From a virus, in IMG/VR virus record IMGVR_UViG_3300025889_000287, positions 1 to 40,062 of that record: a stretch of 40,062 bases of DNA, one strand, 5' to 3'. How positions within the stretch are numbered: position 1 is the stretch's first letter; each line of letters opens with the position of its first letter. Positions 1-40,062 of the stretch are shown piece after piece. A model generated the notes under the pieces. The model was not told the DNA's origin, did no database searches, and saw only the letters and a program-made list of their open reading frames with translations. Made by a program: the position numbers and the translations under genes.

Positions 1-14
1 CTCACCCGCGATTC

Positions 15-347
15 TTAATTAAAGCAATCACATCTCTTTACTTCAGGGACTCCCTGACTGATTGGCGACACTACTATCCATGTGGTGTCGTCACATCTTT
101 TGCACATTACCTTTTCAGGCTTTAAACTTTTACTCATGAAATATTTTTTCCTTGCCATGTCCTGAATATCGCTTGGCAATGGAGCGAATTTAAAACTTGA
201 TAGGCAGTTATCGACTATAGACTTCCAATCCACAGGCTCGATATATCGAACGTATTTTGCAATGAGTTTGATTCTTTCATCGCCATAAGCCGTGGGCCAT
301 TGTTCTCGTAGTCTATCAATTTGTTGTCTGAAGCTTCTATCATCCAT
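15..347 (-). CDS. Putative replicative helicase loader/inhibitor-like protein
   Basis: A 110-aa protein with a charged N-terminal helical part (residues 1-75) and a C-terminal cysteine set, CKRC near residue 83 and RCDC at the very end, which could bind zinc. The helical part, with its DW..I..NCL....F.P.PSDI pattern, resembles the helicase loader/inhibitor family found beside phage DnaB genes; this is family recall, not a search result. Its ATG overlaps the stop of the upstream 134-aa gene by 8 nt (ATGGATGA), so the two are translationally coupled. The stop lies 15 nt from the window edge, so the next gene, plausibly the helicase, is outside. Confidence 0.6.
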   Translation of the reverse strand: MDDRSFRQQIDRLREQWPTAYGDERIKLIAKYVRYIEPVDWKSIVDNCLSSFKFAPLPSDIQDMARKKYFMSKSLKPEKVMCKRCDDTTWIVVSPISQGVPEVKRCDCFN

Positions 348-744
348 TGTTGAATATTCCTTTTAAAAGTTTATCGTAATCAGGTTTAGAGGAGTCATAG
401 TTTTGGTCGTCACGCTCAGGATTAATCCAATCGCGCCACCCACTCACAAAAGTTTTAAAATATTTAATATACTTAGCATCTTTATCTTTCAACGAGGAAA
501 CATAATTAGTCATGGCCTTATCAAAATCGTCGAATTCCGAAACTTTCACACTAAGACAAAAATTCCTGAAGGCTACTTGCTTATCTCTCTTTAGGGGATA
601 CCTAGACCATAGATCATTGAACTTATCTACGAAGGCAGACTTATCCCCTTTTGCCTTTGGAGTACCTCTTGCTTTTGGTTTTGATGCGATAGTCTCTAGG
701 GCTATAGCTATTCGTTCTAATATCTTTATTGCTTCCTCATTCAT
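340..744 (-). CDS. Replication-initiator-like protein (phage O/DnaT-type C-terminal domain)
   Basis: A 134-aa protein. Residues about 35-115 have the pattern FxxLWxRYPxKxxKxxAxxxF ... Y ... KYFKTFVSGWRDWI, which recurs in C-terminal parts of phage replication initiators and helicase-loading proteins. The N-terminus is a short helix followed by a Lys/Gly/Pro linker. The frame stays open upstream to 834, but that extension is an unlikely hydrophobic stretch; ATG 744 was chosen because the conserved part begins there and a promoter -10 box ends 6 nt upstream. Either a leaderless message or a start further upstream is possible. It forms a two-gene leftward unit with the following loader-like gene. 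Confidence 0.6.
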   Translation of the reverse strand: MNEEAIKILERIAIALETIASKPKARGTPKAKGDKSAFVDKFNDLWSRYPLKRDKQVAFRNFCLSVKVSEFDDFDKAMTNYVSSLKDKDAKYIKYFKTFVSGWRDWINPERDDQNYDSSKPDYDKLLKGIFNNG

Positions 745-750
745 AGGAGC

Positions 751-779
751 AATGTAAACAAATGAATCAGCTAGGTCAA
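751..779 (-). promoter_or_regulatory. Sigma70-type leftward promoter, leaderless
   Basis: On the minus strand TTGACC (779-774) is followed by a 17-nt spacer and TACATT (756-751). The ATG of the replication gene is at 744, six nt after the -10 box, which is about where transcription would begin. No Shine-Dalgarno sequence precedes this ATG. The message is therefore predicted to be leaderless. Confidence 0.55.
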
Positions 780-856
780 TAACTTTATTTAAAAAAAAGG
801 AGTAAAACGAAAGAATGAAAATAAAAAAGATCACCTAGGCTTTTGGCCGCTTCGCT

Positions 857-871
857 CTCACCTTCGGTGAG
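857..871. repeat. 15-bp palindrome CTCACC-TTC-GGTGAG
   Basis: Perfect 6+3+6 inverted repeat just upstream of the rightward promoter. As RNA it would form a short hairpin, but no T-run follows on either strand, so terminator function is not supported. Its GTGAG arm sequence is shared, in inverted order, with the palindrome at 951-965, suggesting related protein-binding sites. Confidence 0.45.
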
Positions 872-876
872 GATTA

Positions 877-905
877 TTGATTACTTTTTCTTTTAAAATT
901 ATATT
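877..905 (+). promoter_or_regulatory. Rightward early promoter
   Basis: TTGATT at 877-882, a 17-nt T-rich spacer, then TATATT at 900-905. Start of transcription would be near 912, giving a leader of about 150 nt before the first gene at 1063. Two palindromes (916-930 and 951-965) lie immediately downstream of the predicted start, where a bound repressor would block the polymerase. Confidence 0.5.
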
Positions 906-915
906 AGTTAATGTA

Positions 916-930
916 ATGTGTTTTACACAT
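916..930. repeat. 15-bp palindrome ATGTGT-TTT-ACACAT, operator candidate
   Basis: Perfect 6+3+6 inverted repeat a few nt downstream of the predicted rightward transcription start. Its position fits an operator. The protein that would bind it is unknown; the winged-helix-like product of 1063-1374 is a local candidate. Confidence 0.4.
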
Positions 931-941
931 GAAGCACAACC

Positions 942-965
942 AGTGAGAAAAGTGAGGTACTCACT
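942..965. repeat. Palindrome AGTGAG-GTA-CTCACT with extra half-site, operator candidate
   Basis: The palindrome is at 951-965 and an additional AGTGAG half-site is at 942-947, 9 bp upstream. The arrangement of one whole and one half site is typical of cooperative regulator binding, but no direct evidence of binding exists here. Confidence 0.4.
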
Positions 966-1062
966 AGCACGAAAAAACTAGCTTAAAAAGTTAGGTGCTT
1001 AAAAAAAATAAAAACCTCAATAATTTCTTATTGTGCGAAGCGTACACCAAAAGGGGAGAGCA

Positions 1063-1374
1063 ATGGAAGATAAGCCTAGACCAACAATAGAAGAGTTAAA
1101 AAGTAAGATAATAAGGGAAGTAGGTTGGTATTATGCGACATTCAGAAAGCCTTTAAGACACGCGCACTTAAACAGCCAAGTCCAAGGCGTATTCAGGAGA
1201 TGTCCTGCTCAAGACTTATTTGAGGTATGCCTAGACCTTAGAAGCGAGGGATTACTTGTGGTATTAGCAAACCAAAAGAATCAGAAATTCTATTTACCTG
1301 CGAACCATGCAGAGATAAAAAAAATCACTGGAGACAGCAAAAATAATGTTGACGAGGGCTACAAAGAGATTTAA
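1063..1374 (+). CDS. Winged-helix-like early protein, function unknown
   Basis: A 103-aa basic protein. ATG 1063 was chosen over the in-frame TTG at 1033 because a strong AGGGGAG ribosome site ends a few nt before it. Residues about 10-90 alternate helix-like segments with a terminal beta-type segment (LLVVLANQKNQKFYL), which resembles a winged helix in which the last two strands form the wing. That would suit a DNA-binding regulator at the head of an early operon, but no family was recognised. It is the first rightward gene and is followed by a 161-nt gap that contains a strong RNA hairpin. Confidence 0.6.
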   Translation: MEDKPRPTIEELKSKIIREVGWYYATFRKPLRHAHLNSQVQGVFRRCPAQDLFEVCLDLRSEGLLVVLANQKNQKFYLPANHAEIKKITGDSKNNVDEGYKEI

Positions 1375-1456
1375 ACATAGCAAATCAACTCATGTGGCTC
1401 GCAGCGTGTTTTTCCAGTTTTCCAATCCGATGCCATGTGAGGGGAAAAAACTATTT

Positions 1457-1513
1457 GGGAGCAATCAAGGCAAGCAACTTTCTCGGTGACTCACAAAGTC
1501 CTTGGTTGCTCTC
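1457..1513 (+). ncRNA. Structured RNA element in early leader
   Basis: In the transcript, 1457-1470 (GGGAGCAAUCAAGG) pairs along all 14 positions with 1500-1513 (CCUUGGUUGCUCUC); 12 pairs are Watson-Crick and 2 are G-U. An inner stem ACUUU/AAAGU (1477-1481 with 1495-1499) stacks directly on the 3' side, leaving a 6-nt bulge (1471-1476) and a 13-nt loop. The two G-U pairs mean folding is better as RNA on this strand than as a DNA dyad. The element ends 22 nt before the ATG of the zinc-binding gene at 1536. No U-run follows it, so it is not a terminator. A regulatory or processing role is inference. Confidence 0.5.
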
Positions 1514-1535
1514 AAATAAAGTATATGAGGATAGC

Positions 1536-1787
1536 ATGGCAAAAGTTAAAGATTATTACTTTAGACAAGAAGACAATTTCATAATGCACTATGGCTTTAG
1601 GCCATCGTTGTGTCAGCTTCAGCAATACGTTGACGCATGGGATGACAAGCCGAAAGTTTGTGGTGATTGCAAAAAAGTTTTTGGTCCTGAATTGCAGGAA
1701 ATTTGCGAAGAGTGCGAAGAAAATATTTGTACTACTTGTTGGACCATTGGACATTCACATTATGGAAAGGATAGGCATTGTGACTAA
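1536..1787 (+). CDS. Small zinc-binding protein with three CXXC pairs
   Basis: An 83-aa protein. The C-terminal half carries CGDC, CEEC and CTTC, followed by H-x-H and a final H-C, a spacing like a cross-brace zinc finger (ZZ or B-box type) that could hold two zinc ions. The N-terminal half has an aromatic segment of unknown role. The frame is open upstream to 1392, but that part overlaps the structured RNA and reads as non-coding; ATG 1536 has TGAGGAT just upstream. The stop overlaps the GTG start of the next gene. Function is unknown; protein or nucleic-acid contact is typical for such folds. Confidence 0.6.
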   Translation: MAKVKDYYFRQEDNFIMHYGFRPSLCQLQQYVDAWDDKPKVCGDCKKVFGPELQEICEECEENICTTCWTIGHSHYGKDRHCD

Positions 1788-1968
1788 ACCATTAGCGTTT
1801 TATTTCATGCCTGATGATGTTGCCGCCATTGTTTATTCTTTAGGATTGGTTGAAAGGTTCTTAGAAAGAAGCAATGGCAGCGATGAGACAAGGAAAATAG
1901 TAGAAGACGTTCGTAATAAAATCGACGTTCAGTTGAAAATTTACAAAGAATCATCATCTTATAGCTAA
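1780..1968 (+). CDS. Small hypothetical early protein
   Basis: A 62-aa protein starting with GTG in the overlap GTGACTAA with the previous stop; AAGGATAGG lies at ribosome-site distance. An upstream in-frame ATG at 1762 lacks such a site. The sequence is mainly helical, with a hydrophobic patch near residues 10-25 and an amphipathic charged helix in the second half (ERFLERSN...IVEDVRNKIDVQLKIY). No family recognised. It sits in the early operon between the zinc-binding gene and a hypothetical gene. Confidence 0.5.
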   Translation: MTKPLAFYFMPDDVAAIVYSLGLVERFLERSNGSDETRKIVEDVRNKIDVQLKIYKESSSYS

Positions 1969-1982
1969 GAGCAGGAGAGATA

Positions 1983-2336
1983 GTGTCAGATATTAAAGAA
2001 AGTAAGTCACATTTTGTATTAGATAAGGACGACCCAAAATCAAAGAAGAAGGCGACCTTTGAAAGACATAACGAAGATATTTCACAGGACCGACCCAAGA
2101 GAGCCAATGGCTTCCTAATGAACGCAGGGGAGTTATATGAAGAATCACCTTGGAGCTACGTTGGATCGGCAGCAGTTCATTTCTACCGTCACAATATGGG
2201 TAGGAGCGATTATCAGTTTGCAGTTCAAGTCCTATTAGGAGATGTGCCAGAGCCTTACGCTTTGCATGGATGGAAGGAATTGCAAGCACAACTTATGCTG
2301 TCATTTGGCAAAAAACCACCAAAGGAGTTAGAATAA
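1983..2336 (+). CDS. Hypothetical early protein
   Basis: A 117-aa protein with a GTG start preceded by AGGAGA. The first 40 residues are charged and probably disordered; residues 45-110 contain aromatic, probably folded sequence (SPWSYVGSAAVHFYRHN ... YALHGWKELQAQLMLSF). No domain recognised. Its TAA stop overlaps the ATG of the next gene (TAATG). Position upstream of the recombination genes suggests a DNA-metabolism accessory role, which is inference only. Confidence 0.65.
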   Translation: MSDIKESKSHFVLDKDDPKSKKKATFERHNEDISQDRPKRANGFLMNAGELYEESPWSYVGSAAVHFYRHNMGRSDYQFAVQVLLGDVPEPYALHGWKELQAQLMLSFGKKPPKELE

Positions 2337-2536
2337 TGCCTCAACAAGTTAAATTCGTAAAATTACCAGTAGATGTTTACAACCACGTTGTATCTAAGCT
2401 ATTGCCTCTTGAGACTATTGGATCAGGAGTGAGAAGACTTTTGAAACTGAAGACACCGAAAGGAATTAAATATGAAGGAAATAGAGCAAATTCAGGCAGG
2501 AGAGTTCAGAGGGCTATCCGAAGAGGTTCCAAATAA
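2336..2536 (+). CDS. Small basic hypothetical protein overlapping the exonuclease gene
   Basis: A 66-aa protein that begins in the TAATG overlap with the previous gene. Its last 65 nt are also the first codons of the RecE-like gene in another frame, and that overprinted C-terminus is rich in Arg, Gly and Ser. The N-terminal part (QVKFVKLPVDVYNHVVSKLLPLETI) looks like a short folded segment also common in small phage proteins that bind DNA or subunit partners. The protein may end functionally before the overlap. Moderate confidence because of the length of the overlap. Confidence 0.5.
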   Translation: MPQQVKFVKLPVDVYNHVVSKLLPLETIGSGVRRLLKLKTPKGIKYEGNRANSGRRVQRAIRRGSK

Positions 2537-3305
2537 GGTTTACCACGCCGCACCAGGCGTGAGTAAAACGTCATTGGATCAACTAAACAAATCACCTGCT
2601 CACTACAGGCATTGGTTGACTAATGGCGTAGCGTCTACCCCTAGTATGCTCTTTGGGAGTCTATGCCATGCCGCTGTTTTGGAGCCAAAAGTGTTCCAAG
2701 ATAGCTATGTGGCAGCTCCTAAAGGCATACGTCGCGGAACAAAAGCATGGGCAGCGTTTGCCGAGGAAAACCAAGGTAAGGAGATTATAAAGCCAGAAGA
2801 TATGGAGCTAGTAAGCGAAATATCTAAGGCAGTATGGTCAAATCGAATGGCTCAGAAGATGCTATCAGATAGCAGATTTGAAGTGTCAGCGTTTACCGAC
2901 CTTGAAACAGATACAGGTAAGTCTGTATTCGTGAAGTGCCGTCCAGACGTTATCACTCCAAATGGATACTTGATTGATCTAAAGTTTGTTACTGATAACT
3001 CAAAAGATGCTTTTGCTGCGAGTGCAGCTAGGTATAGGTATGACGTTCAGGCAGCTTTTTATTCTGATATTATTAGGAATCTAGGCCAAGAAGTTAAAGG
3101 TTTTGTTTTCGCAGCAGTAGAGAAGACAGCACCATATACTACTAACTTTTTCGTATGGGATAATGACTCGATAGAGAGAGGAAGACAGCGTTACATGAGT
3201 AACCTTAATCTTTACCTTTCTTGTAAATTTGAAAATAAGTGGGAGGCTAAAGATGTTGGTATTGAAACAATCAGCCTTCCTGCTTGGAATACAGTGGAGG
3301 ATTAA
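2472..3305 (+). CDS. RecE-like PDDEXK exonuclease (exodeoxyribonuclease VIII family, DUF3799)
   Basis: A 277-aa protein of the phage PDDEXK family that supplies the 5'-3' double-strand exonuclease of Red-like recombination systems. Visible family features are the N-terminal YHxxxGVSKTSLDxLxxSPAHYRHW segment, MLFGSLCHAAVLEP near residues 58-71, CRPDV and IDLKF in the central core (catalytic Asp and Asp-x-Lys), and YDVQAAFYSDII after it. The product would trim DNA ends so the adjacent RecT can load on single strands. AAAGGA precedes the ATG. The stop is followed directly by the TTG start of recT, with GGAGG of the junction serving that start. Confidence 0.85.
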   Translation: MKEIEQIQAGEFRGLSEEVPNKVYHAAPGVSKTSLDQLNKSPAHYRHWLTNGVASTPSMLFGSLCHAAVLEPKVFQDSYVAAPKGIRRGTKAWAAFAEENQGKEIIKPEDMELVSEISKAVWSNRMAQKMLSDSRFEVSAFTDLETDTGKSVFVKCRPDVITPNGYLIDLKFVTDNSKDAFAASAARYRYDVQAAFYSDIIRNLGQEVKGFVFAAVEKTAPYTTNFFVWDNDSIERGRQRYMSNLNLYLSCKFENKWEAKDVGIETISLPAWNTVED

Positions 3306-3920
3306 TTGAATTATTTAGAATTAAGTCAAAGCAAATGGCAGGAAGTAAAGGCCAAGTTATCCGCTTACATCAAGAGTGGTATGCTACCCAAGGCAGTTAA
3401 CACTCCTGAGAAGGCTATGCTGATAGCGGCTAAAGGTGCAGAGCTTGGATTGTCGCCAGTATATTCTTTGACTCATATTAACGTCATTCAGGGGAAACCT
3501 ACCATTTCATCAGAGCTGATGCTTTCGTTGGCTCTGAAGAGATGCCCAGATATGGAGATTATATATGAGCAACACAATACGGAAGGATGCAAGATTAAGG
3601 CTCGTCGATCTAAAGACTCCAAATTGTCGGAGTTTAGCTTCACAATCGAAGATGCTAAAAGAGCAGGTCTATCGTCAAAAGATAACTGGAGAAACTATCC
3701 CCAAGATATGTGCAGAAACAGAGCGATTAGCCAAATGTGCAGAGCATTGTTCCCAGATGCTATTGCAGGATGCAGCTACACTCCTGAAGAACTTGAAGGA
3801 AGTAGCGACAAAGCTCAAATTAGAGAAATAGAGCAAGACTTTGAAGCAGTAGAAGTTAAGCAAAGTGTTATCGAAGAAAAATTGCAGGAGTCATTAGACG
3901 CTGCAAATATTGTAGAATAG
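3306..3920 (+). CDS. recT: RecT-family single-strand annealing protein
   Basis: A 204-aa RecT-type annealase. The family core is clear: PEKAMLIAAKGAELGLSPV (ligand-independent helix-turn region) near residues 35-53, then INVIQGKPTISSELMLSLA, a beta-rich middle, and the helical FTIEDAKRAGL ... NWRNYPQDMCRNRAISQMCR segment with YTPEEL near residue 160. It anneals complementary single strands exposed by the neighbouring exonuclease. Start is TTG, supported by a strong GGAGG 6 nt upstream. The C-terminal 40 residues are acidic and probably disordered, a possible SSB or partner contact region. Part of an exonuclease-annealase-SSB operon. Confidence 0.9.
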   Translation: MNYLELSQSKWQEVKAKLSAYIKSGMLPKAVNTPEKAMLIAAKGAELGLSPVYSLTHINVIQGKPTISSELMLSLALKRCPDMEIIYEQHNTEGCKIKARRSKDSKLSEFSFTIEDAKRAGLSSKDNWRNYPQDMCRNRAISQMCRALFPDAIAGCSYTPEELEGSSDKAQIREIEQDFEAVEVKQSVIEEKLQESLDAANIVE

Positions 3921-3929
3921 GAAGGTATA

Positions 3930-4340
3930 ATGAAAGACATTAACAAAATGATTTTAGTGGGAAAGATTGCCGCAGAACCAGAGTATCTAACAAGCAAGGG
4001 AGGGAAAGCCTATGCGAAGTTTAAAATCAAAGTGTCGTCTGTCACTGGCCGAGACAATTCAGGAAAGCTTAAATTTGAAACAGTCTGGCTTAATAGCGTC
4101 TGTTTTGGAAAAACGGCAGAATTCATGCAAAAAATGGAAGTCCAAGAGAAAGACAGGGTTTACCTTGAGGGCAGGTTTTCAGTATCGGCTTATGATGGAA
4201 ACGATGGGAAAAAGAGATATTGGCAGCAGGTTATTTGCGACGAGGTTGTGCCATTAAAAGAGAAAAAAGAAGAAGTTTTAGATTCTCCTGAAGGCTTTAG
4301 TGATGACTTCGCCCAATCAGAAGACGATCTCCCATTCTAA
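3930..4340 (+). CDS. ssb: Single-stranded DNA-binding protein
   Basis: A 136-aa SSB with an OB-fold of about 105 residues: an N-terminal MNxxxLVGKIAxEPE-like strand pattern, then KFKIKVSSV, and a later YLEGRFSVSAYDG...YWQQVICDEV. The acidic tail ends in DDLPF, the standard SSB tip that recruits other replication and repair proteins. It binds single strands during phage replication and recombination. AGGAAGG precedes the ATG. Its last 38 nt overlap the start of a small CXXC gene in another frame. Confidence 0.9.
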   Translation: MKDINKMILVGKIAAEPEYLTSKGGKAYAKFKIKVSSVTGRDNSGKLKFETVWLNSVCFGKTAEFMQKMEVQEKDRVYLEGRFSVSAYDGNDGKKRYWQQVICDEVVPLKEKKEEVLDSPEGFSDDFAQSEDDLPF

Positions 4341-4476
4341 GGATCTTTGCTATTGGTGTGCTAAGTACACTCAGACCATGAGTGACGATACCAAGATTCC
4401 TTGGTGTCAAGCTTGTGCGGCAAAATGGAAGAAGGAATATCCAGATGGCGATAAGCATAGCATCGAGGAAGGCTAA
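4303..4476 (+). CDS. Small CXXC protein overlapping ssb
   Basis: A 57-aa reading frame starting at ATG 4303 inside the ssb tail and ending 32 nt into the next gene. It holds CYWC (residues 16-19) and CQAC (35-38), a two-pair arrangement expected for one zinc ion, and a charged C-terminus. The initiation site is weak (AAGG). The case for it rests on the neat zinc-ribbon pattern in otherwise non-coding space between ssb and the PDDEXK gene, and on the many similar proteins in this window. Function unknown. Confidence 0.6.
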   Translation: MTSPNQKTISHSKDLCYWCAKYTQTMSDDTKIPWCQACAAKWKKEYPDGDKHSIEEG

Positions 4477-4990
4477 GGGCAGAAAAGCAGCCATAGAGTC
4501 AAGAGATGTGCTTTTAAAGTACGATAAGGAACTTGAACTAGGCGATGCTGTTGTTACCTCTAGCGGAGACAATGGCCCAGATATAAAGCTTTCGCCAAGA
4601 GCAGAGAAAAGCTACCCACTAGCTATAGAGGTTAAGTTTCAAGAAACACTCTCACCTATGAAGTGGTACAAGCAAGCGCAGGATCACCTCTATTGGTACA
4701 AGGATGACAAGTGGAGGATACCAGTGGTCGCGTTTCGTAAGTCCAGAACAAAGATGATGGCCTTACTTGGATGGGATGACTTCATACATCTTTTAAGAAG
4801 AGAACATAAACATAAGAAATATGACAAATGTAATTGTCAGAAGGAACCAGAAAAAAAATGGAACTCGCAAGAATCTCTTACCTCTCAGGAACTCCAAGAG
4901 AACAATGGATCAAATCAGCCAAGCTCAGAGTGGGAGAGCCATATAATAGATCAACTACTGAAGGAAAAAGCACAGTCTACGGACACTTAG
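4445..4990 (+). CDS. PDDEXK-type nuclease, putative recombination endonuclease
   Basis: A 181-aa protein. Residues 14-70 carry RDVLLKYD, SSGDNGPDIKLSP and AIEVKFQ, giving the conserved Glu/Asp ... Asp ... Glu-x-Lys order of RecB/VRR-NUC-like PDDEXK nucleases; a later WYKQAQDHLYWYKDD segment matches the Q-containing helix of that fold. Phage enzymes of this type cut branched or end-containing DNA. Start at ATG 4445 follows AAGGAA; an upstream in-frame ATG at 4382 lies inside the CXXC gene. The C-terminal 45 residues are Ser/Glu/Gln-rich, probably disordered, and overlap the next gene by 133 nt. Confidence 0.7.
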   Translation: MAISIASRKAKGRKAAIESRDVLLKYDKELELGDAVVTSSGDNGPDIKLSPRAEKSYPLAIEVKFQETLSPMKWYKQAQDHLYWYKDDKWRIPVVAFRKSRTKMMALLGWDDFIHLLRREHKHKKYDKCNCQKEPEKKWNSQESLTSQELQENNGSNQPSSEWESHIIDQLLKEKAQSTDT

Positions 4991-5376
4991 GGGAGATAAT
5001 CTTTGCCCACCATTATCCAGATTGGAAGTACCTACCTACCTATGATTATGACTTCCAGAAGGATTGCCAGACTGTTGACGTTAAAACAAACTCTTCAAAC
5101 TACCCACCAAGGCATGACCATGACTTTTGTCTCTCATACACAAAACCATTGAAAGCAGACTTCTATTATTTCATTTCAGTATTAAGAGATTTTAGTGCCT
5201 ATTGGCTTATTGGATGCTCAACTCTTGAGGAAGTTCTCTCGTCTGAGATGGTCAAGAAGGGATCTCCAATGCCTCAAGGTGGAACTTGGAAGGCCGATGG
5301 GTACAAGGTCTTATGCAAGCACATGAGGCCAATCCTGCACTCAAAAATAACTAACAACGAAGGATTAAAGGAGTAG
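4858..5376 (+). CDS. Second PDDEXK-like protein, putative endonuclease
   Basis: A 172-aa protein. Its centre contains YGHLGEIIFAHHYPD, then YDYDFQ and TVDVKTNSS, which fit the Glu ... Asp-x-Lys order of a restriction-endonuclease-like fold; the later YYFISV strand and YWLIGC strand fit the same core. Substrate is unknown. The start could be the TTG at 4834 or ATG 4858; the latter is chosen, and in either case the 5' part overlaps the preceding nuclease gene in another frame. The stop is two nt from the next start, which has AAGGAG. A repair, resolving or anti-host role are all possible. Confidence 0.6.
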   Translation: MELARISYLSGTPREQWIKSAKLRVGEPYNRSTTEGKSTVYGHLGEIIFAHHYPDWKYLPTYDYDFQKDCQTVDVKTNSSNYPPRHDHDFCLSYTKPLKADFYYFISVLRDFSAYWLIGCSTLEEVLSSEMVKKGSPMPQGGTWKADGYKVLCKHMRPILHSKITNNEGLKE

Positions 5377-5378
5377 AT

Positions 5379-5561
5379 ATGAATAACAAAGGCGAAGTGA
5401 CATTATTTTTAGGCTTTATGATATTTGTTTTTGGGGCAATCGTTGGCTCTGTTGCAGAGATTGAGGAACAAAATAAAGTTCAAAGCAAAAAGAAAGTGTG
5501 CCACTATCATGTCAATGCAAGACACGAATACCGATGCACAAGATACACAAGAAAAAGATAA
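5379..5561 (+). CDS. Small single-span membrane protein
   Basis: A 60-aa protein with one membrane segment (residues about 8-27, TLFLGFMIFVFGAIVGSVA) and a basic C-terminal tail rich in Lys, Arg, His and Cys. AAGGAG gives a clear ribosome site. Its last 53 nt overlap the next CXXC gene in another frame. The topology (membrane anchor, then basic tail) resembles small phage inner-membrane proteins of several kinds; no family is recognised. Confidence 0.6.
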   Translation: MNNKGEVTLFLGFMIFVFGAIVGSVAEIEEQNKVQSKKKVCHYHVNARHEYRCTRYTRKR

Positions 5562-5688
5562 GGATGAAGGGTTAATTCCAGACGCTAACAGGACCATGTG
5601 CGATCACGTTAGATTGTGCGATGACTGTAAAGGTAAATTCTGGACCATTCATGAGTCCAAGTGCATGGCCTGTAGAGACACTATTTAA
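5509..5688 (+). CDS. Small CXXC protein at the end of the early operon
   Basis: A 59-aa protein. The first 28 residues are acidic and disordered-looking, the rest contains C-x5-C-x2-C (residues 31-40) and CMAC (52-55), a likely single-zinc site. The start is uncertain: ATG 5509 or 5515, neither with a good ribosome site, so coupling to the overlapping membrane-protein gene is likely. Its stop overlaps the end of the convergent late operon by 8 nt, so the early and late transcripts meet here with no terminator visible. Confidence 0.55.
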   Translation: MSMQDTNTDAQDTQEKDKDEGLIPDANRTMCDHVRLCDDCKGKFWTIHESKCMACRDTI

Positions 5689-5899
5689 AGCCTTTAACTA
5701 TCTCAAGAACAACCATTACTGCAAAACCAGCAATTCCACCTGCTACGCTGGCCTTAGTCTTAAATACTAATAGTTCTTTTTCCAGTCCTATTAGCTTTTC
5801 CATAATGCTATCTAACTTAACATCAAGATTCTCCACGTTTCTATCGTTTCTCTTTAATTCAGCCAAAACGTGCTTACTCCACTCATTCCAATCACTCAT
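5681..5899 (-). CDS. XhlA-like coiled-coil membrane protein, lysis-associated
   Basis: A 72-aa protein with an N-terminal helical, heptad-like region (residues 5-48, including NVENLDVKLDSIMEKLIGLEK) and a C-terminal membrane segment (about 50-68, VAGGIAGFAVMVVLEIV). This layout matches the XhlA/hemolysin-like accessory proteins found in phage lysis cassettes, which sit at the membrane with their coil in the cytoplasm. The longer open frame to 6007 is overlap with the GAF gene; ATG 5899 is used, overlapping the GAF stop (ATGAGTGA). Last gene of the leftward late block. Confidence 0.6.
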   Translation of the reverse strand: MSDWNEWSKHVLAELKRNDRNVENLDVKLDSIMEKLIGLEKELLVFKTKASVAGGIAGFAVMVVLEIVKGFK

Positions 5900-6539
5900 A
5901 TCTAATATCCTTTTTTGGTGGAAAATTAGAGCAAGTAACATTGTGACACCCCAGTTTTTCCTTGATGGCTTTCTGATAACCATAAATAAAGGTAGATATT
6001 GAGTCATTAAGAGGCTTCAGCCCATCTACATCAGACAAATTATAGCCATCAGGCTTATTAGCCACACCAAACATACCAATCATTTTATCATTAAAAATCA
6101 ATGGCATACCTAGATATGCGTTTAAAGGAGGATGTCCGTTAGGAATACCTGCTGAGTATTTATGATTTGACGGATCGTTAGTCATTACGATCTCGCTAGT
6201 AGCCAAAGTTCGCCCAAACAGAGAATTTAAGTTATAAAACTCTAAGCCTTTAGGGGCATTGTCAGAATAAAATTTTCTAGTCTCATCATTCCAAGCAATA
6301 TTAGTTATTGCGAAGGTTTTTAAATATGGATTGCCGTCAGAATCATGACGCACCTCTCCAATAAACCCATATTCAGATTTGGTGTGTTTAAGCAATATTT
6401 CTAAAAATAAATCAAAAGCTTTTGTGTAAGATTGTTCTTTTACAAAAACCAATTGAGCCTTGAGAATAGACTCGATTAGATAATCTTTTGCAATTAAAGA
6501 TTCTGTTAGCTTAGAGAGCTTATTGAGGCTAGATTCAAT
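5892..6539 (-). CDS. GAF-domain protein, probable AUU start
   Basis: A 215-aa protein if it starts at ATT 6539. Residues about 35-190 form a GAF domain of the subtype seen in bacterial signalling receptors: SEYGFIGEV, PYLKTFAITNIAWNDETR, GLEFYNLNSLFG, VMTNDPSNH, GHPPLNAYLGMPL and MIGMFGVANKPDGY. GAF domains bind small ligands or partners. A TTG at 6452 is the first conventional start, but it would remove 29 residues of normal GAF lead-in helix. The frame is closed by TAG just upstream of ATT, ATT is preceded by AGGAAGAGG, and ATT shares one base with the previous stop (ATTGA). It has no output domain visible and sits in the lysis cassette. Confidence 0.75.
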   Translation of the reverse strand: MESSLNKLSKLTESLIAKDYLIESILKAQLVFVKEQSYTKAFDLFLEILLKHTKSEYGFIGEVRHDSDGNPYLKTFAITNIAWNDETRKFYSDNAPKGLEFYNLNSLFGRTLATSEIVMTNDPSNHKYSAGIPNGHPPLNAYLGMPLIFNDKMIGMFGVANKPDGYNLSDVDGLKPLNDSISTFIYGYQKAIKEKLGCHNVTCSNFPPKKDIRYE

Positions 6540-6813
6540 CTTTACCTCTTCCTAAAGCACATGACTCAAACAGTAGTTCAGCATCATCAGGAGGTAAGCA
6601 GACATACTTATCACTTTGATCTATGCCTTGTTCCCAAGTAATATCTGGATCAAGAGTATTAGCGCAATAGAGCATATTACCCATACCGTCTATAGTACAA
6701 ACTATAACGTGAAGGTCTTTATCGCACCCCATTGATAAGCTTATGGGCAAGAGTAGCAAGCTTAACTGTAGCGTTTTTCTTATCTGTTGGAGTCTTTGCC
6801 TGATTGAGTTCAC
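6535..6813 (-). CDS. Putative lipoprotein nested in lysis cassette, outer spanin candidate
   Basis: A 92-aa protein with GTG start 6813 (TTG 6816 also possible) after AGAGG. The N-terminus is basic (residues 1-13), then LQLSLLLLPISLSMGC, a lipoprotein-type signal with Cys near residue 30; position -3 is Ser, so the lipobox is imperfect. The mature part has five more cysteines. The first 95 nt overlap the 75-aa gene in another frame. Overlapped lipoprotein genes in lysis cassettes are often outer-membrane spanins, but this one lacks the usual Pro-rich region, so that role is only possible. An internal ATG at 6732 would lose the signal. Confidence 0.55.
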   Translation of the reverse strand: MNSIRQRLQQIRKTLQLSLLLLPISLSMGCDKDLHVIVCTIDGMGNMLYCANTLDPDITWEQGIDQSDKYVCLPPDDAELLFESCALGRGKD

Positions 6814-6946
6814 CAAAAGCCTCTGTAACCTCTAACAAGAATTTATTGGGATCTTCTTTTAGCTGCTCTCTTAGATAGGTAAAAATCTCTCTGGCGAGCT
6901 TAATTACCTCTCCAAGAGTTCCAATTGCAGCAAAAAGGCCACCCAT
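6719..6946 (-). CDS. Small lysis-cassette protein
   Basis: A 75-aa protein with an amphipathic, Gly-containing N-terminus (GLFAAIGTLGEVIKLAREIF) followed by a charged helical remainder. No clear membrane span. It starts in a TAATG overlap with the holin gene, so the two are coupled. It may be a holin partner or a membrane-surface helix protein; no family recognised. Its 3' half is overprinted by the lipoprotein gene. Confidence 0.55.
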   Translation of the reverse strand: MGGLFAAIGTLGEVIKLAREIFTYLREQLKEDPNKFLLEVTEAFGELNQAKTPTDKKNATVKLATLAHKLINGVR

Positions 6947-7137
6947 TAGTCTAAGAGCTTGATTTTGTCCTTAGTAACAAGCCTAAGAACAACACCAAGT
7001 CCTGCCCACAAAGAGGCAACCATGCCAACATTAGCGGCAATATACTCTTGTGCAGGTGGATAAAAAGCAGCCAAGGCAACCAAAAGGTTTAGCCAAATTG
7101 TCTTACTTAAATAAGGTTTTTTAGTTTCTCCGTCCAT
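6946..7137 (-). CDS. Holin-like membrane protein
   Basis: A 63-aa protein of a small phage membrane family marked by KP(Y/W)LSKTIWLNLLVALAAFYPP near the N-terminus and VVLRLVTKDKI near the C-terminus. It has two predicted membrane segments (residues about 13-29 and 35-53) and a lysine-rich end. Members next to lysis genes are usually annotated as holins, which open the inner membrane at a set time. AGGAGG lies 5 nt before the ATG. It heads the cassette holin, small protein, lipoprotein, GAF protein, XhlA-like protein. Confidence 0.7.
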   Translation of the reverse strand: MDGETKKPYLSKTIWLNLLVALAAFYPPAQEYIAANVGMVASLWAGLGVVLRLVTKDKIKLLD

Positions 7138-7178
7138 ATAGACCTCCTAAATGTCATTTTAATACACCAATAAATACT

Positions 7179-9701
7179 TTATTCGTCAAAGGGATTTCCA
7201 ACAAATCCTTGGTTTAAAGATTCTAGTTCCCACCTACTTGAGCCACCCTCCATCTCAGGAGGCGCAGGAGTATCCCTCCACACCTGCCTAGCTCCTGCCG
7301 CAGCAGGTCTACCGAGGTTCAAAGCACCCATTCCTAATGCCCTGTCAGCCCAAATATCTACCGCCTCTTTCCAGTTTGATTTTGCATCAGGAGTAAAGTT
7401 TTCACCCCAACTATAAAGACGCTCTTTTGATTTAAGGATCGTGTCAAAGTCACTCTTACCCTTGAATAGTGAAGAAAAACTGTCAGCTAATGTAGTGGGA
7501 AGAACCCTGTTTCTAGCAAACAATGTAATATAAAGAGCTTTTAGCTTGTTTGTCTTGTAGCTAGGTCCATCGACCAGATTCGTAGGAGAGATACTCTCCT
7601 GAGTCTTTCCTAAATACTTCAGCCTGTTCAGTTCATCCTTTGTAAAGGTCATAGCCTTTTGTTTCGGACTGAGAGAATTAATTCTGTTGAGAACCTCATT
7701 GGGATTCCAAGCACTCTCTAGTGGCCCTTTCTTATACATAGAGTCCTGCATTAACTTATCAATCCAAGCACCCTTAATTTCCTTAAATGTTTTACTATTC
7801 TTTGGAAATAGGGACTGAAAAGCCTCTAAATAGTGAGTCTGACCAGGCTTAAATAGCTCCTTAGAAACCAATGAGGAGTTTATCCTATTGTCACCAAGCA
7901 TTTTAGATACAACCCTAATTTGGTCAATGTTGTTTGTGAAATCCTCAAACCTCTTATAAACATCACCCTTCTTGTAACTATCAGAAAGGTTTGCATCCAT
8001 GATTTCTTTTGAATCAAGGCTCAAAGAATCTCTAAGGGAACTAAACATTCCCTTAGACTGACCTTTTGATTTTAGGATTTTCTCAGCTAGAGCAGAGTCT
8101 TTAATATCCACAGGAAGACCTGCTGTATCCCTTACTTGCTCATAAAGGTTTTTTAATTGCTGTGGGTTTAACCCTTGGGTATCCAATAGACCGTTGTACT
8201 TATCAACAAGCCCTTGAATAACTTGTTTTCCTTCCTTCTCAGTAAGACCGAAAGGAGCAATAAGGTTTGCTTGATCTCCCTCAAAATAAGCTTCCTGCCT
8301 CTTTACTGTCTTATAAGAACCATCAGCTTGTTTTACCTTCTCAGTAACAGTTTTAAGCCTAGGCTTCCAAATAGGGGCAAGCTTTCCATTCTTTTGTCTA
8401 TAAACAAGAGCAGACGAACCTGCATCATCACCAAGTCCCAAAACTTCTTCCATTTTAGACATTAAATTTTTAGGAATAAACTTCTCATCAGGCTTTTCTT
8501 TAGCCAGAGCAGTCCAAAGTTCTCCAATACCATTCTTGATATTTTCAAACTTCATATCAATAAGTCCTGTATTTTTCTCGGATATATTCAGCCAAACTTC
8601 TTCGTCACTTCTTACGCCTTTTCTAGCTTTCTCCATCTGTTTAGGAGTCATAGGCTTAAACTGACCTTTTTTACCCCTTACTGGAGCAATCCTTAACTTT
8701 TCAGATAAATCCTGAAGACTGTCTTGAACAAATTTTACTCTCTTAACGTCATCAATCGCACTATCAGCACTATTAATAAATCCCTGAACAAAACCAGTAA
8801 GCTTGTTAAAGCCACCCTTAATACCTGATCCAGCTCCTCCAACGGCTCCGCTAGTGACTGCTCCCATTGCCATGTCAGAGGCTAAGTCAGTCTCAACTCC
8901 CACCCCCTTAGCTGCCATAGAACTAGCACCACTCGTAAGCGCACCTTCCGCACCTCCTGCCAACAAGCCTCTTCCAGCCATTGACAAAAGACCTTTACCT
9001 GCTTGAACAAAACCACTTGCTAGTCCAGAGGTCGCCATTCCCATGGCTGTCTCAAGGAGAGGTCTGATGTTATCTGTTATTACATCATGGAACATCTCAA
9101 ACTGATCTGAGTCTACAGGAGAGAAAGGTTGGTCCTTACTTCTTCTCCATAAAACTTCACCGTTAGCATTAACGGACACGTTCTCTTCACCTAAAGTCTT
9201 CTTCAGAACGTCTACAGCATCTTTGCCACCAGAAGAAAAACCATACTGAAGTCTTGCAAAGTTTTCTCTAATAGTGTCACTAAGTGACTCAGATAAAGCA
9301 CCTAAGCTTGGACCATCTAAATCTACTTTTTGCTCAGGTAGCTGATCCCACTCTTCAACAAACTGAGCGACATCAAGATCGTCTAACGCTTCTTTTTCTT
9401 CTTCGTCCTTTAAAGCACCCACTTCTTGCTCACTTGGAGCTGCTCCTTGTGGCATTGGGGTAGGCTCTGAAGGAGCAGCCGCTTGAACCGCCTCTTGAGG
9501 TAAATCATCTTGAGGAATATCTTCGCTAGTAACCCCCCCAGTAGTAGGCATACCCTGTTGAGCATTGCCGCCTGTATCATCTACCAAGTTTTCTAAATCA
9601 AATTGATTAAGAAACTCCAAATCATCATCAGCTACAGGGGCATCTAAACTTGATGGTTGTGCATTTGATAGTCTGCCTAAATCTGCTGATGGATTTGCCA
9701 T
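7179..9701 (-). CDS. Large internal virion / DNA-ejection protein candidate
   Basis: An 840-aa protein. Residues 1-130 are acidic, Pro/Gln-rich and probably disordered; residues about 214-312 are a Gly/Ala/Ser/Met-rich stretch (AMGMATSGLASGF ... GAVGGAGSGIKGGF) with weakly hydrophobic character typical of proteins that insert in or cross a membrane; the remaining 500 residues are helical and charged. Large proteins with this make-up, placed after tail genes in podoviruses, are packaged in the head and ejected with DNA. No lytic transglycosylase motif was found. Its start is 2 nt from the stop of the 534-aa gene. Confidence 0.55.
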   Translation of the reverse strand: MANPSADLGRLSNAQPSSLDAPVADDDLEFLNQFDLENLVDDTGGNAQQGMPTTGGVTSEDIPQDDLPQEAVQAAAPSEPTPMPQGAAPSEQEVGALKDEEEKEALDDLDVAQFVEEWDQLPEQKVDLDGPSLGALSESLSDTIRENFARLQYGFSSGGKDAVDVLKKTLGEENVSVNANGEVLWRRSKDQPFSPVDSDQFEMFHDVITDNIRPLLETAMGMATSGLASGFVQAGKGLLSMAGRGLLAGGAEGALTSGASSMAAKGVGVETDLASDMAMGAVTSGAVGGAGSGIKGGFNKLTGFVQGFINSADSAIDDVKRVKFVQDSLQDLSEKLRIAPVRGKKGQFKPMTPKQMEKARKGVRSDEEVWLNISEKNTGLIDMKFENIKNGIGELWTALAKEKPDEKFIPKNLMSKMEEVLGLGDDAGSSALVYRQKNGKLAPIWKPRLKTVTEKVKQADGSYKTVKRQEAYFEGDQANLIAPFGLTEKEGKQVIQGLVDKYNGLLDTQGLNPQQLKNLYEQVRDTAGLPVDIKDSALAEKILKSKGQSKGMFSSLRDSLSLDSKEIMDANLSDSYKKGDVYKRFEDFTNNIDQIRVVSKMLGDNRINSSLVSKELFKPGQTHYLEAFQSLFPKNSKTFKEIKGAWIDKLMQDSMYKKGPLESAWNPNEVLNRINSLSPKQKAMTFTKDELNRLKYLGKTQESISPTNLVDGPSYKTNKLKALYITLFARNRVLPTTLADSFSSLFKGKSDFDTILKSKERLYSWGENFTPDAKSNWKEAVDIWADRALGMGALNLGRPAAAGARQVWRDTPAPPEMEGGSSRWELESLNQGFVGNPFDE

Positions 9702-9702
9702 T

Positions 9703-11307
9703 TTACTTTCCCTGACCCTTCTTCTTAGCTAAGTAATCATTAATTCTTCTCTTAGCCTCATCGTAACTAATGCCCTTTTTATCGGCAAAAGCTTTAATCA
9801 TTTCTTTTTTACTTCTGCTCTTTGGAGCCGCACTCTTTTTAGCCTCAGCTTTAGAAGCTTTCTTACCGACAGACTTTTGATCAGAAGGTTTTTTAACCCC
9901 AGAGCCTTCTCTTTCTTTGGCTCTTTTTACGGCTCGCTTTATTTCTCTTTCTTTCCATTTCTCATAGCCTTGCATACGTTTTTCATCAAGCAAACTTCTG
10001 AACCTAATATCGTCTAATCCCATCTGCTCAAGAGAGCGAATCTGAGTGCCGTATTTCCTAAAAAACACATCGTACAGAATCTCGTCGTTTATTTGAGCAA
10101 TTTTTTCGTAAGCCTCAAGCTGACCTGGGGTTAAGACTTCTTTTCGCATCAGGCTCTTAACAGCCTTCATGGCTTCTTCTAATGTACTTCTAGGTATAAG
10201 AAAATCTTCCTCACCAACCCTCATAACTGAAGCTCTAAATTCTGTAAGCTGCTGACCAGTTCTAGGGATAGCGGCCTCTAATACAGCTCTCTCACTGTCT
10301 CCAATTTCTCCTTTTTCTCTGGCCTTTCTTATTGCCGCGCCAAGCCTTTTAGTCAAAGCAATGGCTTGAGTAAAGTTTTGGTTATCCTTATACCAGTTGT
10401 TGATGTCTTTCCTTACAAATTTGAATTGATCATCTAATTGATCTCTTTTACGCTTGTCTTTAGCTAATGTCTCTTTGTTTTTAGCCTTAATTCTAGAACT
10501 ATTAACACGGCTCCACGCATTAAGTTTTGCTATATACTCATTTGAGTCTCTATTAAGCCCTGCTTTCTCTGCTTCAGCAATGAGCCTATCAGCTTGAAGT
10601 TCAGCAGATTGGCTACCTTTTTCTAGGGTTAAATCCCATTCGTGTTCTCTATCAAGTTGATTTTCGGCGCTTTCTTGAGAGAGTTCCTCTGCTTGCCTTA
10701 GATTTCGTCCCTTTTCCTCTATGACCGTTCTTTCTGTGGTTTTCTCTTGCTTCATAGACTCTCTGCCTGTCTTCTGACTCTCCACCATCTCAGCTTGTGC
10801 AAAGGCTGCTTTAGCTTTTTCTTCGGCCACGTTCTCTGCGTTCATTTGCTTGATAAGAGCATCCAAGGCATCACTAGAAATAAGACCATTTTTAATTAAA
10901 GTATCATAAGCCCTAGCCCTCGTAGCCTTGTTTGAACTTGCGGTTAATTGACGTAATCTACCAATAGCTGTTCTCATGGCTGTAGTGTCTAACTCGTCAA
11001 TTCCTAGATCGCCAAAACTCATACCAACGGACTCGGCCAGCCTTTGTATTTGATTCTTATAAAGCTTACCTTCCGATTTGTTGGGAGTAGAGATGTACAT
11101 ATGCAGTCCCTTTGTTAATTTTTCCATACGAGTATTGTAAATTTCTTCTCTAATTTTCTCGTTGGCGGCTTTTGCTTTTTTAAGTTGCTCTCTCTTTTGG
11201 TCAAGACCAACAAGCCTTTCGGTTAGGCCCATGCCAGCGTCAACTGCCCCAGGATCTTCTGGGTTGGTTTGCTTTATAATGTTACTCATATCAGTTAATT
11301 GACTCAT
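9703..11307 (-). CDS. Coiled-coil internal virion protein candidate
   Basis: A 534-aa, highly charged protein. Residues about 130-330 are Ala/Glu/Lys/Gln-rich with heptad character, suggesting a long coiled coil; residues 470-515 form a lysine-rich linker (KKASKAEAKKSAAPK type). No catalytic motif visible. It lies between a Gly-zipper protein and the 840-aa protein, the position of T7 gp14-gp15-gp16-like ejection proteins; this is an argument from order and composition, not from recognised homology. Confidence 0.55.
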   Translation of the reverse strand: MSQLTDMSNIIKQTNPEDPGAVDAGMGLTERLVGLDQKREQLKKAKAANEKIREEIYNTRMEKLTKGLHMYISTPNKSEGKLYKNQIQRLAESVGMSFGDLGIDELDTTAMRTAIGRLRQLTASSNKATRARAYDTLIKNGLISSDALDALIKQMNAENVAEEKAKAAFAQAEMVESQKTGRESMKQEKTTERTVIEEKGRNLRQAEELSQESAENQLDREHEWDLTLEKGSQSAELQADRLIAEAEKAGLNRDSNEYIAKLNAWSRVNSSRIKAKNKETLAKDKRKRDQLDDQFKFVRKDINNWYKDNQNFTQAIALTKRLGAAIRKAREKGEIGDSERAVLEAAIPRTGQQLTEFRASVMRVGEEDFLIPRSTLEEAMKAVKSLMRKEVLTPGQLEAYEKIAQINDEILYDVFFRKYGTQIRSLEQMGLDDIRFRSLLDEKRMQGYEKWKEREIKRAVKRAKEREGSGVKKPSDQKSVGKKASKAEAKKSAAPKSRSKKEMIKAFADKKGISYDEAKRRINDYLAKKKGQGK

Positions 11308-11334
11308 AAAATCTCCTATACATTAAATCTAATA

Positions 11335-12249
11335 TTAACCTGCTCCAAATAAAGAACCACCGGCAGCCGAGGTTTTGCCAAACAGCTTACCAGCTCCTCT
11401 TCCAGTTTGAGCAATGTTTTGGGCCTTTAAAATCTCCATAGTTTCTTCATCGCCCTCAAGTTTTGCTGAAGCCATCTCGTACTGACTCATTCCTTTAATA
11501 CCAAAATCTGGCCGCATACTTGTAAATGCGTTAAGCTGTCTCCCTGATAAGACATTTCTAGCTTCAAACTCAGTACCAACACCCTTTTGAGCTACACCAA
11601 ACAAACCTTGAGTCTGAGACTTAATTTGCTGTCTCTGAGATGCGGCTGTAGCACCTGTTTGTCTTAAACTTGTCATTGCTCCAAACTGAGCATCCATCAT
11701 TGCATTAGCTTGCTGAGTCTCAAAATTCATCAAAGCTTGCGCCCCTGCTGTGCTAGTCCTCCAAGAAGAACCAAGCCTTCTTTGCATATTGGCCTCAAAT
11801 TTCTGCTCTGCCAACTCTTGCTTCCTTTTAAGAGGATCTAATATAGGAGCCATCTTACCCTTCATGATTTCATGCTGCTGTTTTGCTGATTCCATGATTA
11901 CAGGATCAATCTCAGAGAGCAATTTCTCCTCTTGTTGAATTTGATTAGCTAACTGCTGTTCAGCTTGAACTCTTTGGTTATACATAGCCTCTACAGCCGC
12001 AAGCTCCTGATCTGTCGGCGCAGCCATCCTAACGGCTTCTGCTTGTTGCTGTTCTTCTCGCCTAATTCTTTCTTCTTCTCGCTGTCTTTGGGCGACCATG
12101 TAGCGATCAATAGCTTCTCGCTGCTTTCTTTGCTGCCTACCTGCGGCTCTAGCTACCTTGTCGCCTTGAACCGCACCGACTCCAAGACCTACGGCATCTC
12201 CAATAATGCCCCCTGCTACTCCACCTATAGCTGCTGCTGTTTGGCCCAT
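11335..12249 (-). CDS. Gly-zipper internal virion protein candidate (gp14-like by position)
   Basis: A 304-aa protein. ATG 12249 has GGAGG 7 nt upstream; the frame is open to 12294 but that part has no ribosome site. Residues 4-30 are a glycine-zipper hydrophobic segment (AAIGGVAGGIIGDAVGLGVG), then Arg/Gln/Glu-rich coiled coil to about residue 170 and a Gln/Ala-rich remainder. A membrane-active N-terminus followed by coil is the T7 gp14 layout, an ejection protein that makes the outer-membrane pore. Function is inferred from composition and neighbours. Confidence 0.55.
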   Translation of the reverse strand: MGQTAAAIGGVAGGIIGDAVGLGVGAVQGDKVARAAGRQQRKQREAIDRYMVAQRQREEERIRREEQQQAEAVRMAAPTDQELAAVEAMYNQRVQAEQQLANQIQQEEKLLSEIDPVIMESAKQQHEIMKGKMAPILDPLKRKQELAEQKFEANMQRRLGSSWRTSTAGAQALMNFETQQANAMMDAQFGAMTSLRQTGATAASQRQQIKSQTQGLFGVAQKGVGTEFEARNVLSGRQLNAFTSMRPDFGIKGMSQYEMASAKLEGDEETMEILKAQNIAQTGRGAGKLFGKTSAAGGSLFGAG

Positions 12250-12250
12250 T

Positions 12251-12637
12251 TTATACCTCCAATGAAATAGTTCTACCCAACTGCTTAAACCCAAGCCTTA
12301 AAGCAGGACTGATAATAGTCGATGACTCCGGCGTCGCAAAAATAAAAGTAAAGCCAAGTTTTTTAGCTAAACCAACAAGATGCTTACCCATCGTGTGCAT
12401 ACAGTCCATCCTAATCTCTTTGCTTTCAATGCCCCTTCTCAAAATAGCGTACTCAAGAATAGCCAAAGGTGTATTTGTCCTAAGCAAAAACATAGCTCCA
12501 GATGCTCCACCAAGAGTGTGACATATAACACCATCTTCAGGGTAAAACTTTTTATCAATCGGCTTCATGTCTCTATCAATATACCAAGACCTAATAAGAT
12601 CATAATGCTTTGACTCTTCGTATTTCTCTAGCCTCAT
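12251..12637 (-). CDS. GNAT-like acyltransferase-fold virion-region protein
   Basis: A 128-aa protein with a GNAT-like course: an N-terminal helical segment, DGVICHTLGGASGAMFLLRTNTPLAILEYAIL strands, a central MGKHLVGLAKKLGFTFIFATPES segment, and a final ALRLGFKQLG strand. The usual acetyl-CoA loop (Q/RxxGxG/A) is not clear, so it may be enzymatically inactive. Similar proteins sit between tail fibre and internal virion genes in many podoviruses (T7 gp13 position). The ATG overlaps the 3' end of the fibre gene by 4 nt. Confidence 0.6.
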   Translation of the reverse strand: MRLEKYEESKHYDLIRSWYIDRDMKPIDKKFYPEDGVICHTLGGASGAMFLLRTNTPLAILEYAILRRGIESKEIRMDCMHTMGKHLVGLAKKLGFTFIFATPESSTIISPALRLGFKQLGRTISLEV

Positions 12638-14745
12638 GAGTAATCCACCTTTACGTTAGCAACAATGGTGCCTGGGTATATCTGAGTACCTTTCACGTTA
12701 ATCGCATCACCAGCAGCAAGAATTCTTATAGAATGAAGACCTGCTTTTAGTACACCTCTCCAAGTCAAAACAAACTGCCTGTTTCCTGGGTCTGATACTG
12801 CAACAGTAGTATAATAAGGAAGCAGAGAAACTACAGTAGATGCAGCATCCAAGTCGTCTGTTGGGTTATTACCAACAGCTCCATCTATAGACATAACAAT
12901 TCCACAGTTCATTGGAACCGCACTTGGTCGCCACTTACCATAAAGGTCAATATCTACTGTTCCAATGCCATCAGTGTAAAACCAAATAATGTCGTCTTCA
13001 GATATACTAAGATCTTGCCAAACAGCGGCGGTTGTAGAGCCAATGGCGGTATTAACTTGACCAAGATGGTGCAAACTTGAATGAGGAGGTAGTCTATTAA
13101 CCCTATTGTCGTTAACGATGTTTGATACAGGATTATTTTGAATAATAGTATCAATAGAGTCATTTGTAATGCTTTCAAACATAACGCAATCATCTAAATT
13201 TGAATCGTTGCTATTTTGAAGTACAGGTTCCACTTCCTCGTCGATAGAGTATTTGAAATACTCCCATTGAGAAATACTGGTGTGATCAGCTGTAGAAACA
13301 TTGAAGTCACCAAAATTTATAACATCGCTAATGGCTGTAGCGGCAACCAATTTCAATCTTAAAGATAATACTCCATCTACATATAGAAAGGCCCATCCAG
13401 AACCGTTATATGGCTTTATAACTAGCCTATAAACGTGCCATTCAAAAACGTCCATGTTTAATCTGTTTGCTACCGCAGAACTACTTACGCTATTGTCGTA
13501 CATAGTTAGGCCAAGCCTATCGTATGCAACAGACACCATATTTCCCCCAGTTGCTTCAGCAATGAAAACCGACAAAGGGGAATCATCATGTTCAACTCCT
13601 GAAGCATAATTAATCTCGTCAGCTTTCATTTTCCATTCAAGCGTTGCTCCAGTTACACTGAAGTCACTAAGACTAGGTGATGCTTGGAAAAAAGCTTTAT
13701 CATCTGTTACTGATCCAGTTTTTGTATCAATTGTGAGAACACCACCACTAACAGAACAAGCAGTAGCAACATCTCCCTGTGCTGTCCAAGGAGACACAGC
13801 CTCATCACTTGGTAGAACACTCATTGCGCTAAATTTATCCCAAGTAGGATCATTTCTTTTTGCGCCGAGGAACCAATAACCGCCCTTGCCAGAGTTGATA
13901 GAATAGCTTTGCCCTGTAAGCTGAGTTCCTTCGTCTGCGTTGTCTAACTTCAGTAAAAGCCTATCTGTAGTAGAACCTAAGATTTCGTTAATGGAATACT
14001 TTAAAATTACGTTCTTAAAGCTAGAGCTTGCTGAGATTGTGGTGCTACCAGTAATAGTTGTTTCTGTTTTTGTAGTCTCTGTTGCAGCCTCTTTTCTTGT
14101 AAGAGTTGCCTCTAACTTCCCTGTGTTTGTGACATCAAGCTGAATACCAAGAAGAGGGTTATAAGCAATACACTCGTTTGCGGTAAGATTTCTAAAGTGA
14201 CATGAAAACGTGCCAACATCAGGTCTTGTCGAATTAGAATTAACAGCAAATACACTGTCAGAATTAGGGAAAGAAGTTGTTCCGTTAGGTGAAAACGAAG
14301 CAGCACCAAACTTTTTGTTAGTAGTATCAAATGGGCTGTCTAAAGAAACAGTTGATACATCGTTAAACTGGGCAACAGGATGCGCCCCCCTGTTGTAGAT
14401 GTCAGAGTTTGTAGCTTTATCAAAAGGGAAATACCAAAGAAGACTAGACTTGGCATAGTTAAGACCTTTCAGGCTTAACTCTGGTTCTTCATACCAATAT
14501 GTTTCTCCAATGATAGCACTTAACTGATGCCTAATTCTCTCAATCTCTCCAGCCAGAGATGTAGATAAGCTAGATCCATTTTGTGGATCAGTTTGAATTT
14601 GGCTCTCAGCCAGGCTAGTGGAGTAGTCATCAATCTGTGATGGAATAAGGTTATTAAGAATGTTGTCAAACTCGTCGTTAAGGTCGGAAGCCCTAATTAC
14701 TTCTAAAGTAGCCCAAGTTTTATTTCTACTAAATAGTGCTGGCAT
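12634..14745 (-). CDS. Tail fibre/adhesin with N-terminal virion-anchor and lectin-like domains (copy 2)
   Basis: A 703-aa protein. Residues 1-100 share with the upstream gene an anchor pattern: RxKTWATLEVIRASDLNDEFDNILNNL, PxQIDD, then SLAGEIERIRxxL and WYEEP. The rest is beta-rich, Ser/Thr/Asn-rich, and contains two LamG/concanavalin-like regions, with the SVFSxNSNSTRPDVGTFSCHFRN, GGYWFLGAKRNDPTWDKFSA and WHVYRLVIKPYNGSGWAFLYVDG patterns. Such proteins project from the tail and bind host surface glycans. It is a paralogue of the 693-aa gene, starting 3 nt after its stop. Confidence 0.7.
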   Translation of the reverse strand: MPALFSRNKTWATLEVIRASDLNDEFDNILNNLIPSQIDDYSTSLAESQIQTDPQNGSSLSTSLAGEIERIRHQLSAIIGETYWYEEPELSLKGLNYAKSSLLWYFPFDKATNSDIYNRGAHPVAQFNDVSTVSLDSPFDTTNKKFGAASFSPNGTTSFPNSDSVFAVNSNSTRPDVGTFSCHFRNLTANECIAYNPLLGIQLDVTNTGKLEATLTRKEAATETTKTETTITGSTTISASSSFKNVILKYSINEILGSTTDRLLLKLDNADEGTQLTGQSYSINSGKGGYWFLGAKRNDPTWDKFSAMSVLPSDEAVSPWTAQGDVATACSVSGGVLTIDTKTGSVTDDKAFFQASPSLSDFSVTGATLEWKMKADEINYASGVEHDDSPLSVFIAEATGGNMVSVAYDRLGLTMYDNSVSSSAVANRLNMDVFEWHVYRLVIKPYNGSGWAFLYVDGVLSLRLKLVAATAISDVINFGDFNVSTADHTSISQWEYFKYSIDEEVEPVLQNSNDSNLDDCVMFESITNDSIDTIIQNNPVSNIVNDNRVNRLPPHSSLHHLGQVNTAIGSTTAAVWQDLSISEDDIIWFYTDGIGTVDIDLYGKWRPSAVPMNCGIVMSIDGAVGNNPTDDLDAASTVVSLLPYYTTVAVSDPGNRQFVLTWRGVLKAGLHSIRILAAGDAINVKGTQIYPGTIVANVKVDYS

Positions 14746-14747
14746 AA

Positions 14748-16829
14748 TTACTCCGATATATTACTTATCTGCACCGTTGATAAATTTCTAGAAATTATGT
14801 AACCTGTTCCTGACGCTGTGTTCAACGCATAATTAATAGAACCTTTGTGAATACCCCTGTTAAATGTTGAAGACTCATAAAGACTTAAAGGTTTAAATAG
14901 AAAATCCGTCCCAAAATTCCACTTACCAGCCGATTTAAAGTTTGAGTTTCCAACAGTCAAATCGCTTCCTACATAGTGACCAAAGTCGTCATATATAATA
15001 TAGCCATCACCTGTGTTCCCATCTCCTGTCATTAAGATTTGAGCGTAAATATTTGTCCTTGATATTCCATCAGAATAAAAAAGAGTATTTCCAGTTTGCA
15101 AATCTGTGTATTTATCTGTGTCTCCAATGCCAGTGAGTGCGTCGAAGTCTATAAAAATAGCTTGTGACGTATCATTTGAAATATTTATGGGCTTGTCTGA
15201 ACTTAATACGCTACTTATTGGATTTGATTTTATGCTAGATATAAATACTGAATCTTCAACAACATCGTTAAGTATTGCAATGTCATCAAGTTCACCCTGA
15301 GTGGCCTCTGTTACTGGAGCTAGTGCGCCATTGTTGTAGTATCTTACATACTCAACATCAATGTCACAGGTATGATTAACATTAGAGTTGTCGTGATCTC
15401 CAAAAGAGATGTAGCTTGTAATATGAGTCCCAGCCTTGCCCACAACCTCACCCATGGCAATACCATCAACGTATAGTCTTATGGCAGTCGTTGGACTACC
15501 TAATGCAGTTATTCTATAAACGTGCCAATCTTTTGTGTTTATACGCTTATAAAGCTGCTCAATGCCTGTGCTTTCAGTTGAACCTGACAAGTAAATTGAA
15601 TCATGCAAAATTCCAAACAAATAAGACCTGTTAGATGCAGAACTTTCGGATTTTAATTGAAAAATAGGCTTACTAACATCGCCCTGGGAGTTAGCATTTA
15701 GTTTTGCTTTAATCTCAACAGTATGACCATTGATTACATCTAGTCCTGTATTTATTTGATAATAAATTCTACTGTTCGGAGCAGAAGAGGTGTCGGTAAC
15801 TAGATTCAATACTCCATTAGTAACAGATGTATCTGTATCTGAACCCACCTTAGTCCATCCATCAGCATCAGGAAGTCCGAACGCAGTATAAACCTTAGCC
15901 CAAGTTGGATTATTAATCTTACAGCCAGCAAACCACTTAGAGTTCGCTACCATGTTTATATCTAAATCAGATCCGCTGTAAGCTGTGGCCTCGGAAACTC
16001 CATCAATATAAACCTGAAGCTGATCCGTTGCGGAGCCACCTGCTTCGTTAGCAGACCAGTTAAAAAACAAATGGTTAAATCCTGATGTGTTTCCACTTCT
16101 CACAGTAGAGCCAGTGATTGTCTCTGAGTTCTTAGCTGAAACTGAGGCGGCAGTATGCTTTTGAGCTGAAAGCTTAATATAGCCAGAACCATCAAGTACG
16201 CACTCAATACCGTTAGCAGGATTACAGAAAAGACCTGAATCAACTCCAGAGTTTCTAAAGTGCAGCGAAGCACTACCCTTAGATGGCCTTGGATTTGGAG
16301 TGTTAATAGCCAGTACGTTGCCTGAAGCCATGCTGTAAGAGTATTTATCGAACTTTACATTAGTAGATCCAATGTCTACGTTTGCTCCATCAATAGAGAA
16401 AGATGCTCCACTTTGGTCAGTTACATCGGAGTAGAAAACACCAGCAATGGGTATTGCTCCTCTGCGAATTGAGTCAGAGTACACCTCGTCTAATGATCCA
16501 CCTGCAAACGGAAGATATGCGCTTACAGCTATATTGCTTGTAGCAAGGCTACGAGGAGGAGTCTCATACCACTGAGAATTACCTGTGATCTCTTTCAGAA
16601 CAAATCTAATACGCTCAATTTCACCTGCCAAAGAAGTAGCAAGAGACTCTGTGCCAACTTCCCCAGGATCAGAAGTAGCTCTCATTTCAGTTAAATCAAG
16701 AGAATGGTCATCAATCTGAGCAGGTAAAAGATTGTTAAGAATATTATCAAACTCAGCATTTAGGTCAGATGAGCGAATAACCTCAAGGTTTGCCCATGTT
16801 TTTACTCTATTAAAAATAGCTCCTGCCAT
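14748..16829 (-). CDS. Tail fibre/adhesin with N-terminal virion-anchor and lectin-like domains (copy 1)
   Basis: A 693-aa protein with the same N-terminal anchor as the downstream gene: VKTWANLEVIRSSDLNAEFDNILNNL, PAQIDD, SLAGEIERIRFVLK, WYETP. The body is beta-rich with two LamG-like segments; WFAGCKINNPTWAKVY and WHVYRITALG...LYVDG align with the paralogue. The C-terminal third diverges from copy 2 and may carry binding specificity. Its ATG lies in a TAATG overlap with the stop of the beta-rich tail gene, linking it to the tail tube block. Host glycan binding is inferred. Confidence 0.7.
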   Translation of the reverse strand: MAGAIFNRVKTWANLEVIRSSDLNAEFDNILNNLLPAQIDDHSLDLTEMRATSDPGEVGTESLATSLAGEIERIRFVLKEITGNSQWYETPPRSLATSNIAVSAYLPFAGGSLDEVYSDSIRRGAIPIAGVFYSDVTDQSGASFSIDGANVDIGSTNVKFDKYSYSMASGNVLAINTPNPRPSKGSASLHFRNSGVDSGLFCNPANGIECVLDGSGYIKLSAQKHTAASVSAKNSETITGSTVRSGNTSGFNHLFFNWSANEAGGSATDQLQVYIDGVSEATAYSGSDLDINMVANSKWFAGCKINNPTWAKVYTAFGLPDADGWTKVGSDTDTSVTNGVLNLVTDTSSAPNSRIYYQINTGLDVINGHTVEIKAKLNANSQGDVSKPIFQLKSESSASNRSYLFGILHDSIYLSGSTESTGIEQLYKRINTKDWHVYRITALGSPTTAIRLYVDGIAMGEVVGKAGTHITSYISFGDHDNSNVNHTCDIDVEYVRYYNNGALAPVTEATQGELDDIAILNDVVEDSVFISSIKSNPISSVLSSDKPINISNDTSQAIFIDFDALTGIGDTDKYTDLQTGNTLFYSDGISRTNIYAQILMTGDGNTGDGYIIYDDFGHYVGSDLTVGNSNFKSAGKWNFGTDFLFKPLSLYESSTFNRGIHKGSINYALNTASGTGYIISRNLSTVQISNISE

Positions 16830-18472
16830 TATCTCACCGCCTGTTGACCGCTAAACTTAAAGAAAACCGACATACGAACAATCTTAAAGTTCTGCAAGTA
16901 TCCGCTGTTATAGCACTTAAAGTGAATCCTCTTACCAAGTCCATGCAAAGGTAATCTTACAGGAAAAGGAACCACTCCGTCCAATCGACCAAAAGTCTCC
17001 TCGTCAGTCTTAATTTCGTCTAAAACATCCTTTCGACCTGATAAGTCAAACTTTAGAGTCTCGGAAAATCTGCTATCTATATATACGTCTACGTTAAGAT
17101 CCCACTTACCAGTGGGAATGTAAGTTATCTCTAAGAACTCGTACTTCTTATTCAGTTCTGCCTTAACTATGTCACCCTCACCAAAGTCCATGTGGGGTGT
17201 TTCAAACCTTCCCTCGTATCCAGCTCCATTTATCTCTCTATCAACTCTGTCTAAGTCGTAGATAAATCCGTCATCAGAACCATAAACAGGAACTTGTACG
17301 CCTAACTCGTTCGTTCTTAAAGATAAAATATTTGGCTGATCTTTTTCTAACCAGCTCACTTTTGGTCTTCTTGGGTCAGAAACGTCAAAAATCTGAATCC
17401 TGTCGTTCTTTTTCCCCTCTTTTGACTGGTATGTGAAGTAGACTTGTTTCTTATCTGGATAGTAAATACCTGATCGTTTAGAGTTAGCCGATCTCGTAGT
17501 AGTGTTTCGCATATAGTCCTCAACCCTGAGTTGAGTGAGAATGTCAGCACTAATAATATCTCCAAAAGACTCAGCAGCGACAGCAGAAGTAATACCACCA
17601 GTCGAGGAGGCAATAAGCATATCGTCAATAACACTGACAGCAGAGTGCTTCGAGGCTGCACCGAAATTTGAGATAAGTTTCTTACTGGTAGAGAGTGTTG
17701 GGTCGTTAGCATCGTCGATAAAATATAAGCCTGGGTCTTTAAGGATGAACGCCCTGCCCTTGTAAACGAACGCATCATTAATTCCCTTTCCCTCACCTGG
17801 CCCTACTTGGTTAATAGCAATCTTAGCAAGAGTCTGAAAGTCCTCATGGTCCTCTGGATTTGATCCATAGAGTGTACTTGCGAAGTTCTTATTACCGTAT
17901 GCCCACAAAGTATTAAGATAAACGAACCCACCAGCAGGTTGGTCAGATCCACTCCAGTCAGAAGCACCCTTAGCAATGTCTGCTCTTTGATTTGGAGTAG
18001 CACTTGAAATGACCTGCACAGGATCATTACCAGTAAAAATAAAAAGCTTTCTTATGTTTTTAGAATAGCTAGAGTCAGCTTCGCCTCCGCTATAAACAAT
18101 CCCTGCCTCGTTACCTGCCTGAACAAACTTTACTGTATCAGTAATGGTAAGGTTAGTAGGAGATGAACCTGTAGCAGCAACAACTGACACGTTGTTCTGA
18201 TCTGTAAAAGAATGAACTACACCATCTCTCGTAACAGCAACAAGCCTCTTGTCGCCATCAGAAGGCTCCCACTCGAAAAGACCAACAATGCCTGAGCCAA
18301 GACTAGATAGATTCCATTTCTTTGAACCTGGGGCCTTTTCAATAAAGCTATCCTTCAACTGAACATTAACAGCTTTTGTTAAAGCACCATTGTCCAAATT
18401 GGTTTGGGGGTCATCACTATTCAGACCTGCCATACCCATTGGAATTACTGAAATGTTACCGCTATAGCTCAT
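16829..18472 (-). CDS. Beta-rich tail protein (tail tubular B / P22 gp10-like, tentative)
   Basis: A 547-aa protein rich in beta strands, starting SYSGNISVIPMGMAGLNSDDPQTNLDNGALTKAVN and with repeated blade-like segments (GLFEWEPSDGDKRLVAVT; GRAFILKDPGLYFIDDAN; GYFIYDLDRVDREINGAGYEGRF-type). Proteins of this size and composition at this place in podoviruses close the head and form the tail nozzle, for example P22 gp10 or T7 gp12. Assignment is by position and composition. It overlaps the adaptor gene by 4 nt (ATGA) and the fibre by 1 nt. Confidence 0.55.
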   Translation of the reverse strand: MSYSGNISVIPMGMAGLNSDDPQTNLDNGALTKAVNVQLKDSFIEKAPGSKKWNLSSLGSGIVGLFEWEPSDGDKRLVAVTRDGVVHSFTDQNNVSVVAATGSSPTNLTITDTVKFVQAGNEAGIVYSGGEADSSYSKNIRKLFIFTGNDPVQVISSATPNQRADIAKGASDWSGSDQPAGGFVYLNTLWAYGNKNFASTLYGSNPEDHEDFQTLAKIAINQVGPGEGKGINDAFVYKGRAFILKDPGLYFIDDANDPTLSTSKKLISNFGAASKHSAVSVIDDMLIASSTGGITSAVAAESFGDIISADILTQLRVEDYMRNTTTRSANSKRSGIYYPDKKQVYFTYQSKEGKKNDRIQIFDVSDPRRPKVSWLEKDQPNILSLRTNELGVQVPVYGSDDGFIYDLDRVDREINGAGYEGRFETPHMDFGEGDIVKAELNKKYEFLEITYIPTGKWDLNVDVYIDSRFSETLKFDLSGRKDVLDEIKTDEETFGRLDGVVPFPVRLPLHGLGKRIHFKCYNSGYLQNFKIVRMSVFFKFSGQQAVR

Positions 18473-19434
18473 CTATAAATTTGATTAATCGTCCTTGGCC
18501 GCATCTGCTCAAGACGAGGAATCAATCTCCCCTTATCCTTACCTGTGTTGCTTCTCTGCTTTCGCAAATCTTCTCTCATAGCAAGCATCTTAGTTGATAC
18601 AGCACTAAACATATTAGCTGCTCTACCATCTTCCTTGTCTGCCATTAAATAATAAGCAGCACCGTATTCTAAGATTGGTCTATGCTCTCTAGGGATAAGA
18701 GGAATATCACTGTCAGAATCTATAAGGTCAGTAGGAACTGCAATGTAATCAGCTTCTACTCTAACCCTTGTGTCGTCTACATATCCGTTAAACTCTACGA
18801 AAAGATTCCTGTTGGCATCATAACCAGTGAAAAACCTAGTAGGAACGGTAGATACAATGTCCTTCAAGGGATAGTCTCTACGAAAAGAAGTAGCATCTAA
18901 GCCATAAACCTTACCATCACCATCATGAGGCAGCTTAGAGTCCTGATAAACCCTAAAAGGCTCAACAAGTCTAAGAACATCTGATCCTAAATCGTATCGA
19001 ATCTTAACAGCTGTATATGTCAGTGAGGCGTTAGTCTCGCCTGTGAACTCGCCATCAAGAGTGATCGCGTCTGTACCCCCAGTATGCGCTGAGATTCGAT
19101 ATTTATCTGCATGACTATCAATTATAAAAAGATAATCAGCCAATGAAGTTGCAACAGTAGCACCAAGAGTGCCTGAAGTAGAACCCTTGGTTAGAGAAAC
19201 TGATCCTGTGAATTTCTCTGTTAAAGTTAAAATCTTAGGGGTTGGAGACAAGGCCCAAGGCCATAGCTCACCTAAATCTACATCAAACTCATTACTACCT
19301 GAAAGAATGGCAAAGTAGACTTGGTTCATGTACTTGAGTGCTAATGCGTGGAATGGAGATGATCCGTCTGTGACCTCACCTGCGCGCTGCAAAGCACCCT
19401 TTAGAAGATCAGCAGTAGAATTAAAGTTAGCCAT
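18469..19434 (-). CDS. Head-tail adaptor / tail tubular A-like protein
   Basis: A 321-aa protein. The N-terminus (STADLLKGALQRAGE) and the C-terminus (PREHRPILEYGAAYYLMADKED, then a helical MLAMREDLRKQR) are helical, flanking a beta-rich centre. This resembles adaptor proteins that attach below the portal ring, such as tail tubular protein A or P22 gp4; the middle carries an extra GSVSLTKGSTSGTLGATVA beta insertion also seen in related phage proteins. ATG 19434 is preferred over TTG 19437. AGGGGGG precedes it. Confidence 0.6.
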   Translation of the reverse strand: MANFNSTADLLKGALQRAGEVTDGSSPFHALALKYMNQVYFAILSGSNEFDVDLGELWPWALSPTPKILTLTEKFTGSVSLTKGSTSGTLGATVATSLADYLFIIDSHADKYRISAHTGGTDAITLDGEFTGETNASLTYTAVKIRYDLGSDVLRLVEPFRVYQDSKLPHDGDGKVYGLDATSFRRDYPLKDIVSTVPTRFFTGYDANRNLFVEFNGYVDDTRVRVEADYIAVPTDLIDSDSDIPLIPREHRPILEYGAAYYLMADKEDGRAANMFSAVSTKMLAMREDLRKQRSNTGKDKGRLIPRLEQMRPRTINQIYR

Positions 19435-19443
19435 CAACCCCCC

Positions 19444-20190
19444 TTATACGTTCGTGTATGCCACCGTCGCAGTATTACTAGAACTAATCGTAGAGAAATA
19501 AGGAACAATGCTTTCCCCAAACTCTAAAATCAAAGGCTTGTCTTGATCGAACTCAATAGACAACGAACCATTATCTACTACGTTTCGCTTGTAAGATAAC
19601 CACCTACCAACAAAAAGATCATCAATAGCAACAGCACCTGCTGGCCCAGTTGTGGAAGTTACCTTGATCGTAAATAGATTGGTAAATCCACCTGCATCGT
19701 CACCTGACACCCAGTCAATAGGAGGATCAAAGACTACTCCTCCCCAGCCAGTAGAAGAATAATCAGGAACGCTAATAGTGCTAAGAGCTGTAAAGCTAGA
19801 TCCATTCCAATACTCGTAACTAAAACTACCGCCAGTGTTGGAAGTAGAAACATTAATTCCAATAAACCCATATCTATGAGCATACTGCACCATGAAACCA
19901 TCGTCATTAGTGCCAGTAAAAATATCTACCGCAGTACCAGAAGTTAACTCTGATGTTTTATCTACGAAGTCAGGGTCTTCAGAAGCGTCAATTTGACCAA
20001 AATAAAGATAGCTGTTTGCGATCCCATTCTTTTGCATCAGACCAACATCGCAGGATGCACCTGAGTTGTTTGTTGCCTGTGCATACCAAATCATAAGTTG
20101 AAGACCAGAGGCAGGAGCAACCAAGTCTGTGCTTGAGGCTACTCCATAGCCGCTGTATTTAACTTCACTTAGATTCGGTCTTAACGACAT
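19444..20190 (-). CDS. Beta-rich virion protein, unknown
   Basis: A 248-aa protein that is Ser/Thr/Gly-rich and almost wholly beta-predicted, with aromatic and acidic clusters in the centre (YEYWNGSSFTALSTI; DPPIDWVSGDDAGGFT). It looks like a jelly-roll decoration or adhesion protein, but no family is recognised. It overlaps the 92-aa gene by 26 nt and is 9 nt from the adaptor gene. A virion role is inferred from position between capsid and tail genes. Confidence 0.55.
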   Translation of the reverse strand: MSLRPNLSEVKYSGYGVASSTDLVAPASGLQLMIWYAQATNNSGASCDVGLMQKNGIANSYLYFGQIDASEDPDFVDKTSELTSGTAVDIFTGTNDDGFMVQYAHRYGFIGINVSTSNTGGSFSYEYWNGSSFTALSTISVPDYSSTGWGGVVFDPPIDWVSGDDAGGFTNLFTIKVTSTTGPAGAVAIDDLFVGRWLSYKRNVVDNGSLSIEFDQDKPLILEFGESIVPYFSTISSSNTATVAYTNV

Positions 20191-20443
20191 CCTTCTTTAC
20201 CTCTTGAGCCTTTGGTAACTTATGTGAGGTGTACCCTGGAGGGGGATCACATGGAGCACCACTTGGCTTATACCACTTACCGCTTCCAACTGGACGCTCG
20301 TATCGAGTGCCACTTTTTTTACAGTAACTAGCTCTGTAGAAATTCGTTGCAATAATATTGCCGTTTTTATCTCTAATGTGGGTCCTTAAATCGAATTTAT
20401 GCTTAGGTGCAGTCTCTTTGATGAATTTTTCAATATCGTCCAT
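20165..20443 (-). CDS. Small hypothetical late protein
   Basis: A 92-aa basic protein. ATG 20443 has AGGA 8 nt upstream; the longer frame to 20473 lacks a ribosome site. The centre holds DKNGNIIATNFYRASYCKK and SGKWYKPSGAPC, with a Pro-rich segment and a Lys-rich tail. No family recognised. It follows a strong hairpin downstream of the capsid-region gene, which could lower its expression relative to the capsid. Confidence 0.55.
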   Translation of the reverse strand: MDDIEKFIKETAPKHKFDLRTHIRDKNGNIIATNFYRASYCKKSGTRYERPVGSGKWYKPSGAPCDPPPGYTSHKLPKAQEVKKDVVKTESK

Positions 20444-20494
20444 TTTATATTCCTGTAGGGTTGCGCACCCCAAAACGACACCAGATTACTCTAC

Positions 20495-20525
20495 CCCTAG
20501 AGTGAAGTAGGGGGCCGAAGCCCCC
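20495..20525 (-). terminator. UUCG hairpin after the capsid genes, with an overlapping alternative stem
   Basis: In the leftward transcript, GGGGGC-UUCG-GCCCCC is read just after the 153-aa gene stop (20525 to 20510). A second stem, CCCCTA/TAGGGG with an 8-nt loop, shares the run at 20509-20514, so the two exclude each other. No U-run follows, so this is either a factor-dependent attenuator or an mRNA-protecting/processing hairpin. Placement behind capsid genes parallels the partial terminator after gene 10 in T7. Confidence 0.5.
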
Positions 20526-20535
20526 CCAAATTAAA

Positions 20536-20997
20536 TTATGCAGAAGCAGTAAGTTCAGTATTGTTTCCAGCTTCTTCTGGTGCTTCAACGCACTCTAAAG
20601 AAGGGAATCCCTGACCAGCAGGTGATCCAACACCAACAGTGTGAGAAACCTCAACACTGTCACCTACAGCTAGAGCAACATCTACATCAAGATAGATAGA
20701 TGCACCAACAGCAGTTCCATCAGGAATGGTAAGAGTACCAATTACTGACTCATCAGTATCAGATAAAGGTGTAGGCCGCTTAGTGAAAACTACAGTAGGA
20801 GCAGTAGTATCACCATTAACAGCTTCACTCACTACAGTGAACTTTAGCCTCTTGATTCTGCAAGACTTTACACAAAGAAGCTCTCCGTGGTCAGCAGATG
20901 CAGCACCAATATCCATCTCCAACATCACACCAGCATCGGTAGTTCCAACTGGAATGATAGGGAGGAGAAAAGATCCAATATTTTCAGAATAACTCAT
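20536..20997 (-). CDS. Probable capsid decoration or head-stabilising protein
   Basis: A 153-aa beta-rich protein with few aromatics and many Thr, Val and Gly (for example LTIPDGTAVGASIYLDVDVALAVGDSVEVSH). It lies directly behind the major capsid gene, where decoration or head-fibre proteins are common. It begins with AGGAG upstream of the ATG and ends before a strong hairpin. The function is inferred from position. Confidence 0.55.
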   Translation of the reverse strand: MSYSENIGSFLLPIIPVGTTDAGVMLEMDIGAASADHGELLCVKSCRIKRLKFTVVSEAVNGDTTAPTVVFTKRPTPLSDTDESVIGTLTIPDGTAVGASIYLDVDVALAVGDSVEVSHTVGVGSPAGQGFPSLECVEAPEEAGNNTELTASA

Positions 20998-21021
20998 CGT
21001 TTTATCTCCTTTTCTTTATAA

Positions 21022-21984
21022 TTATGCAGCTTCTGAAGATCCAAAATGGATAACCTTAGCTTCACCAGCGTTAGCTGTATCCCAGATCAATCCAAACTGA
21101 AGAACTCCGTACCAAGCAACACCACGATCACGACCGTAGTCTTGAGGAATCTTAGCTCTTAGTTCAGGATCTTGAGCAACAGCCATAGCTACTGCATCAG
21201 CTCCGAAGAACACGGCTTCACCAAGAGATACTTCTGCGCCATCAGAAGCGTCCCTAGAGTTAGATAAAGCACTAAAGTTGTTCACTTCAATGAATCTGAT
21301 GTTCTCAATACGTCCAATTTCAGAATTGAACTTATTGGAAGGATCAGTGTATCTGTGCCAATCTTCCCAAGCAGAATCACCCATAAGTCCACGCTTAGAT
21401 CGAGTAGCAATCAAACAGATGTAATCATCTCCCTCGTAAGGAGGAATCTGATAGTCTCCGTACATTGCGTCCCTAATGACTTCAACGTGGTCAACTCTCA
21501 TGTTGTGAGTGGCTGCACCCATGTTTCCAGCAGGGTCAATGGTTAATGCGGTTGCACTGGTTGTGTAAGCTTTAAGAAGTGTACTCTTAAAGGCTGCAGC
21601 AGCAGTGTTATCCATAACCAACTTCATCTGGTCCTTTAGAGCGCGCTGAATAGCGTTCTCTACGTTGAACTCAGAAAGATCGTCACTAAGGCTGGTGAAA
21701 GGTACGGAACGTCCGAACTCTTCAACTGTGATAGCAACAGTGGTCAAAGTTAGAGTGTCTTCAGGAATCTTCTGGTTCTCAGTAAGCTTTCCATCAGTAG
21801 GAACCGTTAGGTTACTAACTCTGGTGATTGTGATGCTCTCGCCCTTACCACGGCCAAATCCTGGCTCTGGTCGAACGAATTGCATAAATTTAGTCTCAGC
21901 AATAGCTGCATGACGCAGATCACTAGACATTGCATGGCTTTTATATACGCCAGAAGGCGCATCGTATGTCCAAGTATGACTCAT
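21022..21984 (-). CDS. Major capsid protein (N4-gp56 / P22 coat-like family)
   Basis: A 320-aa protein of the N4-gp56 major capsid family. Characteristic segments are the N-terminal helix, GFGRGKGESITITRVSNL, PEDTLTLTTVAITVEEFGRSVPFT, ALKDQMKLVMDNTAA, YICLIATRSKRGLM, and the C-terminal GEAVFFGADAVAMAVAQ and GRDRGVAWYGVLQFGLIW. It forms the HK97-fold shell of the head. It follows scaffold and portal genes in the standard order. A strong AAAGGGGGG-like ribosome site precedes the ATG, consistent with high expression. Confidence 0.85.
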   Translation of the reverse strand: MSHTWTYDAPSGVYKSHAMSSDLRHAAIAETKFMQFVRPEPGFGRGKGESITITRVSNLTVPTDGKLTENQKIPEDTLTLTTVAITVEEFGRSVPFTSLSDDLSEFNVENAIQRALKDQMKLVMDNTAAAAFKSTLLKAYTTSATALTIDPAGNMGAATHNMRVDHVEVIRDAMYGDYQIPPYEGDDYICLIATRSKRGLMGDSAWEDWHRYTDPSNKFNSEIGRIENIRFIEVNNFSALSNSRDASDGAEVSLGEAVFFGADAVAMAVAQDPELRAKIPQDYGRDRGVAWYGVLQFGLIWDTANAGEAKVIHFGSSEAA

Positions 21985-22000
21985 TTTTTTCTACCCCCCT

Positions 22001-22642
22001 TTAGGTTCTTTTTTTGAGTGCCTTAACCTGATCTATGAAACTCATGGCAGGTTGTTCTGGCGTTTTAGGCTGCGATTGTGTCTGACTTGACCCCAAAGAA
22101 GTCGCTTGACCACTTTGAAGCTCGGTTCTAGCCACAGAAGCATCCTTAACACCACCCATTATACCACGCGCTTCATCTACCAGAAGTTTTTTTGCTTCAG
22201 CAACCTTCCCTTGACCATATAAGGACTCAAGATGCTGCCTTTTATCTTTTACCAGTAAATCCACTAATCTTTTATGTTTTTTTAGATCAGGGTTTTCACC
22301 GTAAAATTCACCCCAAAACTTTGACTCCTCATCTCTACGGCTAAACTCAGTGGTTAGCTCGTTTCTGACATCGGATCTTAGCTTCTGAATGAACTGTTTG
22401 GGATTGCTAAACATGAGGTCTTCATAATCTACTTCAGGCTCATGTTGTTGATATTGCTGGTATTGTTGAGCAGGTTGGGCAGGTTGACTCCATTGTTGTT
22501 GTGGAGCTTGTTGCTGCTGATATTGCTGATAAACCTCTTGAGGAGACTGCTCTCCAGCATCAGGACTATTAAATGGCTCTGCCCCTGCTTCTGGTTGTAC
22601 TCCATCCAAGGGGCCACCTTGCATTGCATCTGTATCACTCAT
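22001..22642 (-). CDS. Scaffolding protein
   Basis: A 213-aa protein placed between portal and capsid. Residues 30-70 are Gln-rich and disordered (YQQYQQQQAPQQQ type), residues 75-165 are charged and helical, and the C-terminus ends in a basic helix (FIDQVKALKKRT), the feature by which scaffolds grip the coat protein. It directs capsid assembly and is then removed. Assignment rests on composition, size and position. Confidence 0.7.
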   Translation of the reverse strand: MSDTDAMQGGPLDGVQPEAGAEPFNSPDAGEQSPQEVYQQYQQQQAPQQQWSQPAQPAQQYQQYQQHEPEVDYEDLMFSNPKQFIQKLRSDVRNELTTEFSRRDEESKFWGEFYGENPDLKKHKRLVDLLVKDKRQHLESLYGQGKVAEAKKLLVDEARGIMGGVKDASVARTELQSGQATSLGSSQTQSQPKTPEQPAMSFIDQVKALKKRT

Positions 22643-22878
22643 ATCACTCTCCTTGATTTATTGATTGATGATTTAAGCCTATTCTCTATATCTTCTAAAG
22701 AACATAAAATTGACACGCTTCCAAGATACACTTTTGCGTCAATCTCGCCATCCCTAAATGCCTGTTTTAACTTGGAAATAGCGTTATCTCTTTCTTGCTC
22801 CATGAATGGAGTAAAGGCATCTAAGGCGATTTGAGCCATTCTGCCATTATTCATAGTCTCTACGTCTTTTTCTTTCAT
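22639..22878 (-). CDS. Small portal-adjacent hypothetical protein
   Basis: A 79-aa helical protein with an acidic and basic mixture and a hydrophobic segment near residue 55 (YLGSVSILCSLEDIENRL). It begins 2 nt after the portal stop and overlaps the scaffold start by 4 nt. Small genes with these properties between portal and scaffold are common in podoviruses but their roles are unknown. Confidence 0.6.
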   Translation of the reverse strand: MKEKDVETMNNGRMAQIALDAFTPFMEQERDNAISKLKQAFRDGEIDAKVYLGSVSILCSLEDIENRLKSSINKSRRVI

Positions 22879-22879
22879 A

Positions 22880-24739
22880 CTATCCTAGTGGATTTGTCTG
22901 CGCCCTAGACACATCTCCCCTTACTACACCAAGTTCCGCTTCTGGCTTAGCGGCATCTGGAACCTGACTTTGGGCATCTGGAACAGCATTAAGAGCAGAG
23001 GCCAACCCACTGATTTGCTCATTTTGCTGATCTTGAGCTGCCCTGTCTTGATCGTCATTGGAAATCTTATCTTCATCAATATCCAGACTATTTACAATCT
23101 CCCCAAGAAGCTTGGTAAACGAGTATTTACGCTGAAACTCCTGCATCAACAAAGGAGAGGAAGCAATAGTCTGCAATAGACCTGTAACCTTCCTGAAGTC
23201 CTGAACCTTGTTCAAAATACTAGAAAGACCAAACACCCTGAATTTATTGCCTTTAGCTGTGGCTACAAAACGCTCTTGTGGACTTAACTGCTCGATTTGT
23301 TTAGCTAAATCCTCACCAAGCATGGCGATAACCTCATCATCATCTAGGTCGTCCATATTCTGAGCAATTACCATCCAAGCCCTCTCAAGAAACTGAGACA
23401 TATATCTAGCCTCAATTTGCTTAACAATACCTTGGAACATACCAGTTAATGATTGGTTCTGAGCCACAATCTCTGTGGCCTTTACGTTACGCTCAGGTAA
23501 AACACCCATTCTAAGATCGTTGGTTAATGATGACTGCTGAAACTCCTTCTCAGTCATAGCAAACACGCTTACAGCCTCCTGAGAGGTATTTGCGGTATCA
23601 ACCCTCTCAAGAACCTTGGCCCCAGGAGGACAAGAGGTATTAACAACAAGTGTGTCTCCTGGCGTAATTCCGTTGTTAACCTGAGATGGATCATCAAGCC
23701 AACTCTCTCTAAGCTGCTTAATACCAAAGGTACTCATCATTCCAGAGTCGATAATAAGATTGTAAATCTCATTTAACGCCAAGTTGTGCGACGTAGGTGC
23801 ATCCATAATCGCCTTATGCCAAACGCTATGAGGGACGCGAAGAATAGGAGCGCATACAAACGGAGACTTGCCATGCCAGAAAGGATTCCTTCTTGGTTTA
23901 GAAATAACAACACTGTCATTAGCAATAGCGCAAACAGCGTTTTTCATAATAACTTCACCAGTATCAGGGTCTAAAATATCTCCCCAATACTCCAAAATCT
24001 CTACTCTTCTACGGAAAAGCTCAGGAGAAAGCGCATCTTGACCTGTCTCCTCTTTCCTCTTCCTTCTCTGCTCTTGGTCCACATTTGAACCCAAGCTCTG
24101 AATCGCCTCTAAATCATAGTCTTTAGGATTAGCCTTAGCCAATTCAACAAGCTTATGATGATCCATTTCAATACGCTGAACTTCATATAAGCCCTCACCA
24201 GTTGGATCAGGGAAAAAGTCTTCAGGACGAATCAAATCTAGCTTTAACTCCCAAACGTCCTTTTCGGCTCTAATAACCTTATCACCACCAAAATCATCTG
24301 ATTCTAGCTCATAATCATTTTGAGTCTTAATTTGCCCATGAACCTTACAGATCATCAAAGAGGCTAATGCACCTGTCTTAATAGAGTCAGAGACAAAATC
24401 TACGATGTTATTCTTTTCTAACTGCCTACTAAGGAGCTTTTGAATAACAACAGCGTCAATAATTTCACCATCAATCTTTTTACCTGCTGCTGGCTTAACT
24501 TCAAACCACTTACCTACATCAATAAGGCCCTGAGCTAAGAAGCTAGTTAACTGCTCAACAGCCATAGACTGCTTTGCTAGAAACTCCTTAGATTGTCCTG
24601 CCTTCTTGTGAGAGTAATCACCCCTTTGATGGTAGACGTTGTAATTAACTCGGTTCTGACGCATACGGAACTCACGCTCGTCCTCTGCCTCATCCCTCGC
24701 CCTAGTAACTGATCTGATAATCTTAGAATCTAAATCCAT
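22880..24739 (-). CDS. Portal protein (head-to-tail connector)
   Basis: A 619-aa protein of the podovirus head-tail connector family. Recognisable segments are the N-terminal RNRxNYNVYHQRGDY, FLAKQSMAVEQLTSFLAQGLI, SIKTGALASLMICKVHG, and the later SHNLALNEIYNLIIDSGM and ERNVKATEIVAQNQSLTGMFQG. Twelve copies form the ring through which DNA enters and leaves the head. The C-terminal 60 residues are Gln/Ala/Pro-rich and disordered. It follows the large terminase by 2 nt. Confidence 0.85.
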   Translation of the reverse strand: MDLDSKIIRSVTRARDEAEDEREFRMRQNRVNYNVYHQRGDYSHKKAGQSKEFLAKQSMAVEQLTSFLAQGLIDVGKWFEVKPAAGKKIDGEIIDAVVIQKLLSRQLEKNNIVDFVSDSIKTGALASLMICKVHGQIKTQNDYELESDDFGGDKVIRAEKDVWELKLDLIRPEDFFPDPTGEGLYEVQRIEMDHHKLVELAKANPKDYDLEAIQSLGSNVDQEQRRKRKEETGQDALSPELFRRRVEILEYWGDILDPDTGEVIMKNAVCAIANDSVVISKPRRNPFWHGKSPFVCAPILRVPHSVWHKAIMDAPTSHNLALNEIYNLIIDSGMMSTFGIKQLRESWLDDPSQVNNGITPGDTLVVNTSCPPGAKVLERVDTANTSQEAVSVFAMTEKEFQQSSLTNDLRMGVLPERNVKATEIVAQNQSLTGMFQGIVKQIEARYMSQFLERAWMVIAQNMDDLDDDEVIAMLGEDLAKQIEQLSPQERFVATAKGNKFRVFGLSSILNKVQDFRKVTGLLQTIASSPLLMQEFQRKYSFTKLLGEIVNSLDIDEDKISNDDQDRAAQDQQNEQISGLASALNAVPDAQSQVPDAAKPEAELGVVRGDVSRAQTNPLG

Positions 24740-24741
24740 AA

Positions 24742-26268
24742 CTAATTATAACGCCCCCCATTCATAAATCCATAACGCAAATTCGGTATGGGGGTCTTCC
24801 TCTTCCTTTGGCTCATTCTCACCCTAGAACACAGGTATTGTAAAGCATCATGAACGTGAGAGTGTTCATCCTTGATTGGCCTAAGCTTAGATGGCTCAAT
24901 CTCACCTGCTTTATCTGCATACCTATATCCACCCTCAAAACCCTTAATTAACATAGGACATTCAGCGTCATCTATCACTAAACAAGCTGTTGGATCATGG
25001 TCTATTTTTAGGAATCTAGTAAGGAAATACTCAACAGACTGCCTACGCTCCTCCCAAGCCAATGCCCCAGGAATGGGCCTTAACCCCTTGGAGTCCATAA
25101 TCTTTGCGCAAGTGCCTTCATCCGTATCCTTACGGAACTCACCAGATGGGTCAATGAAATCCATAAACCCACGCCTACCCCAGTTGAGATAACGCAAACT
25201 ACAGTCGTCAAGTACAAGGTCAGTAAACCTGTCAGCTCCCATGTTGATCTGAACATATTCCTTAAATATAACAAGTTTGTTCTCCTGTAACTGACCAACA
25301 ACACAAGCAGGTGTCAAACCAAAGTCCCATCCCCTTAATAAAGGAAGACCAGCTTGAGGCATTAACCTTGTCTTAGAAGTATGAATCGCCTTAGTGAAAT
25401 CTGGATAAACAGGAAAACCTGCCCAAGACTCCCACGACAGCTCATACTCCTGCATATACTGCGCCCTAGGCATACTAGACTTAATATGTCTCTTAAACTC
25501 TTCAGAACGCTTATTAGGATCAGCTCTGTAATGTAGCTGAAATACAGTAAATTCATTCTTGGGGTTTTTCCAGACCTCTACCCCTTCCATGGGATAAATC
25601 TTTTTGAACTTGCTGTCTGTCTTTACGACATCTCCCTCACCCTTATCGAGTTGGTCAAATACAAGTCTCTTAAAAAAGCCTGGGGCTGGAGAAGAAATAG
25701 CAGTAAACCTACCGCCACCCTCTAGTGTAGGAATACTAGCGGAATAAGCTTCTTCAGCTTGCTCCCAGAACGCCATCTCGTCAGCCATGATTCCTGATAG
25801 CGTAAACTGTCTAAGCTGATCGGCTCCTTGAGGAAACCCTTGAAGCTTAGAGTTTATTTCTGGAAACTCCAATAATCCGAACTTTCTTTTCTTTCTTGGT
25901 AATAATTCTCTAGGAATAATCTCAGGGTCAAGATTGTCATAAACAAACTCAGCCCTGTTAATGAGATCGTCAGAACCTTCTTCTTTTTTAGATACAAACG
26001 CATTATGCCTTCCAACATTAAACATCGTATCCCAAAGGTAAAGAATAATATTAATCCAAGACATTTTCATACGTCTGGACTTAGGTACTGCCAACTTTTC
26101 CTTAGCTACCCACACCTTGCAATAAGCCTGAATAAATTCAAGCTCCCAAGGAAATTTCTTGATCGGATTCTCTTTGTCTACCTGATCTTGAGTGTAAACC
26201 GCTTTTAGAAACTCAATAGGATCTTTACGAATCCTTTTGAACTTCTCCAGCATCTCCTGATTGCTCAT
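24742..26268 (-). CDS. Terminase large subunit
   Basis: A 508-aa packaging motor. ATPase features: VPKSRRMKMSW near residue 65 as an unusual Walker A equivalent and GIMADEMAFWEQ near 155 as Walker B with the catalytic Asp-Glu. Nuclease features: RGWDFGLTPACVVG, VIDDAECPML and DEHSHVHDALQYL, giving the acidic triad of the RNase H-like domain. It pumps DNA into the prohead and cuts it. ATG 26268 is preferred to the longer frame to 26301, since an overlapping small gene occupies that stretch. Ribosome site is weak, so coupling to the 58-aa gene is likely. Confidence 0.85.
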   Translation of the reverse strand: MSNQEMLEKFKRIRKDPIEFLKAVYTQDQVDKENPIKKFPWELEFIQAYCKVWVAKEKLAVPKSRRMKMSWINIILYLWDTMFNVGRHNAFVSKKEEGSDDLINRAEFVYDNLDPEIIPRELLPRKKRKFGLLEFPEINSKLQGFPQGADQLRQFTLSGIMADEMAFWEQAEEAYSASIPTLEGGGRFTAISSPAPGFFKRLVFDQLDKGEGDVVKTDSKFKKIYPMEGVEVWKNPKNEFTVFQLHYRADPNKRSEEFKRHIKSSMPRAQYMQEYELSWESWAGFPVYPDFTKAIHTSKTRLMPQAGLPLLRGWDFGLTPACVVGQLQENKLVIFKEYVQINMGADRFTDLVLDDCSLRYLNWGRRGFMDFIDPSGEFRKDTDEGTCAKIMDSKGLRPIPGALAWEERRQSVEYFLTRFLKIDHDPTACLVIDDAECPMLIKGFEGGYRYADKAGEIEPSKLRPIKDEHSHVHDALQYLCSRVRMSQRKRKTPIPNLRYGFMNGGRYN

Positions 26269-26401
26269 CAGCTTCTTTTTCCTCTGGTAATGCAGATTCA
26301 ATTAGCTTTACACAAGCTGCTAGTTTTTGGTGGTCAGCAAGTGACAAAGGTAGTTTTACCAACTGTCCTGCTACTACACCTAATGCTTCTCTTGACTTCA
26401 T
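26225..26401 (-). CDS. Small protein overlapping the terminase start
   Basis: A 58-aa reading frame with AGGAGAG before its ATG, ending 44 nt inside the large terminase gene in another frame. The N-terminal 40 residues are helical with a hydrophobic middle (GVVAGQLVKLPLSLADHQKLAACVKLI) and the tail is acidic. No family recognised. Its good ribosome site and tight overlap support it as real; it would couple translation into the terminase gene. Confidence 0.6.
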   Translation of the reverse strand: MKSREALGVVAGQLVKLPLSLADHQKLAACVKLIESALPEEKEADEQSGDAGEVQKDS

Positions 26402-26464
26402 TTTGCTCTCCTATCGTTTTGGTTAAAAACCACAAGTAACATAAAAAATCATACTTAGTCGTTG

Positions 26465-26626
26465 TTATCCTTCAGGATTCTGTGGTTCAGCGGCATCCTC
26501 TTTCCCTTCCTTCTTAGGAAGCCATACCTTGATGGCTTCTTCTAAAGCTTTCGCTTCCTGTAAAAGAGCAGCGCGACGCGCTACTGCTTGTTGAACGAGT
26601 AACTCAAGAGACTGTTGTTTTTCCAT
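26465..26626 (-). CDS. Small helical protein upstream of terminase
   Basis: A 53-aa frame with a clear AAGGAG before ATG 26626. The first 37 residues form one amphipathic helix rich in Glu, Gln, Ala and Leu (VQQAVARRAALLQEAKALEEAI); the tail is acidic and Pro-containing. It could be a coiled-coil oligomer. No family recognised; it lies in the late operon between the lipoprotein gene and the 58-aa gene. Confidence 0.6.
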   Translation of the reverse strand: MEKQQSLELLVQQAVARRAALLQEAKALEEAIKVWLPKKEGKEDAAEPQNPEG

Positions 26627-26673
26627 TTTTACTCCTTATTGATCTATATATTTAACCCATATTTATATCAACA

Positions 26674-27171
26674 CTATCGCCAGTACCAAGACACACCGAT
26701 GCGATCACAGGCAGGGTCATCTTTAGTGAATTGCTTTTTAGATAAAATACTAACCTGATAAATACCCTTTTTGGCGCAATCAAGGCAAGGCTTTCCGAAC
26801 ATACTTTTAGTATTTTTAGAGATAGACAGTCTTCCACTAGCTCCAACTGACTTAACTGATTCTTTAATGGGAGCAAAAGTAGACTTAAAAGAAACCTGAG
26901 CCTCATTACACTCATAGTCAGTAACGTCATTCCATAGAACTGAAACACTCTCAGCCTCATCCTTTAACTCAAAGCATAACTTCTTTGACTCGCCTTCTTT
27001 TAGCTCAATCTCAATCCTCTTGCCGTTTCTAAGGTTTGCACTTGGCTCAGTGATATAGGCATCACACTGGACGACTAGAGTAGGTTCAGGGGTAGGCTCT
27101 GGCTTTGGCTGCTCAGAAGGCTCACAAGAAGCTAGACCTAACATTGAAACTGCAATTAATAGTTTTTTCAT
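26674..27171 (-). CDS. Phage lipoprotein, unknown
   Basis: A 165-aa lipoprotein: residues 1-15 are a signal with lipobox L13-A14-S15-C16, followed by a Pro/Glu-rich linker (PKPEPTPEPT) and a beta-rich domain with five further cysteines that could form disulfides. AAGGAG precedes the ATG. It should be anchored in a membrane of a Gram-negative host, facing the periplasm or outside. Superinfection exclusion or virion-release roles are possible, but not supported by a recognised family. Its place inside the virion gene block is unusual for a lipoprotein. Confidence 0.65.
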   Translation of the reverse strand: MKKLLIAVSMLGLASCEPSEQPKPEPTPEPTLVVQCDAYITEPSANLRNGKRIEIELKEGESKKLCFELKDEAESVSVLWNDVTDYECNEAQVSFKSTFAPIKESVKSVGASGRLSISKNTKSMFGKPCLDCAKKGIYQVSILSKKQFTKDDPACDRIGVSWYWR

Positions 27172-27175
27172 ATTT

Positions 27176-27973
27176 TTACTCCTTATCTTTTTGTTTTTTA
27201 GCCCAAGAAACGAACCTTACCACTGCGGCGGTTAACTTAGGTTGAAGCTGGCCACCGAAATTCATGATACGTTCCTCGCCGTCAGTAATTGGAATATCGA
27301 CCTCTTTAAGAAGCTCCATGTTTGAATTATAGATGCTCATCCCAGCTTCGACACCCTCGGCATTTGTAACTCTAATCTTTGCGGTTCCGACATAGCCAGT
27401 ATTTTCTTGAACCCACTGAAGAGCAAGACAAAGTGACTTGCCTACAAAAAAAAGAGGCACGTTCCGCATTCCACCAGGAGCTTTCGCCGTTCCAACTATG
27501 TTGGGCTTACCCTTTAGGCGCATGTGGTCAACAATATCGTTTTCAAAATCAACCGCCTGAATATCACTAAGCTTAATTGTTGGTAGGTCTTTAAATAAAG
27601 GGACTAGCTTTCTAACTGCATCCTGCGCCATCTTTTCAAGAATTAAGCCGGGATTCCCTTTGTATGCTGTATTTTTACTAACTCCGAACGGACCCACAAT
27701 ATGCTGTTTATTCCCTGGGCCATTAAACGTCCACTTGAAAACAACACCGTCCTTGCTGAAGTCGTACTCAATCACCATGGCCCAATTGTGACGAGCCTCT
27801 AGCCACAGCATATAATGCCAAGGGTATGCCTGTAGCTCGGAGAACTTTTTATTTACCAAGTCAGCTTTATCAATCTTTGCGCTGGCGTACTTTTTGCCTG
27901 GCTTGCGGTTAAGAAACCCAAAAAAACGATTCTTTAAATCTAAGCCTATGATGTCGTCGTCGCTTAAAGCCAT
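27176..27973 (-). CDS. Hypothetical late protein
   Basis: A 265-aa mixed alpha/beta protein. It shows no signal peptide and no catalytic motif that I recognise; the C-terminal third is regular and beta-rich (VGTAKIRVTNAEGVEAGMSIY ... VDIPITDGEERIMNFG). It begins in a TAATG overlap with the 1171-aa fibre gene, so a chaperone, maturation or accessory role for that fibre is plausible. An endolysin was considered, but no peptidase, amidase or muramidase motif is visible. Confidence 0.6.
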   Translation of the reverse strand: MALSDDDIIGLDLKNRFFGFLNRKPGKKYASAKIDKADLVNKKFSELQAYPWHYMLWLEARHNWAMVIEYDFSKDGVVFKWTFNGPGNKQHIVGPFGVSKNTAYKGNPGLILEKMAQDAVRKLVPLFKDLPTIKLSDIQAVDFENDIVDHMRLKGKPNIVGTAKAPGGMRNVPLFFVGKSLCLALQWVQENTGYVGTAKIRVTNAEGVEAGMSIYNSNMELLKEVDIPITDGEERIMNFGGQLQPKLTAAVVRFVSWAKKQKDKE

Positions 27974-30900
27974 TATGCCTCTACCCTTTTACATATTGCC
28001 GTCAAAGTTCCATTACCACCGCTCCACTGAGCTGTCACATCAATCTCTTGCCCTATTTCAAAATTAACTGCGGACGTGGAAGCCTGATCCATGACAAAAT
28101 CAGGAATGTCGTTATTTACATCTCTTTTGGACTTCATACTAAGAAAAACATGAGCTGACGATGTTGTTAACGGCGCTATAACGACCTCCAATTTAAAAGC
28201 CCCTGCGGAAGTGTCTGGAACATGCTCTGGAGTTGTTTCCAAAATAGTGGTCCATGAATCCGCTGTTCCAACGTGCTTGTTTCTAACCTTTACTCTAAAT
28301 CTAACTTTTCTACCAGTACTTGTACTTGCGAACAATGTCCCCCATACAACAAGCATCCAAGGACGAAAACCGACTGTCACTGCGGTTGATGCTATGCCTG
28401 AATCTGTTTCACTAAATCTATTGGTTAACAGTGAACCTGGCTCGATATAAGGATAAGTGCTAAATATGCTTGTCTCGGTGGTTGTCGCACTTGGTCCTTG
28501 GGAGTCAATCTCAACGTAATCCTCTATTATATACGCTTTTCCGGCCTCATCTCCGTTATCGGCGCTTGTGGGGAGACACTTGCTTGGGACATTAGCAACG
28601 GTCGTGCCTTGGTCACTCCACTCAAAACCAGCACCGCTTAACGTAGAGTCAAGATTGACATCAATTGTGTAATTATTTGCTGACACTATCTTGAGAACCC
28701 TAAAAGGCTTATGGCTGTCTGGGAAAACAAGGTCGCCTGGACTTAATTCATTCCCTCCGCTTGTTGTAATGCTGTTCCCACCAGACGAACCGCTTATAGT
28801 GTTTGCACTAACGCTGCGTTTTTGGCGCATCGACCTAAGCCGTAAAGCTGTGTCAAAGTATTGAGTAACTAACTCGCCATGGTATCCGACATCTTGATTA
28901 ACAGTACCATCGTTGCCTGTTCCGATATGATTCCCACCATTAACCTCCCACACCTGTGCGAAACCACCCCATTGGTCATCGTGGCGATATATTGTAGCGC
29001 CGGAAGTGCTTCCAATACCCAGAGTTAAAGTCATTGCGGTGGCGCTGGCTATATCTGCGACCACACTTTGTTTGGATGAGCTGGTAGGGTCATTGATAGC
29101 AATAGTGTCGCCTATGCTAAACTCATTTAAAAAATTGGTGCCTGTTCCTGTTACGGTAGTACCAGAAGTACTGACGGTGCCTGTTTTTGCGGTGTAGTTT
29201 GTTTGGTCAAAACGACCGCCTGATTTTTGCAAATAATATGTAACATAAGTATCTTCGTCCGAGCCTATACTATAGTTTCTCTTTCCCCATGCGTGAGCAT
29301 TGACCCCCGCTTTCGATAAAAAAGAAAAGTAATTAAAGCCGTCTACCGTGGCGTCCTCATTAACGGCAAAGGCCATGATAGTGCCAGTGGTCAGGTTGGG
29401 TGCAGAAACAATAACCCCAAAATCCTCCTCGGTCGCAGTCTCAATAGTTATAGCCGTACCTGGGCCACGGTTCACTATTCCGACAAGCGACGTTTGAATC
29501 CCAAAGTTGTTCAAAGATAGCGGCGCATGGCCCCCAATCTCGAAGCCAAAAATCGCAGGGGCATTGGTTATGCCTTCATCAAAAAACCACCCTGTTTCAA
29601 TAGAAACTGGTCCCTCAATTTGACCGTCTGAATTAATTGTAAACGACCCTTTATTTGCATTAGTAACCTCATTAAGCCAATGCGAACCTGCCACCCTAGA
29701 CGATGTGCTATTATTTGCGGTGCCTGACCATGAGTGTCCAGACCCTAAAGATCCGTCACAATATGGTGAGGGTCTATAGGTGTTAGCATCAGTCTCTTCA
29801 ATTTGAACGTCGTCAACGTAAAAGGTCGCTGATTGAGATCCCTGGGTTAAAACATCAAGTCTTAGCTGAGTACTAACATTCCCATTTACTACGACTCTAA
29901 TCCACTCATTGGCCAAAAGATGAATTGGCCCAGTTTCATCAGATATAATGGCGCTGGAGCCTGATCTAAGAACAAATTTTACAATCTCCGTACCAGTTGT
30001 ACCCTTTAAATATGCCGAAGCAGTGTAATGAGTTGTAGATCCAACACCAGTGTCGGTATATCTTGCCCCCTGGTTATCCGCAGATGTAACAGTAACCTCT
30101 AAGCTGGCAGAGCCTGTCCGACTCTGCGATGTGACTCTTGTTATCGAAGCAGAGCCACCAACAGCCGCCCAATCAGTGGTATCAGTTTCAAAGCTCGGAT
30201 TTTTGCAGATGTTAGTTGTGGCTGGTGCAATTTGAAACGCAATGTTGTGGTCGCTAACCGATGGTGGGCTGATGGATGTTCCGTCTGCGTTAACCGCTAA
30301 GTATTGATTGGCCGAACCATTGTCTGCGATTGAAAATAGAGTTTCACCTATCGGTGTGGAGGCGTCTTCAATTCTTATGCCGCCTGACGTAGAATCTAAA
30401 ACAATCTCCGCCGTAGATGCAGTGGAGAGATCGTAAGTAGCCTGAAGGTCTTCTCCACCTCCACCACCACCGCCAGGAGTGGCCCACGTCCCATCGCCAC
30501 GCCAAAAAGTCGAAGACGATGCGCCAGTTCCACTATTTAGTTTATTTACAGGTAGGTTCCCTGTGACGTTAGTGCCAGATAGATTAACCGCATTGGCAGT
30601 TATCTCCTGACCGGAAAGTGATAGATAATTTTCACCAGCTAGGGTGACATCAATAGACTTCTGGGCATAGTTGTCAGCATGAATCGTTCCAACGCCACTC
30701 TGGGTCCAATCCAGGTGCTCGTTCGCCACATAGTCGCTCAAGTTGTCATGAAGAATGCCAGTTGGTTGGTTAACGAAATTGACTACCTGACTAGAGTCAA
30801 TCGTCATTGCCTTGGTTAGTGTGTTGCTACCGTCCGGGGTTGTGAAAAACTCCATTTTGCCTGGAGAAGATGTTGAGCTGATTGTCCCACTATCGTCAAC

Positions 30901-31488
30901 GGCCATACCTATGAATGCAAATAGGTCATAGTGGCTACCAGTCCACCCCCCCGCAGCTAGGTCGAAAAGATTCTGGCCATTGATAACCACCCCGTGAGTG
31001 TTTGTATCAGAGTTTGACCGCGATCCAACAATGGCTGAGGGAATTGTGGTTGAGTGTCGGTGAATATGCAGTTGGGCGGGGGAGGAGCCTCCGATATCGT
31101 TGATCTTAACCCTTGAGTTGTATGTAACCCCATTAATGTTAATTCCGCTGCTTTCGAGCCCGTAATCACCGAACTGACCGTCCCCTGTGGTGTAAAAGTT
31201 TTGGGTCGCTGCGGTCCAGTCAATGTGCTCATTTGCTACAAAGTTAAAGAGGGAATCGTGGTCCACCTTGGAAACATCAAATTTCAATTGTAGGTCTTCG
31301 TCTGACCCATCGTTAAGAGTGGATAACTCCAATACGGTCGAACTATTCGTGCCGTGAGCTACGACGACTGCGTCTTCTAGGTACTTCGCCACAGTGTCGT
31401 TTGATGAAACCTTAACAAGAATATCCGTGTTGGAGACGGTGGTGTCTAAGTCAAAGTTCCCTGTGAATGGGTTAAACTTGTATCCCAT
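27973..31488 (-). CDS. Large tail fibre/adhesin with NPFTG anchor motif
   Basis: An 1171-aa protein. It begins GYKFNPFTGNFDLDT, a motif shared with the 29-aa peptide encoded just upstream. Two repeats of the form HDSLF(N/S)xVANEHIDWT occur near residues 80-90 and 245-260. A Gly-rich hinge (TPGGGGGGGED) lies near 345. A carbohydrate-binding-module-like jelly roll spans about 430-570, starting NPSFETDTTDW with a Y-x-D-D-V-x-I-E end. The rest is beta-rich. The product is a likely receptor-binding fibre, unrelated at the N-terminus to the two LamG fibres. Confidence 0.65.
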   Translation of the reverse strand: MGYKFNPFTGNFDLDTTVSNTDILVKVSSNDTVAKYLEDAVVVAHGTNSSTVLELSTLNDGSDEDLQLKFDVSKVDHDSLFNFVANEHIDWTAATQNFYTTGDGQFGDYGLESSGININGVTYNSRVKINDIGGSSPAQLHIHRHSTTIPSAIVGSRSNSDTNTHGVVINGQNLFDLAAGGWTGSHYDLFAFIGMAVDDSGTISSTSSPGKMEFFTTPDGSNTLTKAMTIDSSQVVNFVNQPTGILHDNLSDYVANEHLDWTQSGVGTIHADNYAQKSIDVTLAGENYLSLSGQEITANAVNLSGTNVTGNLPVNKLNSGTGASSSTFWRGDGTWATPGGGGGGGEDLQATYDLSTASTAEIVLDSTSGGIRIEDASTPIGETLFSIADNGSANQYLAVNADGTSISPPSVSDHNIAFQIAPATTNICKNPSFETDTTDWAAVGGSASITRVTSQSRTGSASLEVTVTSADNQGARYTDTGVGSTTHYTASAYLKGTTGTEIVKFVLRSGSSAIISDETGPIHLLANEWIRVVVNGNVSTQLRLDVLTQGSQSATFYVDDVQIEETDANTYRPSPYCDGSLGSGHSWSGTANNSTSSRVAGSHWLNEVTNANKGSFTINSDGQIEGPVSIETGWFFDEGITNAPAIFGFEIGGHAPLSLNNFGIQTSLVGIVNRGPGTAITIETATEEDFGVIVSAPNLTTGTIMAFAVNEDATVDGFNYFSFLSKAGVNAHAWGKRNYSIGSDEDTYVTYYLQKSGGRFDQTNYTAKTGTVSTSGTTVTGTGTNFLNEFSIGDTIAINDPTSSSKQSVVADIASATAMTLTLGIGSTSGATIYRHDDQWGGFAQVWEVNGGNHIGTGNDGTVNQDVGYHGELVTQYFDTALRLRSMRQKRSVSANTISGSSGGNSITTSGGNELSPGDLVFPDSHKPFRVLKIVSANNYTIDVNLDSTLSGAGFEWSDQGTTVANVPSKCLPTSADNGDEAGKAYIIEDYVEIDSQGPSATTTETSIFSTYPYIEPGSLLTNRFSETDSGIASTAVTVGFRPWMLVVWGTLFASTSTGRKVRFRVKVRNKHVGTADSWTTILETTPEHVPDTSAGAFKLEVVIAPLTTSSAHVFLSMKSKRDVNNDIPDFVMDQASTSAVNFEIGQEIDVTAQWSGGNGTLTAICKRVEA

Positions 31489-31577
31489 CAGGTAACGTCA
31501 ATCGCATTCAAACGATCGCTCCCATCGTACCCATCAAACTTACCAGTAAAAGGATTGAAAACATACTTAATAGACAT
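31488..31577 (-). CDS. 29-aa peptide with NPFTG motif
   Basis: A 29-aa frame that starts in a TAATG overlap with the 75-aa gene and ends in a TGATG overlap with the large fibre. Its N-terminus, SIKYVFNPFTGKFDGYD, repeats the first residues of the fibre (YKFNPFTGNFD). It may be a decayed fibre N-terminus, a free copy of the anchor motif, or a coupling peptide. The perfect fit between two stop-start overlaps is the evidence that it is translated. Confidence 0.6.
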   Translation of the reverse strand: MSIKYVFNPFTGKFDGYDGSDRLNAIDVT

Positions 31578-31804
31578 TAAGTGGTCCTCTCTACGGTTGA
31601 GATCGTAGCCTTAGAATCATCAGTATAAGTTATTACAATAACTCGAACAATAGTTCCACCTGATCCACCGCTTCTAAAAGTCCATGTGTCAGTGGTAGAA
31701 GCTTGGGTCTGTGCGACAAAATCATAGTTAGCACTACCTAGAAGGCCACCAAGAGCCTTTAGAGTCGATTCTGATGCGTAACCGCCATCTGTTTTTACTT
31801 CCAT
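31577..31804 (-). CDS. Small late protein upstream of fibre
   Basis: A 75-aa protein with a beta-rich C-terminal half (DTWTFRSGGSGGTIVRVIVITYTDDSK). It starts 10 nt inside the preceding gene and its stop overlaps the 29-aa peptide start. Similar small beta proteins sit upstream of fibres in other phages, but I cannot assign a family or function. Confidence 0.6.
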   Translation of the reverse strand: MEVKTDGGYASESTLKALGGLLGSANYDFVAQTQASTTDTWTFRSGGSGGTIVRVIVITYTDDSKATISTVERTT

Positions 31805-31989
31805 TGCTTCTCTCTAAGCTTTTTCATAGACTTGGAAATCCTCTCCCTCATTTCCTTCAGATCGTATCTATTTCCACCATGAAGGGGTGGAGGAATCTTA
31901 CTTCGACCTGCGCCCTTATTAAAGTCCGTCTTAATTACGTCTTTTTGCTTTGGCTTGGCAACAGGTGTCTTCCAATTAAATCTTTTCAC
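31795..31989 (-). CDS. Small basic late protein, GTG start
   Basis: A 64-aa Lys/Arg-rich protein. It begins with GTG in a TAGTG overlap with the small-terminase candidate, with AGGAT upstream. The C-terminal half is a strongly charged helix (DLKEMRERISKSMKKLREK). Possibly nucleic-acid-binding; no family recognised. Confidence 0.6.
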   Translation of the reverse strand: MKRFNWKTPVAKPKQKDVIKTDFNKGAGRSKIPPPLHGGNRYDLKEMRERISKSMKKLREKQWK

Positions 31990-32456
31990 TAATCCTCCAA
32001 AAACTTATCAATTTCGTCAGGATCTCCGATCTCCTTATACTCTACATCGACAATATCTTTAGGTTCATCATCTTTTTTAATTGCGTCAAGAAGATCCCTG
32101 ATAAGCGATCCTCCAACCTCCACGTTCTGAGTAGCTTTGCCTGTAGCCCTGTCCATAAAGTCTTGAGCAGCGTTTAGCCTTACAGCGGCCCTTACGTTCT
32201 CATCCTCCATAATCTTCTCAGCAGTCTCAAATGCCTTTGGAAACACCGATCTATAGACTCTTTTAGGTTCCCAAGAGAATATTTCGTTCCTAAGCTTCTT
32301 AACGTGTTCTTGTACGTCTTCTCTGGCTAACAGATTAGATACTGTTGCAGCAGAACAACCCAATCTTTCCGCTATCTTAGACTGTGAAAGCCCTGTAGCG
32401 GATAAAGAACAGATAACTTCCTGCTTTGCTGTTAAGGATTTTTCTTCTTCACTCAT
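31989..32456 (-). CDS. Putative terminase small subunit
   Basis: A 155-aa protein. Residues 8-50 form a helix-turn-helix (TAKQEVICSLSATGLSQSKIAERLGCSAATVSNLL), followed by a helical region with NAAQDFMDRATGK near residue 105 and an acidic tail. This order of HTH, helical oligomerisation region and DRATGK-type segment is typical of small terminase subunits, which bind the packaging site. It opens the leftward late block and is separated from the large subunit by about 5.7 kb. Alternative: a plain HTH regulator of the late operon. Confidence 0.55.
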   Translation of the reverse strand: MSEEEKSLTAKQEVICSLSATGLSQSKIAERLGCSAATVSNLLAREDVQEHVKKLRNEIFSWEPKRVYRSVFPKAFETAEKIMEDENVRAAVRLNAAQDFMDRATGKATQNVEVGGSLIRDLLDAIKKDDEPKDIVDVEYKEIGDPDEIDKFLED

Positions 32457-32466
32457 AACTTGCCCC

Positions 32467-32495
32467 TTAATGATAACAGTCTTATCTAGTATAAT
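32467..32495 (+). promoter_or_regulatory. Rightward promoter for the zinc-ribbon/lectin pair
   Basis: A perfect TATAAT at 32490-32495 with a 17-nt spacer from TTAATG (32467-32472). The ATG of the zinc-ribbon gene follows 10 nt later at 32506, so the leader would be only about 3-4 nt. The region also separates the divergent leftward late block. Confidence 0.5.
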
Positions 32496-32505
32496 TCAAT
32501 TTGTC

Positions 32506-32637
32506 ATGGGAGAATCAGACAAGGCACTTGCTAGAAGGATTTGCTCTAGATGCTGCGTTGCGCTTATGTACCCTCATCCAGAGTTCCACGGATGGAAAAA
32601 GTGCCGCTTATGCGGATTTTGCTGTAAGGAGAACTAA
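32506..32637 (+). CDS. 43-aa zinc-ribbon micro-protein coupled to lectin gene
   Basis: A 43-aa frame with seven cysteines: CSRCC (residues 13-17), then CRLCGFCC (33-40), an obvious zinc-ribbon. Its stop shares a base with the lectin gene start (TAATG), and the lectin gene's ribosome site AAGGAG lies inside its last codons, so the two are co-translated. Its own start is 10 nt after a TATAAT box, and no ribosome site precedes it. Confidence 0.65.
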   Translation: MGESDKALARRICSRCCVALMYPHPEFHGWKKCRLCGFCCKEN

Positions 32638-34043
32638 TGGCCTTAACTAAAAACGTATCTTACGCTGCCGACACTGGACTTACCTATACCTCTACTGAAG
32701 TGGAATTTAGTGGGGGGGTCGCAAAATTGACACCATATCAGGCAGTTTCTCCTGAAGTATGGGGAGCAACCCTTCGTGTGGCTAAAGATTACAGCTATGG
32801 GCCATCTTTTACTGTATCAGAGGTAGGAAGCCCTGTTATTACAGGCAATAAATTAGACGTAACTGGTGGAAACGACATACTTAGGATTGAAGGCGCAGGA
32901 ATCCTTCCCCATTTAGTTGGAACGGTTAGAATCAAATTTACTCCAAATGGAGCCGCAACTTTTGCTCCAATTTTTTCATTTAAAGACATAGATGGTGGAA
33001 ATAATAACGGAATGTATCTTGAATATAACTCAGGAACTACATTCAAGTTTGTTACGTTTAATAGCTCAGGATCAGCAACTATTAATAGTACTTATAATTA
33101 CGCCTTATCGAATGGTACAGAGTATCAGCTTGAGCTTTGCTACGACTTTACAGCAGGAAGCACACAGCTTTTTGTCGATGGATTACAGGTCTTTACAGAC
33201 GCAACCACAGTTACAAGGACAGACACAGTAGACAGATGCTCTATTGGTGGAGATGCCACATATTCAAATGCTTATTACAGAGATTTAGAGGTATATAACA
33301 CAAAACAGCACTCAGCGGCTCACGCTGGAGAAATTCCCTATGCTGCAACAAAAAGCAAATACATTACAAGTGGATCTCTGATTATTGATACTGCGGCTCA
33401 GTCTGGTGTCGGTGAAATCAACACACTTTCCTCTGTTACTAGCGAGGTAGATGGGACCATCAAGTACCTATTCGACGTTAATGGGCAGAAAAAGTATTGG
33501 GATGGAGCAGCTTGGTCTAATAGTGACGGAACCTTTGCTCAGGCTAATACACTGGCTGAAGTTAATACAAATGGAGCTGAACTTCTAAGTGTTGGATCAG
33601 ACGTAAAAGTTGGGGCTGTTCTTAACTCTACTGATGGTCACACAGGGACTCCAACAATAACAAGCAACTCCCTAAACTACGATTTTAGCCCTTCGGCACC
33701 TGCGTCCATAGATGAGTGTGCTGTATATGTATTTATTAAAGATATTCTGGGTGATGACGTATCTATAACTGATGCAAAACTTTACGCTACAAACAAAAAG
33801 TCGTTCAAGCATGGGGAATCAGTAATTCTTCCATTCTCAAAGAGCGTTCCATTCATATCTGACGCTTCAGCTACGATTAGCGTAATTGAAACCACTACCC
33901 CAGGCGAAGAGATTCACTTCTCAGTGGTATATAGACAAGGTACAGCACTAAAACAGGTTAATTTTAAGCCTGTTATTGTACCAAATCAGTCAACAGCATC
34001 ACTAACTGCTATCACCGAGCCTGAAGAAGCAGATTTCGGCTAA
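32637..34043 (+). CDS. LamG-like lectin protein on the opposite strand to the late block
   Basis: A 468-aa protein. Residues about 60-225 form a LamG/concanavalin-like domain: GAGILPHLVGTVRIKFTPNGAATFAPIFSF, GMYLEYNSGTTFKFVTFN, NGTEYQLELCYDFTAGSTQLFVDG and YYRDLEVYNT. The C-terminal half is another set of beta domains. It is probably a structural adhesin or a decorating protein, though no virion anchor resembles that of the other fibres. It runs rightward between leftward late genes and leftward accessory genes, and its stop overlaps the next convergent gene by 4 nt. Confidence 0.6.
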   Translation: MALTKNVSYAADTGLTYTSTEVEFSGGVAKLTPYQAVSPEVWGATLRVAKDYSYGPSFTVSEVGSPVITGNKLDVTGGNDILRIEGAGILPHLVGTVRIKFTPNGAATFAPIFSFKDIDGGNNNGMYLEYNSGTTFKFVTFNSSGSATINSTYNYALSNGTEYQLELCYDFTAGSTQLFVDGLQVFTDATTVTRTDTVDRCSIGGDATYSNAYYRDLEVYNTKQHSAAHAGEIPYAATKSKYITSGSLIIDTAAQSGVGEINTLSSVTSEVDGTIKYLFDVNGQKKYWDGAAWSNSDGTFAQANTLAEVNTNGAELLSVGSDVKVGAVLNSTDGHTGTPTITSNSLNYDFSPSAPASIDECAVYVFIKDILGDDVSITDAKLYATNKKSFKHGESVILPFSKSVPFISDASATISVIETTTPGEEIHFSVVYRQGTALKQVNFKPVIVPNQSTASLTAITEPEEADFG

Positions 34044-34201
34044 TATTTCTTTTTAAGCTTAGACAAAGACCCAGGGTTCTTACGGACTTTGGCCCTTTTT
34101 TGAAGTAGAGGCTTCTTACCTTTCTTAACAACTGAAGTGCTTTTAGGCGGCGAGATTTTTTTCTTTTTAGCTTTAGATGTGACCTTTTTACTCTTTGCCA
34201 T
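34040..34201 (-). CDS. 53-aa lysine-rich micro-protein
   Basis: A very basic 53-aa protein, about 40 percent Lys/Arg, with SPPKS and Val-Val-Lys-Lys type patches; no hydrophobic core. ATG 34201 has AGAGG upstream; the longer open frame to 34282 crosses the promoter region of the divergent gene and is not used. Probably binds nucleic acid. The gene overlaps the lectin stop by 4 nt. Confidence 0.55.
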   Translation of the reverse strand: MAKSKKVTSKAKKKKISPPKSTSVVKKGKKPLLQKRAKVRKNPGSLSKLKKKY

Positions 34202-34221
34202 TTTTGGCCTCTTGGTGTTAC

Positions 34222-34245
34222 TTCTTAGAAATAATCTTCTAAGAA
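34222..34245. repeat. 9-bp dyad between divergent small genes, operator candidate
   Basis: TTCTTAGAA at 34222-34230 and its exact reverse complement TTCTAAGAA at 34237-34245 are separated by ATAATC. The dyad lies between the divergent starts at 34201 and 34257, where one bound protein could control both. It is followed by AAGGAA, the ribosome site of the rightward gene. Confidence 0.45.
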
Positions 34246-34256
34246 AGGAAATTATC

Positions 34257-34487
34257 ATGTCTATTAAGATAGAAATTTTCATAACTCACGATACTGACAC
34301 AAATTGCGAAAAATTAGTCGAAAAAATGTGGGAGCAGCGCAAGATGAGGTCAACTAGGCCCAATGAATATTCTGTATTCTGCGTAAGTTGCGGAAGAGAA
34401 AAGAAAATCAAAGAAGTAGGGCCTCTTATGGCTCAAAAACAAGCTGAATCAAAGGTTGAACCAAAGGTTGAACCAGAGGAAGACTAA
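34257..34487 (+). CDS. Small CXXC protein
   Basis: A 76-aa protein with FCVSCG (single CXXC pair) in the middle and a repetitive acidic/basic end (SKVEPKVEPEED). AAGGAA is placed well before ATG 34257. The longer open frame upstream runs through the dyad and is not supported. The stop overlaps the convergent 87-aa gene by 4 nt. With a single pair it would bind zinc only as a dimer. Confidence 0.55.
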   Translation: MSIKIEIFITHDTDTNCEKLVEKMWEQRKMRSTRPNEYSVFCVSCGREKKIKEVGPLMAQKQAESKVEPKVEPEED

Positions 34488-34747
34488 GCCATACCTGTAG
34501 CGTAAGCCTTAGCTCCCATCTTGGCTAATTCTTTCATTTCCTTCTTTTTCTTCTTTTTGTCGTCATCTGTTGCTTGGCCTGACTCTTGTCTGTCTTGCCT
34601 TTCCATTTTTGCAAGAGGAAGCTCAATGCTCTCAACAATATCCATTGTTCCTGATAGGTTGTGGCCTTTTTTCAGGTACTTTTCCTGTCTAAAGTGCTTC
34701 AAATAGCCGTACTCAGATCCACTTAATTTCGGTAATTTTGGTTTCAT
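34484..34747 (-). CDS. Small basic hypothetical protein
   Basis: An 87-aa charged protein starting KPKLPKLSGSEYGYLKHFRQEKYL, with a lysine run (DDKKKKKKEMKEL) near residue 70 and a short Ala/Gly end. ATG 34747 has GGGGGAT upstream. The N-terminal KxPKLSGSEYGxxxHFRQxxYL pattern looks conserved-protein-like, but I cannot name the family. Confidence 0.5.
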   Translation of the reverse strand: MKPKLPKLSGSEYGYLKHFRQEKYLKKGHNLSGTMDIVESIELPLAKMERQDRQESGQATDDDKKKKKKEMKELAKMGAKAYATGMA

Positions 34748-34792
34748 ATCTATCCCCCACAAAAACTTATAACATAAATATTTTATCACGAA

Positions 34793-34978
34793 TCAATCAA
34801 AATTTAACTCTTCTACCTCTTCGTCTATTATCTTGTTTGTCCTTATCCTAATGATTTCAGCTATAGCCATGTCCTCTGCCTCAGATATGCCATAGTTCAT
34901 ATCGTTGACGTACCTATCAACTAATAGGTTGAAATACTCATTCTCATGGCAGGATAAGCCGTACTTTGTCCTTATCAC
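34793..34978 (-). CDS. Small acidic hypothetical protein
   Basis: A 61-aa acidic, mainly helical protein (YFNLLVDRYVNDMNYGISEAEDMAIAEII). It starts 35 nt inside the phosphoesterase gene, so the two are co-translated. No ribosome site is clear. The pattern of an acidic partner for the adjacent enzyme is possible but unproven. Confidence 0.5.
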   Translation of the reverse strand: MIRTKYGLSCHENEYFNLLVDRYVNDMNYGISEAEDMAIAEIIRIRTNKIIDEEVEELNFD

Positions 34979-35687
34979 TGGATTCGTCCTTTGACCCCTT
35001 AACTAACTCATGGTGAACTGGAATGAAGCGGGGTCCGTAGTCATCCCAGACACCCCAGCCGTCCGTCCACTTGGTGTACGTCTGCTGCGAATATCTCATT
35101 GGTACGGCTTGTCTATCGGCTACGAACCCTGCGTTTAACTCATTAATGATTTTATCTTTATAGTTAAAAGAAACATGACCACCCCTATGAGTATGCGCAC
35201 ACGCAGTATTCTGAAGATTGTACACAGCATGATCGCCAAGTTTATGCCGATAACCATGAAGGAAGACTATCCCTCTGTAGTGATATTCTTGACGCGAATT
35301 ATGAATTGTCTGAACATTATCAAATGTGTAGAGAAGCCTTAGCTGGTTGTCTAGCAGCAGCTCTAACGATGGCTCCTGCTCCAATAATCGCTTTTTGGGG
35401 CGATCACAGTGGTTTCCCTTCAGTTGTACTTTTTTTGATTTGGGGTCTATTTTGTGTAGGATTCTCCAAATTTCTTCTGCTTGTTCTCTTCCCCAAATAA
35501 GCTCCTCTGCTGGAGTACAAACATTGTGACTACGAGCAAACTTAGACGAACTATAAAAGTCAAGTAAGTCACCTAATTGAATAATGAGATCCCAAGGACC
35601 ATGATTGTCTGCGTAGTCAAAGAACTTTGACAATGTTTTTGGATTCGCCCAAGGACAGTGACAATCCCCCAGAAGAAGAATCTTCAT
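34944..35687 (-). CDS. Calcineurin-like metallophosphoesterase
   Basis: A 247-aa enzyme. All motifs of the metallophosphoesterase fold are present: GDCHCP (residues 7-12), GDLLD (39-43), GNHC (91-94, Cys in place of the usual Asp or Glu), FLHG and CAHTH near the C-terminal third. It should hydrolyse phosphodiesters or phosphomonoesters using two metal ions. Phage enzymes of this type act on nucleotides, RNA ends or signalling nucleotides; the substrate here is not predictable. It lies 23 nt downstream of the tRNA-like gene on the same strand, with no ribosome site before its ATG. Confidence 0.8.
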   Translation of the reverse strand: MKILLLGDCHCPWANPKTLSKFFDYADNHGPWDLIIQLGDLLDFYSSSKFARSHNVCTPAEELIWGREQAEEIWRILHKIDPKSKKVQLKGNHCDRPKKRLLEQEPSLELLLDNQLRLLYTFDNVQTIHNSRQEYHYRGIVFLHGYRHKLGDHAVYNLQNTACAHTHRGGHVSFNYKDKIINELNAGFVADRQAVPMRYSQQTYTKWTDGWGVWDDYGPRFIPVHHELVKGSKDESSDKDKVRLILP

Positions 35688-35710
35688 ACATAAGATGATA
35701 CATGGAAATT

Positions 35711-35787
35711 TGGCTAGGGATAGGGGAATCGAACCCCTGCTACCTCGGTCGTTGACACAAGGTACTCTACCACTAAGCTAATCCCCA
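35711..35787 (-). tRNA. tRNA-like gene with an enlarged anticodon loop
   Basis: A 77-nt minus-strand sequence folds as a tRNA: 7-bp acceptor stem (U1-A72, one G-U), D-arm GCUU/GAGU with AGUGGUA loop, 5-bp T-arm AGGGG/CCCCU with a normal UUCGAUU loop, discriminator G and encoded CCA. The anticodon arm pairs CCUUG with CGAGG, leaving a 10-nt loop, UGUCAACGAC, instead of 7. A bulged alternative pairing gives a 7-nt loop with CAA. GUC follows the first U, which would read Asp, and G73 also fits Asp, but the identity is unresolved. It could be a divergent, frameshift-type or non-functional tRNA. Confidence 0.65.
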
Positions 35788-35807
35788 GAAGATGGTGATA
35801 TTTAACG

Positions 35808-35849
35808 CAAAAAGGGGAATCAGTCTAGTCCATAAGACCAATTCCCCTC
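35808..35849 (-). terminator. Rho-independent terminator of the basic micro-gene cluster
   Basis: Leftward transcript: AGGGGAAU pairs with AUUCCCCU, with an inner GUCU/AGAC stem in the loop, followed at once by five U (35812-35808). It closes the 36898-35881 cluster before the tRNA-like gene. Confidence 0.65.
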
Positions 35850-35853
35850 GCGC

Positions 35854-35883
35854 TAATTAACAATCGTTGGAGAGCGTTAATTA
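35854..35883. repeat. AT-rich dyad TAATTAAC...GTTAATTA
   Basis: An exact 8-bp inverted repeat, 35854-35861 and 35876-35883, with a 14-nt spacer. It covers the stop codon of the 43-aa basic gene. Use as hairpin or protein site is unknown. Confidence 0.4.
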
Positions 35884-36012
35884 AACCTTTTTAGGCTTTT
35901 TTTGTTTTGTGGCGGCTGTGGGTAACCGTTTTGCATCATGAAGATCCTTAATCTTGGTTTTCTTAACCTTTGTTGGACCTTTTTTCATTGGGTAACTTTT
36001 TCCTTTTGGCAT
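35881..36012 (-). CDS. 43-aa lysine-rich micro-protein
   Basis: A 43-aa very basic protein (MPKGKSYPMKKGPTKVKK start, KQKKPKKV end) that begins in a TAATG overlap with the 65-aa gene. It carries no hydrophobic core. It is the last gene of the cluster before the terminator. Nucleic-acid binding is the likely activity. Confidence 0.6.
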   Translation of the reverse strand: MPKGKSYPMKKGPTKVKKTKIKDLHDAKRLPTAATKQKKPKKV

Positions 36013-36209
36013 TAGCTGAATACCGCCTTTCCGTTAACGATTTTCTTAGTCTTAACGTGCTTTTTTGCTAATGATTCTGGTGCATCACTAACAGGCTTCT
36101 TAGAGGGTCTGACAGTACCCATAGATTGCTTAACAACGATAGGCTCACCAGAACCACTCATGTTAGCTTTCATCTTACCGCAGTAGGGAATTCCATGTTT
36201 TTTGTGCAT
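36012..36209 (-). CDS. 65-aa basic micro-protein
   Basis: A 65-aa basic protein starting MHKKHGIPYCGKMKANMSGSG, with Lys/Val-rich C-terminal half (KKHVKTKKIVNGKAVFS). It follows the 79-aa basic gene after 1 nt and is coupled to the 43-aa gene. No family recognised. Confidence 0.55.
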   Translation of the reverse strand: MHKKHGIPYCGKMKANMSGSGEPIVVKQSMGTVRPSKKPVSDAPESLAKKHVKTKKIVNGKAVFS

Positions 36210-36210
36210 A

Positions 36211-36450
36211 TTATTTCCTCTTCTTTCTTTTTCTTTTCACGTTTGAATAGATAGGTATTTCATCTCCAGACTTCATTGCTTTTACCTTTTTGGCAAATGC
36301 GGCTTCAGCAGCCTTTTCTTTCTTCTTAGCTGCGGTAGCTTTAGCCTTAGCTTTCTTTTTGCCCTTTGGAGAATAAATAACATCGTAGTGTTCTACATAT
36401 TTTCTTTCCTTTGGCTTATATGCCTTTGGGGTCTTCTTTGTTATTTTCAT
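36211..36450 (-). CDS. 79-aa Lys/Ala-rich histone-H1-like micro-protein
   Basis: A 79-aa protein that is over 40 percent Lys and Arg. Residues 30-60 are Lys/Ala-rich (KKKAKAKATAAKKKEKAAEAA), like the tails of histone H1 or bacterial AlgP/Hc1 proteins, and the end is KRKRKKRK. It would bind DNA or RNA non-specifically. It is 2 nt after the 99-aa gene stop. Confidence 0.6.
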   Translation of the reverse strand: MKITKKTPKAYKPKERKYVEHYDVIYSPKGKKKAKAKATAAKKKEKAAEAAFAKKVKAMKSGDEIPIYSNVKRKRKKRK

Positions 36451-36452
36451 AA

Positions 36453-36752
36453 TTACTTTACCCCTTTCAGGTCTGTTTGAATCTTTCGCGGCCTCCCAGG
36501 TTTCCCCTTAGGCTTATCCACGATATGCCAATTAGCAACACTTATATCATAACCGATTACTTTGCCATTATCCAAAAATCCAATGCTTTCCATGCCAGGA
36601 GACACACCAACCATCATGTACCACTCACCCCAACGCCAGTGAGGTTGTCTGTACTTGTTTTTGCCATACTTGGCCCAAAGTTCCTTTAATGTTTTAAGGT
36701 TTCTGTTGGAGCTGACTGGATCAAATTTGGGTCTACTACGTTTTGGAAACAT
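36453..36752 (-). CDS. Hypothetical protein with AT-hook-like C-terminus
   Basis: A 99-aa protein. The middle (YRQPHWRWGEWYMMVGVSPG ... SIGFLDNGKVIGYDISVANWHIV) is aromatic and beta-like, probably folded; the end contains KGKPGRPRKIQ, which matches the GRPRK core of an AT-hook for minor-groove binding. It overlaps the preceding gene by 67 nt in another frame. Family not recognised. Confidence 0.6.
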   Translation of the reverse strand: MFPKRSRPKFDPVSSNRNLKTLKELWAKYGKNKYRQPHWRWGEWYMMVGVSPGMESIGFLDNGKVIGYDISVANWHIVDKPKGKPGRPRKIQTDLKGVK

Positions 36753-36898
36753 TCAAAGCAAAAAGCATGGAGCAATTCGTTGTTCTCATCAACAAATAAA
36801 ACCTTCCAATCCATTAAATAGTCATTACATTGGTCGCAGCGCACAAGATCGCCCTGTTTGTTGTCTGACTCTTTTTGTGCGTTTTTTGAATCGCTCAT
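36686..36898 (-). CDS. Small CXXC zinc-finger protein
   Basis: A 70-aa protein with CDQC (residues 21-24) and CFEC (47-50), a standard two-pair zinc site joined by a short beta hairpin, and a polar N-terminus. No ribosome site before ATG 36898, but a -10-like TATTGT (36912-36907) is 8 nt upstream. It opens the leftward basic micro-gene cluster and is divergent from the 117-aa gene. Confidence 0.6.
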   Translation of the reverse strand: MSDSKNAQKESDNKQGDLVRCDQCNDYLMDWKVLFVDENNELLHAFCFECFQNVVDPNLIQSAPTETLKH

Positions 36899-36904
36899 AA
36901 GAGA

Positions 36905-36912
36905 TACAATAA
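36905..36912. promoter_or_regulatory. Overlapping divergent -10 boxes, both leaderless-type
   Basis: Plus strand TACAAT (36905-36910) is 6 nt before ATG 36917; minus strand TATTGT (36912-36907) is 8 nt before ATG 36898. The boxes overlap, so one unwound site could serve both directions. No good -35 box is seen on either side, and neither gene has a ribosome site. Confidence 0.4.
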
Positions 36913-36916
36913 CCTC

Positions 36917-37270
36917 ATGAGAGTCCCTAAATCACACTTTATTGGAAAAAAGATATTGTTGAGTTGTTCGCTATGGGATTACCCAGTTGAGGGTATCATT
37001 ATAGAGCTGTTAAAGGAGCCAATTGGGTATCCGACCGAAGTGCTTTTGTATGGTTTTCAAATAGAGTCAGGAGAGGTCTTTTGGATACCTGTGGGTGACG
37101 CCATGATTAGAGTCCTAGACAACAAGCCAAAGCTAAGAATAGCCCCTGTTGTAGAGCTTAGACCTAAGACTAAGGCTAGGACTAGGGTAAAGACTAAAGG
37201 TAAGACTAAGGCAAAGACTAGGACTAAGACGAGAGCTAGGACTAAGACTAAGACTAGAGCCAAAAAATAG
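36917..37270 (+). CDS. Protein with beta domain and repetitive Lys/Thr/Arg tail
   Basis: A 117-aa protein. Residues 1-75 are a compact beta-rich domain (IGKKILLSCSLWDYPVEGIIIELL ... EVFWIPVGDAMIRVL). Residues 83-117 are an almost regular Lys/Arg-Thr-Lys/Arg-Ala/Thr repeat (KTKARTRVKTKGKTKAKTRT...), like histone H1-type or Hc-type tails. The repeat is written in degenerate hexamer DNA of the GACTAAG type. It probably binds nucleic acid through the tail. The start follows a TACAAT box with no ribosome site, so a leaderless message is likely. Confidence 0.6.
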   Translation: MRVPKSHFIGKKILLSCSLWDYPVEGIIIELLKEPIGYPTEVLLYGFQIESGEVFWIPVGDAMIRVLDNKPKLRIAPVVELRPKTKARTRVKTKGKTKAKTRTKTRARTKTKTRAKK

Positions 37271-37874
37271 CCCATTTTCTAACGCAAACCTGAAAAACGA
37301 CGTAAAGGCCCCTACAATCAATTTTCACAGAAAACCTATACCTGCGCCTAGGTACACCCCCCAAAATGGATTCTACCCACCAAAGAATGCTTTCTAGGCT
37401 ATGCGCGCTCGACTCTCACAACCGAATTTCCCCATATGGGGACAGAACACAGTCTAGCATAACTTCTAAAACTAATATATTACTTATAAATATATATATA
37501 GATCAGTATAGTAATATATTGACTAACTGAGTCGGAACTCAAAATCGCATAGTCGGCTGAGAGAGGGAATAGAAATTGATCAAGGGGTGTGCAGCCATAG
37601 CTAGGGGGTCCCCCTTAGCACTGTTAATAATATATTAACTAACTGTGTATGCCCCTAGACTCACAGTGTTATTTTGTGGGGGGGATATTGTTCTAAATAA
37701 ATTATTAATACCCTCCCCTGTTATATATAATACTATTAATAATACATAACACTATGAATAGTTATACTGTAACAGATAGTATACTGATTCAATCGGTTAA
37801 CGCTAGTTTAACCTGATACTATATTCAGTAATCCCAAGTATATTATTCCAGTGATAAGCACTTGTATAAATCGG
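37271..37874. other. Non-coding AT-rich region with palindromes and repeats
   Basis: About 600 nt with no gene I can support. It contains the perfect palindrome CCCCATATGGGG (37430-37441), the near-palindrome GCTAGGGGGTCCCCCTTAGC (37600-37619), a 7+3+7 palindrome GTTAATA-ATA-TATTAAC (37623-37639), three TAATATATT copies, a longer repeat (37512-37532 and 37628-37648), and GGTTAA/TTAACC (37795-37813). AT-rich clusters with dyads and direct repeats are the usual make-up of replication origins or regulatory islands. Confidence 0.5.
37512..37648 (+). repeat. Direct repeat TAATATATTxACTAACTGxGT
   Basis: Two copies, 37512-37532 and 37628-37648, are identical at 19 of 21 positions and 116 bp apart. 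A shorter third copy of TAATATATT is at 37473-37481. They could be iterons or regulator sites. Confidence 0.5.
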
Positions 37875-38024
37875 TCAATAATAATCATCGTCCCACTCCT
37901 CAATGGGCTTTAGACGCTGCCCAAAACAGTTAATAAAAGCAGCGCAATATGGACAGTGAAGCTCGCTGCGCCCCTTTGTGTGGGCCGTGATATTACCCTC
38001 GCAACAACTACAAATAATCTCCAT
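37875..38024 (-). CDS. 49-aa CXXC micro-protein
   Basis: A 49-aa frame: CSCC (residues 5-8), CPYC (24-27) and a further Cys at 33, then an acidic end (EEWDDDYY). The four paired cysteines give a clear zinc-ribbon. A weak GAGTGAG precedes the ATG. It is the only supportable gene in the 1.3-kb region before the rightward micro-gene chain and is transcribed leftward. Confidence 0.55.
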   Translation of the reverse strand: MEIICSCCEGNITAHTKGRSELHCPYCAAFINCFGQRLKPIEEWDDDYY

Positions 38025-38486
38025 TACTCACTCTCTTTTATCAGCTCATGTTTCCTGTTTACTTGACCTAATAGTCTTACTTTGTTTGTCATGCGCCCTA
38101 AGTAAACAATGGCCCTAAGCTTGTCAATCTTTTATTTTAAACTTTTTTATCTTTTTTTTAGCCTAGCACTTTGCTCTAATATTTACCCTACTATTTCAGT
38201 AAGGCTCTACGCTCCCTCATGGTGTCACTTTGCCAATTACTTGACTAATGTAGTCCTATGCCTTGAGCCTAGAAAAACCCTATTAGTTAACTTATGGCTT
38301 ATAATAAGTCAACTAAAAAAATAGGCCTTTTAAAGCGTTTTCATTAGTTGACTAGGGTCTAGGTATAGGTTGACTCCTATAAACTCAATAGCGGCGATTT
38401 TCGGCTATTCCCTACAGTGATTATGCGTAAGTTTGATGAAGTTTTATTAATAATTAAAAAAAATGATTTTAGTATAAAAAAAAGTC

Positions 38487-38515
38487 TTGACGCATCAATT
38501 GACGCGGTATATTAA
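38487..38515 (+). promoter_or_regulatory. Promoter for the rightward micro-gene chain
   Basis: TTGACG (38487-38492), 17-nt spacer, TATTAA (38510-38515). A second TTGACGC copy at 38499-38505 lies inside the spacer. Start near 38522, then the dyad at 38528-38546 and an AGGAGA ribosome site before ATG 38563. Confidence 0.45.
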
Positions 38516-38527
38516 TGCACCAAGTTA

Positions 38528-38546
38528 TCTAACGCATAATGTTAGA
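38528..38546. repeat. Dyad TCTAAC-7-GTTAGA in the leader, operator candidate
   Basis: Exact 6-bp arms with spacer GCATAAT, between the predicted start and the ribosome site. Two ACGCATA copies overlap its edges. Position suits an operator. Confidence 0.4.
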
Positions 38547-38562
38547 CGCATAGGAGATAGCA

Positions 38563-38718
38563 ATGGTCACACTAAACACTCAGAGCGGTAAAAAATTGGT
38601 AATCAGGGAACAATATGACGATCTTTTTACTTTCCTAAAGATTGTTAGGGATTTAAGCCTAGGCACTATTGCCTTACTAATTCCCTTTGTTTTATTTGCT
38701 CTAAGCCTAATTAAGTAA
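38563..38718 (+). CDS. 51-aa tail-anchored membrane micro-protein
   Basis: A 51-aa protein with a charged N-terminal half (QSGKKLVIREQYDDLFTFL) and a C-terminal membrane segment (residues about 33-50, GTIALLIPFVLFALSLI). AGGAGA precedes ATG 38563. The layout is of a small tail-anchored inner-membrane protein. It opens the micro-gene group at the right end; function unknown. Confidence 0.65.
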   Translation: MVTLNTQSGKKLVIREQYDDLFTFLKIVRDLSLGTIALLIPFVLFALSLIK

Positions 38719-38726
38719 ACAACCAC

Positions 38727-38755
38727 TTGACAGGACACTAGCAAGAAGGGATAAG
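38727..38755 (+). promoter_or_regulatory. Second promoter in the micro-gene chain
   Basis: TTGACA, the consensus -35, at 38727-38732, a 17-nt spacer and GATAAG (38750-38755). The next ATG (38762) lies 6 nt after the -10 box, again a leaderless-type placement, although AAGGGAT also lies upstream of this ATG. Confidence 0.45.
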
Positions 38756-38761
38756 AGCGTT

Positions 38762-38839
38762 ATGCTAAATTTATACTTTGAAAGCTTGGCCTTATGGTTA
38801 GGCTTAGGAGCATTTCTAACAATTGGCGGCCTACTATGA
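38762..38839 (+). CDS. 25-aa hydrophobic micro-protein
   Basis: A 25-aa frame that is nearly all membrane segment (ESLALWLGLGAFLTIGGLL). Its stop overlaps the next ATG in ATGA. Support comes from the placement just after a good promoter and the exact coupling to the next frame; length alone gives none. Confidence 0.5.
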   Translation: MLNLYFESLALWLGLGAFLTIGGLL

Positions 38840-38940
38840 GGTGGGACCTTACGCACCTAAGAGAGTCAATCTTGATTATATTAGTCGCTTTATGCGTCTT
38901 GATCTATTCATGGGTGACCTTCGAAAAGGGATTTTTATGA
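38836..38940 (+). CDS. 34-aa single-span membrane micro-protein
   Basis: A 34-aa frame with a charged N-terminus (RWDLTHLRES), one membrane segment (ILIILVALCVLIYSWV, residues 12-27) and a short charged end. It starts in an ATGA overlap with the 25-aa gene and stops in an ATGA overlap with the CXXC gene. No ribosome site, consistent with reinitiation. Another frame here, 38823-39095, is longer but would need a TTG start within the hydrophobic gene. Confidence 0.55.
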   Translation: MRWDLTHLRESILIILVALCVLIYSWVTFEKGFL

Positions 38941-39095
38941 TATTCGAGCATGGGGATAAAACAACGTGTTGCGACGTTTGTTGGAGAGATTCCACCATTA
39001 CGCCTATAGCTATACTAGAGGGTGAGAACCTTTGTCGTATCTGTGTATTTCTCCAGTTTGAGGAATTCATAGGCAGAGAACCCCAAAAGGATTAA
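38937..39095 (+). CDS. 52-aa CXXC micro-protein
   Basis: A 52-aa protein with CCDVC (residues 11-15) and CRIC (33-36), a two-pair zinc site separated by a beta-hairpin-like segment, and a charged C-terminus. ATG 38937 is preferred because it lies in the ATGA overlap with the 34-aa gene and has AAGGG upstream. It ends the chain and is followed by a terminator-like sequence. Confidence 0.6.
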   Translation: MIFEHGDKTTCCDVCWRDSTITPIAILEGENLCRICVFLQFEEFIGREPQKD

Positions 39096-39111
39096 TTTTT
39101 TAGTTTTTTTT

Positions 39112-39132
39112 AGTTTATTTTAAACTTTTTTT
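39112..39132 (+). terminator. Weak AT-rich terminator
   Basis: AGTTTA-TTT-TAAACT hairpin (39112-39126) followed by six T. The stem has only A-U and two G-C pairs, so efficiency is likely low. It separates the micro-gene chain from the DUF932 gene. Confidence 0.45.
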
Positions 39133-39182
39133 AGCTTATCAATTGCGCTTATTATAAACATAATCCGAGAAAGGGATAAATT

Positions 39183-40062
39183 ATGGCGCACGAAATTGAA
39201 AGCATGATGTTTGTTGGGGATACCCCATGGCATGGACTAGGGACACGATTTGTTGAACCGCCAAGTCTTGATGAGGCAATGGTAGCATCAGGGCTTGACT
39301 GGGAGGTTACCACGAATCCTGTTTTCGACCATTGGAGAGATGAAATACCTGATAAGTACTCCATAACAAGGAAGGTCAAGGTTGAGGGTGGAATTTTAGG
39401 AGAAGAAAAGCTTGTTCACCTTGGGATTGTAGGTGGAAGATATGAGCCACTGCAAAACGTTGACGCGTTTCGATGGTTCGAACCCTTCATCAATGAGGGA
39501 CTAGCAAGTATCGAGACCGCAGCAAGTCTAAGGCATGGTCAACGCGTTTTTGTTTTAGCTAAGATTAACGGCGCGCCGGATATAATTGGCGGTGATGATG
39601 AGGTATCAAGATATATTTTGTTATCAAATAGTCACGACGGCAAGCAAAGTGTCAGGGCAGGATTCACTCCTATTAGAGTAGTTTGCTCAAACACACTAGC
39701 GTGGGCCATTAGAGACAAGTCAAGCTCACTGATTCGCGTTAATCATAGCAAGTCAGTATATGACAACCTAGAGGCTCTACGCGAGACAATGAACCTAGCG
39801 AGTCAACAATTTGAGGCTAATGCGGAGCAATTCCGATGGTTAGCTTCTATACCGATCACCTCTGGGGACCTAAAGGAATACATCAAAGTATCCCTTGAGC
39901 TTCAAACGTCATTGAAAGCCAATGGCGACGAAAGAGAAAACCATGCTTTAAATAAGGTAATCAGCCTTTTTGAGAGCGGAAGGGGTTCCGACCTTGCAAC
40001 GGCAAAAGGTACTTATTGGGGCGCGTATAATGCCGTCAATGAGTATCTAGGATACTTCCAAG
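39183..40062 (+). CDS. DUF932 phage/plasmid-like protein, C-terminus cut by window edge
   Basis: 293 residues are present and the frame is open at the end. It starts MAHEIESMMFVGDTPWHGLG, the hallmark of the DUF932 (TIGR03299) family, followed by YEPLQNVDAFRWFEPF, SLRHGQRVFVLAKING, YILLSNSHDGKQSVRAGFTPIRVVCSNTLAWA and WGAYNAVNEYLGYF. Family members are frequent in phages and plasmids; their biochemical role is not established. AAGGGA lies before the ATG. Only the last few tens of residues should be missing. Confidence 0.85.
   Translation, partial: MAHEIESMMFVGDTPWHGLGTRFVEPPSLDEAMVASGLDWEVTTNPVFDHWRDEIPDKYSITRKVKVEGGILGEEKLVHLGIVGGRYEPLQNVDAFRWFEPFINEGLASIETAASLRHGQRVFVLAKINGAPDIIGGDDEVSRYILLSNSHDGKQSVRAGFTPIRVVCSNTLAWAIRDKSSSLIRVNHSKSVYDNLEALRETMNLASQQFEANAEQFRWLASIPITSGDLKEYIKVSLELQTSLKANGDERENHALNKVISLFESGRGSDLATAKGTYWGAYNAVNEYLGYFQ

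Follow-up and report, generated by a model that had tools for sequence, protein, structure and literature searches.

Is the short stretch ahead of the DUF932 gene at the right end of this phage sequence translated as four micro-genes of 51, 25, 34 and 52 aa, as an earlier note had proposed, or is the last of them the end of a 90-aa frame that replaces its small neighbors, and which role could such products play? The window, i.e. the whole stretch of DNA analysed, is the IMG/VR virus record IMGVR_UViG_3300025889_000287 with 40,062 bases. Genes for podovirus-like head, portal, terminase and internal virion proteins are found on its minus strand. On the plus strand, exonuclease VIII-like, RecT, SSB and RusA-like genes are located at the left end, and at the right end a gene-poor stretch is followed by the four micro-ORFs and the DUF932 gene, which is assigned by Pfam PF06067 (E = 4.6e-51, 174.2 bits against a gathering cut-off of 23) and phrog_1221 (E = 1.1e-58). 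The micro-gene cluster shares its strand block with DUF932 and the recombination genes and runs divergently to the structural genes. A phage and early-side setting is borne out by the adjoining DUF932 gene and by exonuclease, RecT and SSB genes encoded on this strand at the opposite end. The contig is open-ended; if the record is a piece of a circularly mapping genome, its right end would continue into the left-end recombination genes, and the cluster, DUF932 and the RecT, exonuclease and SSB genes would form one operon. The features of the region are as follows.

38487-38515, plus strand: possible early promoter, TTGACG (38487-38492) with TATATT (38508-38513, spacer 15) or TATTAA (38510-38515, spacer 17)
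38528-38546, no strand assigned: dyad TCTAAC-N7-GTTAGA immediately before the ribosome site of the first gene, perhaps an operator or a hairpin in the 5' leader
38551-38557, plus strand: Shine-Dalgarno sequence TAGGAGA of the 51-aa gene, duplex energy -7.3 kcal/mol, spacing 5
38563-38718, plus strand: 51-aa gene, N-terminal half charged, membrane helix C-terminal
38727-38755, plus strand: possible internal promoter TTGACA-17-GATAAG, 5' of the 25-aa gene, from direct reading only
38762-38839, plus strand: 25-aa gene, nearly all one marginal membrane helix, stop overlapping the next start (ATGA)
38823-38936, plus strand: rival N-terminal extension that would yield a 90-aa product starting at TTG, regarded as a shadow of the 34-aa gene
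38836-38940, plus strand: 34-aa gene, one strong membrane helix with charged ends, ATGA overlap at each end
38937-39095, plus strand: 52-aa gene, two CxxC pairs (CDVC, CRIC)
39183-40061, plus strand: DUF932 gene, next gene after the 52-aa gene on the same strand, running off the contig end

Direct reading and translation reproduced all four reading frames exactly, together with the ATGA overlaps at 38836 and 38937 which join the 25-, 34- and 52-aa genes. Overlaps occur at these last two junctions only, the 51- and 25-aa genes being 43 nt apart. ATGA junctions also join larger genes of the same phage, e.g. at 22642, 18472 and 12637. Apparent insertion energies are -1.5 for the 51-aa, 0.07 for the 25-aa and -3.5 for the 34-aa protein, and each of the three fits a single membrane helix in a protein of up to about 60 aa. 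The 52-aa protein is probably zinc-binding and zinc-ribbon- or zinc-finger-like, as judged from its cysteine pairs. It has no match in Pfam or PHROG, and its best PDB sequence match has E = 1.7. The fold model is of low confidence (pLDDT 58.7) and contains a two-strand hairpin at residues 21-38. Under the codon-position model, which was trained on the large genes of this phage, the 52-aa gene scores best in its own frame.

A chain of ORFs of at least 20, 30 and 30 aa joined by two ATGA overlaps was seen in 12% of shuffled 40-kb windows, so that on its own the chain counts for little. More informative is the hydrophobicity of the encoded proteins. Among 1,934 random ATG ORFs of comparable length from second-order Markov shuffles, none reached the value of the 34-aa protein, 0.2% reached that of the 25-aa and 0.3% that of the 51-aa protein. 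The hydrophobicity of the three successive membrane ORFs is not due to chance, and the reading given earlier, in which three membrane micro-proteins precede a double-CxxC protein, remains the best one for the region. These values weigh against the possibility that, of the four, just the 51- and the 52-aa genes are real, with 38719-38936 being an untranslated leader or decaying sequence. The start contexts of these two genes are the better placed ones among the ATG micro-genes, and the frequency of ATGA chains in shuffled windows also speaks for this reading, but it requires chance to have produced two ORFs in a row with helices at the 0.2% and the <0.05% level, which would in addition be in register with a real gene via an ATGA overlap. 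We consider it quite improbable.

Real genes of this phage do contain hydrophobic shadow ORFs, and shadowing was therefore tested directly. The 90-aa frame from TTG 38823 to 39095 exists, as direct reading and translation confirmed. If it encodes the real product, the 34-aa frame would be a hydrophobic shadow, with or without a genuine 25-aa gene. The 34-aa frame is the shift-1 frame of the 90-aa frame, and the latter is the shift-2 frame of the 34-aa frame. Among all 34-codon windows taken from real soluble genes, both of this phage sequence and of related loci, 0.32-0.37% had an open shift-1 shadow with a helix of -3.0 or better; open shift-1 shadow frames as such are frequent in this phage's genes (14%), which speaks for the 90-aa reading. 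Conversely, the shift-2 frame contained no stop in 57 out of 111 true membrane windows. A stop in this frame requires the next codon to begin with AA, AG or GA. Such codons encode charged or polar residues, which explains why the frame tends to stay open beside membrane helices. With codon composition left aside, the likelihood ratio in favor of the 34-aa gene as against the 90-aa extension is near 100.

Codon composition points the other way. The extension has codon-position GC values of 0.55, 0.34 and 0.39, typical of this phage, and a per-codon score equal to that of DUF932, whereas the codon usage of the 34-aa gene is atypical; the codon-position model prefers the 90-aa over the 34-aa frame by 12 bits. 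A wrong-frame preference of at least 10 bits was, however, found in 21% of true membrane windows as compared to 2% of soluble windows, due to the T-rich second positions of membrane genes landing on shift-2 third positions. The TTG has a ribosome site of -6.5 kcal/mol, albeit at the long spacing of 11, whereas the ATG at 38937 possesses its own Shine-Dalgarno-like site, and the extension has no homologue in the searches of DUF932 loci and TerL-relative loci. Taken together, the comparison of frames favours the 25-34-52 arrangement over a 90-aa gene, in agreement with the earlier preference for the 25- and 34-aa genes, with the odds well in favor but short of certainty, and with codon composition alone opposing it. 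A 90-aa product remains an unlikely alternative, although it is the most serious of those considered. Of the individual genes, those of 51 and 52 aa can be taken as very likely real and those of 25 and 34 aa as probably real; that all four micro-genes are translated is a reasonably good expectation. A frameshift fusion of the 25- and 34-aa frames was also considered and dropped, as no slippery heptamer was found near the junction on inspection.

The signals around the cluster gave a less uniform picture. Two promoters had been proposed, but promoter-like sites occur in this region at chance level (7 found, 6.6 expected). Both candidates listed above come from direct reading and are absent from the list of the consensus scan, the internal one because the scan demands T at the last -10 position. 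The dyad proposed as operator-like is present as such, but shuffles of its 83-nt region fold equally well (z = 0.16). The suggested terminator was not supported, as the scan found no terminator-like site and the AT-rich tract 3' of 39095, which folds slightly better than shuffles (z = -1.10), is unconvincing. On a scale of duplex energies where the best 5% of random positions begin at -6.5 kcal/mol, the ribosome site of the 25-aa gene is weak (-5.1 kcal/mol, spacing 9) and that of the 34-aa gene is poor (GGCGGC, -4.8 kcal/mol). The 52-aa gene has AAGGGAT (-5.1 kcal/mol, spacing 4), and DUF932 is preceded by the same weak motif (-5.1 kcal/mol, spacing 5). The 18-mer TTTATTTTAAACTTTTTT is found exactly twice in the window, at 38131-38148 and 39114-39131, flanking the micro-gene cluster. 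At least two matches with up to three mismatches occurred in 4 of 100 shuffles. It could be a shared T-rich regulatory element or the trace of a module exchange.

No convincing homologue of the micro-proteins was found in 50,697 phage records (tblastn up to E = 10, the 25-aa protein not being used as a separate query), in IMG/VR and GTDB genomes, where the scans of viral contigs and genome contigs require an exact 8-residue match, or in PHROGs, Pfam and PDB sequences. Sensitive local tblastn against about 150 DUF932 loci and 85 TerL-relative loci likewise delivered nothing convincing. The match of phrog_4430 to the 51-aa protein (E = 0.085) is too weak. A match to the 52-aa protein in locus L037 (25% identity, E = 0.2) lies within a 76-aa ORF 3' of DUF932 and is treated as a chance match, and a match to the 34-aa protein in L243 is part of a 77-aa membrane ORF and not a micro-gene homologue. 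The micro-proteins are probably new orphans of a known kind, namely small phage early membrane proteins.

Small single-helix proteins also fit pinholin-like or antiholin roles, and no clear lysis gene was found among the window proteins searched. The cluster could accordingly be read as a lysis unit of holin- and antiholin-like membrane proteins instead of an early host-acting set. Against this stand its position in the strand block that holds DUF932 and the recombination genes and diverges from the structural genes, the absence of an endolysin or spanin partner beside the cluster, where the neighbors are DUF932 and a divergent 49-aa gene, and the lack of PHROG lysis-family matches for the micro-proteins. 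A lysis unit is the least credible of these alternatives and very unlikely.

One near-identical contig reaches close to the cluster. G004 (also L020), 99.8% identical, aligns only to window position 38367, about 200 bases short of the cluster, and the near-identical contigs L003 and L004 do not include it. Over the 16 kb compared, G004 and the window are nearly identical, apart from the non-coding stretch 38150-38290, which is visibly different with exact identity on either side. This difference just 5' of the cluster suggests local recombination, as judged from the alignment.

The approximately 150 DUF932 loci with 31-52% identity carry other small genes upstream. Double-CxxC proteins of 71-106 aa are found directly 5' of DUF932 in 8 of 151 loci (L032, L034, L035, L037, L143, L153, L173 and L179), as compared to 11 of 796 control positions. 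They share the position and the two CxxC pairs with the 52-aa protein, but form a separate family with a conserved IQDAMPYL-like middle part that is absent from the latter, so the parallel is positional only. In L030, membrane micro-ORFs of 21 aa (2540-2605) and 39 aa (3817-3936) precede DUF932, the second one directly, each with a ribosome site, and in L031 a 22-aa membrane micro-ORF with a ribosome site is located at 2767-2835 upstream of DUF932. The best exact DUF932 match, L002 (73% over 48 residues), belongs to an unrelated element, in which the upstream region is different and an RNase III-like gene is present. Around this gene, at 3500-5960 and 5' of the DUF932 start, repeated GDVSGL-like peptide motifs occur in both directions.

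Recurrence was examined in relatives by TerL, of which 15 loci include 10 kb of the early side. Shine-Dalgarno-led membrane micro-ORFs of 20-70 aa were found nine times in 120 kb of early strand and not at all in 135 kb antisense to structural genes, a control that gauges the false-positive rate of the criterion and not the rate in late genes. None of those on the early strand is similar in sequence to the genes of the window. In one relative, G006 (IMGVR_UViG_3300020195_000051, 44 kb), the first gene of the early operon is a single-helix ORF of 34 aa that has a ribosome site; 2 nt further on begins a 50-aa ORF, which is joined by an ATGA overlap to a 347-aa gene. It resembles the cluster in the 34-aa single-helix gene followed by a gene of about 50 aa and an ATGA junction; it differs in sequence and in its next large gene, which is ATPase-like (GIGKT motif) and not DUF932. 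The simplest reading is that the lineage repeatedly carries unrelated membrane micro-genes at the early-operon position. DUF932 was not found in the TerL relatives, in a search run without a positive control, so that the empty result shows little; the DUF932 and TerL gene sets probably have separate histories.

The explanation we prefer, with somewhat better than even confidence, is a coupled micro-gene cluster that opens an early-side operon and acts at the host inner membrane. The cluster would open the rightward early-side operon of the podovirus-like phage, ahead of DUF932. Ribosomes would bind at the good site of the 51-aa gene as well as at the weaker ones of the 25- and 52-aa genes. As the 34-aa gene is almost without a ribosome site of its own, its protein is probably made by termination-reinitiation at the ATGA from the 25-aa gene, which would link the amounts of both products. 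The 25- and 34-aa proteins would most likely act as a paired complex, placed in the inner membrane of the host at an early stage of infection, and alter an envelope function or host defence, and the 52-aa protein may serve as a small regulator. Given translation, the chances of an early role at the host membrane appear about even; an envelope or defence role is plausible from position and hydrophobicity. The micro-genes are best read as fast-turnover phage early genes. A more specific conjecture would be a two-part membrane complex of the 25- and 34-aa proteins, held at a fixed ratio by termination-reinitiation and being one of many unrelated micro-complexes swapped at the early-operon starts of this lineage to counter host membrane defences. 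We regard this as distinctly speculative and improbable as a whole.

Parallels to known systems exist for both the proteins and their junctions. A membrane protein of 27 aa inserts into the E. coli membrane, and bacterial membrane proteins of the YohP type with less than 50 aa likewise consist of one helix encoded by a tiny ORF missed by annotation (PMC7549839). The genes of the window differ in being three consecutive members of a phage operon, and in sequence they are unrelated to the known ones. Among prokaryotic gene overlaps ATGA is the most frequent, and short overlaps show an excess of pairs that encode subunits of the same complex (PMC10666635). With known ATGA pairs that use termination-reinitiation (PMC6728339, PMC10666635) the window shares the 4-nt stop-start overlaps, here twice running, and the weak site of the 34-aa gene; its partners are of 25-52 aa instead of ordinary genes, and the coupling is inferred. 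If the cluster is real, phage early operons can begin with a series of genes for membrane proteins below common length limits, and such micro-genes turn over too fast for homology searches to find them. Their recurrence on the early strand of one lineage would allow candidates to be collected by position instead of sequence, for tests on host membrane and defence.

Other small frames were noted in the window. A 72-aa frame on the minus strand at 37057-37275 reads MGYFLALVLVLVLALVLVLVF... with a repeat-like hydrophobic run; it overlaps a 117-aa plus-strand ORF starting at 36917, and the coding strand of the two is ambiguous. The 49-aa protein encoded divergently from the cluster at 37875-38024 on the minus strand is a double-CxxC protein which matches phrog_3207 of unknown function (E = 2.5e-05). 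On the plus strand, following the recombination genes, a 60-aa ORF at 5379-5561 has a strong ribosome site (-8.2 kcal/mol) and an N-terminal membrane helix.
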